The position numbers were made by a program, and so were the translations under genes. From Pseudomonas capeferrum (GTDB taxonomy: Bacteria; Pseudomonadota; Gammaproteobacteria; Pseudomonadales; Pseudomonadaceae), in NCBI RefSeq assembly GCF_013523055.1, contig NZ_JAAMQM010000013.1, positions 62,001 to 126,000 of the forward strand: DNA of 64,000 nt, given 5' to 3'. Below, piece by piece: positions 1 to 64,000 of the stretch. The notes beneath the pieces are model-generated. The model was not told the DNA's origin. It worked only from the letters and a program-made list of their open reading frames with translations, and ran no database searches. The stretch's first letter is position 1. Each line of letters opens with the position of its first letter.

Positions 1-571
1 AGGCTTCATCGTCGACCACCCGATAGATCAGACCCCACTGCTCGGCCTGCTCGGCCGTCAGGCGATTGCCCAGCAGCGCCAAGGCCTTGGCCCGTGCCAC
101 GCCGACCAGCCGCGGCAGGAACCAGGTGCCTCCGGAATCCGGCACCAGCCCGAGTTTGCAGAACGCCTGGATGAAGCTCGCCGAACGCGCCGCCAGCACC
201 AGGTCGCAGGCTAACGGGATGTTCGCGCCGGCACCGGCAGCGACACCGTTCACCGCACAGATCACCGGCAGCGGCAGATCACGCAGGGCGCGGATCATCG
301 GGTTGTAGAATTTTTCGATCGATTCGCCCAGATCCGGCGCCGCCGCGCCCGGGGCCACATTGCGATCGCCCAGGTCCTGCCCGGCGCAGAAACCGCGACC
401 CTCGCCGCTCAACAACAGCACACGCACCTGGGGGTTGCCACGCACCTGCTTGAGGGCCTCCTTGAACTCGGCATGCATTTGCGGATTGAAGCTGTTCAAT
501 TGCTCGGGGCGGTTCAGCCGGAGGAAGGCTACGCCGTCCTCGATGTCGAAAAGAATGTGCTCGAAAGTCAT
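1..571 (-). CDS. paaG: PaaG, 1,2-epoxyphenylacetyl-CoA isomerase (3' end cut by window edge)
   Basis: Cytoplasmic crotonase-fold enzyme that isomerises ring-1,2-epoxyphenylacetyl-CoA to the oxepin in phenylacetate degradation. The minus-strand frame starts at ATG 571 (MTFEHILFDIED) and stays open to position 1, giving 190 codons of a family usually about 263 aa. Visible features are the oxyanion-hole segments GRGFCAGQDL (residues 59-68) and NGVAAGAGANIP (108-119) and the acidic active-site stretch GLVPDSGG (D145). paaF lies 46 bp upstream on the same strand, so the two are probably one transcript. Generic enoyl-CoA hydratase is the alternative, but FCAGQDL together with a paaF/paaX/paaY neighbourhood points to PaaG. 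Confidence 0.88.
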   Translation of the reverse strand, partial: MTFEHILFDIEDGVAFLRLNRPEQLNSFNPQMHAEFKEALKQVRGNPQVRVLLLSGEGRGFCAGQDLGDRNVAPGAAAPDLGESIEKFYNPMIRALRDLPLPVICAVNGVAAGAGANIPLACDLVLAARSASFIQAFCKLGLVPDSGGTWFLPRLVGVARAKALALLGNRLTAEQAEQWGLIYRVVDDEA

Positions 572-617
572 GACCGTTAATGCTCGCAAGAATGGATGAA
601 AACAGGTCGGCGCGCTG

Positions 618-1390
618 TCAGCGCCCGGTGAACACTGGCGCTCGCTTTTCCTGGAAGGCACGAATGCCTTCATTGCGGTCCGCGCTGGCAGCCAGCACCG
701 TGAACGCATTCCGCTCGAAACGCAGGCCCGTGGCCAGGTCGGTATCCATCGCCTTGAGCAAAGCTTCCTTGGCCAGACGCACGGCGAGCGGCGCCTTACT
801 GGCAATGCTCTGGGCCAGGCTCAGGGCACGATCGACGGTGAATTCGGGTTGGGTAATTTCGCTGACCAGACCGGCGCGCTGCGCGGTCCGCGCATCGATG
901 GCTTCGCCGGTCAGGACCATCTGCATGGCCATCGACTTGCCGACCGCGCGCAGAGTCGTTGGGTACCGCCAGCGCCGGGCATGATGCCGAGCTTGATCTC
1001 CGGTTGACCGAAGCGAGCATCCGCGCCCGCGACGATGATGTCGGCGTGCATTGCCAGCTCGCAGCCGCCGCCCAGGGCGAAGCCATTGACCGCCGCGATC
1101 ATCGGCTTGGCGAAGCGGCTGATGCGCTGCCAGTGCCGGGTCCGGGGGTCATTGAGGATGCCGATCGCATCGCGCTCGGCCATTTCCGTGATGTCGGCGC
1201 CGGCGGCGAAGGCCTTGCGGTTGCCAGTGATCACCACCGCACGGCAGGCATCATCCTGCTCCAGACGATCAAGCACCTCGGCCAAGTCGCCGAGCAGACA
1301 GGTATTGAGGGAATTGAGCACCTCTGGCCGGTTCAGGGTAATCAGACAGACACCCGAATCACGGGAGTCCAGCAGCAGGAGGTCAGGCAT
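618..1390 (-). pseudogene. paaF: paaF, 2,3-dehydroadipyl-CoA hydratase, broken by a 1-base frameshift
   Basis: Crotonase of the phenylacetate pathway. The protein is split between two frames. From ATG 1390 (or GTG 1399) the N-terminal part runs through AAGADITEM and NGFALGGGCELAM to PGAGGTQRL; the frame then goes to CARSASRW and stops near 911. The C-terminal part, from LRAVGKSMAMQMVLTGEAI to PVFTGR, continues in the neighbouring frame to a stop at 618. Joining CGACTC to CTGCGC by restoring one C near 960 gives a continuous protein of 257 aa, the usual PaaF length. Apart from this point both halves look fully conserved, so the lesion is either very recent or a sequencing error. Confidence 0.8.
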
Positions 1391-1399
1391 GACAGTCAC

Positions 1400-1737
1400 C
1401 GTGCTTGCCAGTCGAAGCTGGCTGTTGTTGTTAGCTCAAGGCGGATTGCAGGTGAGTATAGGCCCAATACGATACATAAGATCAACCAAAAACAATTAAA
1501 CCTGTGTCAATTCGTTCTCTGAGTGTGCCATGGGCTGCCATGAAGCAGAAGAGCAGTCCGACACGTACGGTATGGCATAGCGCAGAAACCGAGGCTAAGT
1601 GGCTTTGTGCACAACACCAGCAACAACCCTATAAAGCGATACATCAATCGATTGCTTTTTAATCACATTTCATTATATTTGCGTTACATGACCTGTGCTG
1701 ACGACATTGACGGCACCCCAAGCCCCAGGAGCTCACC
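1400..1737. promoter_or_regulatory. Divergent paaF / paaY-paaX control region
   Basis: 338 bp without a gene between divergent paa units. Toward paaY there is a plausible sigma-70 promoter: TTGCTT at 1652-1657 and TATATT at 1674-1679, spacer 16 bp. The perfect 10-bp palindrome CAATCGATTG (1645-1654) overlaps its -35 element and could be an operator, perhaps for PaaX. On the minus strand TTGACA (1505-1510) lies in an AT-rich stretch upstream of paaF, but no well-spaced -10 was found. Assignment to PaaX is inference. Confidence 0.4.
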
Positions 1738-2325
1738 ATGACCTGTTACAGCCTCGGCGGGATCACCCCGGTCATCGACCCCAGTGCCTATGTCCACCCC
1801 TCAGCCATCCTGATCGGCGACGTGATCGTGGGCCCCGACTGCTACGTCGGCCCATTGGCCAGCCTGCGCGGCGACTTCGGCAGGATCGTTCTCGAACAGG
1901 GCGCCAACCTTCAGGACACCTGTGTGATGCATGGCTTCCCGGACAGCGATACGGTGATCGAACGCAACGGTCATGTCGGCCACGGCGCCGTACTGCATGG
2001 TTGCCGGATCGGCGCCGACGCGCTGATCGGCATGAACGCCGTGGTCATGGATGGCGCGGTGATCGGTCCACGCTCCATCGTTTCGGCTGCAGCCTTCGTC
2101 AAGGCCCGTTTCGAATGCCCCGAGCGCTCTCTGGTGGTGGGCTCCCCGGCCGCAGTCAAGCGCGAGTTGAGCGATGAGGAGGTCCGCTGGAAACAGGCCG
2201 GCACCCGCGAGTACCAAGCCCTCACCCGCCGCTGCCTGGAAGAAATGATCGAATGTCACCCTTTGAACCAACCTGAACAGGATCGCAAGCGTGTCAGCGA
2301 CAGTACGTTCCGCCCCAAAGCGTAG
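1738..2325 (+). CDS. paaY: PaaY, phenylacetate-pathway thioesterase of the gamma-carbonic-anhydrase fold
   Basis: 195 aa left-handed beta-helix protein. Hexapeptide-type repeats run from about residue 10 to 140 (for example SAILIGDVIVGPDCYVG and NGHVGHGAVLHGC), with the metal-binding His cluster expected of gamma carbonic anhydrases around MHG and GHVGHG. In E. coli PaaY hydrolyses dead-end CoA thioesters formed during phenylacetate breakdown. The ATG is preceded by an AGGAG ribosome binding site (CCCAGGAGCTCACC). It is followed by paaX on the same strand, the arrangement usual for paaX/paaY, and divergent from paaF. Confidence 0.85.
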   Translation: MTCYSLGGITPVIDPSAYVHPSAILIGDVIVGPDCYVGPLASLRGDFGRIVLEQGANLQDTCVMHGFPDSDTVIERNGHVGHGAVLHGCRIGADALIGMNAVVMDGAVIGPRSIVSAAAFVKARFECPERSLVVGSPAAVKRELSDEEVRWKQAGTREYQALTRRCLEEMIECHPLNQPEQDRKRVSDSTFRPKA

Positions 2326-2419
2326 AGCGCGCGCCGTGGATGCCAGCGCGGCTCACGGCGCGCTGGTAATCAAGGACACACGACAGTTATATTCCGGGGT
2401 TTCGCCCAGCGGATCCGTC

Positions 2420-3343
2420 ATGTCGTCCATCGCGCCACTCAATCTGCTCGTCACGCGTTTCCAGGAACAGATCCCGATCCGTGCCAGCTCGCTTATCGTT
2501 ACCCTTTACGGCGATGCCATCGAGCCCCATGGAGGCACTGTCTGGCTAGGCAGCCTGATCCAGCTGCTGGAGCCCTTCGGCATTAACGAGCGGCTGATCC
2601 GCACCTCGATCTTCCGCCTGACCAAGGAAGGCTGGCTGAGCGCCGAGAAGGTCGGCCGGCGCAGTTACTACAGCCTGACCGGCACCGGTCGTCGCCGCTT
2701 CGACAAGGCCTTCAAGCGGGTTTACAGCTCGGTAGTGCCGGAGTGGGATGGCTCCTGGCATCTGATCATGCTCACGCAATTGGCGGCAGACAAACGCAAA
2801 CAGGTACGCGAGGAACTCGAGTGGCAAGGTTTCGGCGCGATCACGCCAACGGTGCTGGCCAGTCCGCGAGGAGATCGCACCGACATAAATGCAACCTTGC
2901 TCGATCTCGAGGCCCTGGAGGACACGCTGGTCTTTGAGACCACCGGCCAGGACGTCATGGCCTCCCGTGCCTTGCGCGCTCAGGCTCGGGAAAGTTGGCG
3001 GATCGACGAGCTAGGCGCACAGTACAGCGAATTCATCCAGTTGTTCCGCCCGGTCTGGCAGGTACTGCGCGAACAGGAGACGCTGCAGCCGGGGGATTGC
3101 TTTATGGTTCGCCTACTGCTGATCCACGAATACCGCAAGCTGCTGCTGCGCGATCCGCACCTGCCTGACGAACTGCTCCCAGGCGATTGGGAAGGCCGCG
3201 CCGCCCGCCAGCTGTGTCGCAATATCTACCGTTTGACCTGCGCCAGCGCCGAACAATGGCTATGCAACGTGATGGAGACCGCCGACGGCCCCCTACCGGA
3301 CGCCGCGGAGAATTTCTACCGGCGGTTTGGCGGCCTGCGCTGA
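2420..3343 (+). CDS. paaX: PaaX, phenylacetyl-CoA-responsive repressor
   Basis: Winged-helix repressor of phenylacetate catabolic genes, released by phenylacetyl-CoA. The open frame begins at 2291 inside paaY, but the start at 2420 (MSSIAPLNLLVTRFQEQ) gives 307 aa, the usual PaaX length, and removes a basic non-homologous leader of 43 residues. Family landmarks are IPIRASSLIVTLYGDAI (about residues 18-34), the helix-turn-helix region INERLIRTSIFRLTKEGWL (about 52-70) and the wing GRRSYYSLTGTGRRRF. It lies 94 bp after paaY, probably in one transcript, next to the paa catabolic genes it would control. Confidence 0.88.
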   Translation: MSSIAPLNLLVTRFQEQIPIRASSLIVTLYGDAIEPHGGTVWLGSLIQLLEPFGINERLIRTSIFRLTKEGWLSAEKVGRRSYYSLTGTGRRRFDKAFKRVYSSVVPEWDGSWHLIMLTQLAADKRKQVREELEWQGFGAITPTVLASPRGDRTDINATLLDLEALEDTLVFETTGQDVMASRALRAQARESWRIDELGAQYSEFIQLFRPVWQVLREQETLQPGDCFMVRLLLIHEYRKLLLRDPHLPDELLPGDWEGRAARQLCRNIYRLTCASAEQWLCNVMETADGPLPDAAENFYRRFGGLR

Positions 3344-3413
3344 TCGATCATCCGGACAGGTGAAAGCACAACGACAACGACAATAACAACGACGTCAGGT
3401 GTGAGGTGTGGAC

Positions 3414-4328
3414 ATGAAAGCTGCGACGGCAAGCCCCCACGAAAACTTCCAGCAATGGCTGGCGGATATCAACCTGCTGTGCGGCGAATTCGAAGGCGAG
3501 GCACTTGGCAGCGACTTCGCCGGCACCATCAGCGGTCACCAATACGGCGCGCTGCGCTTCAGCCAGGTCGACAGCAGGTGTGCGCGACTGGTCCGCACCC
3601 CCAGGGAAGTCAAGCGCAGCGAGGTACACAAGTATTTTGCCGTGTTCCAGGTCGAGGGCACGGCGAGGATGGCGCAAGAGTCGTTGCGTGAAGTGATCGA
3701 GCCGGGCGATGTGATTCTGATCGACAGCGCTCGCCCCAGCCAGTTCGAGTTCGGTCACGGTTCGCGCCAGGTGTCGCTGATCCTGCCGCATGACCGGGTC
3801 CATCAGCTGATGAGGTTCGCCCCACTCGACATCTGTCGCAAGATCCCCGCGCAGTCCCCGGTCGCCCGGCTTGCCCAGCAGATGCTGCTGTCGTCGACGC
3901 AGCTTGAATCGGTAAGCCTGGCCGAAAGCGAAGCGGTGATCGATGCGCTGGTCAGCCTGATGCGCCCGGCGCTGTCGGGCAGCGACAACAACCCCGACCC
4001 GCACGAGCGGATTCTGCGCAAGGCACTGCAACTGATCGAAACGAACATTGCCGATGAGAACCTCTGCCCCGAGATGATCGCACGTGACATCGGCGTGTCC
4101 ATGCGCGGGCTATACCGGGTTTTTGCCAAGAATGGCCTGGTTGTGGCCCAATACATCAAGAATCGTCGCCTGGACATCTGCGCCGAAGTCCTGCGTAGCC
4201 CGCAATCGAACCTCAAACTTTCCGCGCTGGGTTTTGCCTGGGGCTTTTCCAACAGCAGCTACTTCACCACGGCGTTCAAGCAGCGCTTTGGTCTGTCGCC
4301 TGGGGAGTATCGCAAGCGTTACGCCTGA
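3414..4328 (+). CDS. feaR: FeaR-like AraC-family activator
   Basis: 304 aa from ATG 3414 (GAGG ribosome binding site at 3403-3406; GTG 3408 is possible but too close). The N-terminal about 190 residues form the ligand/dimerisation part typical of FeaR/AraC-binding-like proteins (HKYFAVFQVEGTARMAQ, EPGDVILIDSARP). The C-terminal 100 residues are an AraC/XylS double helix-turn-helix (IARDIGVSMRGLYRVF; LGFAWGFSNSSYFTTAFKQRFG). In E. coli FeaR activates the aromatic-amine oxidase and phenylacetaldehyde dehydrogenase genes; here it is convergent with feaB. The leader at 3366-3392 is an ACAACG-type microsatellite. Confidence 0.75.
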   Translation: MKAATASPHENFQQWLADINLLCGEFEGEALGSDFAGTISGHQYGALRFSQVDSRCARLVRTPREVKRSEVHKYFAVFQVEGTARMAQESLREVIEPGDVILIDSARPSQFEFGHGSRQVSLILPHDRVHQLMRFAPLDICRKIPAQSPVARLAQQMLLSSTQLESVSLAESEAVIDALVSLMRPALSGSDNNPDPHERILRKALQLIETNIADENLCPEMIARDIGVSMRGLYRVFAKNGLVVAQYIKNRRLDICAEVLRSPQSNLKLSALGFAWGFSNSSYFTTAFKQRFGLSPGEYRKRYA

Positions 4329-4418
4329 GAGGGTGCGTGCGGCTTGGGACGTCGGGGACATGCCAGAACCGCCCCCGAGCCGGTACCCTTTTGCGGTACG
4401 AGCACCGCTGCCCGCTCG

Positions 4419-5918
4419 TCAATGCCGGATGCACACCGACTTGGTTTCGGTAAACGCATCCAGCCAGTCGACCCCGAAGTCACGACCGGTACCCGATTGC
4501 TTGAAACCGCCAAACGGCATGTTGGCATCGATCAGGGTATGGCTGTTGACCCAGACCGTACCGGCTTCGATACAAGGCGTGAGGTCCATTGCCGACTTCA
4601 GGCTAGTGGTCCACAGGCTGGCGGCGAGGCCATAATCGGTGTCGTTGGCCCGAGCCAGCGCCTCTTCGACATTGGCGACACGCGTCAAGGTCAGCACCGG
4701 GCCGAATACTTCACTGCGGGTCAGGCGCAGTTTGTCGTCGGGGTTGATGATCAGCGACGGGCTGATGTAATAGCCGTCGGTGTCGGGCACGGCGGTGCCG
4801 CTGACAATCTCGGCGCGCTGTTCGCGGGCCTCATCCAGATAGCCTTGCACAGTCTGCTGGTGTGCCTCAGACGCCACGGCATTGATCTGCGCACTTGGGT
4901 CCATGCCGGGTCCGATACTGAGGCCTTTGATGGCCTGCTCGAAATCAACCGCCAGACGGTCAAACAGCGGCGCCTCGACATAGATCCGCGAGCTGGCCGC
5001 GCACACCTGGCCCTGGTTGAGGAAGCTGCCCATCATCAGGCCTTCGACTACCTGCTGTGGATCGGCGTCAGCAAGTACGATGGCCGGGTTCTTGCCGCCC
5101 AGTTCCAGCGACAGTCGGGTCAGCCGGTCGACCGCTGAACGGGCGATATGCTTGCCGGTGGCGGTGGAGCCGGTGAAGCTGATCTTGGCCACTTGCGGAT
5201 GGCTGGTCAGCGCTGCACCGCAGAGGGCGCCGCTGCCAGTCACCAGGTTGAACACACCGTCGGGTACACCGGCTTCGGTGGCCAGTTCGGCCATGCGCAT
5301 CAGGGTCAGCGGTGTGATTTCCGAAGGCTTGATCACGATCGAGCAGCCCGCGGCCAGGGCCGGCATGACTTTCCACATACCGATCATCAGCGGGAAGTTC
5401 CACGGCACGATACCGGCGACCACACCGATCGGCTCCTTACGGGTGAACGCGCTGTATCGCGCCCCTTCCGGGATAGGGATCGACACGTCGAGGGTGCGTC
5501 CGGTGATCTTGGTGGCCAGTCCTGCTGTGTAGCGCATCCAGTTCAGCGTGCTGCCGACTTCCAAGGCGCGGGCGATATTGATCGACTTGCCCTGCTCCAG
5601 GGTTTCCAGCTGGGCCAGCTCTTCGGCGTTCTGTTCGAGCAGATCGGCGTAGCGCAGCAGGATGCGTTCGCGCTCGGCGGGGCTGCGGCGCGACCAACTC
5701 CCGGAGGTGAAGGCTCTGTGCGCCGAGGTCACGGCAAGGTCGACGTCTTCCAGGCTGGCGTCTGGTGTGACAGCGATGGCTTGGCCGGTGGCCGGATTGA
5801 ACACCGTCAGGGTGCTGCTGGAGGTCGAAGGCTTCCAGCCGCCGTCGATGTACAGGCCGTGCCGCCTGCTGAGAAAGCTGTTGACGGAGGCAAGCGTCGC
5901 TACGGTACCGACAGTCAT
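4419..5918 (-). CDS. feaB: FeaB-type phenylacetaldehyde dehydrogenase
   Basis: 499 aa NAD-dependent aldehyde dehydrogenase oxidising phenylacetaldehyde to phenylacetate, feeding the paa pathway. ATG 5918 has a strong AAGGAG site 7 bases upstream; the frame extends 40 codons further without support. Catalytic landmarks are VPWNFP (N174), the general base in LELGG (E272), the nucleophile in [10 protein letters not shown] (C306), and [10 protein letters not shown] followed by [13 protein letters not shown] near the C-terminus. The adjoining FeaR-like regulator and paa genes favour phenylacetaldehyde as substrate; related aliphatic or betaine aldehydes cannot be excluded from sequence alone. Confidence 0.82.
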
Positions 5919-6256
5919 AAAGGCTCCTTGAGAGCGGGTGTATGGATACAGGAGTCTAGGCACGCAGAAGGCCTGCGTTCTTATGCTCGCTGCCAGGTGT
6001 ATTGGTGAGGGTGCCAGATAGGACGCTGAGCGGACCACGGCCTGGTGGGCACGCTCATGGGGTCACTGGCGCCGGGGGTCAAACGCCAGCCCCGGCCAGT
6101 CGAGAGGCAGTGTCCGCCTGCGCGCCATGCCCATCGAACAGTCACTCATCGGCTACCCAGACAGTTGCGCATTCCTTCCTATACTGCATCTGGCGTCAAT
6201 GCTGTGCTGACTGCTCTTCACAAGCAAAACCTCTAATAATAAATGCGAGGTGGCAC
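5919..6256. other. Divergent intergenic region feaB / permease
   Basis: 338 bp between divergent genes that must carry both promoters. I see no convincing sigma-54 element or operator. A small inverted pair CTGGCG/CGCCAG lies in the 6065-6095 segment and AT-rich sequence (CCTCTAATAATAAATG) precedes the permease start. Confidence 0.3.
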
Positions 6257-8020
6257 ATGGTTTGGCAGCAACTCTACGATCCGTTCGGGAGCCCCTGGCT
6301 CTCTACCCTCATGGCTGCTGTCCCCGTCGTGGTAATGCTCGCGGCGCTGGCCTTCTTCCACATAAAAGCCCATATCGCCGCCCTGCTCGCCCTGGGCTCG
6401 GCCTTGTTGATCTCCATCTTCGTCTTCGGCATGCCGGCCAACATGGCAGGGTCGGCGGCGCTGTACGGCGCGGCCAACGGGCTACTGCCCATCGGCTGGA
6501 TCGTGCTCAACATCATCTTCCTGCACCGGCTGACCACCGAAAACGGCTCGTTCAAGGTGCTGCAGGACTCACTGGCACGCATTACCGACGATCGCCGCTT
6601 GCAGCTGTTGCTGATCGCCTTCTGCTTCGGGGCCTTCTTCGAGGGCGCGGCCGGTTTCGGCACACCGGTCGCGGTCACCGGGGCCATTCTCATCGGCCTG
6701 GGCTTCACGCCGCTGGCGGCGTCGGGACTGGCGCTGATCGCCAACACCGCCCCGGTGGCGTTCGGGGCGTTGGGCACGCCGATCATCACCCTGGCCAAGG
6801 TCACCGGTCTGGATGAGATGGAGCTGTCGGCCATGGTCGGTCGGCAATTGCCGTTCTTTTCGGTCATCGTGCCGTTCTGGCTGATCTGGGCCTTTGCCGG
6901 CTGGCGCAAGATGCTGGAGGTGTGGCCCGCCATCCTGGTCGCGGGGGTCACGTTCGCGGTACCGCAGTTCCTGGTGTCCAACTTCCACGGACCGATGCTG
7001 GTGGATGTGATCGCCGCGCTGATCTCGATGGCCTGCCTGACCGGCTTTCTGCGTGTCTGGAAACCTGCCACGGTGCACACCTCCGCCGCCCTTACCGGCC
7101 GAGTCGACGATTCCAAGGTCGATGCCGATCCCGATGAGCGCCCAGGCGCGACTCTGGCGTTCTCGCAAAGCGACCGACGCAGCGTCCTGAGGGCCTGGAT
7201 GCCGTGGATCATCCTCACGGTGTTCGTCTTCGCCTGGGGCACGGCAAGCTTCAAGAACCTGTTCGATACTCGCCTGGCCAGCGATAGCGTCAGCGGCGCA
7301 GCTTTGCTGGACCCCCAGGGCAAACCGCTGCGCGAAGCCAATCCGATCTTCTCCCCCTCGGTGACCTTCGGCGCCATTCACCAGCAGATCGAAAAAGTCC
7401 CGCCCGTGGTTCCGGCGCCCAAGAAAGAGGACGCGGTGTACAAGTTCACCTGGTTCACCGCGACCGGCAGCGGGATATTCCTGGCGGCCATCCTGGGCGG
7501 ACTGCTGATGGGCTACTCGGTGGCCGACCTGGCCAGGCACTACCTGCGCACGATCTGGGTGGTGCGCTATTCGCTCATCACCATCGTGGCGATGCTGTCG
7601 CTGGGCTTCCTCACGCGCTACTCAGGGCTGGACGCGACCATGGGGCTGGCCTTCGCCGCCACGGGGATCTTCTACCCCATGTTCGGTACCTTGCTGGGCT
7701 GGCTTGGCGTGGCCCTGACCGGTTCGGACACGGCTTCCAACGTGCTGTTCGGCGGCTTGCAGCGGGTGACGGCGGAGCAGCTGGGCTTGAGCCCCGTATT
7801 GATGGCGGCGGCCAACAGCTCTGGGGGGGTGATGGGCAAGATGGTCGACGCGCAGTCGATCGTGGTGGCCTCGACCGCAACCCGCTGGTATGGGCATGAA
7901 GGGGAAATTCTGCGGTATGTGTTCTTCCACTCGGTGATCCTGGCGATCCTGGTGGGGTGCCTGGTGACCTTGCAGGCGTATGTGCCGCCGTTCACTTCGA
8001 TGGTGGTTGGAGGCGGTTGA
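6257..8020 (+). CDS. LctP/LldP-family lactate (or related carboxylate) permease
   Basis: 587 aa multi-spanning inner-membrane protein of the lactate permease family (TC 2.A.14). ATG 6257 with GAGGTGGC just upstream was chosen over a frame extending to 6002. The family signature GAFFEGAAGFGTPVA lies near residue 130, followed by SGLALIANTAPVAFGALGTPI; C-terminal landmarks are GSDTASNVLFGGLQ and ANSSGGVMGKMVDAQSI. It is longer than the E. coli protein (about 551 aa) because of a hydrophilic segment around residues 275-310 and a periplasmic-type segment around 335-390. L-lactate is the default substrate. Its position beside feaR/feaB leaves room for another carboxylate. Confidence 0.8.
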   Translation: MVWQQLYDPFGSPWLSTLMAAVPVVVMLAALAFFHIKAHIAALLALGSALLISIFVFGMPANMAGSAALYGAANGLLPIGWIVLNIIFLHRLTTENGSFKVLQDSLARITDDRRLQLLLIAFCFGAFFEGAAGFGTPVAVTGAILIGLGFTPLAASGLALIANTAPVAFGALGTPIITLAKVTGLDEMELSAMVGRQLPFFSVIVPFWLIWAFAGWRKMLEVWPAILVAGVTFAVPQFLVSNFHGPMLVDVIAALISMACLTGFLRVWKPATVHTSAALTGRVDDSKVDADPDERPGATLAFSQSDRRSVLRAWMPWIILTVFVFAWGTASFKNLFDTRLASDSVSGAALLDPQGKPLREANPIFSPSVTFGAIHQQIEKVPPVVPAPKKEDAVYKFTWFTATGSGIFLAAILGGLLMGYSVADLARHYLRTIWVVRYSLITIVAMLSLGFLTRYSGLDATMGLAFAATGIFYPMFGTLLGWLGVALTGSDTASNVLFGGLQRVTAEQLGLSPVLMAAANSSGGVMGKMVDAQSIVVASTATRWYGHEGEILRYVFFHSVILAILVGCLVTLQAYVPPFTSMVVGGG

Positions 8021-8067
8021 TGCCGCGGTTTTCGGGGGTCGGCGGCATCGACCTCCCTGGCGGGACA

Positions 8068-8094
8068 GCGCCCCTTATTGACGCTTAGGGGCGC
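8068..8094 (+). terminator. Intrinsic terminator after the permease
   Basis: Perfect 8-bp stem GCGCCCCT / AGGGGCGC with an 11-base loop, 48 bp past the permease stop and followed by CCTATTTC. The T-run is short, so strength is uncertain. Confidence 0.5.
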
Positions 8095-8159
8095 CCTATT
8101 TCATGAACGAAGGAAAGCACTGGATTCTGGGTGAACGCTTGCGGCGCGGCCTTGCCTGC

Positions 8160-9224
8160 TCAATATCCCGTCATCTCAAGATAACCCCTGCCCGTCTCGC
8201 TCCCGCTCAGGCGCACCGGCCCCTCCCAGTATGGATAGCTGGTCTCCATCCACGCCTTGGGCTCCAAGGCATCCACTTGTACATCCACGCCGTGCGCTGG
8301 CACCTTGACCTGCCAGCGGGTCGGCACCCGATGGCCGTTGTCCTGCGTGGTCCAGGCCAGTTCCTTGAACTGGATCTGATCGCCTTGCAGTGCCCGCGTC
8401 TCACCTTGCGCGCTGATCCAGGTGCCTGCGCGGTACGGCATGCCCTGGTCTTCCCGAACTCGGAAGAGCATGAGCTTGGCGCCACCGTCCAGATGCAGGG
8501 AAAACCAGTCCCATCCCGACTGCCCGGCGGCCAGGGGCTGGCTGCTCCACTCACGGTCGAGCCACGCGCGGCCCGTGACCGGGATGCGCTCGCCGCCGCG
8601 TTCGACTTCGCCACTGACCTGATAGAAAGGCTGGCTGTAGTAGTAGGAAGCTTGCCCCTTCCCGGACTTTTCGCTGTAGCCCTGGGCCCCATGAAGTACC
8701 AGCGCACGTTCGCTGTGCAGCTTCAGGTCATAACGGAAGCCTTCGCCTCCCGCGGTCATGCGCAGGCGGCCAATGCCGTCGGTGCCCCGCAGCGACCAAT
8801 CATTGATCCAGGCGCGAAACGGCTGCGCCTCGACACCGGCCTGCCCGAGCCCGCCCCGAGCCAGGGTTTCGCTGGACTGATGGCCACCCGGCCCCGTCAA
8901 GGCCGCATGGCCCATCCACAGGTTCGGACTGCTCCAGCCCTTCATTTCCTGGCCCGGGCGCAACGCCGAACGGAACAAGGTCCATTGCACGCCCCAGTCA
9001 CGGCCCTGGGTATCGGTGAGGTTGGCGGTGACGTACCACCACTCGATCCGGAAACCATCATGGGCACCGTGGTCGAGAGGAAAGATCAGTGGGTGCTCGG
9101 GCAGCACCTGTCGGTAGGCGGCGGCATCCTGGCCCAGCCCGGCAAAGCTCTTGGGCGCTGGCGCGGGTCGATCGCACCCGCCCAGGAGCAGGACCAGCAT
9201 CACGACACAGGTTTCAGGCTTCAT
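8160..9224 (-). CDS. AttH/CrtC-like lipoprotein (lipocalin-like hydratase fold)
   Basis: 354 aa. The N-terminus MKPETCVVMLVLLLGGC is a lipobox signal peptide, so the protein is probably anchored in a periplasm-facing membrane leaflet. The rest resembles the AttH/carotenoid 1,2-hydratase family: HDGFRIEWWYVTANL near residue 50, a second GWDWFSLHLDGGAKLMLFRVR near 240, and the closing GRGYLEMTGY. It overlaps the permease gene by 11 bases and is the last gene of the ATPase-permease-lipoprotein operon, like the attEFGH set of Agrobacterium. Its substrate is unknown; a lipid or other hydrophobic ligand is inferred from the fold and transporter partner. Confidence 0.75.
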   Translation of the reverse strand: MKPETCVVMLVLLLGGCDRPAPAPKSFAGLGQDAAAYRQVLPEHPLIFPLDHGAHDGFRIEWWYVTANLTDTQGRDWGVQWTLFRSALRPGQEMKGWSSPNLWMGHAALTGPGGHQSSETLARGGLGQAGVEAQPFRAWINDWSLRGTDGIGRLRMTAGGEGFRYDLKLHSERALVLHGAQGYSEKSGKGQASYYYSQPFYQVSGEVERGGERIPVTGRAWLDREWSSQPLAAGQSGWDWFSLHLDGGAKLMLFRVREDQGMPYRAGTWISAQGETRALQGDQIQFKELAWTTQDNGHRVPTRWQVKVPAHGVDVQVDALEPKAWMETSYPYWEGPVRLSGSETGRGYLEMTGY

Positions 9225-11676
9225 TGGCGAATTGCCTCAACAGCTCGGCGGGTTGGCGCCGCGCTAGCTGCCACAACGGCCAGACACTGGCCAGAAGGCT
9301 GGTCAGCAATCCGAGCACGGCCAGTTGCAGCAGTTGTCCGGGGAACATGTACAGGGGAAGGCGCCAGCCGAATGCCTGCACGTTCACCACGGCCACCAGG
9401 CTCCAGGCCAGCAACAGGCCGAGGGGTATGGCCAATAGCACGGTGAGACTGCTCAGCATCAGGGTCTGCCCGAGCGACAGCCAGACCAGGCGTGAACGCC
9501 GCACGCCAAGCGCCCAGAGCGGTGCCAACTGGCCCAGGCGGCTCTGACTCAAGGTCAGCAGACTGATGAACAACGCCACGCCAGCGATCCCGAGCGTCAG
9601 GCTGTTGAGCGCCGCGGTGGCGGCGAAGGTACGGCTGAACACTTCCGTGGACCAGGCTTTCAAGTTGGCTTGCTCGATGACACGGCTGTCGTCCAGCGCG
9701 AAGCGTTGCTGCAACTGCGTCTTGAGCGGCGCGACCCGGTCGGGTGGCAGGCTCAGGCTGAGGTTGGTCAGGCTTGCCTCTGGCAGGTTCCCGCGCAGCC
9801 AATCGGCATTGACCAGCAAATGCCCCTTGGGGTTGCCATAGTCGGCGTAGATGCCCACCACGGTCATGGGCTGTACGGGATTGGCAGGGAACTCGAGTCT
9901 GTCACCCAAGCCCAGCTCAAGGCGTCGGGCCAACTGTTCGCTGAGCATCAACGCATCGCCGGAGGCCAGTCGCTCCCATGCCTTGGCGCTCTGTTCCAGC
10001 AGAGGCCAGTGCTCGCGGTAGTCCTGATGGTCGATGATGCCTTGGACCTGCACCGGCCATGCCTGAAGCCGCACTTCAAGTCGCCAGCTCGGCAACACGG
10101 CGGTCACGCTCGGCTGTTGTCGGAGCCAGTCGCTTATCTGCAACGCCTGCTCGGTGTCCTGGGGCGTCACGTACAACGAGGCGGACAGACGCTGGTCAAG
10201 CCAGCCGTTGAAGGTCTTGCGGAACCCTTCGGTCATGCTCCCCACGCCGACACTGGCCGCCAGTGCCAGGAGCAAGGCCATCAGTGCCAGACTCAACGCT
10301 GGCAGTTGCTGGCGGCTGTCGGCGATGAACCACTGCGCCAAGGGTCGTCGGCAGATGCGCTCCAATCCGCCCAGGGCGGCATCGAGCAATGCGGGCAGCA
10401 GCAGCGCAGCCGCCAGTAGCAAGGCGGCGAGCAGGATGAAGGCGCTGGTCAGGCTGTTACCGAAACGCCAGCAGACGAATGCCACCAGCATCAGCACCAC
10501 CGCGGCGCCCGCCTGGCGCCTCACCCATGGGCCTTGGGCAAGCAGCCAGGCCTGGGGCTGCGCCAAGGCAAGCAACGGTAGTCGGGCGGCACGCAGAACG
10601 CTGCTCGTGCCTGCGGCCAGGGCACCGAACACACTGACGCCTACCCCCGCCAACCACCACTCGAGCGGCAGGCTCAAGTGACCGGCGACTTGTGCGCCGT
10701 ACAAGCCGCGCAGGCTGGCGGCGAAATTCGGGAGCATCAGGCCAGCCAGGAGATAGCCACTGACCACCCCGGCCAACCCGCCCAGCACTGCGAACACGCC
10801 TAGCTCCAGGGCCAGACCGAGCACCAGGGTCCTTACACTGATCCCGCAGGCACGCAGGGTGCGGATCAGTCCCCTCCGTTGTTCGAGCGCCAAGCCGATG
10901 GCGGCATGGGCTATGAACAGGCCGACGACGAAAGCCAGCAGGCCGAGCGCGGTAAGGTTGAGGTGGAAGCTGTCGGTCAGCCGCTGCAGATCGCCGTCAT
11001 CGCTCGGAGACTGCAGTCTCAGGCGGTCGGCGATGTCGGCAGGCAAGGTCGCCGCATCGCCCATCAGCATCAGTCGCGTCAGTTGTCCTGGCGCCTGTAG
11101 CAGCGCCTGCGCATGACCGATATCGACCACGATGACGCCCGGCGCCAACTCAGGCTTGAGGACGAAAGGCGGCAACGCCTGGCCATCCTCTGTCGTGACC
11201 CGATCCGTCCCCTTCAAGCCCAGTTGCTGCAAAGTGTCAGGGCTGACCCAGGCCTGCCCCGGACTGCCGATGAAGGCGTCCAGATCAAAGCCCTGAGCCG
11301 GAGTCCCGGCGATGGCCGTCGCGGGCGGTACGCTCAGCGGCTCGATGCCGATCAGCCGGATGTTCAGCGCATGCTCCCCGGCAAGCCGTAACCGGCCCTC
11401 CAGGAGGGGTGATACCGGCCAGCCCAGCTGGCGCAACTTCACATAGAGCGCCTGTTCGAACCGATCGGTTCCCTGCGGCACCAACTGCGCCTGGGTAGGC
11501 CCGGCCAGCACCGCGCTGGCACGGGCGTAGTCGGTCCGGGCCTGGTCGTTGAGCGCCTGGACACCGGTCCACAGCGCCGTAGCCAGCCACAAGCCGACAA
11601 GGATGCTGAAGAATTGCAGGCGATGTCGCCACCAATGGCTCAGCAGCGCCTGCAAGGTGATCGTCAAAGGGCTCAT
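9214..11676 (-). CDS. MacB/FtsX-type ABC transporter permease (two FtsX domains)
   Basis: 820 aa inner-membrane permease. An N-terminal membrane segment (HWWRHRLQFFSILVGLWLATALW) and a periplasmic domain precede a first FtsX block (LTALGLLAFVVGLFIAHAAIGLALEQRRGLIRTL), and a second duplicated block ends in LASVWPLWQLARRQPAELLRQFANEA. The expected layout is 8-10 membrane segments. The start is ATG 11676, overlapping the ATPase stop in TGATG. The fused double permease replaces separate AttF and AttG proteins. This family usually moves lipids or lipoproteins or does mechanical work rather than importing solutes. Confidence 0.82.
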   Translation of the reverse strand: MSPLTITLQALLSHWWRHRLQFFSILVGLWLATALWTGVQALNDQARTDYARASAVLAGPTQAQLVPQGTDRFEQALYVKLRQLGWPVSPLLEGRLRLAGEHALNIRLIGIEPLSVPPATAIAGTPAQGFDLDAFIGSPGQAWVSPDTLQQLGLKGTDRVTTEDGQALPPFVLKPELAPGVIVVDIGHAQALLQAPGQLTRLMLMGDAATLPADIADRLRLQSPSDDGDLQRLTDSFHLNLTALGLLAFVVGLFIAHAAIGLALEQRRGLIRTLRACGISVRTLVLGLALELGVFAVLGGLAGVVSGYLLAGLMLPNFAASLRGLYGAQVAGHLSLPLEWWLAGVGVSVFGALAAGTSSVLRAARLPLLALAQPQAWLLAQGPWVRRQAGAAVVLMLVAFVCWRFGNSLTSAFILLAALLLAAALLLPALLDAALGGLERICRRPLAQWFIADSRQQLPALSLALMALLLALAASVGVGSMTEGFRKTFNGWLDQRLSASLYVTPQDTEQALQISDWLRQQPSVTAVLPSWRLEVRLQAWPVQVQGIIDHQDYREHWPLLEQSAKAWERLASGDALMLSEQLARRLELGLGDRLEFPANPVQPMTVVGIYADYGNPKGHLLVNADWLRGNLPEASLTNLSLSLPPDRVAPLKTQLQQRFALDDSRVIEQANLKAWSTEVFSRTFAATAALNSLTLGIAGVALFISLLTLSQSRLGQLAPLWALGVRRSRLVWLSLGQTLMLSSLTVLLAIPLGLLLAWSLVAVVNVQAFGWRLPLYMFPGQLLQLAVLGLLTSLLASVWPLWQLARRQPAELLRQFANEA

Positions 11677-12341
11677 CACACGCCCTCGGTCTGCACGCGA
11701 CCTGCATGCAGGAAGCAGCGTCGTGCCAAGCGTGCCGCCAGGCGCGGGCTGTGGGTCACCATCAGGACACTGCTGCCCGCCTCGCCAACCAACTCCAGCA
11801 AGAGGGCCAGCACTTCGTCGCTGCTGGCCTCATCGAGGCTGCCCGTGGGCTCGTCCGCCAGCACCAGCGCAGGCCTCGCGGCCAGCGCCCGCCCGATAGC
11901 GACCCGTTGTTGCTGCCCGCCGGACAGCTGTTCGGGATAGCGTTGTAGCAGCGCTGCCAACCCGAGGCGCTCTGCCAGGTAATCCACCCATCGCGGGGTG
12001 TGCCGCCCGGCCAGGCGAGCCTGAAACGCCAGGTTGGACGCCACGTTCAAGCTGCTGATCAGGTTGTACTGCTGAAACACCAGCCCGATCCCCTCCCGGC
12101 GCCAGCGCGCCAGGGCCGCCTCCGAGCGTCCATCGAGCGGTTCGTCGTCGATCAGGATGCGCCCACTGTCGGCACGGTCGAGGCCGGCCACCAGGTGCAG
12201 CAGCGTGCTTTTGCCACTGCCCGATTCGCCCATCAGCGCCAGGCTGCTGCCTCGCGCCAGGGTCAGGTCGACGCCCTGCAAGACCGGGAGCGTGCCTTGG
12301 GCAGTATTGAAGGACTTGCATAACTGTTCGACGACCAGCAT
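11676..12341 (-). CDS. LolD/MacB-type ABC transporter ATPase
   Basis: 221 aa nucleotide-binding subunit for the downstream permease. Walker A GESGSGKST (residues 38-46), Q-loop VFQQYNLI, ABC signature LSGGQQQR, Walker B LVLADEPTG and switch histidine MVTHS are all present, so it should be active. ATG 12341 was chosen because AAGGAT lies upstream; a TTG codon precedes it in frame. It is the first gene of the three-gene operon and overlaps the permease by one base (TGATG). Confidence 0.88.
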   Translation of the reverse strand: MLVVEQLCKSFNTAQGTLPVLQGVDLTLARGSSLALMGESGSGKSTLLHLVAGLDRADSGRILIDDEPLDGRSEAALARWRREGIGLVFQQYNLISSLNVASNLAFQARLAGRHTPRWVDYLAERLGLAALLQRYPEQLSGGQQQRVAIGRALAARPALVLADEPTGSLDEASSDEVLALLLELVGEAGSSVLMVTHSPRLAARLARRCFLHAGRVQTEGV

Positions 12342-12531
12342 CAACGATCATCCTTGCTTCGCCCGGCGCCACTGGGCTGGCATTGCAACAGGCATGGCCT
12401 GGACCGTCCGACTTGTCGTGCGAGGCGCCAGGCTGCCAGGAAAAGCCTTGCGATTGAGCTTCGACCACCGCGGGGCCGATCTTGCTCATCTCATCACGCC
12501 TTCGAGGGGCCAGGCCCGGGGGCCTCCAGCG

Positions 12532-13302
12532 TCATGCCAATGGCAAGCGGGCTATTTCAGGACGGGCGAACAGATATCCTTGCATCAGTTCGATGCCCTG
12601 GGCCAGCAATGCATCGCGTTCCTGTTCGGTCTCCACCCCTTCGGCGATCAGCGTGATACCCAGCCGCTGAGCCACCAGCACGATTCCCGCCACGATCGCT
12701 TCACGCACCGGGTCCGCGCCCATGTTGCGGGTCAACGCCATGTCCAGCTTGAGCACATGTGGCTGGAACTCGGCCAGCAGGTTCAACCCCGAATACCCGG
12801 ATCCGAAGTCGTCGATGGCGGTGGTGAAACCCTGGCGCTCGTATTCCTGGAAGATCGACTTGAGGTGATCGGGCTCCTGGACCTTTTCGCCTTCGGTGAC
12901 TTCGAACATCAACCGGTTGGTGGGAAAGTCGAATGCCTGGGTGGCCTCAAGCGTGGCGCGGATGCAGGTCGCGGCACGATAGACGGCATTGGGCAGGAAA
13001 TTGATGCTCAACTTGCAATCATCGAGCTTGTGCAACTGTAGACCCGCGGCCAGCTCGATGGCCTTTACCCGGCACACCTGATCGAAGCGATACAGGTTTT
13101 GCGCATTCACTTTTGCCAGTACGTTGGCCGCGCCCTCCCCGGCAGGCCCGCGTACCAGTGCCTCATAGGCGAATGGCTTGCCGGTCGGCACGTGCAGGAT
13201 AGGCTGGAAGGCCATGGTGATTTCAAACCCGAGCGCCTCGCGATTGCGGCACTGCGAACAGCCCACCGGCTCGAACGGCTCTGGGAAAATGGCCTGGTTC
13301 AT
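12532..13302 (-). CDS. EAL-domain cyclic-di-GMP phosphodiesterase
   Basis: 256 aa stand-alone EAL protein from ATG 13302, preceded by CGGAGG; the frame reaches 13356 but that leader has no ribosome binding site. Catalytic motifs are intact: YEALVRG (E47), SINFLPN, FEVTEGE, DDFGSGYSGLN, LKLDM and AEGVE, so it probably cleaves c-di-GMP. A short N-terminal extension holds a CSQC pair (C15, C18), and no GGDEF, PAS or membrane part is present. It is divergent from the TrmH gene; its input signal is not apparent. Confidence 0.85.
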   Translation of the reverse strand: MNQAIFPEPFEPVGCSQCRNREALGFEITMAFQPILHVPTGKPFAYEALVRGPAGEGAANVLAKVNAQNLYRFDQVCRVKAIELAAGLQLHKLDDCKLSINFLPNAVYRAATCIRATLEATQAFDFPTNRLMFEVTEGEKVQEPDHLKSIFQEYERQGFTTAIDDFGSGYSGLNLLAEFQPHVLKLDMALTRNMGADPVREAIVAGIVLVAQRLGITLIAEGVETEQERDALLAQGIELMQGYLFARPEIARLPLA

Positions 13303-13605
13303 GCTACCTCCGAATGGCCTGATATCGACGTTGATACTGCGTTGTGGATCAAGCACTGGCGCCGAAACGGCCTGGTCGCTCCCTGCAAACTATCAATGCT
13401 CATCCTAAGCGTTATCGGCATTTCGTGGAAAAAGCTGAGCACCCTCTCAAACAATATCGTCGTCCGCTCGTAGCTGGACCTTTCCCGCGGCGAAATACCG
13501 GGCGAGAGCGTGGTGAAAGGCACCGGCGCAGTCCCGGAAAACCGATTTTCAGCTTGGAAAGCCCAACGGCGGATATAATGCCCGCTTTTGCGAGAAACCA
13601 AGGCC
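13303..13605 (+). promoter_or_regulatory. Divergent intergenic region with a TATAAT -10 toward trmH
   Basis: 303 bp between the EAL gene and the TrmH gene. A perfect TATAAT lies at 13574-13579, 27 bp before the GTG start on the plus strand. The best -35-like element, TTGGAA at 13554-13559, gives only a 14-bp spacer, so the -10 alone is the supporting evidence. Confidence 0.35.
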
Positions 13606-14076
13606 GTGGCCAACAAGCGATACAGCTGCATCGGGCTTTTCAACCCCAAATCTCCGGAGAACGTAGGCTCGGTCATGCGCGCAGCCGGCTGCTATGGCGC
13701 GAGCACGGTGTTCTACACCGGCAAACGCTACGAACGCTCGCGCGATTTCGTGACCGATACCAAGCGCGTGCATTACGACATTCCCCTGATTGGCGTGGAT
13801 GACCTGAAAATGATCATCCCGCTGGGATGCACGCCCGTTGCCGTGGAACTGGTCGAAGGTGCCCGCTCGTTGCCCGAATACACTCATCCGGATCGCGCCA
13901 TCTACATCTTCGGTCCCGAGGACGGCACCCTGGACGATAGCGTCAGGGCATGGTGCGAGGACACCATCTACATTCCGACACAGGGCTGCATGAACCTGGC
14001 GGCGACGGTGAACGTGGTGCTGTATGACCGAATGGCTAAGGGAAACAACACGCGCTCCGGGCCGAAGTTCAAGTGA
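13606..14076 (+). CDS. TrmH/SpoU-family RNA methyltransferase
   Basis: 156 aa single-domain SPOUT methyltransferase. The frame opens at 13588, but GTG 13606 (MANKRYSCIGLFNPKSPEN) follows an AAGG site and fits family N-termini. Motif 1 is NPKSPENVGSVMRAAGCYG. The trefoil-knot AdoMet site is AIYIFGPEDGTLDD and YIPTQGCMNLAATVNVVLYDR near the C-terminus. It would methylate a ribose 2'-OH of tRNA or rRNA; the target cannot be read from sequence. Compact TrmL-like enzymes of this size are close relatives. Confidence 0.82.
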   Translation: MANKRYSCIGLFNPKSPENVGSVMRAAGCYGASTVFYTGKRYERSRDFVTDTKRVHYDIPLIGVDDLKMIIPLGCTPVAVELVEGARSLPEYTHPDRAIYIFGPEDGTLDDSVRAWCEDTIYIPTQGCMNLAATVNVVLYDRMAKGNNTRSGPKFK

Positions 14077-14094
14077 CCTCACCCTGAGGGAAAG

Positions 14095-14113
14095 GTGGAT
14101 CGGGTCGATCCAC
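14095..14113. terminator. Possible bidirectional terminator between convergent genes
   Basis: Perfect 8-bp stem GTGGATCG / CGATCCAC with a 3-base loop in the 50-bp space between the convergent trmH-like and glyoxalase genes. No clear T-run on either side. Confidence 0.4.
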
Positions 14114-14126
14114 TCTGCGCGCGAGA

Positions 14127-14657
14127 TCAGCTTTGACAGAACCGAATCCGATTTCCGAAAGGATCATGGACTTCCAGGACCAGCCCCCATCCTTGTCGAA
14201 CGATATCCGGGCGACCGTATCCGTAGCGCTTGCCCAGCAGCTCATCCCTTAGCAACTCTATGTTCCGCATGGGCACAAAGACCGTCGATCCTGGACTTGC
14301 ATCGCCGTGATGCTCGGAAAGATGCAGATGGAGGCCGTTTCGGCTTATACCCAGGTACAGAGGCAAGTCCGCTTCGAATCGATGCTCGAACTCGACGCCG
14401 AAGCCGAGAAAGCCAAGATAGAACTCTCGTGCCTTGGTTTCATCGAACATCCGCAATATCGGAACAGGCCTGTCGAAGGTGATAGCGGTCGGAGCGTTGT
14501 CAGGGGGCAGCAGCGCGGCAGCGGTATTCCAGTCCTTGTAACCCAGCTGCCGCGCGACCAGCTCAAGTGCGGTGGAGTGCGAGACTTCATGATTACGCGC
14601 TTCCAACGAGGCGCGCAGGCTCTTGGCCATCTGCTTGGCTTTCTCGATTGACGACAT
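14127..14657 (-). CDS. Glyoxalase-superfamily (VOC) protein with N-terminal helical domain
   Basis: 176 aa from ATG 14657, with CAAGGAGAAG directly upstream. Residues 1-about 55 (MSSIEKAKQMAKSLRASLEA; LVARQLGYKDWNTAAALL) form the helical glyoxalase-related N-domain. The rest is one VOC module (ITFDRPVPILRMFDETKAREFYL; DLPLYLGISRNGLHLHLSEH; VLEVHDPFGNRIRFCQS), as in bleomycin-resistance-like proteins. No resistance substrate can be assigned. Confidence 0.72.
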   Translation of the reverse strand: MSSIEKAKQMAKSLRASLEARNHEVSHSTALELVARQLGYKDWNTAAALLPPDNAPTAITFDRPVPILRMFDETKAREFYLGFLGFGVEFEHRFEADLPLYLGISRNGLHLHLSEHHGDASPGSTVFVPMRNIELLRDELLGKRYGYGRPDIVRQGWGLVLEVHDPFGNRIRFCQS

Positions 14658-14887
14658 CACTTCTCCTTGAGTCGAAGCATTCTGGTGCTCGCGTTGCCAA
14701 ACCTCGACTATCAAGAGAGATGCGTGGAGTCTGGAAGAGAAATGCTTTTACCTTTCCGTGTCGGAGCGAGCGGCGGGCAGCATTGGCCAACGCCGATGCT
14801 ACCTATTCGCTGCCGAACACGGAAGCCTCCTTGGGCGAAAAATCTTCCAGGAGCCGACAGGGCTATCGCGGGTATCGCGCAGCACAG

Positions 14888-15080
14888 ACCGTGGAGGAAA
14901 TTCCATGGTGCATGGAAAGTCCTCTCCAGAGTCCATGCATACCTTAAGAACTGGGTAAACCGACTCTCCTAGCTTGCACAGCTCCAGGTGGGAGCTGTGC
15001 AAGCTAAAAGAATTGGTGTTGTGCCTGGTTTTCGAGTCTGGAGAGGGCTTCCCGTATACCATGGAATCTCCTCCACGGTT
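14888..15080. repeat. About 190-bp nested palindromic element
   Basis: Outer arms 14888-14934 and 15080-15034 are inverted copies over about 47 bp with roughly 40 matches (both read ACCGTGGAGGA.ATTCCATGG inward). Inside is a perfect 16-bp hairpin: CTTGCACAGCTCC (14973-14985) pairing with GGAGCTGTGCAAG (14991-15003) with loop AGGTG, plus flanking AG/CT and T/A pairs. No gene is seen anywhere in 14658-15164 (507 bp). A shorter related palindrome occurs at 31304-31357, so it is a repeat family rather than only a terminator. Confidence 0.7.
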
Positions 15081-15164
15081 TTGCTACGCCGCACATGATG
15101 GACGGGCGTTTGGATAATCGATTCCTGTCAACGCCCCGACTCCCTCATCCGCTCAACTCCTCCC

Positions 15165-16058
15165 TCACTGCATCCACGGCGGAGGCGGCTCTTCGCCTTT
15201 CACCGAGCCACGCTCGGCATCGGCACGCGCCGCGCGCCGGCGCTCGTCATCGAGCCTGGCGGCATCGATCTCGCGCAATACCCCGCCCACATCGGCTTCA
15301 TGGTCATCGTCCTTGAATTGACCGGTCAACGAGGTCTCGGGCAACAGCTCGCCCGCCTGGTAGAGCGACCACATCTCCCTTGCGTAGCGGGTGTCCTGGA
15401 GCTCGGGGGCAAAGCGGCCGAAATAGGCCCTCATGTTCCCCACATCGCGCTCGAGCATGCTGAAGGCATGGTTGTTGCCCGCCGCGTCCACCGCTTGCGG
15501 CAAGTCGATGATCACGGGGCCGTCCGGCCCAAGCAGGACGTTGAACTCGGACAGGTCGCCATGCACCAGCCCGGCACACAGCATCAGCACGATCTGGCGA
15601 ATGACGAAGGCATGGTATTCGAGGGCCTGATCAGGCTCCAGGTAAACGTCGTTCAGTCGAGGGGCGGCGTCGCCATGGGCGTCCGTCACCAGTTCCATCA
15701 ACAGCACGCCATCGAGGAAATCGTAGGGCTTGGGTACGCGCACGCCCGCGCTGGCCAGCCGGAACAGCGCCGCGACTTCGGCGTTCTGCCAGGCATCCTC
15801 GGCCTCCTTGCGTCCGTACTTGGAACCCTTCGCCATGGCCCGGGCCTGGCGGCTGTTGCGCACCTTGCGCCCTTCCTGGTATTCGGCAGCCTGACGGAAA
15901 CTGCGTTTGTTGGCTTCCTTGTAGACCTTGGCGCAACGCAGCTCGGTACCGCAGCGTACGACGTAGACCGCCGCCTCCTTGCCACTCATCAAGGGTCGCA
16001 ACACTTCATCGACCAGCCCGTCTTCAATCAGCGGTTCAATCCGTTTTGGAGTCTTCAT
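15165..16058 (-). CDS. RIO1-like serine protein kinase
   Basis: 297 aa from ATG 16058 (MKTPKRIEPLIEDGLVDEVLRPL); the frame continues upstream without a ribosome binding site, and the one at 16058 is also weak. Kinase landmarks are SGKEAAVYVVRC (nucleotide loop), LRCAKVYKEA (ATP-binding Lys), catalytic loop HGDLSEFNVLL and metal-binding IIDLPQAVD, all as in bacterial RIO1 proteins. The C-terminal about 50 residues are charged and end in EEPPPPWMQ. Bacterial RIO kinases have no firmly known role; eukaryotic ones act in 40S ribosome maturation. It stands alone. Confidence 0.85.
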   Translation of the reverse strand: MKTPKRIEPLIEDGLVDEVLRPLMSGKEAAVYVVRCGTELRCAKVYKEANKRSFRQAAEYQEGRKVRNSRQARAMAKGSKYGRKEAEDAWQNAEVAALFRLASAGVRVPKPYDFLDGVLLMELVTDAHGDAAPRLNDVYLEPDQALEYHAFVIRQIVLMLCAGLVHGDLSEFNVLLGPDGPVIIDLPQAVDAAGNNHAFSMLERDVGNMRAYFGRFAPELQDTRYAREMWSLYQAGELLPETSLTGQFKDDDHEADVGGVLREIDAARLDDERRRAARADAERGSVKGEEPPPPWMQ

Positions 16059-16234
16059 CGGTATCTGGTTCTGGGTCCTATTTTCGCTAATACGGGTCGC
16101 ACGGGTTGTCGGCCATCCTCTCACAGCCTGATGCGACTTGCTCGGTCGAGATGCAACAAGTGTTCACTTGGACAGCCTTCAGGGTGCAATCCATGCGGCA
16201 TGCCATCACTCGAGGCCTCGTTCGATGATCGATC

Positions 16235-17545
16235 TCAGTGCCCCAGTTCGCGAAGCTTGCGGTAAAGGGTTCTTTCACTGATTCCCAGCGCCTCGGCAAG
16301 TTCGGTCCTGGATCCTTCGAATACAGCGAGCTGATGCGCGATGTGGGCAAGCGTCTTGTCTACCTTGCGCGCCGAGGTGCCGAGAGTGCCTTGCCCGAGC
16401 AGATCGCCAGGCAGGTCCTTGTCACGGATGACGCCGTCGTCACTGAACAGCAGTGCCCGCTCGATGATGTTCTTGAGTTCCCGGATATTTCCAGGGAATG
16501 CGTAGTGTTGCAGATGCTTCATGGCCGACGGCTCGACCACGGCCCTGCCCCCGGGGACGATGCGTTGCAGATGGCTTTCCACCAGCAGCGGCAAATCCTC
16601 CCCGCGTTCCCTGAGTGGCGGGAGGGTAATGGGGAACGCGCTGATCCGGTAATACAGGTCCTGCCGGAAGGTCCCCTGCTCTACCATGCGCTTCAGTGGT
16701 TTGTGCGTGGCCACCACCAGGCGGAAATCCGAGTGGATGGTGCGCACGCTGCCGACGGGCCTCAGGGTGCCCGATTCGATCAGGCGCAACAGCTTGACCT
16801 GCATGGACAGGGGTACATCTCCGATTTCATCGAGAAACAGCGTGCCCCCGTGGGCCGCTTCCGCCAACCCGATCTTCTTGTAGAGCGCTCCCGTGAACGA
16901 ACCCTTTTCATGCCCGAACAGCTCGCTCTCGAAAAGCGACTCGGTGAGTCCGGTGCAATCCACCACGACCAGAGGCCCGTTGGCGCGGGGGCTACCCTTG
17001 TGAAGCGCCCTGGCAAACAGCTCCTTGCCAGTGCCTGACTCGCCCTGCAGCAAGACGGGGATACTGGCAGGCGCCGCTCGCTGCAAGCTGCTCAGCGCCT
17101 CCTTGAACGCTGGCGAGGCACCCACGAGCCCTTGCCGCTGCGGTTGCGCAGCCGCGAGCTCCACGGTACTCAATCGCTCGACATAGGCGACGACCTGCCC
17201 CACCCGATCGAGGATCGGACGCAGTTCAACATCGACATGCTCCGGCCCGCGCGGGGTGTGATGGATATGCAGCACTCGCTCCGCGCCTTGGCTGTCGAAT
17301 GCCTTGCGCATGGGGCAATGCTCGCCCGCCTGGTCACAGGGAACGGCGTAGGCATGGGAAACCCTGAAGCATTTCGAACCGACGTGCTGCCTGCCCTCGA
17401 CACCGAAGTGGCGCTGGTAGGCGCTGTTGGCGGCAATGATGTTGTAGTCGGTGTCCAGAATGATGGTCGGGCACTCATCGTGCTCCAGATACGACTTCAA
17501 TGCCTGGACGTCAGGCTGGTCCGTGCCGGCCGGGAGGCTATTCAT
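16235..17545 (-). CDS. fisR: FisR-type sigma-54-dependent activator sensing sulfane sulfur
   Basis: 436 aa. An N-terminal PAS-like sensor (about 1-130) is followed by an AAA+ sigma-54 interaction domain (Walker A GESGTGKE, GSFTGA loop, FLDEIGDVP) and a C-terminal Fis helix-turn-helix (LAEALGISERTLYRKLREL). The sensor has C59, C70 and C77. Their 11- and 7-residue spacing equals that which I recall for the reactive cysteines C53/C64/C71 of Cupriavidus FisR, which senses polysulfide and activates pdo-sqr. The gene is divergent from pdo, sqr and tauE. Start ATG 17545 (MNSLPAGTDQ) avoids an upstream leader that overlaps the ACTGCCA repeats. Confidence 0.85.
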   Translation of the reverse strand: MNSLPAGTDQPDVQALKSYLEHDECPTIILDTDYNIIAANSAYQRHFGVEGRQHVGSKCFRVSHAYAVPCDQAGEHCPMRKAFDSQGAERVLHIHHTPRGPEHVDVELRPILDRVGQVVAYVERLSTVELAAAQPQRQGLVGASPAFKEALSSLQRAAPASIPVLLQGESGTGKELFARALHKGSPRANGPLVVVDCTGLTESLFESELFGHEKGSFTGALYKKIGLAEAAHGGTLFLDEIGDVPLSMQVKLLRLIESGTLRPVGSVRTIHSDFRLVVATHKPLKRMVEQGTFRQDLYYRISAFPITLPPLRERGEDLPLLVESHLQRIVPGGRAVVEPSAMKHLQHYAFPGNIRELKNIIERALLFSDDGVIRDKDLPGDLLGQGTLGTSARKVDKTLAHIAHQLAVFEGSRTELAEALGISERTLYRKLRELGH

Positions 17546-17582
17546 GGTCTTCGGTATCACTTGGTAACGGGATCCGGCAGAT

Positions 17583-17621
17583 ACTGTCACAAACTGCCAG
17601 ATTACTGCCAAACAACTGCCA
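17583..17621 (+). promoter_or_regulatory. Putative FisR enhancer: four phased ACTGYCA repeats
   Basis: ACTGTCA at 17583 and ACTGCCA at 17593, 17604 and 17615, spaced 10, 11 and 11 bp, so all lie on one face of the helix. They sit just upstream of fisR and about 130-170 bp before pdo, the usual place for sigma-54 enhancer sites. Assignment to FisR is inferred from position. Confidence 0.55.
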
Positions 17622-17703
17622 TTTTGTCGTGCCGCGAACGCTTTCCGTAGCGCCGACCCCAGCGATACCCCAGAAAACCGGTGGCGCAGTGCAGTCTCGC
17701 AGG

Positions 17704-17718
17704 TGGCATGGATCTTGA
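17704..17718 (+). promoter_or_regulatory. Weak sigma-54-like promoter of pdo-sqr-tauE
   Basis: TGGCATGGATCTTGA resembles TGGCAC-N5-TTGC: the -24 GG is kept but the -12 GC reads GA. It is about 35 bp before the pdo start and about 100 bp after the enhancer repeats. No better GG-N10-GC pair was found in the interval. Confidence 0.35.
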
Positions 17719-17751
17719 GTCATTGCCCTGCACATCCGAAGGAGCAAGAGC

Positions 17752-18636
17752 ATGAATATCGGAACCAATACAGGCCTCGACGTTTTCTTCGACGAGTCGA
17801 CCTCGACCTTCAGCTATCTGTTGCTCGATCGCTCGACCCATCGGTGCGCCGTGATAGACAGCGTGCTCGACTACGACTTCAAATCCGGCCGTACCAGTAC
17901 ACGATCCGCCGACCGTATCATCAACCGCGTACGCGAACTGGGCGCAACCGTCGAGTGGATTCTGGAGACCCACGTACACGCCGACCACATGACCGCGGCG
18001 CCCTATCTGCAAGCGCGGCTGGGCGGCAGGATCGCCATTGGCAGTCACATTCGCGAAGTCCAGGAAGTGTTCGGCAAGGCGTTCAACCGTGGCCTCGAGT
18101 TCAAGCGCGATGGCAGCCAGTTCGATGCGCTGCTGGACGACGGCCAAGCATTCTCCATCGGCAACCTGTCTGCCGTGGCCATGCACACCCCCGGCCATAC
18201 GCCGGCCTGCATGACCTACCTCATCACTGATCATGAACACACCCTGGCATTCGTCGGCGACACGCTCTTCATGCCCGACTACGGCACGGCACGCTGCGAT
18301 TTTCCAGGTGGTGATGCCAGGACACTGTACCGCTCCATCAGGAAGATCCTGGCGCTACCGCCCGGCACGCAGATCTTCCTCTGCCACGACTACCGTCCCG
18401 ATGGCCGCCCATTGGCATTCCAGACCAGCGTGCAGGCGCAGAATGCCCAGAACATCCATGTGCGTGAAGGCATCGGTGAAGACGAGTTCGTGAAGATGAG
18501 GGAGGCGCGCGACGCGACGCTCGACATGCCGGCGTTAATGCTGCCCTCCGTCCAGATCAACATGCACGGTGGGCACTTGCCGGAGCCGGAGACCAACGGC
18601 ATTCGGTATCTGAAGATACCGCTGAATGCCTTCTGA
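17752..18636 (+). CDS. pdo: Persulfide dioxygenase (ETHE1-like metallo-beta-lactamase fold)
   Basis: 294 aa. It oxidises glutathione persulfide to sulfite in the cytoplasm, taking sulfane sulfur made by sulfide:quinone oxidoreductase. Metal-site motifs are THVHADHMTAA (HxHxDH), MHTPGHTPACMTY, FVGDTLFMPDYGTARCDF and FLCHDY, in the order and spacing of ETHE1/PDO proteins. The ATG follows GAAGGAGCAAG. It is the first gene of pdo-sqr-tauE and divergent from the FisR-like activator, which supports a sulfur rather than a glyoxalase II role. Confidence 0.85.
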   Translation: MNIGTNTGLDVFFDESTSTFSYLLLDRSTHRCAVIDSVLDYDFKSGRTSTRSADRIINRVRELGATVEWILETHVHADHMTAAPYLQARLGGRIAIGSHIREVQEVFGKAFNRGLEFKRDGSQFDALLDDGQAFSIGNLSAVAMHTPGHTPACMTYLITDHEHTLAFVGDTLFMPDYGTARCDFPGGDARTLYRSIRKILALPPGTQIFLCHDYRPDGRPLAFQTSVQAQNAQNIHVREGIGEDEFVKMREARDATLDMPALMLPSVQINMHGGHLPEPETNGIRYLKIPLNAF

Positions 18637-18669
18637 ATGCCGCCACCAATGAACAAGGGAAACCAATCG

Positions 18670-19959
18670 ATGCACGCTCATGATCTGACTCCGGGCAAGT
18701 CGTCACGACCTGCCGGGACACGCCACCGGATTGTCATCGTAGGCGCGGGGTCGGCAGGCATTGCCACGGCGTCGAGCCTGAAGAAGCGCCGAGCCGATCT
18801 GGACATCGCCTTGATCGACCCTGCGGATGCGCACTACTACCAGCCCGGCTGGACCATGGTCGGGGGCGGAGTCTTCGACGCCAGATCCACAGTGCGCGCC
18901 ATGGCGTCGGTCATCCCCGGCGGCGTGCAATGGATCAAGTCTCGCGTGACTGCTTTCGACCCAGAGGCCAATGCCGTGATCCTCGAGAATGGCCGAGTGG
19001 TCGGTTACGACCAGCTTGTCGTCTGCCCTGGCTTGAGCCTGGACTGGTCGGCGATCGAGGGCCTGAACGAAACCTTGGGCGCCAATGGGGTCACTTCCAA
19101 TTACCGTTACGACCTGGCGCCTTATACCTGGCGGCTGGTCCAGCGACTGGAAACAGGCAAGGCGCTGTTCACCCAACCGCCGATGCCGATCAAGTGCGCA
19201 GGGGCACCGCAGAAAGCCTTGTACCTGTCGTGCGATCATTGGCTGAAGCAGGGCCGCCAGGGAAGCATCGAGACCAGATTCTACAACCCTGGCTCCGTGC
19301 TGTTCGGCGTGGCCGACTATGTGCCGGCACTCATGTCCTACATGAAGAAATACGCGGTCGGCCTGATGTTCAGCCACACCCTGGTCGCCGTCGATGGCCC
19401 CAACCAGCGGGCAACCTTCTTGCGCACCCACAAGGACGGCACCACCGAGACCGTGGTCGAAACCTTCGACATGCTCCATGTGGTACCGCCGCAGGTAGCA
19501 CCTGAATTCATCCGTACCAGTGCCTTGGTGGATGCGGCAGGCTGGGTCGATGTCGACCCGACGACCTTGAGGCATCGGACCTTTGCGAACATTCATGCGT
19601 TGGGTGATGTGATCAATACCACGAACGCGAAAACCATGGCGGCAGCCCGCAAACAGGCACCTGTGGTGGCCATCAATGTGTTGGTGAGCCTGGGCTTGCT
19701 GACTGAACGCGCTGCTTATGACGGTTATGGCTCCTGCCCCCTCACCGTGGCGCGCGGCCAGGTAGTGCTTGCCGAGTTCCTTTATGGCGGCAAGCTTGCG
19801 CCAAGCTTTCCCCGCTGGATTCTGGAGGGACGCAAGCCCTCGCGTTTGGCATGGCTGCTCAAGGCACGCGTTCTTGCACCGTTCTACTGGCATTGCATGC
19901 TGAAAGGACGGGAGTGGCTCGCAGCCAGCTCCAGGCTCGACAAGGATGCCCGGCGTTGA
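18670..19959 (+). CDS. sqr: Type II sulfide:quinone oxidoreductase
   Basis: 429 aa FAD enzyme oxidising sulfide to sulfane sulfur and passing electrons to quinone at the inner membrane. The N-terminal Rossmann motif HRIVIVGAGSAGIATA follows a basic leader. PIKCAGAPQKALYLSCDHW is the type II (mitochondrial SQOR-like) signature with the active cysteine. HALGDVINTTNAKTMAAARKQAPVVAINVL is the second FAD contact. Three in-frame ATGs are possible (18637, 18649, 18670); 18670 is preceded by AAGGGAAACC. It sits 33 bp after pdo. Confidence 0.85.
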   Translation: MHAHDLTPGKSSRPAGTRHRIVIVGAGSAGIATASSLKKRRADLDIALIDPADAHYYQPGWTMVGGGVFDARSTVRAMASVIPGGVQWIKSRVTAFDPEANAVILENGRVVGYDQLVVCPGLSLDWSAIEGLNETLGANGVTSNYRYDLAPYTWRLVQRLETGKALFTQPPMPIKCAGAPQKALYLSCDHWLKQGRQGSIETRFYNPGSVLFGVADYVPALMSYMKKYAVGLMFSHTLVAVDGPNQRATFLRTHKDGTTETVVETFDMLHVVPPQVAPEFIRTSALVDAAGWVDVDPTTLRHRTFANIHALGDVINTTNAKTMAAARKQAPVVAINVLVSLGLLTERAAYDGYGSCPLTVARGQVVLAEFLYGGKLAPSFPRWILEGRKPSRLAWLLKARVLAPFYWHCMLKGREWLAASSRLDKDARR

Positions 19960-19973
19960 TCGAGCATCACGAC

Positions 19974-20774
19974 ATGCTGGCCGCCTTGCTGGGTGCGATC
20001 ATCGGTGCCGTGCTGGCCCTGACCGGGGCGGGGGGCGGGATTCTCGCCGTCCCCTTGTTGGTGTTCGGCCTGGGGCTGAGCATGGTACAGGCGGCACCGG
20101 TAGGTCTGCTGGCCGTAGGGTTGGCTGCCAGTGTGGGCGCCGTCCTCGGATTGAAGCAGGGTACGGTACGCTATCGGGCCGCGGGCTTCGTCGCGGGGAT
20201 CGGCATCCTCGTTGCGCCATTGGGACTGCAACTCGCCCAGCGTATCCCCAATGCGCCCTTGGCATTGGCGTTCTCGTTGGTGCTGATCCATGCCTGCATC
20301 CGCATCCTGCGCAACAGCCATCGGGCATTGCGCAGCGGTGCACAGCCGCCGCGTCCTCAAGCATCGCCTTGCGTACTCAACCCGGCCAAAGGACGGCTGC
20401 GCTGGTCGTTGCCCTGCGCCCGGGCATTGGCCTTCACGGGTGCCGCGTCCGGAATGCTCTCGGGGCTGCTCGGCGTCGGCGGTGGGTTCGTGCTCATCCC
20501 AGCCTTGACACGCTATACCGACCTGGAAGCCAAAAGCATCTTGGCGACCTCGCTTGCGGTGATCGCCCTGGTGTCGACCGGGGGGGTGGGCAGCGCCGTC
20601 CTGGCCGGTGTCATGTACTGGGAGGTCGCGTTGCCCTTCGCCGCTGGAGCGGTCGTGGGACTGATCCTGGCGAGGCGGATCGCTCACAAGCTTGCCGGCC
20701 CTCGCTTGCAGCAGGCATTCGCGATTGTCGGGTTGTGCGCGGCCGTCATGCTGGGAGTCGGTGTGATGAGCTAG
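19974..20774 (+). CDS. TauE/SafE-family sulfite/sulfonate exporter
   Basis: 266 aa inner-membrane protein with two related halves, each starting with a glycine-rich repeat: GAIIGAVLALTGAGGGILAVPLL (about 7-29) and ASGMLSGLLGVGGGFVLIPAL. About 8 hydrophobic segments. ATG 19974 is 14 bp after sqr, the third gene of the sulfide operon, so a role in exporting the sulfite or thiosulfate produced is likely but inferred. Its stop codon overlaps that of the convergent Bcr-type transporter. Confidence 0.78.
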   Translation: MLAALLGAIIGAVLALTGAGGGILAVPLLVFGLGLSMVQAAPVGLLAVGLAASVGAVLGLKQGTVRYRAAGFVAGIGILVAPLGLQLAQRIPNAPLALAFSLVLIHACIRILRNSHRALRSGAQPPRPQASPCVLNPAKGRLRWSLPCARALAFTGAASGMLSGLLGVGGGFVLIPALTRYTDLEAKSILATSLAVIALVSTGGVGSAVLAGVMYWEVALPFAAGAVVGLILARRIAHKLAGPRLQQAFAIVGLCAAVMLGVGVMS

Positions 20775-22012
20775 GGGCTCAGACCTTCATCATCAGCTCC
20801 GCAAATAGCGCTTGGCCCTGTCATCTCGCTCGTCTGAAGCCGCACAGACAACCAGGCATAGCAACCGGCCGCTCCCAGGCCGGCACCCGCGATCACCGCG
20901 CACATGGGGCCTGGTGATCCGTCGGCCAGCCTTCCCACTAGCGCGCTGAACCCCGAGCCCATCGCGAATTGCATCGACACCGCCAGCCCGGCAGCAGCAC
21001 CGGCGTTGTGCGGGTGTCGCTGGAGTAGGCTGGCGACACAATTGGCACCGAGCAACCCGGTGACACTCACGTACAGAACGATCAGCGCCACGATCCCATA
21101 CAGCCCTCCACCTCCAGTGATCGCCACAAGTGCCAGACCGATGGCCGACAGCCCTGCCATCGTTGCCCCCACGCCCAGCATGCGCATCGGCCCTACCCGC
21201 CTGACGAACCGGGCATTGATGAGCGTCATGAGGATGACACCTGTGATGTTCAGAGCAAACAGCCAGCCATAAGCCAGTGTCGAGACCCCGAAATACTCGG
21301 TATAGACGAACGGCGAAGCCGTGATGAAGGCGAACATGCCGCCGAACGAGAGGCCCATGCAGAGGATATAGGCAACCGCCACCGGATCACGCGCGATGCG
21401 CCAGTACCCACCTGCCGCCGCGAGGAGTGAGCCACTTCTGCGCAGTGGCGGATGGGTCTCGGGGAGTCGCCAGGTGCAAGCGATGAGGCACAGCCCGGCA
21501 AACAGGAACAGCCCGGCGAAGATGCTTCTCCAGCCGTCGATGAGCATCAGAAGGCTGCCCGCCGTCGGGGCGACGAGCGTTGCGATCATGGTTACCAGAT
21601 GCATGAGCGACAAGGTCCGCGCCGCCTCGTCCACCGCGAAGATATCCCGCACGATGGTCCTTGCCAGCACCGACGCTGCAGCCCCGCCCACCGCTTGGAG
21701 AAAGCGCCAGGCGATCAGTTGGTCGATGTCCGAGGCCAGCATGCAGCCGACCGTGGCGACCAGGTACATCAGCATCCCGCCGGTCAGCAGCCGCTTGCGG
21801 CCGAAGCGGTCGGACAAAGGACCATAGAACAGCATCCCGATGCACAGGCCGGCCAGAAACACGCCAATGGTCATCTGTACGCTGGCAGCGCTTGCGTGCA
21901 GATCGCGAGCGATGGATGGAAGGGTCGGCAGGTAGGTGTCGATCGACAGCGGGGCAAAGGCCACCAGGGCTGCCAGCAAAAGGATCATGCGCTGGGGATG
22001 AAGTGGACGCAT
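20771..22012 (-). CDS. Bcr/CflA-type MFS drug efflux transporter
   Basis: 413 aa, 12 expected membrane segments. DHA1/Bcr-CflA landmarks are LAALVAFAPLSIDTYLPTLPSIARDL (first helix), GPLSDRFGRKRLLTGG (motif A) and RFLQAVGGAAASVLARTIVRD (helix 4). The same family carries bicyclomycin and chloramphenicol resistance proteins; the substrate is unknown. It is transcribed away from the palindrome at 22045-22066, 33 bp upstream of its start, so it may be controlled with the hpa genes. Confidence 0.82.
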   Translation of the reverse strand: MRPLHPQRMILLLAALVAFAPLSIDTYLPTLPSIARDLHASAASVQMTIGVFLAGLCIGMLFYGPLSDRFGRKRLLTGGMLMYLVATVGCMLASDIDQLIAWRFLQAVGGAAASVLARTIVRDIFAVDEAARTLSLMHLVTMIATLVAPTAGSLLMLIDGWRSIFAGLFLFAGLCLIACTWRLPETHPPLRRSGSLLAAAGGYWRIARDPVAVAYILCMGLSFGGMFAFITASPFVYTEYFGVSTLAYGWLFALNITGVILMTLINARFVRRVGPMRMLGVGATMAGLSAIGLALVAITGGGGLYGIVALIVLYVSVTGLLGANCVASLLQRHPHNAGAAAGLAVSMQFAMGSGFSALVGRLADGSPGPMCAVIAGAGLGAAGCYAWLSVRLQTSEMTGPSAICGADDEGLSP

Positions 22013-22044
22013 CGGTACACCGACTCTCGATCAAGGGCATAAAA

Positions 22045-22066
22045 CGATAACATGTTAATGTTATCG
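22045..22066. promoter_or_regulatory. Perfect palindromic operator upstream of the Bcr-type transporter
   Basis: CGATAACAT and ATGTTATCG are perfect 9-bp arms around GTTA, 33 bp upstream of the transporter start and 31 bp past the hpaR stop. The AT-rich AACAT/TTAA content resembles the other GTTAAC-containing elements near hpa genes, so a MarR-family (HpaR) operator is a reasonable reading. Confidence 0.5.
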
Positions 22067-22096
22067 ATTATACCTGCCCATCCCCGACATTGCGTC

Positions 22097-22519
22097 TCAG
22101 GGCTTGATACGCTTGAGCTCGTTGAGCAAACCCAACAATTGCTGCATCTTCTCTTCGCCGAATTGATCCTGGATCTTGCGGTAGTTGTTCTCCATGTCCT
22201 CGCTCATCGAGACGAAGCAGCGCTCACCCTCCTCGGTCAGGTTGACGAAGACACGGCGTTGATCCTGAGGGGATTTCTGCCGACGAACCAGCCCGTCTCG
22301 CTCTAGGCGGGCCAGTACTCCGGTCATGCTTGGCTTGAGAATGCAGGCCTGCTGAGCGAGTTGATGACTCTCCAGTTCACCCTGCTGGCGCAGGATACGG
22401 ATGACCCGCCATTGCTGTTCCGTCAGGTCATGCTCGTTGAGCGATGGCCTGAAAAATGCCATGGCTGCCTCTCTGGCCTGCAGGAGCGTGAGGGTCAGCG
22501 AAGGTCTGAATTTTGCCAT
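22097..22519 (-). CDS. hpaR: HpaR, MarR-family repressor of homoprotocatechuate genes (copy 1)
   Basis: 140 aa winged-helix repressor. ATG 22519 (MAKFRPSLTLTLLQAREAAMAFF) gives the usual length; the frame extends 56 more codons with no support. Helix-turn-helix and wing: LAQQACILKPSMTGVLARLERDG and DQRRVFVNLTEEG. In E. coli HpaR represses the meta-cleavage operon and is released by aromatic pathway substrates. A paralogue of the same length is at 31378-31800. It lies downstream of hpaA on the same strand. Confidence 0.85.
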   Translation of the reverse strand: MAKFRPSLTLTLLQAREAAMAFFRPSLNEHDLTEQQWRVIRILRQQGELESHQLAQQACILKPSMTGVLARLERDGLVRRQKSPQDQRRVFVNLTEEGERCFVSMSEDMENNYRKIQDQFGEEKMQQLLGLLNELKRIKP

Positions 22520-22762
22520 GATCGAACCATTTGTCGGTGGGTCTGGGAGCTTATTAGGTGCAACAGCCAGGTGCAAGGCATCAGCTGGAATCCCATCACG
22601 GTCGGCCCGCACCGGATCGGGACACCTTATGGCCAGAAGCCATCGACATGCCTGTGGAAAGTGCAATCTCTTCCACGGAAAGCCCATTCAGTCCTGCCGG
22701 GGTTGCTGCCACCATTGGCCGACAAGATCCATATGGCCGGAGTGCAGACAGCCGTGTCCAGC

Positions 22763-23668
22763 TCAACTCAGTCCCGACTGCCGATGCCGGAACTCCCCCG
22801 GCGTAAGCTTTGCGTAGCGCTGGAAGAACCGGCTGAAGTACGCGGGATCTTTGAACCCCAACTGATAACAGATTTCGTTAGCGGAACTGCCAGTGAACAG
22901 CAGCAGGCGCTTGGCTTCCTGCATCAGTCTTTCGAGAATCAGGCGCTTGGACGGCAGATCGGCGATTCGCCGACAGACATCGTTGAGCCGCGCCTCGGTG
23001 ACGCCTATGTGCTGTGCGTAACGGGCCAGCGGCCAGTGCTGCTGGTAGTGCGCTTCGATCAGTTCATTGAAGCGATGGAAGATCTTCAGGTCCTCATGCC
23101 GGGCCGGCGTGGCCTGGATCGAGTGGGTACACAGGCGCAGCAGGCTGATCATGATCAGTCGAGTCAGGCATTCCAACGCTGCCGTGCGTCCTGCACGTTG
23201 GGCGGCCACTTCCTGGCTCAGGTCCTGAAACGAACGCTCCAGACGCCTGGCCTCCTCTTCGTGCTCGGCCGTGAGATTGGCGAGGGCGACACACGCAGGC
23301 GGGACCTGAACGCCTGCCGAGGCCAGGCTGGCATCGGCTTCGATCAGTTGCCAGACCAGTTGCTGGCGCACGGTCAGGACATGCCCGTCGCTGTCCGGCT
23401 CGGTGACGAACGAATGCGCGACCGTCGGCGGCGTCAGGAAGAACATCGGCCCCGACTCGATGTATTGCTGGTCATCCAGGTACACCCGTACCGTACCGCT
23501 TTTCACATAGTGCACCTGGAAGAAACGATCATGCCGATGCACAGGCATGTTGCGGCCGAAAAATCCTGCCAGATTGCCGAGCTTGTCGTAATGGACCTCG
23601 CTATCGCTGTAGCGCTGGTCGTAGACCTGCCCGATGTTGATGTTCGGAATCGGATGGCGATCGGCCAT
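22763..23668 (-). CDS. hpaA: HpaA, AraC/XylS-family activator of 4-hydroxyphenylacetate genes
   Basis: 301 aa. The N-terminus IPNINIGQVYDQRYSDSEVHYDKL and the cupin segment GRNMPVHRHDRFFQVHYV match the HpaA subgroup, which binds 4-hydroxyphenylacetate. The C-terminal double helix-turn-helix includes YAQHIGVTEARLNDVCRRI and CYQLGFKDPAYFSRFFQRYAKLTPGEFR. In E. coli HpaA activates the hydroxylase genes hpaBC. Here it is divergent from hpaG1 across a 175-bp control region and upstream of hpaR. Confidence 0.85.
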   Translation of the reverse strand: MADRHPIPNINIGQVYDQRYSDSEVHYDKLGNLAGFFGRNMPVHRHDRFFQVHYVKSGTVRVYLDDQQYIESGPMFFLTPPTVAHSFVTEPDSDGHVLTVRQQLVWQLIEADASLASAGVQVPPACVALANLTAEHEEEARRLERSFQDLSQEVAAQRAGRTAALECLTRLIMISLLRLCTHSIQATPARHEDLKIFHRFNELIEAHYQQHWPLARYAQHIGVTEARLNDVCRRIADLPSKRLILERLMQEAKRLLLFTGSSANEICYQLGFKDPAYFSRFFQRYAKLTPGEFRHRQSGLS

Positions 23669-23754
23669 GGTGCATACCCAGTCATAGTGTCGTTTTGGCT
23701 AGCCGTTATCTGCATGTTGCACGCTTCGCTCGACGAGCGCCACGTGACAAGCCC

Positions 23755-23798
23755 TTGACCTTCGTTAACATCTTAACTATAACATTAACACATTAACG
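23755..23798 (+). promoter_or_regulatory. hpaG1 promoter overlapped by a GTTAAC-rich operator
   Basis: TTGACC (23755-23760) and TATAAC (23778-23783) with a 17-bp spacer form a near-consensus sigma-70 promoter 60 bp before hpaG1. The spacer and start region carry CGTTAACATCTTAAC (23763-23777) and AACATTAACACATTAACG (23781-23798), bounded by inverted CGTTAA/TTAACG. A repressor bound here would cover the promoter; HpaR is the likely ligand. Confidence 0.6.
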
Positions 23799-23843
23799 AT
23801 CTGAGCTGGGCGCACACCGCCCCGCTACTGCCAGGAGAAAAGC

Positions 23844-24518
23844 ATGAGCCATGCGTTGCATGACGTTGCGACCGGCACCCTGTTCGGCGTCGCGCTGAAT
23901 TACCAGGGCTTGCTGCAACAGCGCCTCGCCGAGTTCGAGCAAGCCCCTTACAAACAGCCACCGGTCAAGCCCGTGCTGTTCATCAAGACGCCGAACACCC
24001 GTAACGGCCATGGTGGCGATGTCGTCTATCCGCACGGTGTCGAGCACCTGCAGCCCGGCCCAGCCCTGGGTGTGGTGATCGGCAAGGACGCCAGCCGCGT
24101 CAGCGCCGCCGATGCTCTCGAACATGTGGCGGGCTACACCATCATCAATGAATTCAGTCTCCCGGAAGACAGCTACTACCGCCCTGCGGTCAAGGCCAAG
24201 TGCCGCGATGGCTTCTGCGCCATCGGTCCCAACCTGGTGTCGGCCGAGCAGGTCGAGAACCCGCACGACCTGACCTTGAAGGTCTACGTCAACGGCCAGG
24301 TCGTCCAGGAAAACACTACAGCCAACTTCGTCCGTGGCATCCCCCAGCTGATCGCCGAACTGAGCGAATTCATGACGCTGCATGCCGGCGATGTACTGAT
24401 TACCGGCACACCGGAAGGCCGCGTAGACGTCGTCCCCGGAGACCTTGTCGAAGTCGAGATCACAGGCTTGGGCCGACTGGCCAACACTATCGTCAGCGAG
24501 CCGGGGAGCCCTGCATGA
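23844..24518 (+). CDS. hpaG1: HpaG1, OPET decarboxylase/HHDD isomerase subunit
   Basis: 224 aa fumarylacetoacetase-fold protein. With HpaG2 it decarboxylates 5-oxo-pent-3-ene-1,2,5-tricarboxylate and isomerises the product in homoprotocatechuate breakdown. Landmarks: LFGVALNYQGLL, KPVLFIKTPNTR, LGVVIGKDASRV, HVAGYTIINEFSLPE and DVLITGTPEGRVDVVPGD. In E. coli the two related halves are fused in HpaG; here they are separate genes overlapping by 4 bases (ATGA). ATG 23844 has an AGGAG site 8 bases upstream. Confidence 0.88.
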   Translation: MSHALHDVATGTLFGVALNYQGLLQQRLAEFEQAPYKQPPVKPVLFIKTPNTRNGHGGDVVYPHGVEHLQPGPALGVVIGKDASRVSAADALEHVAGYTIINEFSLPEDSYYRPAVKAKCRDGFCAIGPNLVSAEQVENPHDLTLKVYVNGQVVQENTTANFVRGIPQLIAELSEFMTLHAGDVLITGTPEGRVDVVPGDLVEVEITGLGRLANTIVSEPGSPA

Positions 24519-25297
24519 AACACGCCCGCATCCGTTTTGAAGGCAGCGTCCACGCTGTCACCGTCGAGGCCGACAATGCCGTGCGCTTGGCTGACGGCCG
24601 CCTGCTGCGCGAAGACCAGGTCCAGTGGCTGCCGCCAGCCACAGGCAGCATGTTCGCCCTGGGTTTGAACTACGCCGACCATGCCAAGGAACTTGCCTTC
24701 GCGCCGCCTACCGAGCCGCTCGCCTTCGTCAAGTCACCAGGGACTTATACCGGCCACAACCAGACCACCTGGCGTCCGGACAACGTCGCCTACATGCACT
24801 ACGAGTGCGAACTGGTCGCCGTGATCGGCAAGCCGGCGCGCAACGTGAAGCGCGAGGACGCCCTGGACTACGTGGCCGGCTACACGGTGTGCAACGACTA
24901 CGCCATCCGTGACTACCTGGAAAACTACTACCGCCCTAACCTGCGCGTGAAGAACCGCGACGCTACCACCCCGGTCGGGCCATGGATCGTCGACGTGGCC
25001 GACGTGCCGGATGCCAGTGGCCTGACCCTGCGCACCTGGATCAACGGTGAGCTGCGCCAGGAAGGCTCGACCAAGGACATGATCTTCGACATTCCCTTTC
25101 TGATCGAATACCTGTCCAGCTTCATGACCCTGCAGCCGGGCGACATGATCGCCACCGGCACCCCGGAAGGTCTGGCCGATGTAGTACCTGGCGATGAAGT
25201 CGTGGTGGAAGTCGAAGGCGTCGGGCGCCTGGTGAACCGGATCGTCAGCGAAGCTGACTTCTTCAAGAACAAGAATACCGCTGAACAAGAGGCTTAA
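24515..25297 (+). CDS. hpaG2: HpaG2, OPET decarboxylase/HHDD isomerase subunit
   Basis: 260 aa, second fumarylacetoacetase-fold half. A short N-domain (MKHARIRFEGSVHAVTVEAD) precedes the catalytic fold: FALGLNYADHAKE, PLAFVKSPGTY, YECELVAVIGKPAR, DYVAGYTVCNDYAIRDYLE, GDMIATGTPEGLADVVPGD. The conserved acidic metal ligands (E in YECELV, D in NDYAIRD) are present. Start ATG 24515 overlaps the hpaG1 stop, so translation is probably coupled. Confidence 0.88.
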   Translation: MKHARIRFEGSVHAVTVEADNAVRLADGRLLREDQVQWLPPATGSMFALGLNYADHAKELAFAPPTEPLAFVKSPGTYTGHNQTTWRPDNVAYMHYECELVAVIGKPARNVKREDALDYVAGYTVCNDYAIRDYLENYYRPNLRVKNRDATTPVGPWIVDVADVPDASGLTLRTWINGELRQEGSTKDMIFDIPFLIEYLSSFMTLQPGDMIATGTPEGLADVVPGDEVVVEVEGVGRLVNRIVSEADFFKNKNTAEQEA

Positions 25298-25302
25298 CCC
25301 GC

Positions 25303-26763
25303 ATGATCAAGCACTGGATCAACGGCCGCGAGGTCGAAAGCAAAGACGTCTTCGTCAACTACAACCCGGCCACCGGCGAGCCCATCGGTGAAGTCGCCAG
25401 CGGCGGTGCCGAAGAAGTCGCCGCGGCCGTGGCCGCAGCCAAGGACGCATTCCCCAAGTGGGCCGCGACCCCAGCCAAGGAACGCGCCAGGCTCATGCGC
25501 AAGCTAGGCGAGCTGATCGATCAGAACGTGCCAAAGCTCGCCGAACTGGAAACCCTCGATACTGGTCTGCCGATCCATCAGACCAAGAACGTGCTGATCC
25601 CCCGCGCTTCGCACAACTTCGACTACTTCGCCGAAGTCTGCACACGCATGGACGGGCACACGTACCCGGTCGATGACCAGATGCTCAACTACACCCTCTA
25701 CCAACCGGTGGGTGTCTGTGGCCTGGTGTCGCCGTGGAACGTACCGTTCATGACCGCCACTTGGAAGACCGCGCCGTGCCTGGCACTGGGCAACACGGCC
25801 GTGCTGAAGATGAGCGAGCTGTCGCCGCTGACGGCCAACGAGCTGGGCCGCCTGGCGGTCGAAGCCGGCATTCCCAATGGCGTGCTCAACGTCATCCAGG
25901 GCTACGGCGCTACCGCCGGTGATGCCCTGGTTCGTCACCCGGACGTGCGCGCCATTTCCTTCACCGGCGGCACTGCCACCGGCAAGAAGATCATGCAGAC
26001 CGCCGGCCTGAAGAAGTATTCGATGGAGCTGGGCGGCAAGTCTCCGGTACTGATCTTCGAGGATGCTGACCTGGAGCGCGCGCTGGATGCCGCCTTGTTC
26101 ACCATCTTCTCGCTCAACGGCGAGCGCTGCACCGCCGGCAGCCGAATCTTCATCCAGGAAAGCGTATACCCGCAGTTCGTCGCCGAATTCGCCGCTCGCG
26201 CCAAACGCCTGATCGTCGGCGACCCGCAGGATCCCAAGACCCAGGTCGGCTCGATGATCACCCAGGCGCACTATGACAAAGTCACCGGCTACATCAAGAT
26301 CGGTATCGAAGAAGGCGCGACCCTGGTCGCCGGTGGCCTGGAACGCCCGGCCAACCTGCCCGCGCACCTGAGCCGTGGCCAGTTCGTGCAGCCGACCGTG
26401 TTCGCCGACGTGAACAACGACATGCGCATCGCCCAGGAAGAGATCTTTGGCCCGGTGGTCTGCCTGATCCCCTTCAAGGATGAAGCCGAAGCGCTGCGAC
26501 TGGCCAACGCCACCGAATACGGCCTGGCGTCCTACATCTGGACCCAGGACATCGGCAAGGCACACCGCCTGGCGTATGGCATCGAGGCGGGCATGGTGTT
26601 CATCAACAGCCAGAACGTGCGTGACCTGCGCCAGCCGTTTGGCGGCGTGAAAGGGTCCGGCACCGGCCGCGAAGGCGGACAATACAGCCTCGAAGTGTTC
26701 GCCGAGATCAAGAACGTGTGCATCTCGATGGGCAGCCACCATATCCCCCGCTGGGGCGTGTGA
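25303..26763 (+). CDS. hpaE: HpaE, 5-carboxymethyl-2-hydroxymuconate semialdehyde dehydrogenase
   Basis: 486 aa NAD-dependent aldehyde dehydrogenase that oxidises the ring-cleavage semialdehyde. Catalytic residues are N146 (SPWNVP), E242 (MELGGKSP) and C276 (NGERCTAGS); EEIFGPVVCLIPF and PFGGVKGSGTGREGG complete the fold. It begins 5 bp after hpaG2 within the hpaG1-I operon, which fixes the substrate better than sequence alone would. Confidence 0.9.
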   Translation: MIKHWINGREVESKDVFVNYNPATGEPIGEVASGGAEEVAAAVAAAKDAFPKWAATPAKERARLMRKLGELIDQNVPKLAELETLDTGLPIHQTKNVLIPRASHNFDYFAEVCTRMDGHTYPVDDQMLNYTLYQPVGVCGLVSPWNVPFMTATWKTAPCLALGNTAVLKMSELSPLTANELGRLAVEAGIPNGVLNVIQGYGATAGDALVRHPDVRAISFTGGTATGKKIMQTAGLKKYSMELGGKSPVLIFEDADLERALDAALFTIFSLNGERCTAGSRIFIQESVYPQFVAEFAARAKRLIVGDPQDPKTQVGSMITQAHYDKVTGYIKIGIEEGATLVAGGLERPANLPAHLSRGQFVQPTVFADVNNDMRIAQEEIFGPVVCLIPFKDEAEALRLANATEYGLASYIWTQDIGKAHRLAYGIEAGMVFINSQNVRDLRQPFGGVKGSGTGREGGQYSLEVFAEIKNVCISMGSHHIPRWGV

Positions 26764-26853
26764 CCGTTCTTGCGACGCATCGGGCCGCATTGGTTCCGAC
26801 GACCGCTGACACCGTCCGGTGCGGCGCAACCTACAACAATAAGGAGTCTCATC

Positions 26854-27777
26854 ATGGGCAAGCTGGCACTCGCCGCCAAGATCACTCATGTTCCCTCCAT
26901 GTACCTCTCCGAGCTGCCTGGACCGCGCCAGGGCTTTCGCCAGGCCGCCATCGACGGGCACCTCGAAATCAGCCGTCGCTGCCGTGAACTGGGCGTGGAC
27001 ACCATCGTGGTCTTCGATACCCACTGGCTGGTCAACGCGAACTACCATGTCCTCTGCGGCCCGCACTTCAAAGGGGTCTATACCAGCAACGAACTGCCGC
27101 ACTTCATCAGCAACATGGAGTACGAGTTCCCGGGCAATACGGAGCTTGGCCTGATCCTGGCCGACACCTGCAACCAGTTCAACGTCGAGACCATGGCGCA
27201 CCATGCCACGACCCTGGGGCCCGAGTACGGCACGCTGGTGCCGATGCGCTACATGAACCAGGATCAGCACTTCAAAGTGACATCGGTATCGGCCCTGTGC
27301 ACCTCGCACTTCCTCGCCGACAGCGCGCGCCTGGGCTGGGCCATGCGCAAGGCGGTCGAAGATCATTACGACGGCACCGTGGCCTTCCTGGCCAGCGGCT
27401 CGCTCTCTCACCGCTTCGCGCAGAACGGCCAGGCGCCGGACTTCGCCACCAAGGTCTGGAGCCCATTCCTCGAAACCCTCGACGAGCGCGTGGTGAAGAT
27501 GTGGGAAAACGCCGAGTGGGAGGAGTTTTGCGGGATGCTCCCCGAGTACGCCTCCAAAGGCCATGGCGAAGGCTTCATGCATGACACGGCGATGCTGTTG
27601 GGTGCCCTTGGCTGGTCGAAATACGACGGTAAGGCGGATGTCGTCACACCCTACTTCGGTTCCTCCGGTACGGGTCAGATCAATGCCATCTTCCCGGTCA
27701 CGCCCCAGGATGGCTCCAGCATTCCACCGGCCCAGGCCGCCAACCCTTCGGCCGTGGTTTCCACCAGCCGTTTGTGA
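26854..27777 (+). CDS. hpaD: HpaD, homoprotocatechuate 2,3-dioxygenase (class III extradiol)
   Basis: 307 aa LigB-superfamily ring-cleavage enzyme; adds O2 to 3,4-dihydroxyphenylacetate using non-haem Fe(II). Metal/active-site histidines lie in AAKITHVPSMY (H12) and VVFDTHWLV (H57), with MAHHATTLG and GSLSHRF further on, as in E. coli HpaD/HpcB rather than the unrelated vicinal-oxygen-chelate type. ATG 26854 has a strong AAGGAG site; the frame's earlier extension to 26770 is not supported. There is a 90-bp gap after hpaE. Confidence 0.9.
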   Translation: MGKLALAAKITHVPSMYLSELPGPRQGFRQAAIDGHLEISRRCRELGVDTIVVFDTHWLVNANYHVLCGPHFKGVYTSNELPHFISNMEYEFPGNTELGLILADTCNQFNVETMAHHATTLGPEYGTLVPMRYMNQDQHFKVTSVSALCTSHFLADSARLGWAMRKAVEDHYDGTVAFLASGSLSHRFAQNGQAPDFATKVWSPFLETLDERVVKMWENAEWEEFCGMLPEYASKGHGEGFMHDTAMLLGALGWSKYDGKADVVTPYFGSSGTGQINAIFPVTPQDGSSIPPAQAANPSAVVSTSRL

Positions 27778-27846
27778 TGCCACCGGCGAGCCATGCCGTT
27801 TTCAAGCAGGGAACGGCCCTCTCGCTCACTGCACAGGATGAACGAC

Positions 27847-28257
27847 ATGCCCCATCTGGTTTTGCTCTACACCCCGGACCTGGAAGCCGAAGCCGACGTT
27901 CCGGCGCTGTGCCGTGCCCTGGCCGATACCATGCTCGAGCAGCAGGACGAGAACGGCAAGGCCGTGTTCCCCATCGGCGGTACGCGCGTGCTGGCCTACC
28001 CGGCCGCTCATGCCGCCGTGGCCGACGGCCATGGCGACTATGGCTTCCTCTACGCCAACCTGCGCATGGGCGCGGGAAGAAGCCCGGCCGTGCAGCAGAC
28101 CGTAGGCGACAGCCTGCTCAAGGTGCTACGTGAACGCCTGGACAGGCTCCTGCAGCAACGTCCGATCGGTATCACCCTGCAGATAGATGAAAGTGGCAGC
28201 CAGGTGTACGACGGCAAGTACAGCACCCTGCATCCGCTGTTCAACAAGGCCGTCTGA
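27847..28257 (+). CDS. hpaF: HpaF, 5-carboxymethyl-2-hydroxymuconate isomerase
   Basis: 136 aa tautomerase-superfamily enzyme converting the keto-enol product of HpaE. ATG 27847 was chosen because it places proline directly after Met (MPHLVLLYTPDLE): the free N-terminal proline is the catalytic base of the family. ATG 27838 (MNDMPHL) would block it. Later landmarks are ALCRALADTML, VFPIGGTRVLAYP and ITLQIDESG. It follows hpaD by 69 bp. Confidence 0.87.
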   Translation: MPHLVLLYTPDLEAEADVPALCRALADTMLEQQDENGKAVFPIGGTRVLAYPAAHAAVADGHGDYGFLYANLRMGAGRSPAVQQTVGDSLLKVLRERLDRLLQQRPIGITLQIDESGSQVYDGKYSTLHPLFNKAV

Positions 28258-28307
28258 AGGTCACGACCCTATCACGCACGTCTCATCCAATAAAAAAGTA
28301 CAAGACC

Positions 28308-29615
28308 ATGAGCACACTCGAACATGCCTTCACCGCGCAGGATCACCAGGCGCGCATGGATACCACCCACAAGGCCGTCACCTGGCGGCTGATGCCCCTG
28401 CTGCTGGTATGCTACCTCTTCGCTCATCTGGACCGCATCAACATCGGCTTTGCCAAGATGCAGATGGGTGCCGATCTGCACCTGTCGGACACTGTCTACG
28501 GCCTGGGCGCCGGGCTGTTTTTCATCGCCTACGCGCTGTTCGGCGTCCCCAGCAATCTCATGCTCGACAGGGTCGGACCAAGACGCTGGATCGCTACCCT
28601 CATGGTTGTCTGGGGCGTCCTTTCGACCAGCATGATGCTGATCGAAAGCAGTACGGGGTTCTATGCCTTGCGCTTTGCCCTGGGCATCGCCGAAGCAGGC
28701 TTCTTCCCAGGCATTCTGGTTTACCTCAACCGGTGGTATCCAGCGCGTCGACGCGCACAGATCACCGCCTTGTTCGCCATCGCCGTGCCGCTGGCCGGGG
28801 TGATCGGCGGGCCGTTATCCGGAGTCATTCTATCGTTCATGCACGACACCGCCGGTTTGCGTGGCTGGCAGTGGATGTTCCTGCTCGAAGGCGCGCCGGT
28901 GATCCTGCTTGGCTTCGTGGTGCTGGCCGCGTTGCCAGAACATTTCGAGCGCGTACGCTGGCTCACTGACGAGCAGAAGGCCGTGCTCCGTGCAGAACTG
29001 GGACAGGAAGAGCGGCGCAAGTCAGTGACATCCTTCTCGGGCATCCTCGCCAGCCCGGCGATCTGGCTACTCGTGGCGGTGTACTGTGCAGTGATGTTGG
29101 CCGTCAACACCCTGGCCTTCTGGATGCCCAGCCTCATACACAGCGCCGGTGTCGGCAGCGACGCGCGCGTGGGAATGCTCAGCGCGGTGCCCTATGTGGC
29201 GGGCTGTGTGTTCATGATCGCTTGCGGGCGCTCCTCGGACCGTCATCGCGAGCGTCGCTGGCACTTGTGCGTCCCGCTGCTGATGGCCGCATCAGGCATC
29301 GCGATCGCGGGCCTGGCGCCTGGACAGCCGCTGCCGGTCATGGCAGGCCTGATCATCGCAGGCATGGGCGCAAGCGCCGCGCTACCGATGTTCTGGCAAC
29401 TGCCACCGGCCTTCCTGAACGATCGCACCCAGGCAGCCGGCATCGCCCTGATCAGCTCCCTGGGCAGTATTGCCTCCTTCCTGGCGCCCTACCTCATCGG
29501 CTGGGTGCGAGACACGACCCACAGCGCCAGCCTGGCGCTGTACCTGCTGGCCTTCTTCATCGCCCTCGGTGGCCTGCTGGTGCTGCGCACCCGAGCCGCC
29601 ATCGTCAACCCTTGA
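28308..29615 (+). CDS. hpaX: HpaX, 4-hydroxyphenylacetate MFS permease
   Basis: 435 aa transporter of the anion:cation symporter branch of MFS, 12 expected membrane segments. [30 protein letters not shown] is the typical first helix with the DRxNIG motif, followed by [18 protein letters not shown] and [23 protein letters not shown]. It is embedded in the hpa operon between hpaF and hpaH, which supports 4-hydroxyphenylacetate (possibly also 3-hydroxy- or 3,4-dihydroxyphenylacetate) as substrate. Confidence 0.85.
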
Positions 29616-29631
29616 CCTACGAGATCCCTCC

Positions 29632-30435
29632 ATGCTCGACAACGCATTCCTCCAGCAGGCCGCAGAACGCCTCGATCAAGCCGAGCGCTCCCGTGAGCAG
29701 GTTCGCCAGTTTTCCCTCGACTATCCCCAGATCACCATCGAAGACGCCTACGCCATCCAGCGCGCCTGGGTCGCCAGGAAGATCGCCTCGGGGCGCAAGC
29801 TGGTCGGTCACAAGATCGGCCTGACTTCGCGTGCCATGCAGGTCTCGTCGAACATCACCGAGCCAGACTACGGCGCGCTGCTCGATGACATGTTCTTCGA
29901 TGAAGGTACCGACATTCCCTTCGACCGCTTCATCGTCCCGCGCGTGGAAGTGGAACTGGCCTTCATTCTCGGCAAACCGCTCAAGGGTCCGAACGTGACG
30001 GTGTTCGACGTACTGGACGCTACCGAATGGGTGATTCCGGCACTGGAAATCATCGATGCGCGCATCCAGCAGGTGGATCCGCAGACCAAGGCGACGCGCA
30101 AGGTCTTCGACACCATTTCCGACAACGCCGCCAACGCGGGCGTGGTCATGGGTGGGCGCGCCGTACGGCCGACCGAGATCGACCTGCGCAAGGTACCTGC
30201 CGTGCTCTATCGCAATGGCGTCATCGAAGAATCCGGCGTGAGCGCCGCCGTACTCAATCACCCCGCCAAGGGCGTGGCGTGGCTGGCCAACAAGCTGGCC
30301 CCGTATGACGTGACCCTTCAAGCCGGCCAGGTAATCCTGGGTGGCTCGTTCACCCGGCCCGTGGCTGCCAACCCGGGCGATACCTTCCATGTCGACTACG
30401 ACATGCTCGGTTCCATCGCCTGCCGATTCGTCTGA
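29632..30435 (+). CDS. hpaH: HpaH, 2-oxo-hept-4-ene-1,7-dioate hydratase
   Basis: 267 aa hydratase of the MhpD/HpaH family that adds water to OHED before aldol cleavage, using a divalent metal. Landmarks: [57 protein letters not shown] and [23 protein letters not shown] 29632 starts 16 bp after hpaX. The expected acidic metal-site residues (VEVELAF) are kept. Confidence 0.88.
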
Positions 30436-30444
30436 GGATTAGCC

Positions 30445-31248
30445 ATGGACATGCCTGTCAATCATTTCAAGCAACGCTTGCGCAGCGGTGAGGCGCAGAT
30501 TGGCCTGTGGCTCGGCCTGGCGGACGCCTACTGCGCCGAACTGGCCGCCAATGCCGGTTTCGACTGGCTGCTCATCGACGGCGAACACGCACCCAACGAC
30601 CTGCGTGGGATGCTCTCGCAGCTCCAGGCCGTCGCGCCCTACCCTGGCCATCCGGTGATTCGCCCTGTGATCGGGGATACCGCCTTGATCAAGCAGGTCC
30701 TGGATATCGGTGCGCAGACCTTGCTGGTGCCAATGGTCGAAAGTGCCGAACAGGCTCGCCAGTTGGTCAAGGCCGTCCATTACCCGCCCAAGGGCGTTCG
30801 CGGGGTGGGCAGTGCGCTGGCTCGCGCCTCACGCTGGAACAGCATCCCTGGCTATCTGGACAAGGCGGACGAGCAGGTGTGCCTGCTGGTACAGATCGAA
30901 AACCGTGAAGGCTTGGCCAATCTGGACGCCATCGCCGCAGTCGAGGGCGTGGATGGCGTATTCATAGGTCCCGCGGACCTCAGCGCCGCCATGGGTCACC
31001 GTGGCAACCCCGGGCATCCGGAGGTGCAGGCCGCCATCGAACAGGCCATCGTGCAGATCCAGAAGGCTGGCAAGGCCGCTGGCATCCTCAGCGCCGACGA
31101 GAGGCTGGCGCGGCGCTACATCGAGCTGGGCGCTGCATTCGTTGCGGTTGGGGTCGATACGACCGTGCTCATGCGCGGCCTGCAGGCGCTGGCGAGCAAG
31201 TTCAAGGACACGCCCCCTGCCGAAATCCCGAGCGGCGGCGTGTATTAA
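30445..31248 (+). CDS. hpaI: HpaI, 4-hydroxy-2-oxoheptane-1,7-dioate aldolase
   Basis: 267 aa class II aldolase of the HpcH/HpaI family; splits HKHD to pyruvate and succinic semialdehyde, the last step of the pathway. Motifs: [33 protein letters not shown] (catalytic/metal region), [31 protein letters not shown] and [17 protein letters not shown], with the arginine and metal-binding Glu/Asp positions visible. ATG 30445 is 9 bp after hpaH; ATG 30451 is an alternative. Last gene of the operon. Confidence 0.9.
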
Positions 31249-31303
31249 CGGAAGGTGCTCTGACAGAACGGCGAACGGCCGCAAACACGACGCAGCCGTT
31301 CAA

Positions 31304-31357
31304 GAGACTCTATGGTGCATGGGAAGCCCCCCACTGATTCCATGCACATAGAATCTC
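31304..31357. repeat. 54-bp palindrome related to the 14.9-kb element
   Basis: GAGACTCTATGGTGCATGG (31304-31322) pairs imperfectly with CCATGCACATAGAATCTC (31340-31357). The core ATGGTGCATGG.AAG, then TCCATGCA, aligns with 14905-14940 in the larger element. It lies between the convergent hpaI and hpaR2 and could act as a two-way terminator. Confidence 0.6.
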
Positions 31358-31377
31358 CTACTCGGACGCCACTTCCC

Positions 31378-31800
31378 TCAACGCTTCAACCCCCGCAATT
31401 CTCCCAGCAACCCCAGCAATTGCTGCAGCTTCATCTCACCAAACCGTGCCTGCAGCTGCTGGTAATTCTGCTCCATGCAACCGCTCATGGCCTCGAAGCA
31501 CGCCAGCCCCTGATCCGTCAGGAACACCAGCACCAGACGCTGATCGTGCGCCACCTTGCGTCGGCCGACGAAGCCCTGCGTCTCCATGCGCGAGAGTACG
31601 CCGGTCATGCTTGGCTTGAGGATGCACGCAAGATCGGCCAGCCTATTCATCTCCAGCTCGCCTTGCTGGTGCAGGATACGGATGATCCGCCACTGCTGCT
31701 CGGTCAGGCCGTGTTCGTTGAGGGAAGGACGGAAGAACTTCATCGCTGCTTCGCGCGCCTGGAGCAAATCGAGTGTCAGCGACCGCCGATGCGTGGGCAT
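31378..31800 (-). CDS. HpaR-like MarR-family repressor (copy 2)
   Basis: 140 aa, same length as HpaR copy 1 and clearly related to it: both share LLQAREAAM.FFRPSLNEH, LTEQQWR and ACILKPSMTGVL. The reading head differs (SRMETQGFVGRRKVAHDQRL against ARLERDGLVRRQKSPQDQRR), so the operators or ligands may differ. It lies between hpaI and the two-component hydroxylase, and its own upstream region carries an AT-rich dyad, suggesting self-control or control of the hydroxylase genes. Confidence 0.82.
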   Translation of the reverse strand: MPTHRRSLTLDLLQAREAAMKFFRPSLNEHGLTEQQWRIIRILHQQGELEMNRLADLACILKPSMTGVLSRMETQGFVGRRKVAHDQRLVLVFLTDQGLACFEAMSGCMEQNYQQLQARFGEMKLQQLLGLLGELRGLKR

Positions 31801-31812
31801 GGAACCGAGCCA

Positions 31813-31832
31813 TTAATTAGTTAACAGATTAA
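31813..31832. promoter_or_regulatory. AT-rich dyad upstream of hpaR copy 2
   Basis: TTAAT-TA-GTTAAC-AG-ATTAA: perfect 5-bp outer arms around the palindrome GTTAAC, 13 bp upstream of the start codon. It resembles the hpaG1 element and is a good MarR-family operator candidate. A separate small stem CGGCGCC/GGCGCCG lies at 31860-31879. Confidence 0.5.
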
Positions 31833-32007
31833 CAAGATAGCATGCTTCAGGACGATAGACGGCGCCACGAGAGGCGCCGCTGTTCTTGCCAGGTATTGAT
31901 CGAGCTCTGGATGGCTGCTTTCAACACAGCCCCGAAGCTCTTACAGGCCCTCGCTGAATTGACTGGAGACCTTGCTCTGCGAATCAAGGACGGTGCCGCT
32001 CACTCGT

Positions 32008-32964
32008 TCAGCTCTGAATGACCGCCTTCAGTACCGTCTTGAAGGTCTCCACCTGCTCATCGCTGAACTGACCAAACACCTTTTCCTGCTGCTCATGAGC
32101 GATCGTCCACAACGCCTCGGTTTCATCCACACCCTTGACGGTAAGGCGAACACGATCACCCTCATCGCTCACCAGCCCCTTGCGCTTGAGGTTGGCCACC
32201 GCCTCCTCGATCTCGCGCGCAGGCATGGCGACTTCGCGCTGCAGGTCGGCCAAAGCCAGGCCGGCGTCGCTCTCCAGCACCATCAGCATGCGTGCTTCAC
32301 TGGTACGCAGCCCGGTGCAAAGCTGGCGAGGTTGATAGCTGGCCTGATAGGCACGCACGGCCTGGGTCATCAAGTAGTAGAGGTTGTGACTCAGACGTCC
32401 CTGGAAATTGCTGCTCGGCGGCTGGCCTTCTTCGCGCTTGGTCAGGCGGGTGTGCGGCAGCACCATGGAGTAGGCACCCTGGTGATACAGCAACGGCGAT
32501 CGGCCGAAGTCATCGAACGCCATGACCTTGCCCACCAGGATCCAGTGATCGCCACCATCGAGCTGCTGGAACTTTTCGCACTGGAAGCGGGCGGAACAGT
32601 CGCTGAGCAGGGGCGCATTACCCTCACCGGCTTCGTAGTGGATCGCGGCGAAGCGATCATCCTTGGGCCGGGCGAAATTGTTCGACAGGTCGATCTGGTC
32701 GGCCGCCAGGATGTTCACGGCAAAATGGGACGCTTCATCGAACACCGCATGACTGGTGGAGCGCTTGTCGATGCTCCACAGGATCAGCGGCGGATCCAGG
32801 GACACCGAGTTGAAGCTGTTGGCGGTCACACCCACTTGACGACCATCCGGCCCAGCTGCGGTGATAACGGTGACGCCCGTGGCAAAGTTGCCCAAGGCAC
32901 GACGGAATGCGCGAGTATCGAAGACAGGGACAGTGGCGGTTTCAACGGCGGTTTCAACAGGCAT
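32008..32964 (-). CDS. C1-hpah: p-Hydroxyphenylacetate 3-hydroxylase reductase C1, with MarR-like C-domain
   Basis: 318 aa flavin reductase supplying FMNH2 to the partner oxygenase. Residues 1-about 170 form the HpaC-like split-barrel reductase (FRRALGNFATGVTVITA; VGVTANSFNSVSLDPPLILWSI; FAVNILAADQ). Residues about 200-318 form a MarR-like domain (RTSEARMLMVLESDAGLALADLQREV; VRLTVKGVDETEALW). This two-domain architecture is that of Acinetobacter baumannii C1, where 4-HPA binding to the tail stimulates NADH oxidation. ATG 32964 has CGGGAG upstream. It follows the oxygenase gene by 70 bp on the same strand. Confidence 0.87.
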   Translation of the reverse strand: MPVETAVETATVPVFDTRAFRRALGNFATGVTVITAAGPDGRQVGVTANSFNSVSLDPPLILWSIDKRSTSHAVFDEASHFAVNILAADQIDLSNNFARPKDDRFAAIHYEAGEGNAPLLSDCSARFQCEKFQQLDGGDHWILVGKVMAFDDFGRSPLLYHQGAYSMVLPHTRLTKREEGQPPSSNFQGRLSHNLYYLMTQAVRAYQASYQPRQLCTGLRTSEARMLMVLESDAGLALADLQREVAMPAREIEEAVANLKRKGLVSDEGDRVRLTVKGVDETEALWTIAHEQQEKVFGQFSDEQVETFKTVLKAVIQS

Positions 32965-33034
32965 GCAGAACTCCCGAGCAGGCCGGCGACCTGCTCTCAT
33001 TGTTTTTGTGTGTGCGAATGGTCGGTATGGGACC

Positions 33035-34204
33035 TCAGACCATCGACGGGTCCGGCTCCAGGCCCATCAGTTCGCGACCGAGAATCTGCGCGCAGACGTC
33101 GTAGTCGGTATAGGCGTGGGCGCCGGTCAGGTGCGCGTCACGGAACAGTCGCTGCATCTCGTTGGTCTCGAACCAGGCACCACCGCCCGAGGCCTCCATC
33201 AGGCGATCGACGGCCTGAATGCACATCTTGGTCGCATAACCCTGATTGGTACGCCAGAAAGCCAGTGTGGTACGGGAGGGATACTGGTGACGTTCGCTGT
33301 GCTCGGCGATCTCGTTCCAGCTGTGCTCGAGCAAGGCACGCGCGGCCGCCACCTGGTGCGTGGACTCCGCCAGGCGCATCAGGGCCGGGGTGGCTGCGCC
33401 TACCGCTGCGCCAGTGTAGGCACGCACGCGATTCTTGGTCTTCTCGCGGAACACTTCGAGCATACGCTCGGCGATACCCAGGCCGACGGTGGAAAAGCCG
33501 CTGGCGAAATAGGGACGATAAGGAGAGTAGAAAATCTTGCTGTCCGGATACAAGCCGAAACCTGCGGACTTGCCTTCCATCATGTCCCTGGCTTTCTGGA
33601 TGCGGTGCTCGGGCACGAAGGCATTCTCGACGATCAGCGTCTTGCTGCCGCTGCCCCGCATCCCGACGGCGTACCAATCGTCGCGGATTTCGTAGTCGCT
33701 ACGGGGAAGAACCGCAAAGCAGTAGTCCTGAGTGCCTTCGGCATTCTTGCGACGAAAGCCCATGATGGCCCACTCCGCGTGGTCGCAGCCCGAGCTCCAG
33801 CCCATTTCTCCGCTGAAGGTCACGCCGCCCTGCACTTCCTCGGTACGACCGAAGGGCGCAATGCTGCTGCTGGCGGTCGCGTCCGGGTCCGTGCCCCACA
33901 CTTCGTCCTGCAGCTTGGGCGAGAACATCGCCAACTGGTGGCTGTGGGTACACAGCAGGCTCATGGCCCAGGCAGTACTGGCACAGGACCCGGCCAGCAG
34001 GGCAATGCAATCGGCAAACTCAGGGAGGGAGATCTCCATGCCGCCGAATTTCTTGGGGAGGAAGGCACGGTGCATGCCGATACCTTTCAACAAGGCAATA
34101 TTGGAGGCGGGGACGCTGCGCTCCTTCTCCGCTTCGAATGCATTGGCTGCGATGGCCGGCAGGATGGACTTCAGATCTTCCAGCAGCGGGTTTGGCTTTT
34201 TCAT
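33035..34204 (-). CDS. C2-hpah: p-Hydroxyphenylacetate 3-hydroxylase oxygenase C2
   Basis: 389 aa group D flavin monooxygenase with acyl-CoA-dehydrogenase fold; uses reduced flavin and O2 to make 3,4-dihydroxyphenylacetate, the HpaD substrate. Family landmarks: LKGIGMHRAFLPKKFGGMEI, AGSCASTAWAMSLLCTHSHQLAMF, SSSIAPFGR, FSGEMGWSSGCDHAEWAIMG, DDWYAVGMRGSGSKTL and the C-terminal helix region AHLTGAHAYTDYDVCAQILGRELMGLEPDPSMV. This is the Acinetobacter C2 type rather than E. coli HpaB. It is transcribed with the C1 gene. Confidence 0.88.
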   Translation of the reverse strand: MKKPNPLLEDLKSILPAIAANAFEAEKERSVPASNIALLKGIGMHRAFLPKKFGGMEISLPEFADCIALLAGSCASTAWAMSLLCTHSHQLAMFSPKLQDEVWGTDPDATASSSIAPFGRTEEVQGGVTFSGEMGWSSGCDHAEWAIMGFRRKNAEGTQDYCFAVLPRSDYEIRDDWYAVGMRGSGSKTLIVENAFVPEHRIQKARDMMEGKSAGFGLYPDSKIFYSPYRPYFASGFSTVGLGIAERMLEVFREKTKNRVRAYTGAAVGAATPALMRLAESTHQVAAARALLEHSWNEIAEHSERHQYPSRTTLAFWRTNQGYATKMCIQAVDRLMEASGGGAWFETNEMQRLFRDAHLTGAHAYTDYDVCAQILGRELMGLEPDPSMV

Positions 34205-34451
34205 GGGCAGTCTCTTTATTATTGGTAACCAGTCCTGGCGCTACAGGTTCCGTTGCCAAGCAGGCATCGTGACGCAAGACAGCCAGAATCTCGTGAAGAC
34301 CGGCTCAGTATGTGACGTGCCAGATAGCGGTGAAATGCACGTTACGGATGGAAAATTGCACTTTTCATAGGCTCGACCTCCAAGCGCTTCTGCAGTGGTG
34401 ACGCGCTGACGGATGTGTTGATCGCTCCGAACCAGGCAATCGTGCCAACAA

Positions 34452-34477
34452 AACGTTAACATCGACACTAATTAGAT
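34452..34477. promoter_or_regulatory. GTTAAC/ATTAG element in the hydroxylase upstream region
   Basis: AACGTTAACATCGACA then CTAATTAGATG lies about 250 bp upstream of the oxygenase start and just before the LLM-family gene. It shares GTTAAC and AACATC with the hpaG1 element (34205-34513 otherwise holds no gene). Operator role is a guess. Confidence 0.35.
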
Positions 34478-34513
34478 GTGCCCTGCCCCCCCATTGCGAA
34501 ACGGAAGCCTTCA

Positions 34514-35539
34514 ATGACCTTGCGACTGGCTGTCATAGACCAGACCCCTATACACGCGGACCGTGCCGCACTGGCCGCTCCGGCCGCCTCCCTGGAACTG
34601 GCGGTGCACTGCGACGCCTTGGGTTACCACCGCTACTGGCTCGCCGAGCACCATGACAGCATCCAGTTTGCCGGTGCCGCACCCGAGATCCTGCTCACGG
34701 CCATCGCGGGGGCTACCCGACACATGCGAATCGGCAGCGGCGGCGTGATGCTCACCCACTACAGCCCTTACAAGGTCGCGGAGACGTTCGCCCTGCTGGG
34801 CGCGTTGTTCCCTGGACGCATAGATCTGGGCATCGGACGCGCGCCCGGCGGCAGCCACCTGAGCTCGGTCGCGCTCGCAGCACCGACGGCTCCCGCCAGC
34901 CACGACCATTTCCCACAACAGGCGGCGGAACTGTGCGCCTTCCTGCGCGGCGATTTCCCGCCTAGCCACCCGTATGCCGCGCTCGCCTGCCCGGTCGACG
35001 ACGACACGCGACCGTCCCTGTGGATGCTTGGCTCCGGTGGCGGCAGTTCAGGCCTTGCGGGGCAACTGGGCATGGGCCTGGCCTTGGCCAGGTTCATCGC
35101 CCCACGCAGTTGCTCACCGGCCATCTTCGAGCATCATGCCCAGGCTTGGGCGCGTGCGGGCTGCAAGGCCGCGCCGCCGCGCCTTCTGGCCGTCGCCGTG
35201 ATCTGCGCCGAGACCGACGAGCAGGCACAGTTCATTGCCGGCACAGCGGTCTACCGGAAAATGATGGCGGGCAAGCAGCCTCGGGAAGCGTTGGCGAGCC
35301 CGGCGGATGTACGCGCCCACTATGCGCGCATGAACTCGCAGCTGCGCCGCGAATTCGATGAAACCCTGGCGGACATGATCGTCGGATCCCCGCAGACCTG
35401 CAGGCAGCAACTGATGGAACTGGCCCACATGTTCGAGTGCGAGGAGATTGGAATTGTCACTGTCACCCATGCCTTCGAGCACAGGGTCAGGAGCTACCGG
35501 CTGCTTGCCGAGGCACTCGAGTTGGCAGTGGGGCGATGA
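34514..35539 (+). CDS. LLM-class flavin-dependent oxidoreductase (luciferase-like)
   Basis: 341 aa single-domain bacterial-luciferase-like monooxygenase of the YhbW/MsnO8 type. LAVIDQTPIHADRAA at the N-terminus, YHRYWLAEHHD (residues about 44-54), IGSGGVMLTHYSPYKVAETFALL and GRIDLGIGRAPGG form the flavin barrel; IVGSPQTCRQQLMELA is near the C-terminus. ATG 34514 follows CGGAAG; an upstream ATG at 34478 lacks a site. It is not a usual hpa gene and the substrate is unknown, but it is divergent from the hydroxylase pair. Confidence 0.78.
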   Translation: MTLRLAVIDQTPIHADRAALAAPAASLELAVHCDALGYHRYWLAEHHDSIQFAGAAPEILLTAIAGATRHMRIGSGGVMLTHYSPYKVAETFALLGALFPGRIDLGIGRAPGGSHLSSVALAAPTAPASHDHFPQQAAELCAFLRGDFPPSHPYAALACPVDDDTRPSLWMLGSGGGSSGLAGQLGMGLALARFIAPRSCSPAIFEHHAQAWARAGCKAAPPRLLAVAVICAETDEQAQFIAGTAVYRKMMAGKQPREALASPADVRAHYARMNSQLRREFDETLADMIVGSPQTCRQQLMELAHMFECEEIGIVTVTHAFEHRVRSYRLLAEALELAVGR

Positions 35540-35717
35540 CCGAGCCGACTCGCACTCCTTTGCCAGACAGCTCGGCCCCTCAAGGCCATGGCAGGAACAA
35601 TCCATGGTACTTGCCTTGGCATCTCGGCAAGGAATTGACCCTGGCCGCGGTGACCACGACAACCCCCGGCTTGAATTCGGCGCCGGTTCCGGCGCAACCC
35701 TGGAGTGACACCTTGAA

Positions 35718-36540
35718 ATGCCCAAGCCCACCACCGACCATCGCATGATGGCGATGCCGGCCTACCTGGGCGGCAGCTTCGGTACCGCGGGTGCCAAATG
35801 GTACGGCTCGAACATCGCCAACCGGGAAAAGGGCCTGCCACGTTCGATTCTCATGTTCACCTTGAACGACGCAGACACCGGTGCTCCGTTGGCGCACCTG
35901 TCGGCGAACCTGCTGTCGGCCTACCGTACCGGCGCCATTCCAGGCGTCGGCGCGCGGCATCTGGCGCGCAAGGATTCCAAGGTCATCGGCCTGCTCGGCC
36001 CTGGCGTGATGGGCAAGACCACCGTCGCTGCCTTCATGGCCGTCTGCCCGTTGATCGACACGATCAAGATCAAGGGACGCGGACAGAAGAGTCTCGACGC
36101 GTTCATCGAATGGGTGAAGACACCTTATCCGCAGATCGTCCACATCCAGATCGTCGACACCCTCGAGCAAGTGATTCGCGATTCCGACCTGGTGACCTAC
36201 TGCAGCTCCGGCGAAGTGGGCAACCCGGAAACCTACCCGATCGTGCGCCGCGAGTGGGTCAAGCCAGGCGCCTTCCTGGCGATGCCCGCACCGTGCAACA
36301 TCGATGAAGCGATGGGGCAGGCGGATATTCGCAAGGTCGTGGACAACGCGAGCTGTATCAAGCGTGATACGAGGAGTTACCCAAGCCCGCGCACCATCAC
36401 GTGCCCGTCATCGGCGTGCGCTTCATGGACATGATCGTCGAAGGCAAGCTGCACCCCGAGCAGATGAAAGATATCGGCAAGATCACTTGCGGTGATGCGC
36501 GTGGCCGGCTCAACGACGAAGAAAGGCCCGTAGCCGTAAG
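35718..36540 (+). pseudogene. Remnant of tyramine-oxidase subunit B / ornithine cyclodeaminase-like gene
   Basis: Residues from PKPTTDHRMMAMPAYLGG to ADIRKVVDN keep the ornithine-cyclodeaminase fold (YRTGAIPGVGARHLARKDS, IGLLGPGVMGKTT). The first 100 or so residues are missing. A frame change follows KVVDNA (near 36350), and the new frame has a TGA where TATCAAGCGTGATACGAG should read a Trp codon. The frame then resumes as LPKPAHHHVPVIGVRFMDMIVEG, and homology ends after GRLNDEE. Family members accompany tyramine oxidase, whose product feeds 4-hydroxyphenylacetate, which would explain the location. Confidence 0.75.
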
Positions 36541-36657
36541 TCACGGTAAATACGCCATTCACTCGCCTCAATGGGACGTATGAGAATCACAGGGCATCCT
36601 TTTTTCTCGGTTTCAACTACGCGCCGACCGCGGCTGCGATTGTGATCCCTACAGGGA

Positions 36658-37118
36658 TCAGAGCTGGGCTGGACCGACACTGCGTGGACGCTGCTTTTCA
36701 TACTTCACGTCCCTTTCGTCCACTCTTCCGACACGCTCCCACCCTAGCCGACGATAGAAGCCGTTCGCCCTGATTTCCTCGCTGCCGTCGGTCACCGGAC
36801 TGATACGGTCACGCTGGATGAAGAGTGCCTGTTCCGCCCTCTTCAATAACTGTCGACCAATGCCCAGCCCCTTCGAAAGCGGGCCGTACGAACACGGCGA
36901 ACACCTCTGCCCGTGCCGCATCGATCATGGCGAAGCCCACGGCAACATCATTCACTGCGCCATCCACGCACAAGGCCCTGCGCGATGGCTTCGGTCAGCG
37001 TCTCGGTGGTTATGCCCATTTTCGTCATCTCGTCCCGGGTCAGAGCGTTCTGGGTGACGCTGGTACGGATATCAAACAGTTGTTCTATGTCCTGCACAGT
37101 GGCGACGCGGATTTCATT
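36658..37118 (-). pseudogene. GNAT N-acetyltransferase remnant 1 (two frameshifts)
   Basis: Read in three successive minus frames: EIRVATVQDIEQLFDIRTSVTQNALTR (upstream end), then DGAVNDVAVGFAMIDAARAEVFAVFVRP, then GLGIGRQLLKRAEQALF and ANGFYRRLGWERVGRVDERDVKYEKQ. Together they make a standard 150-residue GNAT with the acetyl-CoA loop, but no single frame spans it and no start codon remains. Confidence 0.72.
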
Positions 37119-37326
37119 TGCATGCGTCTCTTCCCTGGATAGGTATCGCGAAGCATGACGGCATCGCGCCCTGGCAAGTAAACGGCGTTATGACCCCGTA
37201 TTGATCGGACGCGACTCTTGGGAAGCAGAGGTCCGCCACCCAGCTGGCTCCGCTTGTCGCGTCGAGCGCACGATCATCCATTTTCGAGACCCAACGTATA
37301 ACGACAACCTACGCAGGAGATGCGCC

Positions 37327-37695
37327 ATGTACGGTATTCGTCCATTTCATCTGGCCCTGGCCTTGTGCCTCGGCGTTGTGGCACCCATGAGCTTCGCCGA
37401 TACCGATATGGACGGTACCGGTCACAGCAATTCCCCGGAAACCAGCCAGGTTCCCGGCAATGCCAATGGCCCCGAGGAAGGAGCCGACACCGGCGACGGT
37501 AGCGGCAAGGACACCGCGCCCAGCCACGGCCAAAGCCGGGAGAGCACTGGCGGCAAGGGCGGTAACGACACCTCCGCTACCGGCGGTGATGCGACGGATC
37601 GCGGCAAGAGCGCGCCCGGGGTGGGAACGAACGGTTCCGGTGAGACAGGTGGCAATAGCCCTGGCGATGTCAATGGAGGGGCAGGAGGCGGTTAA
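37327..37695 (+). CDS. Small secreted Gly/Ser/Asp-rich protein
   Basis: 122 aa; ATG 37327 is preceded by GCAGGAGATG, a good ribosome binding site, while the upstream part of the frame has none. Residues 1-24 are a clear signal peptide ending SFA. The rest is low-complexity and probably disordered (DTDMDGTGHSN; NGPEEGADTGDGSGKDT; GGNSPGDVNGGAGGG), acidic and rich in glycine. I do not recognise a family. The composition hints at calcium binding or a surface role without proof. Confidence 0.6.
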   Translation: MYGIRPFHLALALCLGVVAPMSFADTDMDGTGHSNSPETSQVPGNANGPEEGADTGDGSGKDTAPSHGQSRESTGGKGGNDTSATGGDATDRGKSAPGVGTNGSGETGGNSPGDVNGGAGGG

Positions 37696-37768
37696 GCCTC
37701 AATCGCGGGGCGGATTACCTCGGAACTGCTCATAGCAGGGTTTCAACCGCTATCGCGTCGGTGATCTT

Positions 37769-37811
37769 CTGCATTCTCGGGAGAGTCCCTTGTACCCGTC
37801 TGAGAATGCAG
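37769..37811. repeat. Short inverted repeat after the Gly-rich gene
   Basis: CTGCATTCTC and GAGAATGCAG, perfect 10-bp arms with a 23-base loop, 74 bp past the stop; possibly a terminator stem, but no T-run follows. Confidence 0.35.
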
Positions 37812-37880
37812 CATGGTCAACTGACACGATGGTTGTGGCTATCCAATAGCATCCGTTTCAAATCGCCTGATCGTTCGCGT

Positions 37881-38264
37881 TCACTCGATTACGCCATTAT
37901 TCTTGGTCGAGTCCAGCGGCAGTCGCATTCTTTCAGGTTGGTCCGCCACCCTGGACGCCAAGGTGCAAGGCGGCAGATCCTCAAGCCAGACGAAGCCGAC
38001 CTTGTCGTACAGCGATCGCGCGGCGCTGTTCGATTTCAATACGGTGAGTTGGATGCAAGCGAATCCCGCCTCCCTGCAATGATCGACAACGGCGCCAAGC
38101 AGTGCGGCGCCATAGCCGCGGCGGCGAAAATCCCGCGTGACCTGCATGCCGAGATACCGACGTGTCGCTATCTCCGGGACGGCAAAAGCTCTCCGGATAG
38201 GCTTCGGCAGAACCTGCGATCTGGCCTTCGATCTCCAGTACATGAACCGGCCAGATGCAGTTTT
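37881..38264 (-). pseudogene. GNAT N-acetyltransferase remnant 2 (5' truncated, frameshifted)
   Basis: The C-terminal frame VPEIATRRYLGMQVTRDFRRRGYGAALL, then VVDHCREAGFACIQLTVLKSNSAARSLYDKVGFVW, is a recognisable GNAT. The preceding piece, CIWPVHVLEIEGQIAGSAEAYPE, is in another frame. Everything upstream is replaced by the long inverted repeat beginning at 38267, so the gene has lost its start. Confidence 0.68.
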
Positions 38265-38266
38265 TA

Positions 38267-38800
38267 GGGCATGTCGGTGGATTTTCAGCGCTTTTGAGCT
38301 CGAGCGCCGCCCGCGCGGCGCTTCGCGCGGTGCATGTCGGTAGATCTTCAGCGCTCTTGAGATCGAGCGCTGCCCGCGCGGCGCTTCGCGCGGTGCCTGT
38401 CATGGTATTTTCAGCGCCCTCGGGATCGAGCGCCGCCCGCGCGGCGCTTCGCGGGTAAATCGCATCGGCGAACCGCCGCTCCCACATTTGTTGCACCGTG
38501 CCATGGCCTGATAGACCGAGGTCTTAGCCTTTGTTTGTATGGCAAGGATAATGAGGTGCCAACAACAGCCTTGATGCAGTCTTTAGCCATACACCAAGGC
38601 TGACAACTCCAATCTCACAGGCCATGGCACGGTGCAACAAATGTGGGAGCGGCGGTTCGCCGATGCGATTTACCCGCGAAGCGCCGCGCGGGCGGTGCTC
38701 GATCCCGAGGGCGCTGAAAATACCATGACAGATACCGGGCGAAGCGCCGCGCGGGCGGCGCTCGATCTCAAGAGCGCCGAAAATCCAATGGCATGCGCAT
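38267..38800. repeat. Very long inverted repeat with tandem GC-rich units
   Basis: Left arm 38397-38510 and right arm 38617-38730 are inverted copies over 114 bp with about one mismatch. Weaker pairing continues outward to about 38270 and 38795. Each arm carries 60-65-bp tandem units built on GAGCGCCGCCCGCGCGGCG, CTTCGCG and TTTTCAGCGC. The 106-base centre has its own stem (AGCC..TGTATGGC / GCCATACA..AAGGCT). The whole lies between a broken GNAT and an MFS gene; no protein is encoded. Confidence 0.8.
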
Positions 38801-38817
38801 GACAGCCATCACGCCAC

Positions 38818-39996
38818 TCAAGCACACTTCCCTACCACACGCCGCGCAACCAGGGGCCGAGCCAGGCTAAGCAGCCCCAACAAGGCCATCCCCGCCCCCA
38901 CCCACAACGGCGCACGCAAGCCAAGACCAGCATCGATCACCGTCCCTCCCGCCCAACTGCCTAGGGCCAACCCCGCGGTAATCACTGAAGTGTGCAGCGT
39001 ATTGACCAGCGCCCCCGGCTCGGCGGCTTTCATTACGCGCGCGACCATCGCTGGATTCAAGGCTACACCGGTCAGCCCGAGGGCGATGAAGCAGGTGAGG
39101 TTCAACCAGCGCGCATCGCCGGCCAGGGCAAAGCCGCCCAGCGCCAGGACCATCAAGGCCAGACCCCAGCCCAGCGCGGGGATGGTATGCCGATCGGCGA
39201 TGCGTCCCACCAGCATGTTGCCCAGCAGGTTCGCCACGCCATACAGCGCCAGCAAAGGCGCGACCTGACCCGGAGCCACGCCTACTTCCTGGATCAGGAT
39301 TGGCGTGCAGTAGCTGAAGGCGGCGAAGGTAGCGCCGATGATCAGGCCGCTGGTGAGGTAGGCGCCCCAGAGGCTGCGATTGTGCAAGGTCGCCCATTGC
39401 CGAGCCAGCGCGGGCGCGCTCGTCGCTTCGTCCTTGGGCAAGCGCAAGGCCGTCAGTGCGGTACAGATCAGGGCCAGCCCTACCACCAGCCAGGAGCTGG
39501 CGCGCCAGCCGAAATGCTGTTCGACCCAGGCGGTCATGGGCACCCCGGCGACAGGTGAGAGCATCAGCCCGGCCAGTACCACCGACATCGCCCTGCCCCG
39601 TGACTGGAGAACGACCAGGCCGGCGCAGAGGGTCATGCACAGGCCGATGCAGGCGGCGCTGGCCACGCCCATCAGGATGCGCGCCAGGACCAGCACGGCG
39701 TAGCTTGGCGCCGCGGCTGCCAGTGCCCCGGCTGCCACATAGACAAAAAGAAGTCCCACCAGCGCCTGTTTGCTGCCGATGCCGCGCGCCAATAGCAGGA
39801 CCGTGACGGGTGGGCCGCCGAGGGCCATGCCCAAGGCATAGAAGGCGATGAGGTTACCGACCTGGGCCAGGCTTACCGAAAAGGCATCGGCCAGGGCCGG
39901 CATCATGCCCGCGATCATGAATTCGGCGGTGACCAGCGAGAAGATCGTCAGGCCCAGCAGATAGACCGTGGAGGGCAGTTTAGAGCGGTTCGTCAT
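38818..39996 (-). CDS. DHA1-type MFS efflux transporter
   Basis: 392 aa, 12 expected membrane segments. LTIFSLVTAEFMIAGMMPALADAF (first helix) and YALGMALGGPPVTVLLLARG belong to the AraJ/Cmx-like branch of MFS exporters; the second half starts near LHNRSLWGAYLTSGLIIGA. All expected blocks are present and no frame breaks are seen, unlike several neighbours. The substrate cannot be told. Its stop lies next to the long inverted repeat. Confidence 0.8.
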   Translation of the reverse strand: MTNRSKLPSTVYLLGLTIFSLVTAEFMIAGMMPALADAFSVSLAQVGNLIAFYALGMALGGPPVTVLLLARGIGSKQALVGLLFVYVAAGALAAAAPSYAVLVLARILMGVASAACIGLCMTLCAGLVVLQSRGRAMSVVLAGLMLSPVAGVPMTAWVEQHFGWRASSWLVVGLALICTALTALRLPKDEATSAPALARQWATLHNRSLWGAYLTSGLIIGATFAAFSYCTPILIQEVGVAPGQVAPLLALYGVANLLGNMLVGRIADRHTIPALGWGLALMVLALGGFALAGDARWLNLTCFIALGLTGVALNPAMVARVMKAAEPGALVNTLHTSVITAGLALGSWAGGTVIDAGLGLRAPLWVGAGMALLGLLSLARPLVARRVVGKCA

Positions 39997-40225
39997 GGAT
40001 ATCTCGAGCAGGAATCAAGCCCGCCACCCTAGACAATGTTGACCGACAGGTCAAATAGCGGTTGAGCATGAGCTCATGGCAGAAGACATGAGGCGGTACG
40101 CATCGTCCTCGATTGGAGGATGGATCGGCATTGAAGAGGCATAAAGGGTAATGCCAGCGAGTTAGGGATAGTCATCGACTTTTAGTGGCTGGGGCTTGGT
40201 CTTACGCTTTCAGATCTCCTGGGAA

Positions 40226-40318
40226 GCCGATGGCCCTGTCGCGGGACAAGCCCGCTCGCCACCGGAGCGCGCCGAGCATCAGTGGCGAGCGGGCTTGTCC
40301 CGCGACAGGGCCATCGGC
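40226..40318. repeat. REP-type hairpin, perfect 37-bp arms
   Basis: Arms 40226-40262 and 40282-40318 are perfect inverted copies containing CTGTCGCGGGACAAGCCCGC, with a 19-base loop. It lies in the otherwise empty 39997-40433 interval. Sequence style matches intergenic REP elements of Pseudomonas; the core GGACAAGCC also occurs in the 45-kb inverted repeat. Confidence 0.75.
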
Positions 40319-40433
40319 GTCAAAGAAAGTCGGCCAGATGACATTGGACGCCAGGAGCGACTTTTCACCCCTGGCTCCCACTTCCGTGTAAGCACCGCCG
40401 CCACCCTTCAGGCCTGCGACTCCTGCTGCTCTC

Positions 40434-40745
40434 TTACCTGCGACTCTCGCCGCGACGATGATCGAAGCCATGTGCATGGGCCTTGCCATGGTGTCGCTCC
40501 ACATGGCCACGCGACGGCGGATCGAACCGGCGAATCTCGTGCCTTGGCTTGGCCACCACGTATGCCACAGGTTGGTGGCGCACCACGTGACGAGGTGGTG
40601 TCGGGTGGCCATGAGGGTGAGCGCGATGCTCATGGGCTGGCGCGGACACGACGGGCACCATTACAGGCCGCGGGTTGGCCGATGTCACGCCTGCGACCAG
40701 AAGGCAAGCGGACAGGATGAGGGTCTTGGTCATTGTCGAAATCAT
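40434..40745 (-). CDS. Small His-rich exported protein
   Basis: 103 aa from ATG 40745, preceded by CAGAGGAGACACC, a strong ribosome binding site. Residues 1-24 form a signal peptide (TKTLILSACLLVAGVTSA). The mature part is rich in His, Arg and Pro (HEHRAHPHGHPTPPRHVVRH; HVERHHGKAHAHGFDHRRG). I do not recognise a family. Metal binding in the periplasm is suggested by the histidines only. Confidence 0.6.
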   Translation of the reverse strand: MISTMTKTLILSACLLVAGVTSANPRPVMVPVVSAPAHEHRAHPHGHPTPPRHVVRHQPVAYVVAKPRHEIRRFDPPSRGHVERHHGKAHAHGFDHRRGESRR

Positions 40746-40921
40746 GGTGTCTCCTCTGGCGCTGTTCAGGTTCGCCATGGGTGTATGAAACACCGATTTC
40801 GCGTAAGCGGATGTCCACGATCGGTAAAGGTTGGGTAAAGCGCTCAGCCCGATCCCAGGGTTTTGCCAGTCCGGACCTGGGCGTATCGCACATCCCGCCC
40901 CGCTCCACGCCACTGCTTCCC

Positions 40922-41343
40922 ATGCACACGCCTAACCTCATCCTGCTGTACGTCGAAGACCCAGAGCGCAGCCGTCTTTTCTACGAGCAATTGCTCAAGC
41001 GAAGCGCTTCGTCAGCCTTTCCGACTATGTCGCCTGATCGCTCGGTAACGGACTGAGCTTGGGCTTGTGGTCGGCAAGCGCCAGGGATTTCGTCTCGGGA
41101 GAACAAGACCACCGTGGCGAGCTGGGTCTGCTGGTGGAAGATGACGAACAGGTCCGCCACCTCCACGACGAGTGGAGCGCGGCGGGCCTGGTCATCGAAC
41201 AACCATGCTCAATGCCGACCTGCTCGGGGGCAAGCTCGAGCCGACTGTCAGCTCGATGCTCGCTCGCACACGCGGTGTTCGGCCTTACCTTCGTGGCGTC
41301 GGACCCCGATGGGCCTCGGCTGCGGGTGTGTATACCCGACTGA
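40922..41343 (+). pseudogene. VOC-family (glyoxalase/bleomycin-resistance-like) remnant
   Basis: MHTPNLILLYVEDPERSRLFYEQLLKR.ASSAFPT opens a VOC protein that shifts frame near 41030. It resumes as GLWSASARDFVSGEQDHRGELGLLVEDDEQVRHLHDEW, then is interrupted after VIEQP by about 20 extra codons, and ends in AVFGLTFVASDPDGPRLRVCIPD. The 3' end is duplicated in each unit of the following tandem array. Confidence 0.72.
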
Positions 41344-42745
41344 GCGGCCCAGTGGCACATCTTCTCACCGCAGGGATCAGCGGCTACGCATCATCGCCAG
41401 CGCCAGGAGGACGGCCAGCGCCGCATGAAACAGCCCTTATCTCATTGATTCAGCAGATCATTGTGGGAGCGGGTTTACCCGCGAAGCAGGCACCGCGGTA
41501 TCTGGCACCGGCTTCGCCGGTGTTCGCGGGTGAACCCGCTCCCACAAGAGATGCACTGCCCTTGCAGGCCTTGCTCTCTGCGCGATAGCGGCGAGTGAGG
41601 AATTTTTACTACCAGATGGCCGTGGCAATCCAGCCCGACACACGCGGCGTCCGTCTTACCTTCGTGGCGCTGGACCCCGATGGGCATCGGCTGCGGGTGT
41701 GTACACCCGACTGAGCGGCCTAGTGGCACAGCTTCTCACCGCAGGGTCAGCGACTACGCATCATCGCCAGCGCCAGGTGGACGGCCAGCGCCGCATGAAC
41801 AACTTTATCTCATTGATTCAGCAGATCATTGTGGGAGCGGGTTTACCCGCGAAGCAGGCACCGCGGTATCTGGCACCGGCTTCGCCGGTGTTCGCGGGTA
41901 AACCCGCTCCCACAAGAGATGCACTGCCCTTGCAGGCCTTGCTCTCTGCGCGTTAGCGGCGAGGGAAGAATTTTTATTATCAGATGGTTGTGGGAATCCA
42001 GCCCGGCACACGCGGCGTCCGTCTTACCTTCGTGGCGCTGGATCCCGATGGGCATCGGCTGCCGGTGTGTACACCCGACTGAGCGGCCTAGTGGCACCTC
42101 TTCTCACCACAGGGATCAGCGGCTACGCATCATCGCCAGCGCCAGAAGACGGCCAGCGCCGCATGAAACAATCGCTATCTCATTGATTCAGCAGATCATT
42201 GTGGGAGCGGGTTTACCCGCGAAGCAGGCACCGCGGTATCTGGCACCGGCTTCGCCGGTGTTCGCGGGTGAACCCGCTCCCACAAGATATGCACTGCTCT
42301 TGCAGGCCTTGCTCCGTGCGCGTTAGCGGCGAGGGAAGAATTTTTATTATCAGATGGTTGTGGGAATCCAGCCCGGCACACGCGGCGTCCGTCTTACCTT
42401 CGTGGCGCCGGACCCCGATGGGCATCGGCTGCCGGTGTGTACACCCGACTGAGCGGCCTAGTGGCACCTCTTCTCACCACAGAGATCAGTGGCTACGCAT
42501 CATCGCCAGCGCCAGGAGGACGGCCAGCGCCGCATGAAACAACCTTTATCTCATTGATTCAGCAGATCATTGTGGGAGCGGGTTTACCCGCGAAGCAGGC
42601 ACCGCGGTATCTGGCACCGGCTTCGCCGGTGTTCGCGGGTGAACCCGCTCCCACAAGAGATGCACTGCCCTTGCAGGCCTTGCTCTCTGCGCGATAGCGG
42701 CGAGTGAGGAATTTTTACTACCAGATAGCCGTGGCAATCCAGCCC
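41268..42745. repeat. Four-copy tandem array of a unit of about 370 bp
   Basis: The landmark TTACCTTCGTGGCG recurs at 41285, 41656, 42024 and 42394, and GTGGGAGCGGGTTTACCCGC at 41463, 41831, 42201 and 42572, giving periods of 368-371 bp. Each unit holds the 3' end of the VOC gene, a spacer, a double REP hairpin (arms GTGGGAGCGGGTT../..AACCCGCTCCCAC) and the last codons of the MFS gene in reverse. Open frames inside are repeat artefacts. This is not CRISPR: units are far too long. Confidence 0.85.
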
Positions 42746-43540
42746 AATGCACCGAGCCCCAGATGGCCGATGCCCAGCCCACCGAGGATCGCGCCCAGGC
42801 CGATACCAGCATTGGCCGCCGAGATGTTCAGGGTAGCGGCCAGCGCCTGCGCCTGAGCGCCTGCCTGCATGACTCGCACTTGGCACACCGGGAACAGTGC
42901 CGTGTAGGCGACACCCCAGAGCACCAGAGCGCCGATGAGCCAAGCGTGCTGCCCCGCCAACGGCACGGCGGCGGTCATGCCGATACCCAGCAGCACCAGG
43001 AAGAACACCATCGCGCCCAAGGGGCTGCGGTCCACCCACTTGCCGCCCCACTGGTTGCCTAGCATGCCGACGGCGCCGAAGCCCATGAGCCACCAGCCGA
43101 CCTGGCTGGGCCCGACGCCTGCCAAACTCTGGAGGATATCCGCCAGGTAGGTGTAGGCCGTGAACATGGCGGTGAAGGTCAGGACCGACAGCAACACATG
43201 GGCAAGGAAGCGTGGCTGCTTGAGAATATCGTTCTGTTTCCCACCTTTGGCCCTGGCCGGCGACGAGGGCAGCGTCGGCATGCACAATTGCATCAGCCCG
43301 GCGATGACCAGCGAGATGGCCGCCAGGACCCAGAAGCAGCCGCGCTAGCCCAGGGTATCCGCCGCGACGGTGCCCAGCGAAACGCCGAACACCAGGGCCG
43401 CAGAAATCCCCAGGTAAACGCGCGATACGGCCTTGCCGGACTGGCCCGGACCGGCCAATTGACTCGCCGTTTCACTCGCGGTCCCCAGAACACCGGCAAG
43501 CCGAGCGCGGGGATGAACCGCGCCACGGCCATGACCCAGA
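42718..43540 (-). pseudogene. MFS transporter remnant (5' deleted, frameshift, stop codon)
   Basis: The C-terminal half is intact in frame from CFWVLAAISLVIAGLMQLCM to GLGALGWIATAIW. Just upstream the reading LADTLG-TAG-RG shows a TAG where a Trp codon is expected (about 43347). Further upstream SQLAGPGQSGKAVSRVYLGISAALVFGVSLGT is in frame with it, but WVMAVARFIPALGLPVFWG is in another. Nothing of the first membrane segments remains beyond about 43540, where LysR sequence begins. Confidence 0.78.
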
Positions 43541-43542
43541 TC

Positions 43543-44080
43543 CTTTTCCGATCGCTTCGTCGATCCTGTCCATGAAGGTATCGATATCGTCGTGCGCATC
43601 GGCGAGGGCGACGCCTGGCCCGCGGCACTGGGACGTCGGTACATCGGCGCCCAGCGCCTGGTCTTCTGCGCCGCGCCGCGTTACCTCGCCGAGCACGGGT
43701 TCCCTGCCGCCATCGCGGAGCTGGAAACGCACCACTGCATTGCCTATGGCCAAGCGGATGGGCAGGTGGGCCCATGGTTCTTCAAGGGCCGCCAACCGGG
43801 CGATCAGGAGCGCAGAGTGGTGCATCCGAGGATCGCGGTAGGCGATGGAGAAGGCGAAGTGTCGGCCACGCTCGAAGGTTACGGCATTGCCCAACTGCCG
43901 ACCTGGCTCGTGCAGCGGCATCTGGACGAAGGCAGGCTGGTCGAGGTATTGCCGGAACTCGCCACCGAGGGTCTGCCGATGAACCTGGTGTGGTTGAAAG
44001 CGCGTGAGGCATTACCGAAAGTCAGTACCTTGCTCGATTATCTGCAAGAACGGCTGGCACCTCATGGCCGTGTGGGGTAA
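43543..44080 (+). pseudogene. LysR-family regulator remnant (DNA-binding domain deleted)
   Basis: An open frame from FSDRFVDPVHEGIDIVVRIG through APRYLAEHG, YGIAQLPTWLVQRHLDEGRLVEVLP to LDYLQERLAPHGRVG covers the effector-binding domain of a LysR regulator. The helix-turn-helix and first part of the effector domain (about 110 residues) are missing and the sequence abuts the 5'-truncated MFS gene on the other strand. A short ORF from GTG 43592 is possible but unlikely to be functional. Confidence 0.75.
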
Positions 44081-44299
44081 CCAGTGCTTCCAACGGTCGA
44101 CGCCTGCCAAGGGGGTGTTGGATGCGACCCCTGCGAGCCCGCGGGCTTCGACACAGAGTGTCCACGACAGCAATACCCTGGCAAGCATGCGTGTCATGAT
44201 CGATCGATGCCTGACGCCGTGCCCAGCGCTCTTTGCCGACAGTCCCGCTGGCTTGTACCATACGGTATTGATGGCCATCACCCTGCCGGACGGCAAATC

Positions 44300-44944
44300 A
44301 TGATCCAGTCCGACCTCGACCTGTTCGGCTCCCAACCGCAGCGTCTTGCCAGCCACACCGTGTTGCTGCCTGGTTTCGTCCTGAGCGAAGTGGAGGCCGT
44401 GCTCGACGCCTTGCGCCCGGTGCTGCGCGCCTCGCCGTTTCGCCACATGCAGACGCCGGGCGGGTTACGCATGGCGGTGGCGTTGAGCAATTGCGGCGCG
44501 CTGGGCTGGGTCAGCGACGAAAAGGGCTATCGCTACGATCCGATCGACCCCATGACCGGCAAGCCCTGGCCCGGCCTGCCACCCGTGCTGTTCGGCATCG
44601 CCGGCCGTGCGGCGGCGGCTGCCGGGTTCGAGCGGTTCGAGCCCGATGCCTGCCTGATCAACCATTACCTGCCAGGGAATCGCCTGAGCCTGCATCAGGA
44701 TCGTGACGAACATGATTTCAGCCAGCCGATCGTGTCGATCTCCCTTGGATTGCCGGCGCTATTTTTGTTCGGTGGGTCGAGCCGTGGCGAACGCACGCAG
44801 CGCATTCCGTTGAGTCATGGGGATGTTCTGGTCTGGGGTGGGGAGGATCGGTTGCGGTTTCATGGGGTATTGCCGGTAAAGCCTGGCGTTCATCCGCGGT
44901 TGGGGGAGCGGCGTATCAACCTGACGTTGCGCAAGGCGGGGTGA
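44300..44944 (+). CDS. alkB: AlkB, DNA/RNA alkylation repair dioxygenase
   Basis: 214 aa Fe(II)/2-oxoglutarate dioxygenase that removes N1-methyladenine and N3-methylcytosine lesions. Residues NHYLPGNRLSLHQDRDEHDF carry the HxD iron ligands, LRFHGVLPVKPGVHP the distal His, and ERRINLTLRKAG the 2-oxoglutarate arginines. MQTPGGLRMAVALSNCG matches the substrate lid. ATG 44300 (MIQSDLDLFG) gives the usual length; the frame reaches 44084 without support. No ada gene is adjacent. Confidence 0.87.
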   Translation: MIQSDLDLFGSQPQRLASHTVLLPGFVLSEVEAVLDALRPVLRASPFRHMQTPGGLRMAVALSNCGALGWVSDEKGYRYDPIDPMTGKPWPGLPPVLFGIAGRAAAAAGFERFEPDACLINHYLPGNRLSLHQDRDEHDFSQPIVSISLGLPALFLFGGSSRGERTQRIPLSHGDVLVWGGEDRLRFHGVLPVKPGVHPRLGERRINLTLRKAG

Positions 44945-45025
44945 TGCGGGGGGTATGACCAAGAGGGTTGAGGCAACCAGTAGGTATCGCGTTTCCTCCT
45001 CTAGCTTGGTAACTGGACTATCTGC

Positions 45026-45198
45026 ATTGCCAGGCGACCCCTTCGGGCTCGATCGCAGGACAAGCCAGCTCGCCACCGGTTAGCGGCAGCTCACGCCTAT
45101 GTGGCAAAACATGGGCTCGCTAGCAAATTTGTGTGCACCGCTAGCCGGTGGCGAGCTGGCTTGTCCTGCGATCGAGCCCGAAGGGGTCGCCTGGCAAT
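45026..45198. repeat. Perfect 54-bp inverted repeat between alkB and csgG
   Basis: Arms 45026-45079 and 45145-45198 are exact inverted copies (left arm starts ATTGCCAGGCGACCCCTTCG) with a 65-base loop. It fills most of the 44945-45263 gap between convergent genes and could terminate both. It shares the REP-like core GGACAAGCC with the 40.2-kb hairpin. Confidence 0.8.
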
Positions 45199-45263
45199 GA
45201 ATTCAGCCCAACCAACCCGATAGCGGTGGAAACATCGATGTAGTACCACCCAAAACGTCTACC

Positions 45264-46106
45264 TCAAGGCTGCTGATACTGCCCCAGATACTTGTCCACC
45301 ATCGCCTTGTCCCCCGCTCCATTCCCCGCCGCCTGCCACAACCGCCGTTCGATCCCCTGCGCCAGCAGGTGCCCCACCGCCGACTCGATCGCCGACAGCA
45401 CGCACAACTGCGCCGGCTCGTTGGTGGTATACCCGACCTCGGCTTCCAGCAGCTTCTTGAATTCGATGAACTTGAATACCCCCGCGCTACGACCCACCGA
45501 ATAGATGGTCTTGCTGGTCATGACGTTGGCCAGCACCTGCCCGGTCCGCACGTCGACGGCGCGCAGGTTGACCGTGACCTGGTCGATCCGGTACTCCCGA
45601 GAGATATCGATGCCCAGGTAGCGCGCGCCCTCCCCCCCACTGCGCACGTTGGTGTCGTAGGCAATGATGCCGCCCTCGAGCATGAGGTTGGCCGCTTGCA
45701 AGGGCGGCAGCTCGTCCTGGATGTTGGCTGGGGTGTCGGGCTTTCTCTGCGAAGCACGAATGATCTTGCGCTCGGTCAGCAGATTCTGCAGCCCTTCGCG
45801 CTCGAGCACGACGAACCAGCCACTGGCATTGAGCGCATCCATCAACATGCTCGCGGCCCCTTGGGTAACGCTGGTGGAGAAGGAGCTTGCCGGGTTCGGC
45901 TTGTACTGCCCGGTCTGGTCGCGGAACCCATACACCACGGCCATCAGCCGGCCCTTGGGCCTGGGCATCTTGAGCAGGTCGTAGTAGGTCGAGGCGCGTG
46001 GCGTCAGGGTCGGCGTCTCGCTGTCGTGTTCGGCAGGCATGGGTTCTCGACTGGCGCAGCCTTGCAGGGCGGCGAGGATCAGCAATGTGCTCAGCAAGCG
46101 TTTCAT
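45264..46106 (-). CDS. csgG: CsgG-like outer-membrane secretion channel lipoprotein
   Basis: 280 aa (E. coli CsgG is 277). Lipoprotein signal MKRLLSTLLILAALQGC with C17 as anchor. The body matches CsgG: STYYDLLKMPRPKGRLMAVVYGF, DQTGQYKPNPASSFSTSVTQGA, MDALNASGWFVVLEREGLQNLL (lumen/constriction region), IDISREYRIDQVTVNLRAVDVRTG and FIEFKKLLEAEVGYTTNEP. In curli systems nine copies form the outer-membrane pore. ATG 46106 follows GGGGAGAGACACC. It is the last gene of the block, after csgF, with no csgA or csgB nearby. Confidence 0.9.
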   Translation of the reverse strand: MKRLLSTLLILAALQGCASREPMPAEHDSETPTLTPRASTYYDLLKMPRPKGRLMAVVYGFRDQTGQYKPNPASSFSTSVTQGAASMLMDALNASGWFVVLEREGLQNLLTERKIIRASQRKPDTPANIQDELPPLQAANLMLEGGIIAYDTNVRSGGEGARYLGIDISREYRIDQVTVNLRAVDVRTGQVLANVMTSKTIYSVGRSAGVFKFIEFKKLLEAEVGYTTNEPAQLCVLSAIESAVGHLLAQGIERRLWQAAGNGAGDKAMVDKYLGQYQQP

Positions 46107-46134
46107 GGTGTCTCTCCCCATTGACCCGTCCCTC

Positions 46135-46554
46135 TCAGGGGTTCAGGCCGCTGACCTCGATGATCGAAATTTCGCCGGTGGCGCGGTCGGTGACCTGAAT
46201 GCTCAAGGCACCCGAATCATCGATGACATCGATCAGGAAGGCATCCGTGGCCAAGCTGCCGGTGTTGCCGTTGTTGATGGTGTCCAGAAGCTGCGACAGC
46301 AGTCGTGATTCCAGCTGGTTGGTGAAGCGTTCCAGAGCCGAAGTGCCGGCAAAGGCCGACGCCCGACTCTTGAGGTCCGGGTCGTCGTAGTCGTTCTGCG
46401 CCTGGGCGTTGTTCAGCAGCCAGGCGCCGTTGAGCGGGTTGCCGCCAAAAGCCGGGTTGACCGGGGTGTACACCAGCTCGGTGGCCAGGGCCGGACCCGC
46501 GCAGACGACGACCAACAGGCCGACGGCGAGACCGCGGGGAATATCAATGCTCAT
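46135..46554 (-). CDS. csgF: CsgF-like surface assembly factor
   Basis: 139 aa, E. coli length. Signal peptide residues 1-24 (ending PALA). The mature N-terminus ELVYTPVNPAFGGNPLNGAWLLNNAQAQN is the stretch that plugs the CsgG pore and is the strongest family signature. The tail IQVTDRATGEISIIEVSGL also matches. In curli CsgF links the channel to the nucleator CsgB. ATG 46554 overlaps the csgE stop (ATGA). Confidence 0.9.
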   Translation of the reverse strand: MSIDIPRGLAVGLLVVVCAGPALATELVYTPVNPAFGGNPLNGAWLLNNAQAQNDYDDPDLKSRASAFAGTSALERFTNQLESRLLSQLLDTINNGNTGSLATDAFLIDVIDDSGALSIQVTDRATGEISIIEVSGLNP

Positions 46555-46952
46555 AGCTCGTCCCTCTCCAGATCGGTGGTGTCCTGCAGCATTCGTTGCA
46601 ACTTGCGCTCGATGATCAGTTGCTTGACCAGGTCGGCGGCCGCGACGGCCTCGTCTTTGAGTTGCGTGGTGTTGGGCGGCAGGAAGCGGCGGTACAACAC
46701 CTCGCGTTCGTATTCGACGGACACCAGGCTGCCCCAGCGCGCATCCGGTCGCTCGTTCACCACCAGGTTGAAATCCAGGCGGCTGGTGGCGCGCAGGCGG
46801 TCGGTGAACTCGTAGTAGAAGTTGTGGCCGATGTGCGAAATGGTGTTGTCGACGATGAAGCCCATCATCTCGTCTTCGGTAGCGGCTCGCGCCGGCCCCA
46901 GGGCCAGCATCAGGCTCAAGGCCAGGACGGCAATCACGCGAGGCAGGCTCAT
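46551..46952 (-). CDS. csgE: CsgE-like periplasmic specificity/capping factor
   Basis: 133 aa. Signal peptide 1-23 (ending ARA). Family residues are ISHIGHNFYYEFTD, NLVVNERPDARWGSLVSV, EVLYRRFLPP and the C-terminus DLERDEL, all with direct counterparts in E. coli CsgE (HDFY, INERPSARWGSW, DLAHDEF). In curli CsgE caps CsgG on the periplasmic side and selects substrates. ATG 46952 overlaps the stop of the preceding pseudopilin gene (ATGA), tying csgEFG to the type II-like operon. Confidence 0.9.
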   Translation of the reverse strand: MSLPRVIAVLALSLMLALGPARAATEDEMMGFIVDNTISHIGHNFYYEFTDRLRATSRLDFNLVVNERPDARWGSLVSVEYEREVLYRRFLPPNTTQLKDEAVAAADLVKQLIIERKLQRMLQDTTDLERDEL

Positions 46953-47476
46953 GGTGCGTCTCCCGGGCCGAGGTGCCGACGTGCGTCGGTGGCCGCTTCG
47001 GCGAAAGCCTGTTCGGCGACGAACTGCCAATCGCTGTAGTGCTCGAGCCCTTCGAACCCGGACCACTGCGCGGCGAAGCCGCTGCGCTTGAGGGGTACGG
47101 CACTGGAGCGACTGTAGATGCCGGTGATGCGACCGTCGATGGAGCGCAGCAGGCCCCACGCCTCGCCCTCGATCGGGTCGGGGTAGAGCCGACGAATGTG
47201 TCGCTGCGGCGACGGAAAACGGTTGTCCTCCAGCAGCTCGGCGAGGTCCTGCGGGTACTGGGCAAGCCCTGGAGAGGCCCGGTAGTAGCTGCGCAAGGCC
47301 TGGGCGTATTGCCCGCCGACCCACAGCAACTGGCGTTCACGCTCGCGCAGCGCGCTGGTCGACCAGAGCGTGCCAGAGGCCGCCAGTGCCATGCCGCTCA
47401 CCGCGATCAGAAACAGCACGCCCAGGTAGGTAAAGCCCGCCTCGGCGGCATTACCACTCGGCATAGAGGCTGCCAT
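46949..47476 (-). CDS. Minor pseudopilin lacking Glu5
   Basis: 175 aa from ATG 47476, with GGGAGG six bases upstream (ATG 47464 is an alternative). A prepilin site AEAG/FTYLGVLFLIAVSGMALAA (cleavage after G14) precedes one hydrophobic helix, but the usual +5 Glu is Gly (G19). The remainder (LRERERQLLWVGGQYAQALRSYY; SPQRHIRRLYPDPIEG) resembles GspG-like or MSHA-type minor pseudopilins. It overlaps the preceding gene by 26 bases and csgE by 4. Confidence 0.75.
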   Translation of the reverse strand: MAASMPSGNAAEAGFTYLGVLFLIAVSGMALAASGTLWSTSALRERERQLLWVGGQYAQALRSYYRASPGLAQYPQDLAELLEDNRFPSPQRHIRRLYPDPIEGEAWGLLRSIDGRITGIYSRSSAVPLKRSGFAAQWSGFEGLEHYSDWQFVAEQAFAEAATDARRHLGPGDAP

Positions 47477-47837
47477 CGCGCGCCCTCCCGGTTGCACCGC
47501 TCTTGATATCGGCCACGCCACCGGCCACGCCCTCGGGGGGTGAAACCAGCTGCCAGGCGTCATTGCGCTCGGTGACGGGATCAACCGGCGTATTGCGCAG
47601 GTAACGCTGCTCGACCAACTGCTCGAGGGACTCGGGATACTGGCCGGTATCACCGTAATAGTGGTCGAGCGCTTCGCGCAGCACCGCCAGGCTCTGGCGC
47701 AACGACGCCTCGCGGGACGCCTCCAGGCTGTTGAAGTAGCGCGGCATGGCGATGGTCATGAGGGTGGCGATGATCGCCATGACCACCAGCAACTCGATCA
47801 GGGTGAAACCACGACTGCCTTTCATCAGCGTCACCAT
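47451..47837 (-). CDS. GspG-like pseudopilin
   Basis: 128 aa. Prepilin peptidase site SRG/FTLIELLVVMAIIATL: cleavage after G10 and Glu at +5 (E15). The mature part has the GspG pattern of a long N-terminal helix followed by LDHYYGDTGQYPESLEQLV and DIKSGATGRARDGSLYAEW. GspG is the major subunit of the type II pseudopilus. ATG 47825 is an alternative start. It overlaps the upstream pseudopilin gene by 7 bases. Confidence 0.82.
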   Translation of the reverse strand: MVTLMKGSRGFTLIELLVVMAIIATLMTIAMPRYFNSLEASREASLRQSLAVLREALDHYYGDTGQYPESLEQLVEQRYLRNTPVDPVTERNDAWQLVSPPEGVAGGVADIKSGATGRARDGSLYAEW

Positions 47838-48304
47838 TGTCCGTAGGGAATGCCGTTGAGCCCCTTGCCGCGGGCCAGGGAGTACACGTCATACACATCT
47901 TCACCGTCACGTGGGTTGTCCGCGCTGCTGTCGTAGCTGCGCAGGCCCCAGCCGCCTCCGTCATCCTCCTCGACCGCCCGCAGCGGGTCGTGAGGGATGC
48001 GCCGCAGGAAGTAGAACTTGGCGCCCTTGGCGCTGCGCACGTCACGCACACCCTCCACCAGCACCTGCAAGCTCGGCGGGTAGCCGCTGGCATTGAGGCG
48101 CTTCTCGATGTAGCCGGCATCGAACGCGCGCTTGTACGCATCGATGCCATCGCGGATCTGGTACAGGGCTTCGCGCAACTGCTGCTCCTTGCCACGGCGT
48201 ACCACGGTCTCGGTGAGCGGCGCGGCCATCGAGGCGAGCAAGCCCAGCAGCGCCAGGGTCAGCACCACTTCGATCAGGCTGAAGCCACTCATGCGCCGTC
48301 TCAT
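47831..48304 (-). CDS. GspG-like pseudopilin (second)
   Basis: 157 aa. Prepilin site MSG/FSLIEVVLTLALLGLLASM with cleavage after G7 and Glu at +5 (E12). The mature domain (LREALYQIRDGIDAYKRAFDAGYIEKR; YPPSLQVLVEGVRDVRSAKGAKFYFLRRIPHDPL) is GspG-like but enlarged, with an acidic tail (EEDDGGGWGLRSYDSSADNPRDGEDVYDV). It sits directly after the secretin gene (2 bp). Confidence 0.82.
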   Translation of the reverse strand: MRRRMSGFSLIEVVLTLALLGLLASMAAPLTETVVRRGKEQQLREALYQIRDGIDAYKRAFDAGYIEKRLNASGYPPSLQVLVEGVRDVRSAKGAKFYFLRRIPHDPLRAVEEDDGGGWGLRSYDSSADNPRDGEDVYDVYSLARGKGLNGIPYGQW

Positions 48305-48306
48305 GG

Positions 48307-50124
48307 CTACAGGCCCCGCCCCGAAGGCGCGACCGCCACCGGCTCGCTCGGCAGCTCGATCGGCGCCTGACGGCGGATCTGCATGCTGGTTTCGGTACCG
48401 GTTTCGAACTCCATGTCCGACGGGCTCTGGTATGGCAGGTTGCGCACGATGCGCGGGGTGATCGAGAGGACCAGCTCGGAATTGCTCATGTTGTCCTTGT
48501 TGCTGCCGAACAGCCGCCCCAGCCCCGGTATATCGCCCAGTACAGGGATCTTGTTGCCACTGGCGCCATGGTCGTTGCGCACCAGCCCGGCGAGTATCTG
48601 CGTCTCGCCGTCGTGCAGGCGCAGGCTGGTCTGGGCGTTGCGCGTGTCGACCTGGACCGGAATGGTGCCCTGGCGAGTCGGTTCCAACGGCGTGGCGTTG
48701 CTTACCTCCAGCGCGATCTTGATCGCCACCTCGTTGTTCAGGTGCACCACCGGCTGCACCTCGAGCTTGAGACCGACATCCAGGTAGGTGACGCTCTCGG
48801 TGATCACCGGCCCCTGGGTCGAAGGCACCGAAGTGGCGCTGATGATCGGCACCCGCTGGCCGATGTGGATGCGCGCCTGCTCGCGGTTGCTGACCCTGAT
48901 CACCGGGCTGGCCAGGGTGTTAATGTCGTTGTCCTGGGCATTGATCTTGGCCTGCGGCGACGGCGACATGCTGATCCGTCCGGAGTTGATGCCGCGCAGC
49001 TGGTCGAGGAGGGTCACGCCGGTGCCATCGCCATTGACCACGCCGAAGGTATTGGGCCACTGCAATCCGAGTTCGAGGATGCGCGAACGGGCCACTTCCA
49101 TCACCTCCACCTCCAGCACCACTTCCGGGTTGGACTGGTCCTGGGATTGCAACAGTTTCTCGGCCATGCGCACGGCATCCGGAGTGTCGCGCATGGTCAG
49201 GGTGTTGAGCCGCTCGTCGACGAATATGTCGCGGGTCTTGAGCATGGTCTTGACCATGTTCAGCGCGGTATTGGCGTCGATGCTGGTCAGGTAGAAGGTG
49301 CGCATGACCAGTTCCTGGTAATCCTTGGTCTTCTGCGGCGAATCCGGGTAGATCAGCAGGGTGTTGTCGTTGACGATCTTCTGGTGCAGCTGGTTCTGCT
49401 CCAGCAGCAAGGCCACGGCGTGCTCGATGCGCACCTCGCGCACGAAGATGGTGGCCTTCATGTCGGGGCGCAGGTCCTTGTCGAAGATGAAATTGAGCCC
49501 GGCGACCTGCGACAGCACCTCGAAGATGGTCTTGAGATTGGCATCGCGGAATTCCAGGGTCACGGGCCGCTCCAGCTTGCTGCGCAATTGCGGGTACGGC
49601 TGCGAGGTACGCGCCTGGACGGTCTCGGTGTCACGCCGCAGCGCCAGGCCGCCCTGGTTCTGCGGGTCCAGGCGCAGCACATCGCGCGCATGGCGCTCGG
49701 CGCCGAACAGGTCGCCCTGGCGCAACGCCGCCTGGCCCATCGCCACGCGCTCGTCGAGGTTGCGGATCATCTCGATCTGACGTACCCCTTCCTGGGCCCG
49801 ACGGTTGTTCGGTTCCAGGATCAGTACACGCCCGTAGCCCATCCGGGCGCCTGGAAAATCGTGACGTGAACGGTCGCTGTCGGCCTGGGCCAGGAGTGCC
49901 TCGACCGAGGCCTGGCGACCGTGGGCCAGGGCGATATTGAGCTCGGTATTTCGCGGATCATCGCGCAGCGCCTGTTCCAGTACGGCAATGCCGGCTTCGT
50001 ACTGACCTTCGCCGATCAGCGCCTGGCCGTCCTTGCGCGCGGCGTTGGAACCGCAGCCGGCGAGGGCCACGCACAAGGCCAGGAGTACGAATGGGGCGGG
50101 CTTGCACAACTTCGATGGCTTCAT
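48307..50124 (-). CDS. GspD/PilQ-like secretin with N-terminal TPR region, lipoprotein
   Basis: 605 aa outer-membrane channel subunit. The lipobox LAGC (C24) anchors it without a separate pilotin. Residues about 30-165 are TPR-like (GEGQYEAGIAVLEQALRDDPRN; GDLFGAERHARDVLRLDPQN). An N0/STN-like segment (PVTLEFRDANLKTIFEVLSQVAGLNFIFD) and N1-type domain follow. The secretin core ends with DTRNAQTSLRLHDGETQILAGLVRN and the signature IPVLGDIPGLGRLFG. This layout resembles MshL/PilQ-like secretins more than classical XcpQ. It overlaps the GspC/PilP-like gene by 4 bases. Confidence 0.87.
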   Translation of the reverse strand: MKPSKLCKPAPFVLLALCVALAGCGSNAARKDGQALIGEGQYEAGIAVLEQALRDDPRNTELNIALAHGRQASVEALLAQADSDRSRHDFPGARMGYGRVLILEPNNRRAQEGVRQIEMIRNLDERVAMGQAALRQGDLFGAERHARDVLRLDPQNQGGLALRRDTETVQARTSQPYPQLRSKLERPVTLEFRDANLKTIFEVLSQVAGLNFIFDKDLRPDMKATIFVREVRIEHAVALLLEQNQLHQKIVNDNTLLIYPDSPQKTKDYQELVMRTFYLTSIDANTALNMVKTMLKTRDIFVDERLNTLTMRDTPDAVRMAEKLLQSQDQSNPEVVLEVEVMEVARSRILELGLQWPNTFGVVNGDGTGVTLLDQLRGINSGRISMSPSPQAKINAQDNDINTLASPVIRVSNREQARIHIGQRVPIISATSVPSTQGPVITESVTYLDVGLKLEVQPVVHLNNEVAIKIALEVSNATPLEPTRQGTIPVQVDTRNAQTSLRLHDGETQILAGLVRNDHGASGNKIPVLGDIPGLGRLFGSNKDNMSNSELVLSITPRIVRNLPYQSPSDMEFETGTETSMQIRRQAPIELPSEPVAVAPSGRGL

Positions 50125-50618
50125 GGAGCGCTCCCGACAGACAGGGTCTGGGACAGGTGCAAAGGCAGGTAGACCAGGCTCAGCTCCGTGGCGGAGATCT
50201 GCTCGATCCGGTAGGTATCCTCGATCACGTCGCCCTGGCGCACGACATAGAGCTTTTCGCCGTCCTGCAGGAAGACTTGCTGGTCCAGGCGATCGTCCAG
50301 GCGCCCGACGAACTGGAACGGCAGCACCGGCGCGGCAGGCGCCGCGATGACCGGGGCGACCGCCACTGGCTGCTCGGTGACTTTGGCCAGGGTCGGCGCC
50401 GCGCTCCAGCGCTGGCTGGGGAACAGGTCGCGCGTCGCGGCACGGGGCGCCACGGCAGGCACGCTCCGCGCCTGGTCGACCGTCCTGGTCGGAACCTTGA
50501 CCCCCTGCGTCGTCACGCTGTCAGCGGGTGGCTGGCCGACCCAGTGGCCGGGTGCCCAGGCCAGGGCCGCGCTGAGGCCGAGAAAACCGATCCACATCAT
50601 TGCCCGTTGACTGTTCAT
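50121..50618 (-). CDS. GspC/PilP-like periplasmic connector
   Basis: 165 aa. One N-terminal membrane segment (about 6-22), a Pro/Ala-rich linker, then a small beta domain (PFQFVGRLDDRLDQQVFLQDGEKLYVVRQGDVIEDTYRIEQI) typical of GspC homology regions or PilP, which link inner-membrane proteins to the secretin. Gene order (before the secretin, after PilM/N/O-like genes) supports this. Start ATG 50618 overlaps the upstream stop (TGATG). Confidence 0.72.
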   Translation of the reverse strand: MNSQRAMMWIGFLGLSAALAWAPGHWVGQPPADSVTTQGVKVPTRTVDQARSVPAVAPRAATRDLFPSQRWSAAPTLAKVTEQPVAVAPVIAAPAAPVLPFQFVGRLDDRLDQQVFLQDGEKLYVVRQGDVIEDTYRIEQISATELSLVYLPLHLSQTLSVGSAP

Positions 50619-51169
50619 CACGACCTCGACAGGTAAAGGGTCATGCGCAGGCGGCCGGTCAGCTCGCTGTCGCCGATGCGCTTGCGCTGCAGTTCCAGGT
50701 CTTCCAGCACCAGGGTGGGCAACTGGCCGAGCAGCGATTGCAGAAAACCGCGGATCTGCGGATAGCTGCCGCGTACCGGCAGGACGATCTGATAGCGCGC
50801 CAGTTGGGTCTTGGGATCGACACCCAGGGCGTACTCGCCACGGGCCAGGCTGATGCGCTCGGCGCTGGCCAGGCGGTACAGACGGTCGATCAGTTCGGTG
50901 GCCTGGGGCTGCCCGGGCAGTTGCCGACGCAGGCTGTCGATGGCTTGTTGCTCCGGCTGGATCGACACCTTCAGCTCGCCCCGCTCCAGGCGCCCGACCT
51001 GAACCCTGGCATCCGTCTCGGCCGCCCGCAGCTCGCGCACGACCAGCCACTGCGGCAGCAGCACGGCCAGGCCCAGGACCAAGGTCGCTAGCAGCAGCAA
51101 GACCGTGGCCAGGCCGACGCGCCCCAGGCGCCGAGCGTGTTCGTGGAGAATCAGGCTAGGGACGCGCAT
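50618..51169 (-). CDS. PilO/GspM-like inner-membrane protein
   Basis: 183 aa. One hydrophobic helix near the N-terminus (LATVLLLLATLVLGLAVLLP), a coiled-coil stretch (VVRELRAAETDARVQVGRLERGEL), then a ferredoxin-like periplasmic domain (TELIDRLYRLASAERISLARGEY; YQIVLPVRGSYPQIRGFLQSLLGQLPTLVLEDLEL). This is the PilO pattern. Its start overlaps the PilN-like gene by 14 bases. Confidence 0.75.
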   Translation of the reverse strand: MRVPSLILHEHARRLGRVGLATVLLLLATLVLGLAVLLPQWLVVRELRAAETDARVQVGRLERGELKVSIQPEQQAIDSLRRQLPGQPQATELIDRLYRLASAERISLARGEYALGVDPKTQLARYQIVLPVRGSYPQIRGFLQSLLGQLPTLVLEDLELQRKRIGDSELTGRLRMTLYLSRS

Positions 51170-51698
51170 GGCCTGTCTCCCAGGTCGCGGACAAATTGAA
51201 CTGCACCGGATGTTCGGGTTGCTTGGCGACGATCTCGTGGTTGAGCAGCGAGACATCGCGCAGCTCGCCACTGCTTTCCAGCCGCTGATGGAAGCGCAGC
51301 ATCGCCTCGAGGCTGCGCGCTTCGGCCGCGATACGCACCTGGCCCTTGCGGGCGTCCGGGGTCAGGGTCAGCAGCGCGACGTCCTCTTGGGGCAACGCTT
51401 CCAGCATGGCGAACAGTTGCTCCCATGGCCGTTGCAGCTGCTGCGAGACGTGACGCATCTGCGCCAGGTGTTCGGCCTGCTCGCGACTCGCGGCACTGTT
51501 GCGCGCCACATTGCTGGCGGGACGTCGTCCCAGTTGCTGCTCCAGCCGATGCAAGGACGCCTCCCGCTCGACCTGTTCCCCTTGCAGCAGGTAGAGGGCC
51601 GCCAGCACCGCCACCAGCAGTGCGCAGCCGATGGCGAGCACAGCCCACCCCAGCACGCCGCTGCGCCGCGGCTGGAACTCCAGGTCGAGGCAACGCAC
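51156..51698 (-). CDS. PilN/GspL-C-like inner-membrane protein
   Basis: 180 aa from GTG 51698 (MRCLDLEFQPRRSG), one base after the PilM-like stop. A membrane helix GVLGWAVLAIGCALLVAVLAAL is followed by coiled coil (EREASLHRLEQQLG; REQAEHLAQMRHVSQQL) and a ferredoxin-like domain (QLFAMLEALPQEDVALLTLTP; VRIAAEARSLEAMLRFHQRLE). The short N-terminal leader LDLEF is the PilM-binding kind of motif seen in PilN. No other start codon fits. Confidence 0.75.
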   Translation of the reverse strand: MRCLDLEFQPRRSGVLGWAVLAIGCALLVAVLAALYLLQGEQVEREASLHRLEQQLGRRPASNVARNSAASREQAEHLAQMRHVSQQLQRPWEQLFAMLEALPQEDVALLTLTPDARKGQVRIAAEARSLEAMLRFHQRLESSGELRDVSLLNHEIVAKQPEHPVQFNLSATWETGHARP

Positions 51699-51699
51699 C

Positions 51700-52482
51700 T
51701 CAGGCCACCGCTCGCCACATGGCGCACAGAGGGTCCGCGTCAGTGGCTTGTTGGCACAACTGCACGGCTGGCAGGCTTGGCAGGTCCTGGCGGCCGGGGG
51801 CATGCAGGTAGACCCGTGGCAGATGCTCGCCATACAACTCGCAGGTCCGCTCGATCAGCGCTTGCAAGGCCTGGTCGCTGTCGGCGCAGCCTTGGGCCAG
51901 AACCTGCTGCCAGGCGCCACCGGCGGCCAGCAGCAAGACGCTGCGCCGAGGTTCGGCGAGGACGAAGAGAAAATCGCCCTTGCCCAGTTGTGTCGAGCAA
52001 CGGTTGAATGCGGCCATCAGGTAAGGCTGTACGGAGCGCAGGTTGAGGTGGCTTTCCTTGCCCAGCGCCTGCAGCCCTTGCAGCAGTGCTTCGGGCAAGG
52101 CCGTGGCGATGCGCGCGGCACCGGCCGGCCCTGGCGACAACACGATGCGCCAGTCGTCCAAGGGCTGGCCATAGAGGTTTTCGAAACAGGCCCGGGCGTA
52201 CCCCTGCAGCTCCTGGGGATGGCCGATGGCGTCGCTCCAGGGCACCAGGCAAAAGCGGCTGTAGCGGGCCGACAGCAAGACGCGCAGTTGGGCTTTTTGT
52301 ACGCCGAACTCATCCAGCAGAACGCGCAAGGTCTCCAAGGCCGCGGCCCAGGCCGGTCGCGCCCCATCGCAGGCAAAGGCGCGGCTGCCCAGCCACTGGT
52401 GTTCGCGGCGATGCCAGCGACCCAGGCCAACCCCGTCGGCGCCGAGCACGGCACAATAACGATCAGGCGATAAATGTGACAC
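51700..52482 (-). CDS. PilM/GspL-N-like cytoplasmic actin-fold protein
   Basis: 260 aa from GTG 52482, preceded by GAGGAG at the ideal distance; the ATG at 52497 lacks a site. Weak actin/PilM-like pattern: YCAVLGADGVGLGRWHR start, LRVLLSARYSRFCLVPWSD, and GDFLFVLAEPRRSVLLLAAGGAW in the second lobe. Identity rests mainly on position between the GspE-like ATPase and PilN/PilO-like genes. It overlaps the ATPase gene by 20 bases. Confidence 0.62.
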   Translation of the reverse strand: MSHLSPDRYCAVLGADGVGLGRWHRREHQWLGSRAFACDGARPAWAAALETLRVLLDEFGVQKAQLRVLLSARYSRFCLVPWSDAIGHPQELQGYARACFENLYGQPLDDWRIVLSPGPAGAARIATALPEALLQGLQALGKESHLNLRSVQPYLMAAFNRCSTQLGKGDFLFVLAEPRRSVLLLAAGGAWQQVLAQGCADSDQALQALIERTCELYGEHLPRVYLHAPGRQDLPSLPAVQLCQQATDADPLCAMWRAVA

Positions 52483-54151
52483 GGTTGATCTCCTCAAGCG
52501 TGGTACGGCCCTCGCGGACCAGGTCCAGGGCGCTGCTGCGAAGCAGGCGCAGGCCGCGCTGGCAAGCCGCGGCCTTGATCTGCGACAAAGGACGGCGTTC
52601 GACGATCATCTGCCGCAGGTCGTCGTCCAGGTGCAGCAGCTCGGCGATGGCGGTACGTCCGCGATAGCCGCTGCCGCGGCATTGGCCACAGCCTTGGACC
52701 CGCACGAAACGCCAGCCCTGCACGGCCTCGCGGTTCAACCCCGAAGCCTGCAACAGCTCGTCGTCCGCCTCGCAGTCGCTGACGCAGTGGCCGCAGGCCA
52801 GACGGATCAGGCGCTGGGCCAGCACTGCGTTGAGCGCGGAGACGAAGCTATAGGGGTCGACCTGCATCTGGCTGAAGCGGCCGATCACATCGAAGACGTT
52901 GTTGGCGTGGATGGTGGTGAACACCAGGTGCCCGGTCAGCGCCGATTGCACGGCGATCTGCGCGGTATCCGGATCGCGGATCTCGCCGACCAGGATCTTG
53001 TCCGGGTCATGCCGCAGGATCGAGCGCAGGCCACGGGCGAAGGTCAGGCCTTTCTTTTCATTGACCGGAATCTGCAGCACCCCGGGCAGCTGGTATTCGA
53101 CCGGGTCCTCGATGGTGATGATCTTGTCGGTGCCGTGGTTGATCTCGCTGATCATGGCGTAGAGGGTGGTGGTCTTGCCGCTGCCGGTCGGCCCGGTGAC
53201 CAGGATCATGCCGTAGGGCTCGGCCGCCAGCCGGCGCAGGTTGCGCAGGGTCTGGCCCTCGAAACCCAGGGCCTGCAGACGCACGCCGTTGGCTCGATCG
53301 GCCAGGTCCTGCTTGTCGAGCACCCGCAGCACCGCATCCTCGCCGAAGATGCTCGGCATGATGGAGACACGAAAATCGATCTGCCGACCGCTGATGGCGA
53401 CCTTGAAACGTCCATCCTGGGGCACGCGCTTTTCGCCGATGTCCAGCTCTGCCATGACCTTGATCCGCGAGATCACCTGGTCGGCGAACGCGGCGCCACT
53501 GGCTTTGCCGGCGCCATTGAGCACCCCGTCGATGCGGTACTTGATCACCAGGCCACCGCCGGTCATGCCCAGATGGATATCACTGGCGTGCATCTTCAGG
53601 GCGTCATAGAGGGTCGAGTTGACCAGCTTGACCACGCGGCTCTGGTCCTCGCTGATGCTCGCCAGCGACAGGCTCTGCAGGGCGTCGGCCTCGGCCCCGG
53701 GCTCGGCGTCGTGGCCCAGTGAATCGACGGCGTGAAAGCTTTCTTCATGTCGGGCCAGGAAAGCCGCCAGCTCGGCGGGATGCGCGAGGAACAGCGGCGC
53801 GTCTCCCAGGCTGTCATCGATCCAGGCCAGCCGGGTGATGTCGAAGGGATCGGCGAACACACCGATGACCTGCCCGGCATCCTCGACCAGGACGAATTCG
53901 CGTTTCAGGCACTGAGCGAGGCTGATCCGTTCGAACAACGGGCGGCTGGCGAACAGCGTCTGGCTGTCGAGTACCGGGTAATGAAGGGTGATGCCCAGGC
54001 GTTGGGCAAAGATATCGGCGCCATCGCCACTGAGGCGCTCGAGACAGGCGAGCAAGCGCTCGCTGCCGGCCTGGCCGCGAGCCTGGGCCAGCAATTCGCG
54101 AGGGTACCCCGGCAGTAGGGCCTGGGTGGCTGGGACAGACACTGTGGACAT
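52463..54151 (-). CDS. GspE/PilB-type secretion ATPase
   Basis: 562 aa hexameric motor ATPase. N-terminal MshEN/GspE-N region (about 1-150), then the catalytic core: Walker A GPTGSGKT (320-327), Asp box IEDPVE (347-352), Walker B ILVGEIRD (386-393), His box GHLVFTTIHANN, and a tetracysteine zinc site CGHC (453-456) with CGQC (488-491). All catalytic motifs are intact. It follows the response regulator by 68 bp and starts the machine part of the operon. Confidence 0.9.
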   Translation of the reverse strand: MSTVSVPATQALLPGYPRELLAQARGQAGSERLLACLERLSGDGADIFAQRLGITLHYPVLDSQTLFASRPLFERISLAQCLKREFVLVEDAGQVIGVFADPFDITRLAWIDDSLGDAPLFLAHPAELAAFLARHEESFHAVDSLGHDAEPGAEADALQSLSLASISEDQSRVVKLVNSTLYDALKMHASDIHLGMTGGGLVIKYRIDGVLNGAGKASGAAFADQVISRIKVMAELDIGEKRVPQDGRFKVAISGRQIDFRVSIMPSIFGEDAVLRVLDKQDLADRANGVRLQALGFEGQTLRNLRRLAAEPYGMILVTGPTGSGKTTTLYAMISEINHGTDKIITIEDPVEYQLPGVLQIPVNEKKGLTFARGLRSILRHDPDKILVGEIRDPDTAQIAVQSALTGHLVFTTIHANNVFDVIGRFSQMQVDPYSFVSALNAVLAQRLIRLACGHCVSDCEADDELLQASGLNREAVQGWRFVRVQGCGQCRGSGYRGRTAIAELLHLDDDLRQMIVERRPLSQIKAAACQRGLRLLRSSALDLVREGRTTLEEINRVTFIA

Positions 54152-54219
54152 GGCCTGCGACTCCGTTCGGGGGCGCGTCGCAGGCTGGCTCGGTAAGGCC
54201 GGGGTGGCTGCGGGCGCCG

Positions 54220-54753
54220 TTATTCCCCGGTGAGCAGTCGGTCGTCGTCAGGTTCGGGGGGCTTGGCGCCATTGCGTCGGCGGTCGGCCAGGACCCAGCT
54301 GCCATCGTACAACTGCAAGGGGAACGATTCGTGGTTCCTCTGGCGTCGCTCGACGAAACCCTCGGCCTTGCTGTCCGCTGCCTGGTGCTGGCGCTCGATG
54401 CCCATCAGGTCGAATACCGCGCGCGCCAGCTCCGCCATCGGGAACGGCTTGAACAGGACATGGCTGACACCCAGCTCGGCGGCCCGCTCACGGACCTCGA
54501 CGGTCGGGTGGGCGGTGATCAGCACGAAATGACAGTTCCTGTTCTGGCGTACGGTCTCCAGGACCTGAAACCCCTCCATGTCGGGCAAACGATAATCCAG
54601 CACGATCACGTCCGGTGCCAGGTCTTCGGCCTGGCCGATGCCAGCGGCACCGTCGTGGGCAACATGGACGTCCAGGCCTTGTACCTGCAGGTAAGCCTGC
54701 AGGTTCTGTGCAAGGGTCCGCTCGTCATCGACTACCAATACTCTGTTCACCAA
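54220..54753 (-). CDS. Single-domain response regulator
   Basis: 177 aa. Receiver domain 1-about 120 with acidic pocket DDE (9-11), phosphoacceptor D53 (VLDYRLPDM), T80 and K102 (FKPF). The C-terminal 55 residues are charged and unlike any output domain I know. No histidine kinase is adjacent. TTG 54753 with GGGAG six bases upstream or GTG 54750 can be the start. It is the first gene behind the sigma-54-type promoter, so it may act on secretion gene control or directly on the machine. Confidence 0.8.
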   Translation of the reverse strand: MVNRVLVVDDERTLAQNLQAYLQVQGLDVHVAHDGAAGIGQAEDLAPDVIVLDYRLPDMEGFQVLETVRQNRNCHFVLITAHPTVEVRERAAELGVSHVLFKPFPMAELARAVFDLMGIERQHQAADSKAEGFVERRQRNHESFPLQLYDGSWVLADRRRNGAKPPEPDDDRLLTGE

Positions 54754-54813
54754 GGTCGACTCCCAAGAACTGCCCGGTTTCCCGGTCTGCGAAGTGCGGC
54801 CTTGTAGAGGCTT

Positions 54814-54830
54814 GAGCAGGCTTCGTGCCA
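54814..54830 (-). promoter_or_regulatory. Sigma-54 promoter upstream of the secretion operon
   Basis: On the minus strand: TGGCACGAAGCCTGCTC, with the -24 TGGCACG perfect and the -12 CTGCT one base from TTGCT; GG-N10-GC spacing is exact. It lies about 60 bp before the response-regulator start, within the 54754-55016 gap that separates the oxidase genes from the secretion genes. The rest of that gap holds no gene. Confidence 0.6.
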
Positions 54831-55016
54831 GGCTTGATCACTCATTTAGCACCACTGTAAGTCGTTGTTTTGGCTGGACGTGCTATCCATGTCCCATTAC
54901 TGCGCTGCCCCCAGAAACGGGGAATGATGGCACAATGCCCCTGCACCGGGACCCATTGTTGGGGAATCAATGCCGTGAGGTTCAATGCCCGCTTCGTCGC
55001 ATCGGACCGATCAGGC

Positions 55017-55661
55017 TCAACCACCCCGTTGCACCTGCGCCGTTTCGCGCAGTTGCTGTCGCACGGCTTGGCGCGCCTCGCTCCGCAGCCGATTGACGAG
55101 CGCTGTCCGAGCCAAGACCAGGCCGCGTTCCTGTTCGACCAAAGCGCTATCACTTTGGTTCGTCCTGGCGACCAGTCTTTCGCGGTTCGCCTGGTAATAG
55201 GCCTGGACCTGTGCGTCGGTCGGTGGCTCGATCGCCGTAAGCTCGGTATACACCTGCTGCGCCGCCATTTCGTGACGAGTGTAGTCGGCAAAGGCTGCCC
55301 TATCGAAGCCCGCTTCGGCCAGGCGCCGCTCGAACACCGCTGGGTCGCCGAACACCTGTTCCAGCTGCGTCAGGTACGCGTCGAGCGTGGCATCACTGAC
55401 CTGCACGCCGCGCCGCTGGGCCTCTTGCCAGAGCAGCTCTTTGTCGATCAGTTCGTCCAAGGCCTGCTCGCGCAGGTGTCGGTACAGGCTGGGGCTGCGG
55501 ATGCTCGCCACCGCCCTGCCCTGGGCCTGCAGGTATTCGGCGAAATAACGCTCCAGGCGTAGCACGCTGATCTGCACACCATTGACCCGGGCCACGGGCA
55601 TGTCATCGGCCCACCCCAGGGGCACGAGGCCCAACATCAGGCAAAGCAGCAGGATTGGCAT
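55017..55661 (-). CDS. SurA-N-like periplasmic chaperone without a parvulin domain
   Basis: 214 aa from ATG 55661, with AAGGAG upstream. Signal peptide 1-19 (ending GWA), then VARVNGVQISVLRLERYFAEYL and a helical SurA_N-like region (ALDELIDKELLWQEAQRRGVQVSDATLDAYLTQLE; YTRHEMAAQQVYTEL; VQAYYQANRERLV). The PPIase domain of SurA/PpiD is absent, so a holdase role is likelier than isomerisation. The neighbouring oxidase genes suggest it helps fold the secreted oxidase. I recall a PPIase gene (mofB) in the Leptothrix mof operon. Confidence 0.72.
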   Translation of the reverse strand: MPILLLCLMLGLVPLGWADDMPVARVNGVQISVLRLERYFAEYLQAQGRAVASIRSPSLYRHLREQALDELIDKELLWQEAQRRGVQVSDATLDAYLTQLEQVFGDPAVFERRLAEAGFDRAAFADYTRHEMAAQQVYTELTAIEPPTDAQVQAYYQANRERLVARTNQSDSALVEQERGLVLARTALVNRLRSEARQAVRQQLRETAQVQRGG

Positions 55662-55672
55662 GGGAAGCTCCT

Positions 55673-57217
55673 TCAAGGTATGTCCGGTGCCGGCCGATAG
55701 GGCGCGACGGCGCGAAACCGCGGTCCCGGCAGGTCGACCGCTACGACGTGGGCGCCCGCCAGGCCATGGCGCAGGCCCGGACCGAAGCTCAGCGCCGGGG
55801 TCAGGCCGGTGGGTACGTCGTGCAGGCCCTCGAGGACGCGTACAAGGTGTTCGCGGCTCGTATCGCGCCCCATCTGTTTCAGTGCCTCGGTAAGCAGCTT
55901 GAGCGCGCACAGCGTGCCCACCTGCAAGGAAGCCTGGCGCCCATCCAGACCTTGGCGTCGCTGCATGTCGGCCAGGCTGGCGCGACCCTGTTCGGTCCAG
56001 TCGCCCGGCACGAAGGGATAGGCCAGGAACAGTCGCTGCGACCAGTGTGCCGGCAGACCTGGAAGAGCCCCGGCGACCTGGCTCGAGGCCGCGAACAGGT
56101 AGGGCGATCGTCCCGCCGCCTGCAAGGCGTTGGCCAGCTCGGCGAAGCCCCCGGCACGACCGACATAGAGGATGCCCTGCCCTTCGACTGCCCGCCCATC
56201 GAAGGCACGCAGCGGCGGCGGTGCCCAGCCCAGCAAACGCAAGCGCTGCCATAACGACTCGGCCAATGCGCCCTGGTCATCCCCGGCATACACCACCTGG
56301 AGCGCCCCCGGGCCCAGGGCGAGCGCCTGTCGGCCATGCGCGGCCAGGCTGAGCAATTGTTCGCGCAATCCGGGCAAGGGGTCGAAGATCTGCGGGCTAC
56401 CGCCGCTGCGCGGAGTACTGCCGATCAACGGAACGCCAGCGCTTTCCAGCCGCTGGCTCAACACGCCATCGAGCAGGGGTGCCAAGGGGGCGATGAGGGC
56501 AAACACTTCTTCGCCATCGAGCAGCCGCGCCAGTGCCTGCTCGGCACTGGCCTGATCCGGGCCTGGGTCGAGCGTCACCAGGTGCAGGCGCCGACCGTGG
56601 ATGCCGCCCTGCAGGTTGAGCTGTTCGAAGCCATCTTCCAGCACGGCGCGCACCACGCGCCCCGCTTCGGCCAGCGGCCCCTGGCTTGGCAGCAGAGTCC
56701 CCAGGCGCAAGGTCGCTTCTTCAAGACCGGGGTCACGCTCCTCGCCAAGGCGTTTCAGATAGGCGGTGAGGTTGCGCTGATCGGCCATGCTCAGGACGAA
56801 GCGTGGCATGGCCGGGTCCAGACGGTTGCCGGCCGGGTCGAGACCCTGCCCGATGGCACGCGCGACACTGGCATCGCTGTAGGCGGGATAACGACGACCG
56901 TTGACCTCGCGCTCGCCCTGCCCCAAGGCAAGGCGCTGCCAATCGAGGGTCGGCGGGCGCACGCCCCCTTCGGCGCGTCCGCGCCCATCGAAACCATGGC
57001 AGCTGGCGCAGGGCAGCACACTGGCCGGCACCGTCATGTCGCTGGCGCCCACTCGTGCGACCACTTGGGCATCGCTGCTCGACACGCCCTCGCGAAACAG
57101 GCGCTTGCCCGCCTGTTCCTCGGCGCTCAGGTCGAGGGCCAGGGCGGAGCCGCACCCCAGGGTACCGTAGAGCGCCATTCCCGCCAGGCATGCGAGCAGT
57201 CGGCGCATGGCGCTCAC
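55673..57217 (-). CDS. Cytochrome c / periplasmic-binding-protein fusion
   Basis: 514 aa exported protein. Signal peptide 1-28; a class I cytochrome c domain follows with the haem motif CASCH (C70, C73, H74) and a possible Met ligand in AMPRFVLSM (about 130-140). From about residue 170 the frame becomes a branched-chain-amino-acid-type periplasmic binding fold (LRLGTLLPSQGPLAEAGR; DGFEQLNLQGGIHGRRLHLVTLD; GVPLIGSTPRSGGSPQIFDPLPGLREQL). No ABC permease is nearby, so the binding domain probably senses or carries something for the redox chain. The start is GTG 57217, overlapping the SCO stop. Confidence 0.8.
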   Translation of the reverse strand: MSAMRRLLACLAGMALYGTLGCGSALALDLSAEEQAGKRLFREGVSSSDAQVVARVGASDMTVPASVLPCASCHGFDGRGRAEGGVRPPTLDWQRLALGQGEREVNGRRYPAYSDASVARAIGQGLDPAGNRLDPAMPRFVLSMADQRNLTAYLKRLGEERDPGLEEATLRLGTLLPSQGPLAEAGRVVRAVLEDGFEQLNLQGGIHGRRLHLVTLDPGPDQASAEQALARLLDGEEVFALIAPLAPLLDGVLSQRLESAGVPLIGSTPRSGGSPQIFDPLPGLREQLLSLAAHGRQALALGPGALQVVYAGDDQGALAESLWQRLRLLGWAPPPLRAFDGRAVEGQGILYVGRAGGFAELANALQAAGRSPYLFAASSQVAGALPGLPAHWSQRLFLAYPFVPGDWTEQGRASLADMQRRQGLDGRQASLQVGTLCALKLLTEALKQMGRDTSREHLVRVLEGLHDVPTGLTPALSFGPGLRHGLAGAHVVAVDLPGPRFRAVAPYRPAPDIP

Positions 57218-57885
57218 CGATCCGCCAGAGGCTGGGTCAGCAGCCGCATGCGCTGGGCGATCGCCGCTGCCGGGGCATCCGGGCGAATCTTGCTCCAGCG
57301 CTTGCCGGGGACATCCCCGGCGATCAACTGCGTCGAATGCTGCTCGGGACTCGGCAGGAAATGCCCCAGGCGACCCAGCACCAGGTCCACGCTGGCCTTG
57401 TCACCGGTGAGGAACAGCCAGTTCGCGCCGTCCACCCCCTGTTTCTCGGCGAAGGCCTTGAGCACCGCCGGGGTGTCATTCCCCGGGTCGCTGCTGATGG
57501 AAATGAACGTCACCTGGCTCGCCAGCTCCGGCCCCATGGCTTCGCGCACCTCGCGCAATTTGCGGGTAATGAGGGGGCAGGCTTCGTTGCAGTGAGTGAA
57601 GATGACATTGAGCATCACTACCTTGTCCTTCAACACATCGCTGTAGAAGCGCAGCTCGCGGCCGTTCTGGTCCTGGAGCACGGTATCGGTGAACCAGGTC
57701 TGCGCGTCGCGGGTGCCGCCCGGGCTGCCCGCGACAGGCTCGGGCGTCGCAGCAGGGGGCGCGTGGCCCTCATGGGCGAGCGCCACGCAAGAGAGGATCC
57801 ACAGGCAGCCGACCAACGCCAGCCAGTCGATGCCTCGCATGTGGCGGCCAGGCCTCGCGGCGCGGTGTTCGTTCAGGCTACTCAT
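57214..57885 (-). CDS. SCO1/SenC copper chaperone (first copy)
   Basis: 223 aa. N-terminal membrane anchor or signal (DWLALVGCLWILSCVALA). Thioredoxin-like SCO fold with the copper-binding pair CNEAC (C99, C103) inside NVIFTHCNEACPLITRKLREV, and a later His in PSPEQHSTQLI. Delivers copper or reduces cysteines in copper oxidase assembly. It overlaps the genes on both sides by 4 bases, inside the multicopper oxidase unit. Confidence 0.85.
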   Translation of the reverse strand: MSSLNEHRAARPGRHMRGIDWLALVGCLWILSCVALAHEGHAPPAATPEPVAGSPGGTRDAQTWFTDTVLQDQNGRELRFYSDVLKDKVVMLNVIFTHCNEACPLITRKLREVREAMGPELASQVTFISISSDPGNDTPAVLKAFAEKQGVDGANWLFLTGDKASVDLVLGRLGHFLPSPEQHSTQLIAGDVPGKRWSKIRPDAPAAAIAQRMRLLTQPLADR

Positions 57886-58550
57886 GGTCGTGGCTCCTGA
57901 TGGTCCGGCGTCCCGGCGATCGCGGTGTGACTGGCGTGCACGCGCCTGGCGCTGAGGCGATCGATTTCGCTGATCAATACCGCCGGGTCGGTGAAGCCGT
58001 AGTAGCGTGTCCAGTGGCCAGTGCGGCCGTCCCCCACCAGGATCAGCGGCGGATGCTGGCCGAGGTTGGCGCTGAAGCTGCCGAGGCCCTTCAGGGTCTC
58101 GGCGATGGCATAGGGCGTGCCGGTCAACCAGCTCCAGCCCGGCCCATGCTGGAATGCCTTGGCATAGCCAGCCAGGCGCTTGGGATCGTCACGCTGCGGG
58201 TCGACGCTGATCGACACCAGCTGTACCTCCTCGCCGACCCGTCCTCCCAGCGTCCGCTGGACCTTGGACATGATCGAGGAGACCACCGGGCACACCGTGG
58301 TGCAGCTGGTGTAGATGAAACCCATGACTACCAGGCGATCGCCTACCAGCTCCTTTTCCAGGCGCACCGGCATGCCTGCCTGGTCGAGCAGGGAAACGTC
58401 GGCAAAGCGCACGCTGGTTTTTTCCTGGTGAGCCTCGGGCGCGGCATGGTTGGCGTGCGCGGCGGGGTCATGACCGCCGTGCGCCAGCGCCAGAGGGCTG
58501 GTCAGCAACAGGCTCAAACCAAGCAATCTGCAAGACGAGACGGCGTTCAT
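57882..58550 (-). CDS. SCO1/SenC copper chaperone (second copy)
   Basis: 222 aa. Signal peptide 1-23, then a His-rich mature start (HGGHDPAAHANHAAPEAH) that may bind copper. SCO core: CTTVC pair (C83, C87) in GFIYTSCTTVCPVVSSIMSKVQ, SISVDPQRDDP and the distal His in FSANLGQHPPLILV. Distinct from its neighbour in sequence, so two different steps or metals are possible. Confidence 0.86.
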   Translation of the reverse strand: MNAVSSCRLLGLSLLLTSPLALAHGGHDPAAHANHAAPEAHQEKTSVRFADVSLLDQAGMPVRLEKELVGDRLVVMGFIYTSCTTVCPVVSSIMSKVQRTLGGRVGEEVQLVSISVDPQRDDPKRLAGYAKAFQHGPGWSWLTGTPYAIAETLKGLGSFSANLGQHPPLILVGDGRTGHWTRYYGFTDPAVLISEIDRLSARRVHASHTAIAGTPDHQEPRP

Positions 58551-60523
58551 CGCATACTCCTGGGTTGCGCTTGGGAAACGGTAGGCACCGCGACCGGCAG
58601 GACGCGCAGGCTGGTGTAGTTGTTTTCGGCAAACTTGGCTCCCAGAGAGGGCGCCTGCACATGCAGGTACCAGGCACCGGCCTCGGCCAGTCGCAGCGAC
58701 GCCTGGTAGACCCCCTCGCCGACTTCGTCGAGCGGCACGCTGCGCGCCAGGGACGAAGGTGCCAGGAAGTAGCGCAGGCTGATGTCGCGCAAGCCCAGGC
58801 GCGGCTTGCCGTCGTCATCGAGGATGCGCACCTTGGCCGTGAAGAGGCTGTTCTGCGGTAACGGTTTGTCGGCACCGATGAATTCCACGCGCGCGCTCTT
58901 GTGCTTGCTGGCGCCGGGCACGTCGACGATCTGCGTGCTGAAGCAGTGGATGATCTGTGGCTGGTTGAGCAGGAACGCCACATCGAAGGTGCCGGCGGCC
59001 GGCATCTTCACCGTCGAGCCGTATACCCCCGGCGCCAGCTCGCGCAGGCTGCGATCGATGACGATGGCCGCCCGCGCGTGGCTGCCACGGTTGTTATAGC
59101 CCGACATCGGGGCATTCATCCCCTCGGCGTAGAAGTAGGTGGTGTTATCCACCGGGTTGACCACGAACACCGAGTTGTCGTCACGGGCCACGCTCAGGCC
59201 CTGGGCCAACGGCAGGTCGCCGGCCTGGCGCGGCGCCGCGGGGCCGGCCTCGAAACCCTGCACGATCGGCTCGCGGCCTTCGCCCAGGCTGCCCAGGTTG
59301 ATCATGCTGACCTTCGGCGAAGCCAGGCCGCGCACGTAGGCGTAGCCCTTGGTGAAGGTCAGTTGGTAGGGCTCGGCGGCCACGGGGATACTATGGATCA
59401 GCCGATCGGTGCTGGCGTCGATCACCAGCGCCTGGTTCTCCAGGGTATTGAGGACGATGCCGTAGCGTCCGTCGCCGCTGAAACGCATCGGCCCCAGGCC
59501 CTGTTCGGCGGTGACCGTATGCCGCGGCGTATGCTTCTGGGCATCGATGACCCGCACCGTGCCTTCCTCGCCATCGGTCACGTAGACCGCCTGGGACAGC
59601 GCCGAGTAGCTGACCGACAAGGGACGCGGCCCAACCGACAGGGTCTTCACCAGGCGCATCTGGGCGGCATCGATGACGCTCAGGGTGCCGCTGTCGCGAT
59701 TGCTGACGAAGGCGTAGCGGGAATCGGCGCTGAAGGCGATCTCGTGATGTCCCGAGCCGGTGGCGAAGAATTTCAGGGTGCTGCGGCTATGCACATCGAT
59801 CACCGTGACCCCACCGCGCGCGGGATCCTTGCTGTTGTTGCCCACCCACAACCGCCGCAGGTCCGGCTGCAAGGCGACCCGCACCGGTTGCTCGCCGGCG
59901 GGCAAGGTGGCCACGCGACGGAAGGTCTCGGTGTCGATCACCGCCACCTCGCCGCGCTCGGGCATGGACACGAAGACCTGCTTGTCATCGCTGCCGGCGA
60001 CCCAGTCCATGGGCCGCCCCGGCAGGTCGATACGGGCCAGGGTGCTGGTCACGCCCCCGACCGATACCGTGGGATCGACCACCGTCAGGCTGGCATCATT
60101 GTTCAGCACCAGCAGGAAGTAGCTGTTGAGGTCGAGCAAGGGCCGCGCGCCGATACTGCTCTTGAGGAACAGCGCCACCCTGGCCTTGCAGCTGCTGTCA
60201 CGATCTGCGCTGGCCGGCGCCGACTGCGCGGGGTCCAACCAGGCCCCCGGCGCCATGCCCGACAACGGCTGACCGCTGCGTTCGTCACTGACCTTGAAGC
60301 GGATGTTGGCAAAAGCGCCAGCCCGCAGTTCGCCACCCTCCAGGGGGCGTGCCTCGAATTCCACCGTGACGCCGTCACGGCTCAGCCGGTGCAGGCCCTG
60401 GGGATCGGCGAGCGGCTGCAGCAGCTCGCGTGGATCGCCCCAGAACACGGCACAAGCTACCCCCAGTCCGATCAGCGCCGCGCCCAGCACCCCCAGGTAC
60501 GCGGGTCGATTCTTCTTGTCCAT
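58547..60523 (-). CDS. YncE-like beta-propeller protein, membrane-anchored
   Basis: 658 aa. One N-terminal transmembrane helix (PAYLGVLGAALIGLGVACAVFW). Residues about 110-420 are a seven-bladed YVTN/YncE-type propeller (VFVSMPERGEVAVIDTETFRRV; LWVGNNSKDPARGGVTVIDV; AFVSNRDSGTLSVIDAAQM; VYVTDGEEGTVRVIDAQK). After about 480 there are immunoglobulin-like domains ending in a FixG/copper-oxidase-accessory style segment (YFLAPSSLARSVPLDEVGEGVYQASLRL). It is coupled to the second SCO gene; a scaffold or electron partner for the oxidase is inferred. Confidence 0.75.
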   Translation of the reverse strand: MDKKNRPAYLGVLGAALIGLGVACAVFWGDPRELLQPLADPQGLHRLSRDGVTVEFEARPLEGGELRAGAFANIRFKVSDERSGQPLSGMAPGAWLDPAQSAPASADRDSSCKARVALFLKSSIGARPLLDLNSYFLLVLNNDASLTVVDPTVSVGGVTSTLARIDLPGRPMDWVAGSDDKQVFVSMPERGEVAVIDTETFRRVATLPAGEQPVRVALQPDLRRLWVGNNSKDPARGGVTVIDVHSRSTLKFFATGSGHHEIAFSADSRYAFVSNRDSGTLSVIDAAQMRLVKTLSVGPRPLSVSYSALSQAVYVTDGEEGTVRVIDAQKHTPRHTVTAEQGLGPMRFSGDGRYGIVLNTLENQALVIDASTDRLIHSIPVAAEPYQLTFTKGYAYVRGLASPKVSMINLGSLGEGREPIVQGFEAGPAAPRQAGDLPLAQGLSVARDDNSVFVVNPVDNTTYFYAEGMNAPMSGYNNRGSHARAAIVIDRSLRELAPGVYGSTVKMPAAGTFDVAFLLNQPQIIHCFSTQIVDVPGASKHKSARVEFIGADKPLPQNSLFTAKVRILDDDGKPRLGLRDISLRYFLAPSSLARSVPLDEVGEGVYQASLRLAEAGAWYLHVQAPSLGAKFAENNYTSLRVLPVAVPTVSQAQPRSMR

Positions 60524-60542
60524 GCCCGGTACTCCCCCTTGT

Positions 60543-63500
60543 CTACTGCGCCACGGCCGTGGTCGGCGGTGCTTCGTTGGTCACCCGCAGCAGCCCCCAC
60601 AACCCCGAGGCATTGCCGTAGGCGGCGTAGTCGCGGAATACATAGTCGCCCGGCACCGCGTTCATCCCCCCGGCGCTTGGCAACATGAAGCTGAAGTGCG
60701 CCGCGGGCAGCACGCTTTCCTGGGCGCCGATGTAGATCGACATCGGGTTGTAGCCAAAGCGCACCGAGCCGATCCCCGGCAGGCCCAGCGGATGGCCATC
60801 GAGGTCATTCTTCTCGGCCTGGTAGGCATGCAGCGGCCACAGGTGCCCATCGAGCTGGTAGGTGATGCCACGGCTGCCGCCACTGGGCATCAGCACATGG
60901 CTGCGCAGCGGCTGACCAGGCTTGGCCCAGAGCACCGGTGTCTGCGGGTCGCCGCCGACCAGGGCGTTGCTGTAGGCCATGTGGGCATTCGGTACATCGG
61001 CGAAGCCGTTGCCGTTGGCGTGGCCGAACGGAGCGTCCGGCGCCAGGCCGAAGCGCAGCCACAGCGGCTCGGTCTTGTAGTTCAGCGCCATGTTGCCGTT
61101 GTCTTTCGGGTCGCCTGGCACGCCATTGCCTTCAGTCGCGATGCCTTCCACCGGCCGCCCGTCGGCCCAGCGCATGTTCAACGCCCGCTGCCACACGGTG
61201 ACGAAGTCGCGGTAGGCCGGCTGACCGCTGACCTGTACCGTGGCCGAAGCGCGACTGGCGCTATCCTCGGTCCAGGTAGCCGTCTGCGGCAGGATGGTCA
61301 TGGCGCCCACCAACCCCTTCTGCGGTTGCTTGATGACATCCGCCGGGGTCAGGTTGAGCCCGCCGAACTCGATCGCCGTGGTGTTGATGTTGTCCACGGT
61401 GCGGCCCAGCTGGATCACCGGCTTGCCTTCACGCTCCAGGTGCCCGGCGTAGTATTGGTACACCTTGCTCGGGTAGGCTCCGGTGCTGCCGGCACGCGGG
61501 GGCACGGTCTGCGACGGGTTGAGACCGATGTTGGTGCCGTCGGACTTGGTGATGTCGTAGCTGAGCAGCTGGGCGTGCAGGCCGATATGGCTGGAAGGCC
61601 GCATCAGGTTGTTGTTGAACGCCGTGGAGCCTTCGCTGCCGTTACGATCGCGCTTGACCAAGTTCTGCATCACTGCGGTGCTGGCCAGGTCCGGCATCAC
61701 CAGCGGCAGACGGTTTTCCAGGGTGACACTGATGCAGTCCCCTGCGTTGGCGCGCAGGACCAGGGGCTCGACCGGCACGCCGGGCTTGAGCTTGCCAGTG
61801 ATCGGGTCAAGGTCGGCCTTGCGCACGTAGAGCACGGCGGTCGGGTCATGCAGCGGAGCACTGTGGCCGCCGACCGTGAAGCTGATGCCCTCCTCTTCGT
61901 CGAAGACGGTGGTTTGCGGGATACTGGTCTTGCGACTGTTGAACACCAGGGTGCCGCCATTGGCCTTGAGCGGTCCGCCGACATGCTGGCCGATGCCGGC
62001 CGGGTCGCTGATGCTCACCCCGTGACGGTTCTCCAGAATGTCGTTGGCCAGGGCGGCGACGATCTCGTAGCTGCGCTTGACCGTGGGACGCGTGCCGATG
62101 CCGTTGGGATTGGCCGTGGTGCGTGGGCAGATGCCGTCGAAGGCGACCGTGTTGCGCATGGCCACCGGTTGCGGGTTGTTGGACAGCGCGAACAGGTCGC
62201 CGCGCTGGGCGGTGTAGTTGCGCATGACGCCCCAGATGCCGTTCCAGTAGCCTTCCAGCGAGGCATCGAGGGCGTACAGGTAGTCACCATTGATGGCGGC
62301 GGAGCTGGAGATCATCGACACCGGCGCCATGAAGCCCATCTGTTCGGAGATACCGATCATCTGCGAGGCTTTCCAGCCCGAGTTGGAGCTGCTGCCGAAG
62401 CCGGAGCCGTTCTGCAGCCATTTCACGCCGTGCAGGGTGACGTTGTGTTCCTCCTCGTGTCCGCCGGCGTGCATGCGCAGACGCACGTTGTCGCCCGAAT
62501 AGGTGCGCAGCATCGGCGTAAAGGGGTCACCGGGTTCGCTGCCTTTGTTGATGTGCGGTGGGAACAGCGTGGTGCCCCCGGTCGGCCCGACGGCCGAGGT
62601 GATCGCCGATGGCGCCAGGTTCATCGCCGGAATCGCCCGGTCGGTACGGCTCTGCATGGCATAGGCCAGGTCTCCGGCCAGGCCATCGGCCTGCATGCCC
62701 CGCTTGCCGTCCGGAGCGACCTTGTTGGGGTCGAACACCCGCAGCGCCAAGGGTTCGTTGCGGTAGTTGACGACGAACATGCCGGGGTCATCCACCGAGA
62801 TCGCCTGTGGGCATGGCCGGGTCGGGCAGCCTGGGTTGAGGCCACCACGGGATTCGACCACCGACTCCAGCAGGTTCGAGGCCTTCTGCCGCACAGGGGG
62901 GTTGATGGCGTAGCGGAAGCTGTCGGGCGTGGCCGGGTAGGACTGCGGGTTGGGCACCCCATCCGGGCCGGCGCCGACATACACGCCCGCCTCATAGGCA
63001 TGCTGGAAGTCGCTGTATTCCAGGAAGAACTCGCGATAGCTGTCGTTGCGGCCGTCGCCATCGTGGTCCCCGGTCTGGATCACCGCTTGCCACGAGGTCG
63101 GACCACCGTCCTGGCGGGTTGCCGGGTTGTACAGTTTCTCGCCGGTCTCGGCGTGGTACCAGGTGGAGTTGGCCGGTTCGGCCAGCACCGTGGCATACAG
63201 GCCCAGTTGCTGATGGGTCGATGGGCCGAGGTGGTCGTGGGTGAAGATGGTCCCCAGGCCACGGTCGACGTTGTGGACGTTGACCAGCGGGTCGGCGAAC
63301 CAGCGCTGCATGGCCGTCCGCGCACCCAGCCAGTCACCCCTGCCGAAGCGGCCGAAGTAAGGATGCTGCTTGGCTTTCGGGCATTCGGCGCTGCCGTCGC
63401 GAGCATCGCTTTCGGTGCAACCGTTGAACGCGCGGATGGCGTGAATGCGTTCGACCACGCTACCGGGCGAAAGGATGCCGTCCTCGTAGTTCCAGCCGTT

Positions 63501-64000
63501 GGCCGCGCCGTCCGCCGCAGTCAGGTCCCACTTGGGCAGGTGGATATGCTGGCCGATCACGTCGGTCGGGGTGCGGACCTGGTAGTCGTCCATCTCGTAG
63601 ACCGAAGGGATCAGGTTGGTGTGCTGGTACTGGGTGCAGTCGAAGGTGTTCATGCGCATCACCAGCGGCTCTGGCGGACGCTGTTTGGTGATCACCGGCC
63701 AGGCGTCTTCCCAGAGTGCGATGATGCGCGCTTGCGGGAAGTGGTAGCCGACTTTGTTGTACACCGCGTCGAACTGGATGTTGGCCCCCTTGTAGATGCG
63801 TGGGCGGTCGGCCGTGAAGGTGGATGCGCCGCGGAAGTTGATAGCGCCCTGGCCTTCGCCGCTGAAGTACTCGCCCGCGCCGGAAGACTGGGTCAGGCGT
63901 TTGCCGCGGTCGTCCATGCACGGCTCGTAGAACGGCGCGCCGGCAACGGGTGGCGCACCGTTGGTGCGGAAGTTGCGCGGTACCGGCTGGCTGCCCGGGA
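60543..64000 (-). CDS. Large multicopper oxidase of the Mn-oxidase (MofA/McoA) type, N-terminus beyond window
   Basis: At least 1,151 codons are visible; the frame is open through position 64000, so the ATG at 63917 is internal (upstream codons read NFRTNGAPPVAGAPFYEPC). Copper-ligand segments are GQHIHLPKWD, FTHDHLGPSTHQQLG, MHAGGHEEEHNVTLHGVKW, SHIGLHAQLL and QLDGHLWPLHAYQ. Their order is spread over a very long chain, as in bacterial Mn(II) oxidases, unlike 500-residue laccases. SCO chaperones, a cytochrome c and a dedicated secretion cluster downstream fit an exported oxidase. Mn(II) is the favoured substrate by family; not proven here. Confidence 0.82.
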   Translation of the reverse strand, partial: PGSQPVPRNFRTNGAPPVAGAPFYEPCMDDRGKRLTQSSGAGEYFSGEGQGAINFRGASTFTADRPRIYKGANIQFDAVYNKVGYHFPQARIIALWEDAWPVITKQRPPEPLVMRMNTFDCTQYQHTNLIPSVYEMDDYQVRTPTDVIGQHIHLPKWDLTAADGAANGWNYEDGILSPGSVVERIHAIRAFNGCTESDARDGSAECPKAKQHPYFGRFGRGDWLGARTAMQRWFADPLVNVHNVDRGLGTIFTHDHLGPSTHQQLGLYATVLAEPANSTWYHAETGEKLYNPATRQDGGPTSWQAVIQTGDHDGDGRNDSYREFFLEYSDFQHAYEAGVYVGAGPDGVPNPQSYPATPDSFRYAINPPVRQKASNLLESVVESRGGLNPGCPTRPCPQAISVDDPGMFVVNYRNEPLALRVFDPNKVAPDGKRGMQADGLAGDLAYAMQSRTDRAIPAMNLAPSAITSAVGPTGGTTLFPPHINKGSEPGDPFTPMLRTYSGDNVRLRMHAGGHEEEHNVTLHGVKWLQNGSGFGSSSNSGWKASQMIGISEQMGFMAPVSMISSSAAINGDYLYALDASLEGYWNGIWGVMRNYTAQRGDLFALSNNPQPVAMRNTVAFDGICPRTTANPNGIGTRPTVKRSYEIVAALANDILENRHGVSISDPAGIGQHVGGPLKANGGTLVFNSRKTSIPQTTVFDEEEGISFTVGGHSAPLHDPTAVLYVRKADLDPITGKLKPGVPVEPLVLRANAGDCISVTLENRLPLVMPDLASTAVMQNLVKRDRNGSEGSTAFNNNLMRPSSHIGLHAQLLSYDITKSDGTNIGLNPSQTVPPRAGSTGAYPSKVYQYYAGHLEREGKPVIQLGRTVDNINTTAIEFGGLNLTPADVIKQPQKGLVGAMTILPQTATWTEDSASRASATVQVSGQPAYRDFVTVWQRALNMRWADGRPVEGIATEGNGVPGDPKDNGNMALNYKTEPLWLRFGLAPDAPFGHANGNGFADVPNAHMAYSNALVGGDPQTPVLWAKPGQPLRSHVLMPSGGSRGITYQLDGHLWPLHAYQAEKNDLDGHPLGLPGIGSVRFGYNPMSIYIGAQESVLPAAHFSFMLPSAGGMNAVPGDYVFRDYAAYGNASGLWGLLRVTNEAPPTTAVAQ

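Follow-up and report, generated by a model that had tools for sequence, protein, structure and literature searches.

A tandem array of four REPIN-bearing units between pseudogene ends in Pseudomonas capeferrum, with signs of stepwise growth

Ordered tandem clusters of REPINs have been described in Pseudomonas fluorescens SBW25, a RAYT-carrying strain for which the part of PMC3116915 drawn on here gives 16 such clusters, the largest ordered one comprising four REPINs over more than 700 bp. For the origin of these clusters, the same part of that paper infers a 'second mechanism'. Tandem REPIN-like doublets are also present in E. coli, according to the excerpted text of PMC3686654. In the portion of PMC8049555 used here, an E. 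coli mutation-accumulation line is recorded as having undergone one loss of five of the six REPINs in a tandem cluster, and local REPIN amplification and loss are treated in the modelling as a normal process.

The window considered here is a whole stretch of 64,000 nt of P. capeferrum DNA; its contig measures 189 kb and belongs to a draft assembly of 5.97 Mb in 95 contigs. TRF reports the array as one, at 41266-42745 (period 370, 4.0 copies, 93% matches, score 2573), spanning about 1.48 kb. Together with an alignment of the copies, this resolves four head-to-tail units at 41266-41637 (372 bp), 41638-42005 (368 bp), 42006-42375 (370 bp) and 42376-42745 (370 bp), with successive copies offset by 368-372 bp. 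Each unit consists of the 3′ end of a VOC-family gene with its stop codon, noncoding DNA, an 87-bp REPIN and a tail closing on the 3′ end of a convergent MFS gene. The VOC part amounts to the last 78 bp of the gene, stop codon included, in copy 1 and to 77 bp in copies 2-4, and the MFS part to the final 28 bp. Copy 1 is preceded by the VOC body, copy 4 continues into the body of the MFS pseudogene, and at all three internal joints the MFS tail (CCAGCCC) passes into a VOC tail in a near-identical manner, the first joint differing by one base. Thus, the preliminary description is confirmed in that a unit spanning two gene ends has been amplified fourfold in tandem, with an inverted REP pair between the ends in every copy.

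Since the assembly is a draft in 95 contigs, and other REPIN arrays in it break contigs, the array might be suspected of being an assembly artefact. However, each copy carries private differences and the array lies in the interior of its 189-kb contig, and for these reasons an artefact as a whole is so unlikely that we give it hardly any weight. The same draft state and the contig-ending arrays mean that the true copy number could be higher than four.

The four REPINs, each made of two inverted REPs, lie at 41461-41547, 41829-41915, 42199-42285 and 42570-42656, with exact REP cores at 41466/41523, 41834/41891, 42204/42261 and 42575/42632; these eight are all the exact cores of this class in the window. 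Single-stranded DNA folding shows that the hairpin is intact in all four, with energies of −40 kcal/mol for copies 1, 3 and 4 and −42.3 kcal/mol for copy 2, and z-scores from −9.2 (copy 1) to −9.5 (copy 2); for each REPIN, none of 200 shuffles folded as well as the real sequence. The REP core presumably resembles the P. putida type. Inspected by eye, the REP begins with GTGG followed by GAGCGGGTTTACCCGC, which fits the rule of a GT(A/G)G start next to a palindrome given in the excerpted text of PMC3686654. Allowing at most two mismatches, there are 121 + 127 = 248 REP sites of the array's class genome-wide, and no site at all for the reversed REP pattern used as a control.

A search of the genome for RAYT genes, as the preliminary description had proposed, found two. 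Both are IS200-like genes matching the REP-associated tyrosine transposase family NF047646 (153 and 162 bits against a cut-off of 80). On contig C39, the RAYT has REPs of the array's class on both sides with 1-2 mismatches; around the one on C30 no such REP was found within the 4.5 kb read, and another REP-like sequence, recognized by eye, flanks the gene. The RAYTs are putative mobilizers of the array's REPINs. With RAYTs in the genome and intact REPINs in the array, it is conceivable that the tandem copies are the work of the transposase, which might for example have copied flanking DNA as part of a single-stranded or circular intermediate, and the second mechanism for cluster formation inferred by Bertels and Rainey, as far as the excerpted PMC3116915 goes, would leave room for it. 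Nevertheless, the unit ends lie 195 aligned columns to the left and 90 to the right of the REPIN, inside genes and not at REP ends, and much of the duplicated DNA is outside the element, so that we consider this route unlikely.

Several other repeats were seen near these elements and elsewhere in the genome. Next to the C39 RAYT gene, between two inverted REPs, there is a 32-bp minisatellite of about 14 copies (L187 1722-2168), and the 3′ end of the C30 RAYT lies inside a 111-bp tandem array of five copies that extends downstream (L188 1327-1884), a case of gene-end repeats without array-class REPs. Within the window, a second class of REP (GCGGGACAAGCCCGC type) is represented at 40238-40310 by a palindromic pair similar to the sequence beside the C30 RAYT, and a repeat at about 44989-45247 has many matches in the genome. 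In addition, 63-bp tandem repeats occupy 38269-38453 and about 38632-38818; this block matches itself in inverted orientation, recurs on many contigs and looks like a separate dispersed composite repeat. At C1:151.6k and C22:78k, a pair of REPs of the array's class is enclosed by blocks of the same 63-bp type.

The genes whose ends are duplicated, and the gene beyond them, are pseudogenes. Comparison with homologues identifies 40922-41343 (forward strand) as a glyoxalase-like VOC pseudogene with a frameshift, a stop codon and a 57-nt insertion. Intact homologues read ...IEQPLARAVFGLTFVALDPDGHRLRVC... and belong to Pfam Glyoxalase; the fragment in the window reached no Pfam or NCBIfam family. 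Relative to these homologues its frame shifts at about 41020-41028 and an in-gene stop follows at 41035-41037, so the parental VOC gene is itself broken. On the other side, relatives' loci and the Pfam families MFS_1 and LysR_substrate delimit an MFS pseudogene (42718-43540, reverse strand) and a LysR pseudogene (43541-44080, forward strand), both missing their 5′ parts. The two remnants are joined at about 43541, about 0.8 kb being deleted in comparison with relatives such as L040-L044.

The 57-nt insertion in the VOC pseudogene (41206-41262, forward strand) is in phase. Positions 41203-41263 are 100% identical over 61 bp to G000:C3:88117-88177 (E 1e-24). This segment lies in an LD-carboxypeptidase gene whose reading frame is open and which has both Peptidase_S66 domains; the same carboxypeptidase stretch has 88-90% matches over 55-63 bp in seven other genomes of the genus. 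We take the intact LD-carboxypeptidase gene as the source. Where the insertion sits, VOC homologues have Pro followed directly by Leu, giving a net gain of 57 nt with no VOC codon lost, and its joints share at most 3 + 1 nt.

We have compared the four copies with each other along the unit. Copy pairs differ by 4.1-8.8% in the left flank (195 columns), by 1.1-14.6% in the right flank (90 columns) and by only 0-1.1% in the REPIN. Fisher's test on variable columns gives p 0.0004 for the REPIN against the flanks (1/87 versus 37/279), and p 0.005 when equal copy numbers are compared (1/87 versus 28/280). The copies had been described as nearly identical, which holds for the REPIN and its near edge, where the longest invariant run is 94 columns, but not for the remainder, where pairs differ by 1.1-14.6%. 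The flanks are also mosaic: in the left one copies 3 and 4 form the closest pair, with copy 1 the most distant, and in the right one copies 1 and 4 are nearly the same while copies 2 and 3 have eight changes in common. Only one of 20,000 column permutations, in a test that treats columns as independent, reached the observed contrast between left and right distances. We have also considered site patterns separating copy 1 from copies 2-4 and copies 2 and 3 from copies 1 and 4 as a proof of recombination by themselves; this was rejected, as both are compatible with one tree, and the distance permutation is therefore the better support for exchange. Strictly conflicting sites are few, since only those grouping copies 1 and 2 against 3 and 4 conflict with those grouping 2 and 3 against 1 and 4 (3:1 versus 0:8, p 0.018).

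The VOC ends add to the history of the array. Copies 2-4 were thought to keep a better VOC 3′ end than the parental locus, and they do have the better DPDGHRLRVCTPD or similar end; upstream of it, however, they have a 1-nt deletion and further changes in common, at a place where copy 1 retains the AVFGLTF reading of intact homologues. An Arg codon is lost from the end in copies 3 and 4 and another in copy 4. Since copies 2-4 have these derived changes in common, they descend from a copy that had already changed. A single recent amplification, yielding four copies at once with all differences as young mutations, would agree with the head-to-tail order, with a near-identical junction at three of three internal joints and with an insert still identical to its source. 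It does not fit flanks that differ by up to 14.6%, far above the REPIN, nor relationships that change across the REPIN, nor the derived changes of copies 2-4, and we regard it as very improbable. The word 'recent' in the preliminary description thus finds no support, the flanks differing by 1-15% with different histories on the two sides of the REPIN. The data rather suggest that the array grew step by step, its copies exchanging sequence through the invariant stretch at the REPIN.

The position of the insertion bears on how the array began. It ends 3 nt before the first base common to the four copies, so that insertion and duplication fall at nearly one and the same point in the VOC gene. This nearness, noticed after the fact, suggests a common cause, namely a break at that point, and with it error-prone break repair at the array edge. 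The insertion may be younger than the first duplication, because it is unchanged from its source while the array copies have diverged. Across two control stretches of the window (20,000 bp and 19,951 bp), from which the repeat blocks at about 38266-38823 and 44989-45247 were excluded, the best listed match had at most 90% identity (48 bp) among the 40 of 265 and 40 of 390 first-look candidates scored. No copied insertion was found at the five of 18 other array edges tested, with 40 of 229 candidates scored, the best matches elsewhere being one of 114 bp at 78% for the right edge of C21 and one of 54 bp at 87% for the left edge of C9; a copied insertion is therefore not a general mark of tandem REPIN arrays.

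These other arrays come from 29 stretches of the genome, taken mostly for their REP matches, so that their count is a minimum. In at least six further arrays, three or more REPINs follow each other at even distances and the flanking DNA is repeated as well: C21 (five and a half REPINs), C9, C28 and C4:28k (five each), and C38 and C35 (three each). C31 has a REPIN pair, and C4:129k, C44, C30 and C22:225k have arrays with single or degenerate REPs. Two of the units occur again at other contig ends: that of C28 at the end of C37 (99.6% over 238 bp) and that of C38 at the start of C29 (95.8% over 357 bp). It seems that the assembly broke inside arrays at the C28 start and C37 end and at the C38 and C29 starts, and copy numbers in the draft are therefore minima. 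In the C38 array, some 60 bp from the end of an adjacent 1010-aa reading frame appear at three places, so the duplication of a gene end is not unique to the window.

With equal copy numbers, variable columns in the REPIN against the spacer are 3/87 versus 19/93 in C21 (p 0.0005), 2/87 versus 12/100 in C9 (p 0.01), 2/87 versus 13/187 in C28 (p 0.16) and 1/74 versus 8/105 in C35 (p 0.08). There is no contrast in C4:28k (7/73 versus 7/97) or in C38 (6/97 versus 13/267), and when all five REPINs of C4:28k are counted the REPIN is the more variable part (21/73 versus 7/97, p 0.0003), in the opposite direction. The REPIN is thus less variable than the spacer in four of the six other arrays, in two of them with p under 0.05; pooling all six gives 21/505 versus 72/849 (p 0.0025).

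This conservation of the REPIN against its flanks, here and in four of six other arrays, together with the location between convergent gene ends, would be expected if the array were retained for a cell function, for instance as a gyrase-binding site or as a terminator for two convergent transcripts. To our knowledge, gyrase binding is known for E. coli REPs only. The adjoining VOC and MFS genes and, beyond them, LysR are all broken, and the excerpted PMC3686654 names gyrase binding for E. coli REPs; a retained function is, in our judgement, quite improbable.

Other species were also searched for the array and for the state that preceded it. The MFS gene is matched at E 1e-70 in 30 of 398 genomes of the genus, its own included. 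No VOC relative (tblastn, E 1e-3) was found near MFS in 105 MFS loci (L040-L144; L010-L038 left out, some loci covering the same place twice, flanks of 1.5 kb or up to 6 kb), and no MFS relative within 1.5 kb of five VOC homologues. Outside its REPIN, the unit has matches in 4 of 392 relatives, its own genome included, the other three only over 43-67 bp; a plasmid collection gave seven records with gene homologues only. The pre-array state was thus not found in the genomes searched, and since no VOC-MFS neighbours were seen in them, the pairing may be particular to the lineage of the host.

Taken together, we read the locus as an ordered tandem REPIN cluster that grew stepwise, with a probability of roughly 0.85. 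In this reading, two genes converging on a REPIN of the C39 RAYT's class, and since decayed to pseudogenes, would be the starting point. Some 370 bp, starting within the VOC end and stopping within the MFS end, would then have been duplicated head-to-tail, most likely by error-prone, replication-linked repair that the REPIN hairpin would favour; we hold such a break-repair origin only tentatively, at rather less than even odds. Two copies would have become four by homologous exchange centred on the identical REPIN core, with shuffling of the flanks, a step supported by the shift in relationships from one side of the REPIN to the other. The duplicated gene ends would be drifting passengers, and either selection on the element or local conversion would keep the REPIN almost unchanged. 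A bolder variant, which we find doubtful, is that the whole array is the scar of replication-linked break repair at the hairpin, with repeated template switching from a broken VOC end; in the course of this, the 57 nt would have been copied once from the LD-carboxypeptidase gene, which is unlinked, and the end then rejoined with no VOC sequence lost. If that were true, tandem REPIN clusters would be records of template switching in bacteria.

The duplicated flanks derive from identifiable genes, and both breakpoints can therefore be placed to within a few bases; the flank differences reveal some of the order of events, and a copied insertion stands beside one breakpoint. Draft assemblies can break or under-count REPIN arrays. 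A literature search combining REP with unequal crossing returned no paper.

The array resembles the BIMEs and REPIN clusters of E. coli, as far as the excerpted descriptions go, in having REPIN doublets in tandem. The linkers of E. coli BIMEs are short, whereas about 280 bp of each unit here are intergenic DNA and parts of neighbouring genes. With each of the features tested found in it, the locus is a tandem REPIN cluster of the type already known from SBW25, which it resembles in its head-to-tail flank-REPIN-flank units and in the presence of several clusters and RAYTs in the genome. It differs from the SBW25 clusters, in a comparison confined to the excerpted description in PMC3116915, in its length (about 1.48 kb versus over 700 bp for their largest), in flanks that include the coding ends of two pseudogenes, and in the insertion copied from another gene that adjoins the array.
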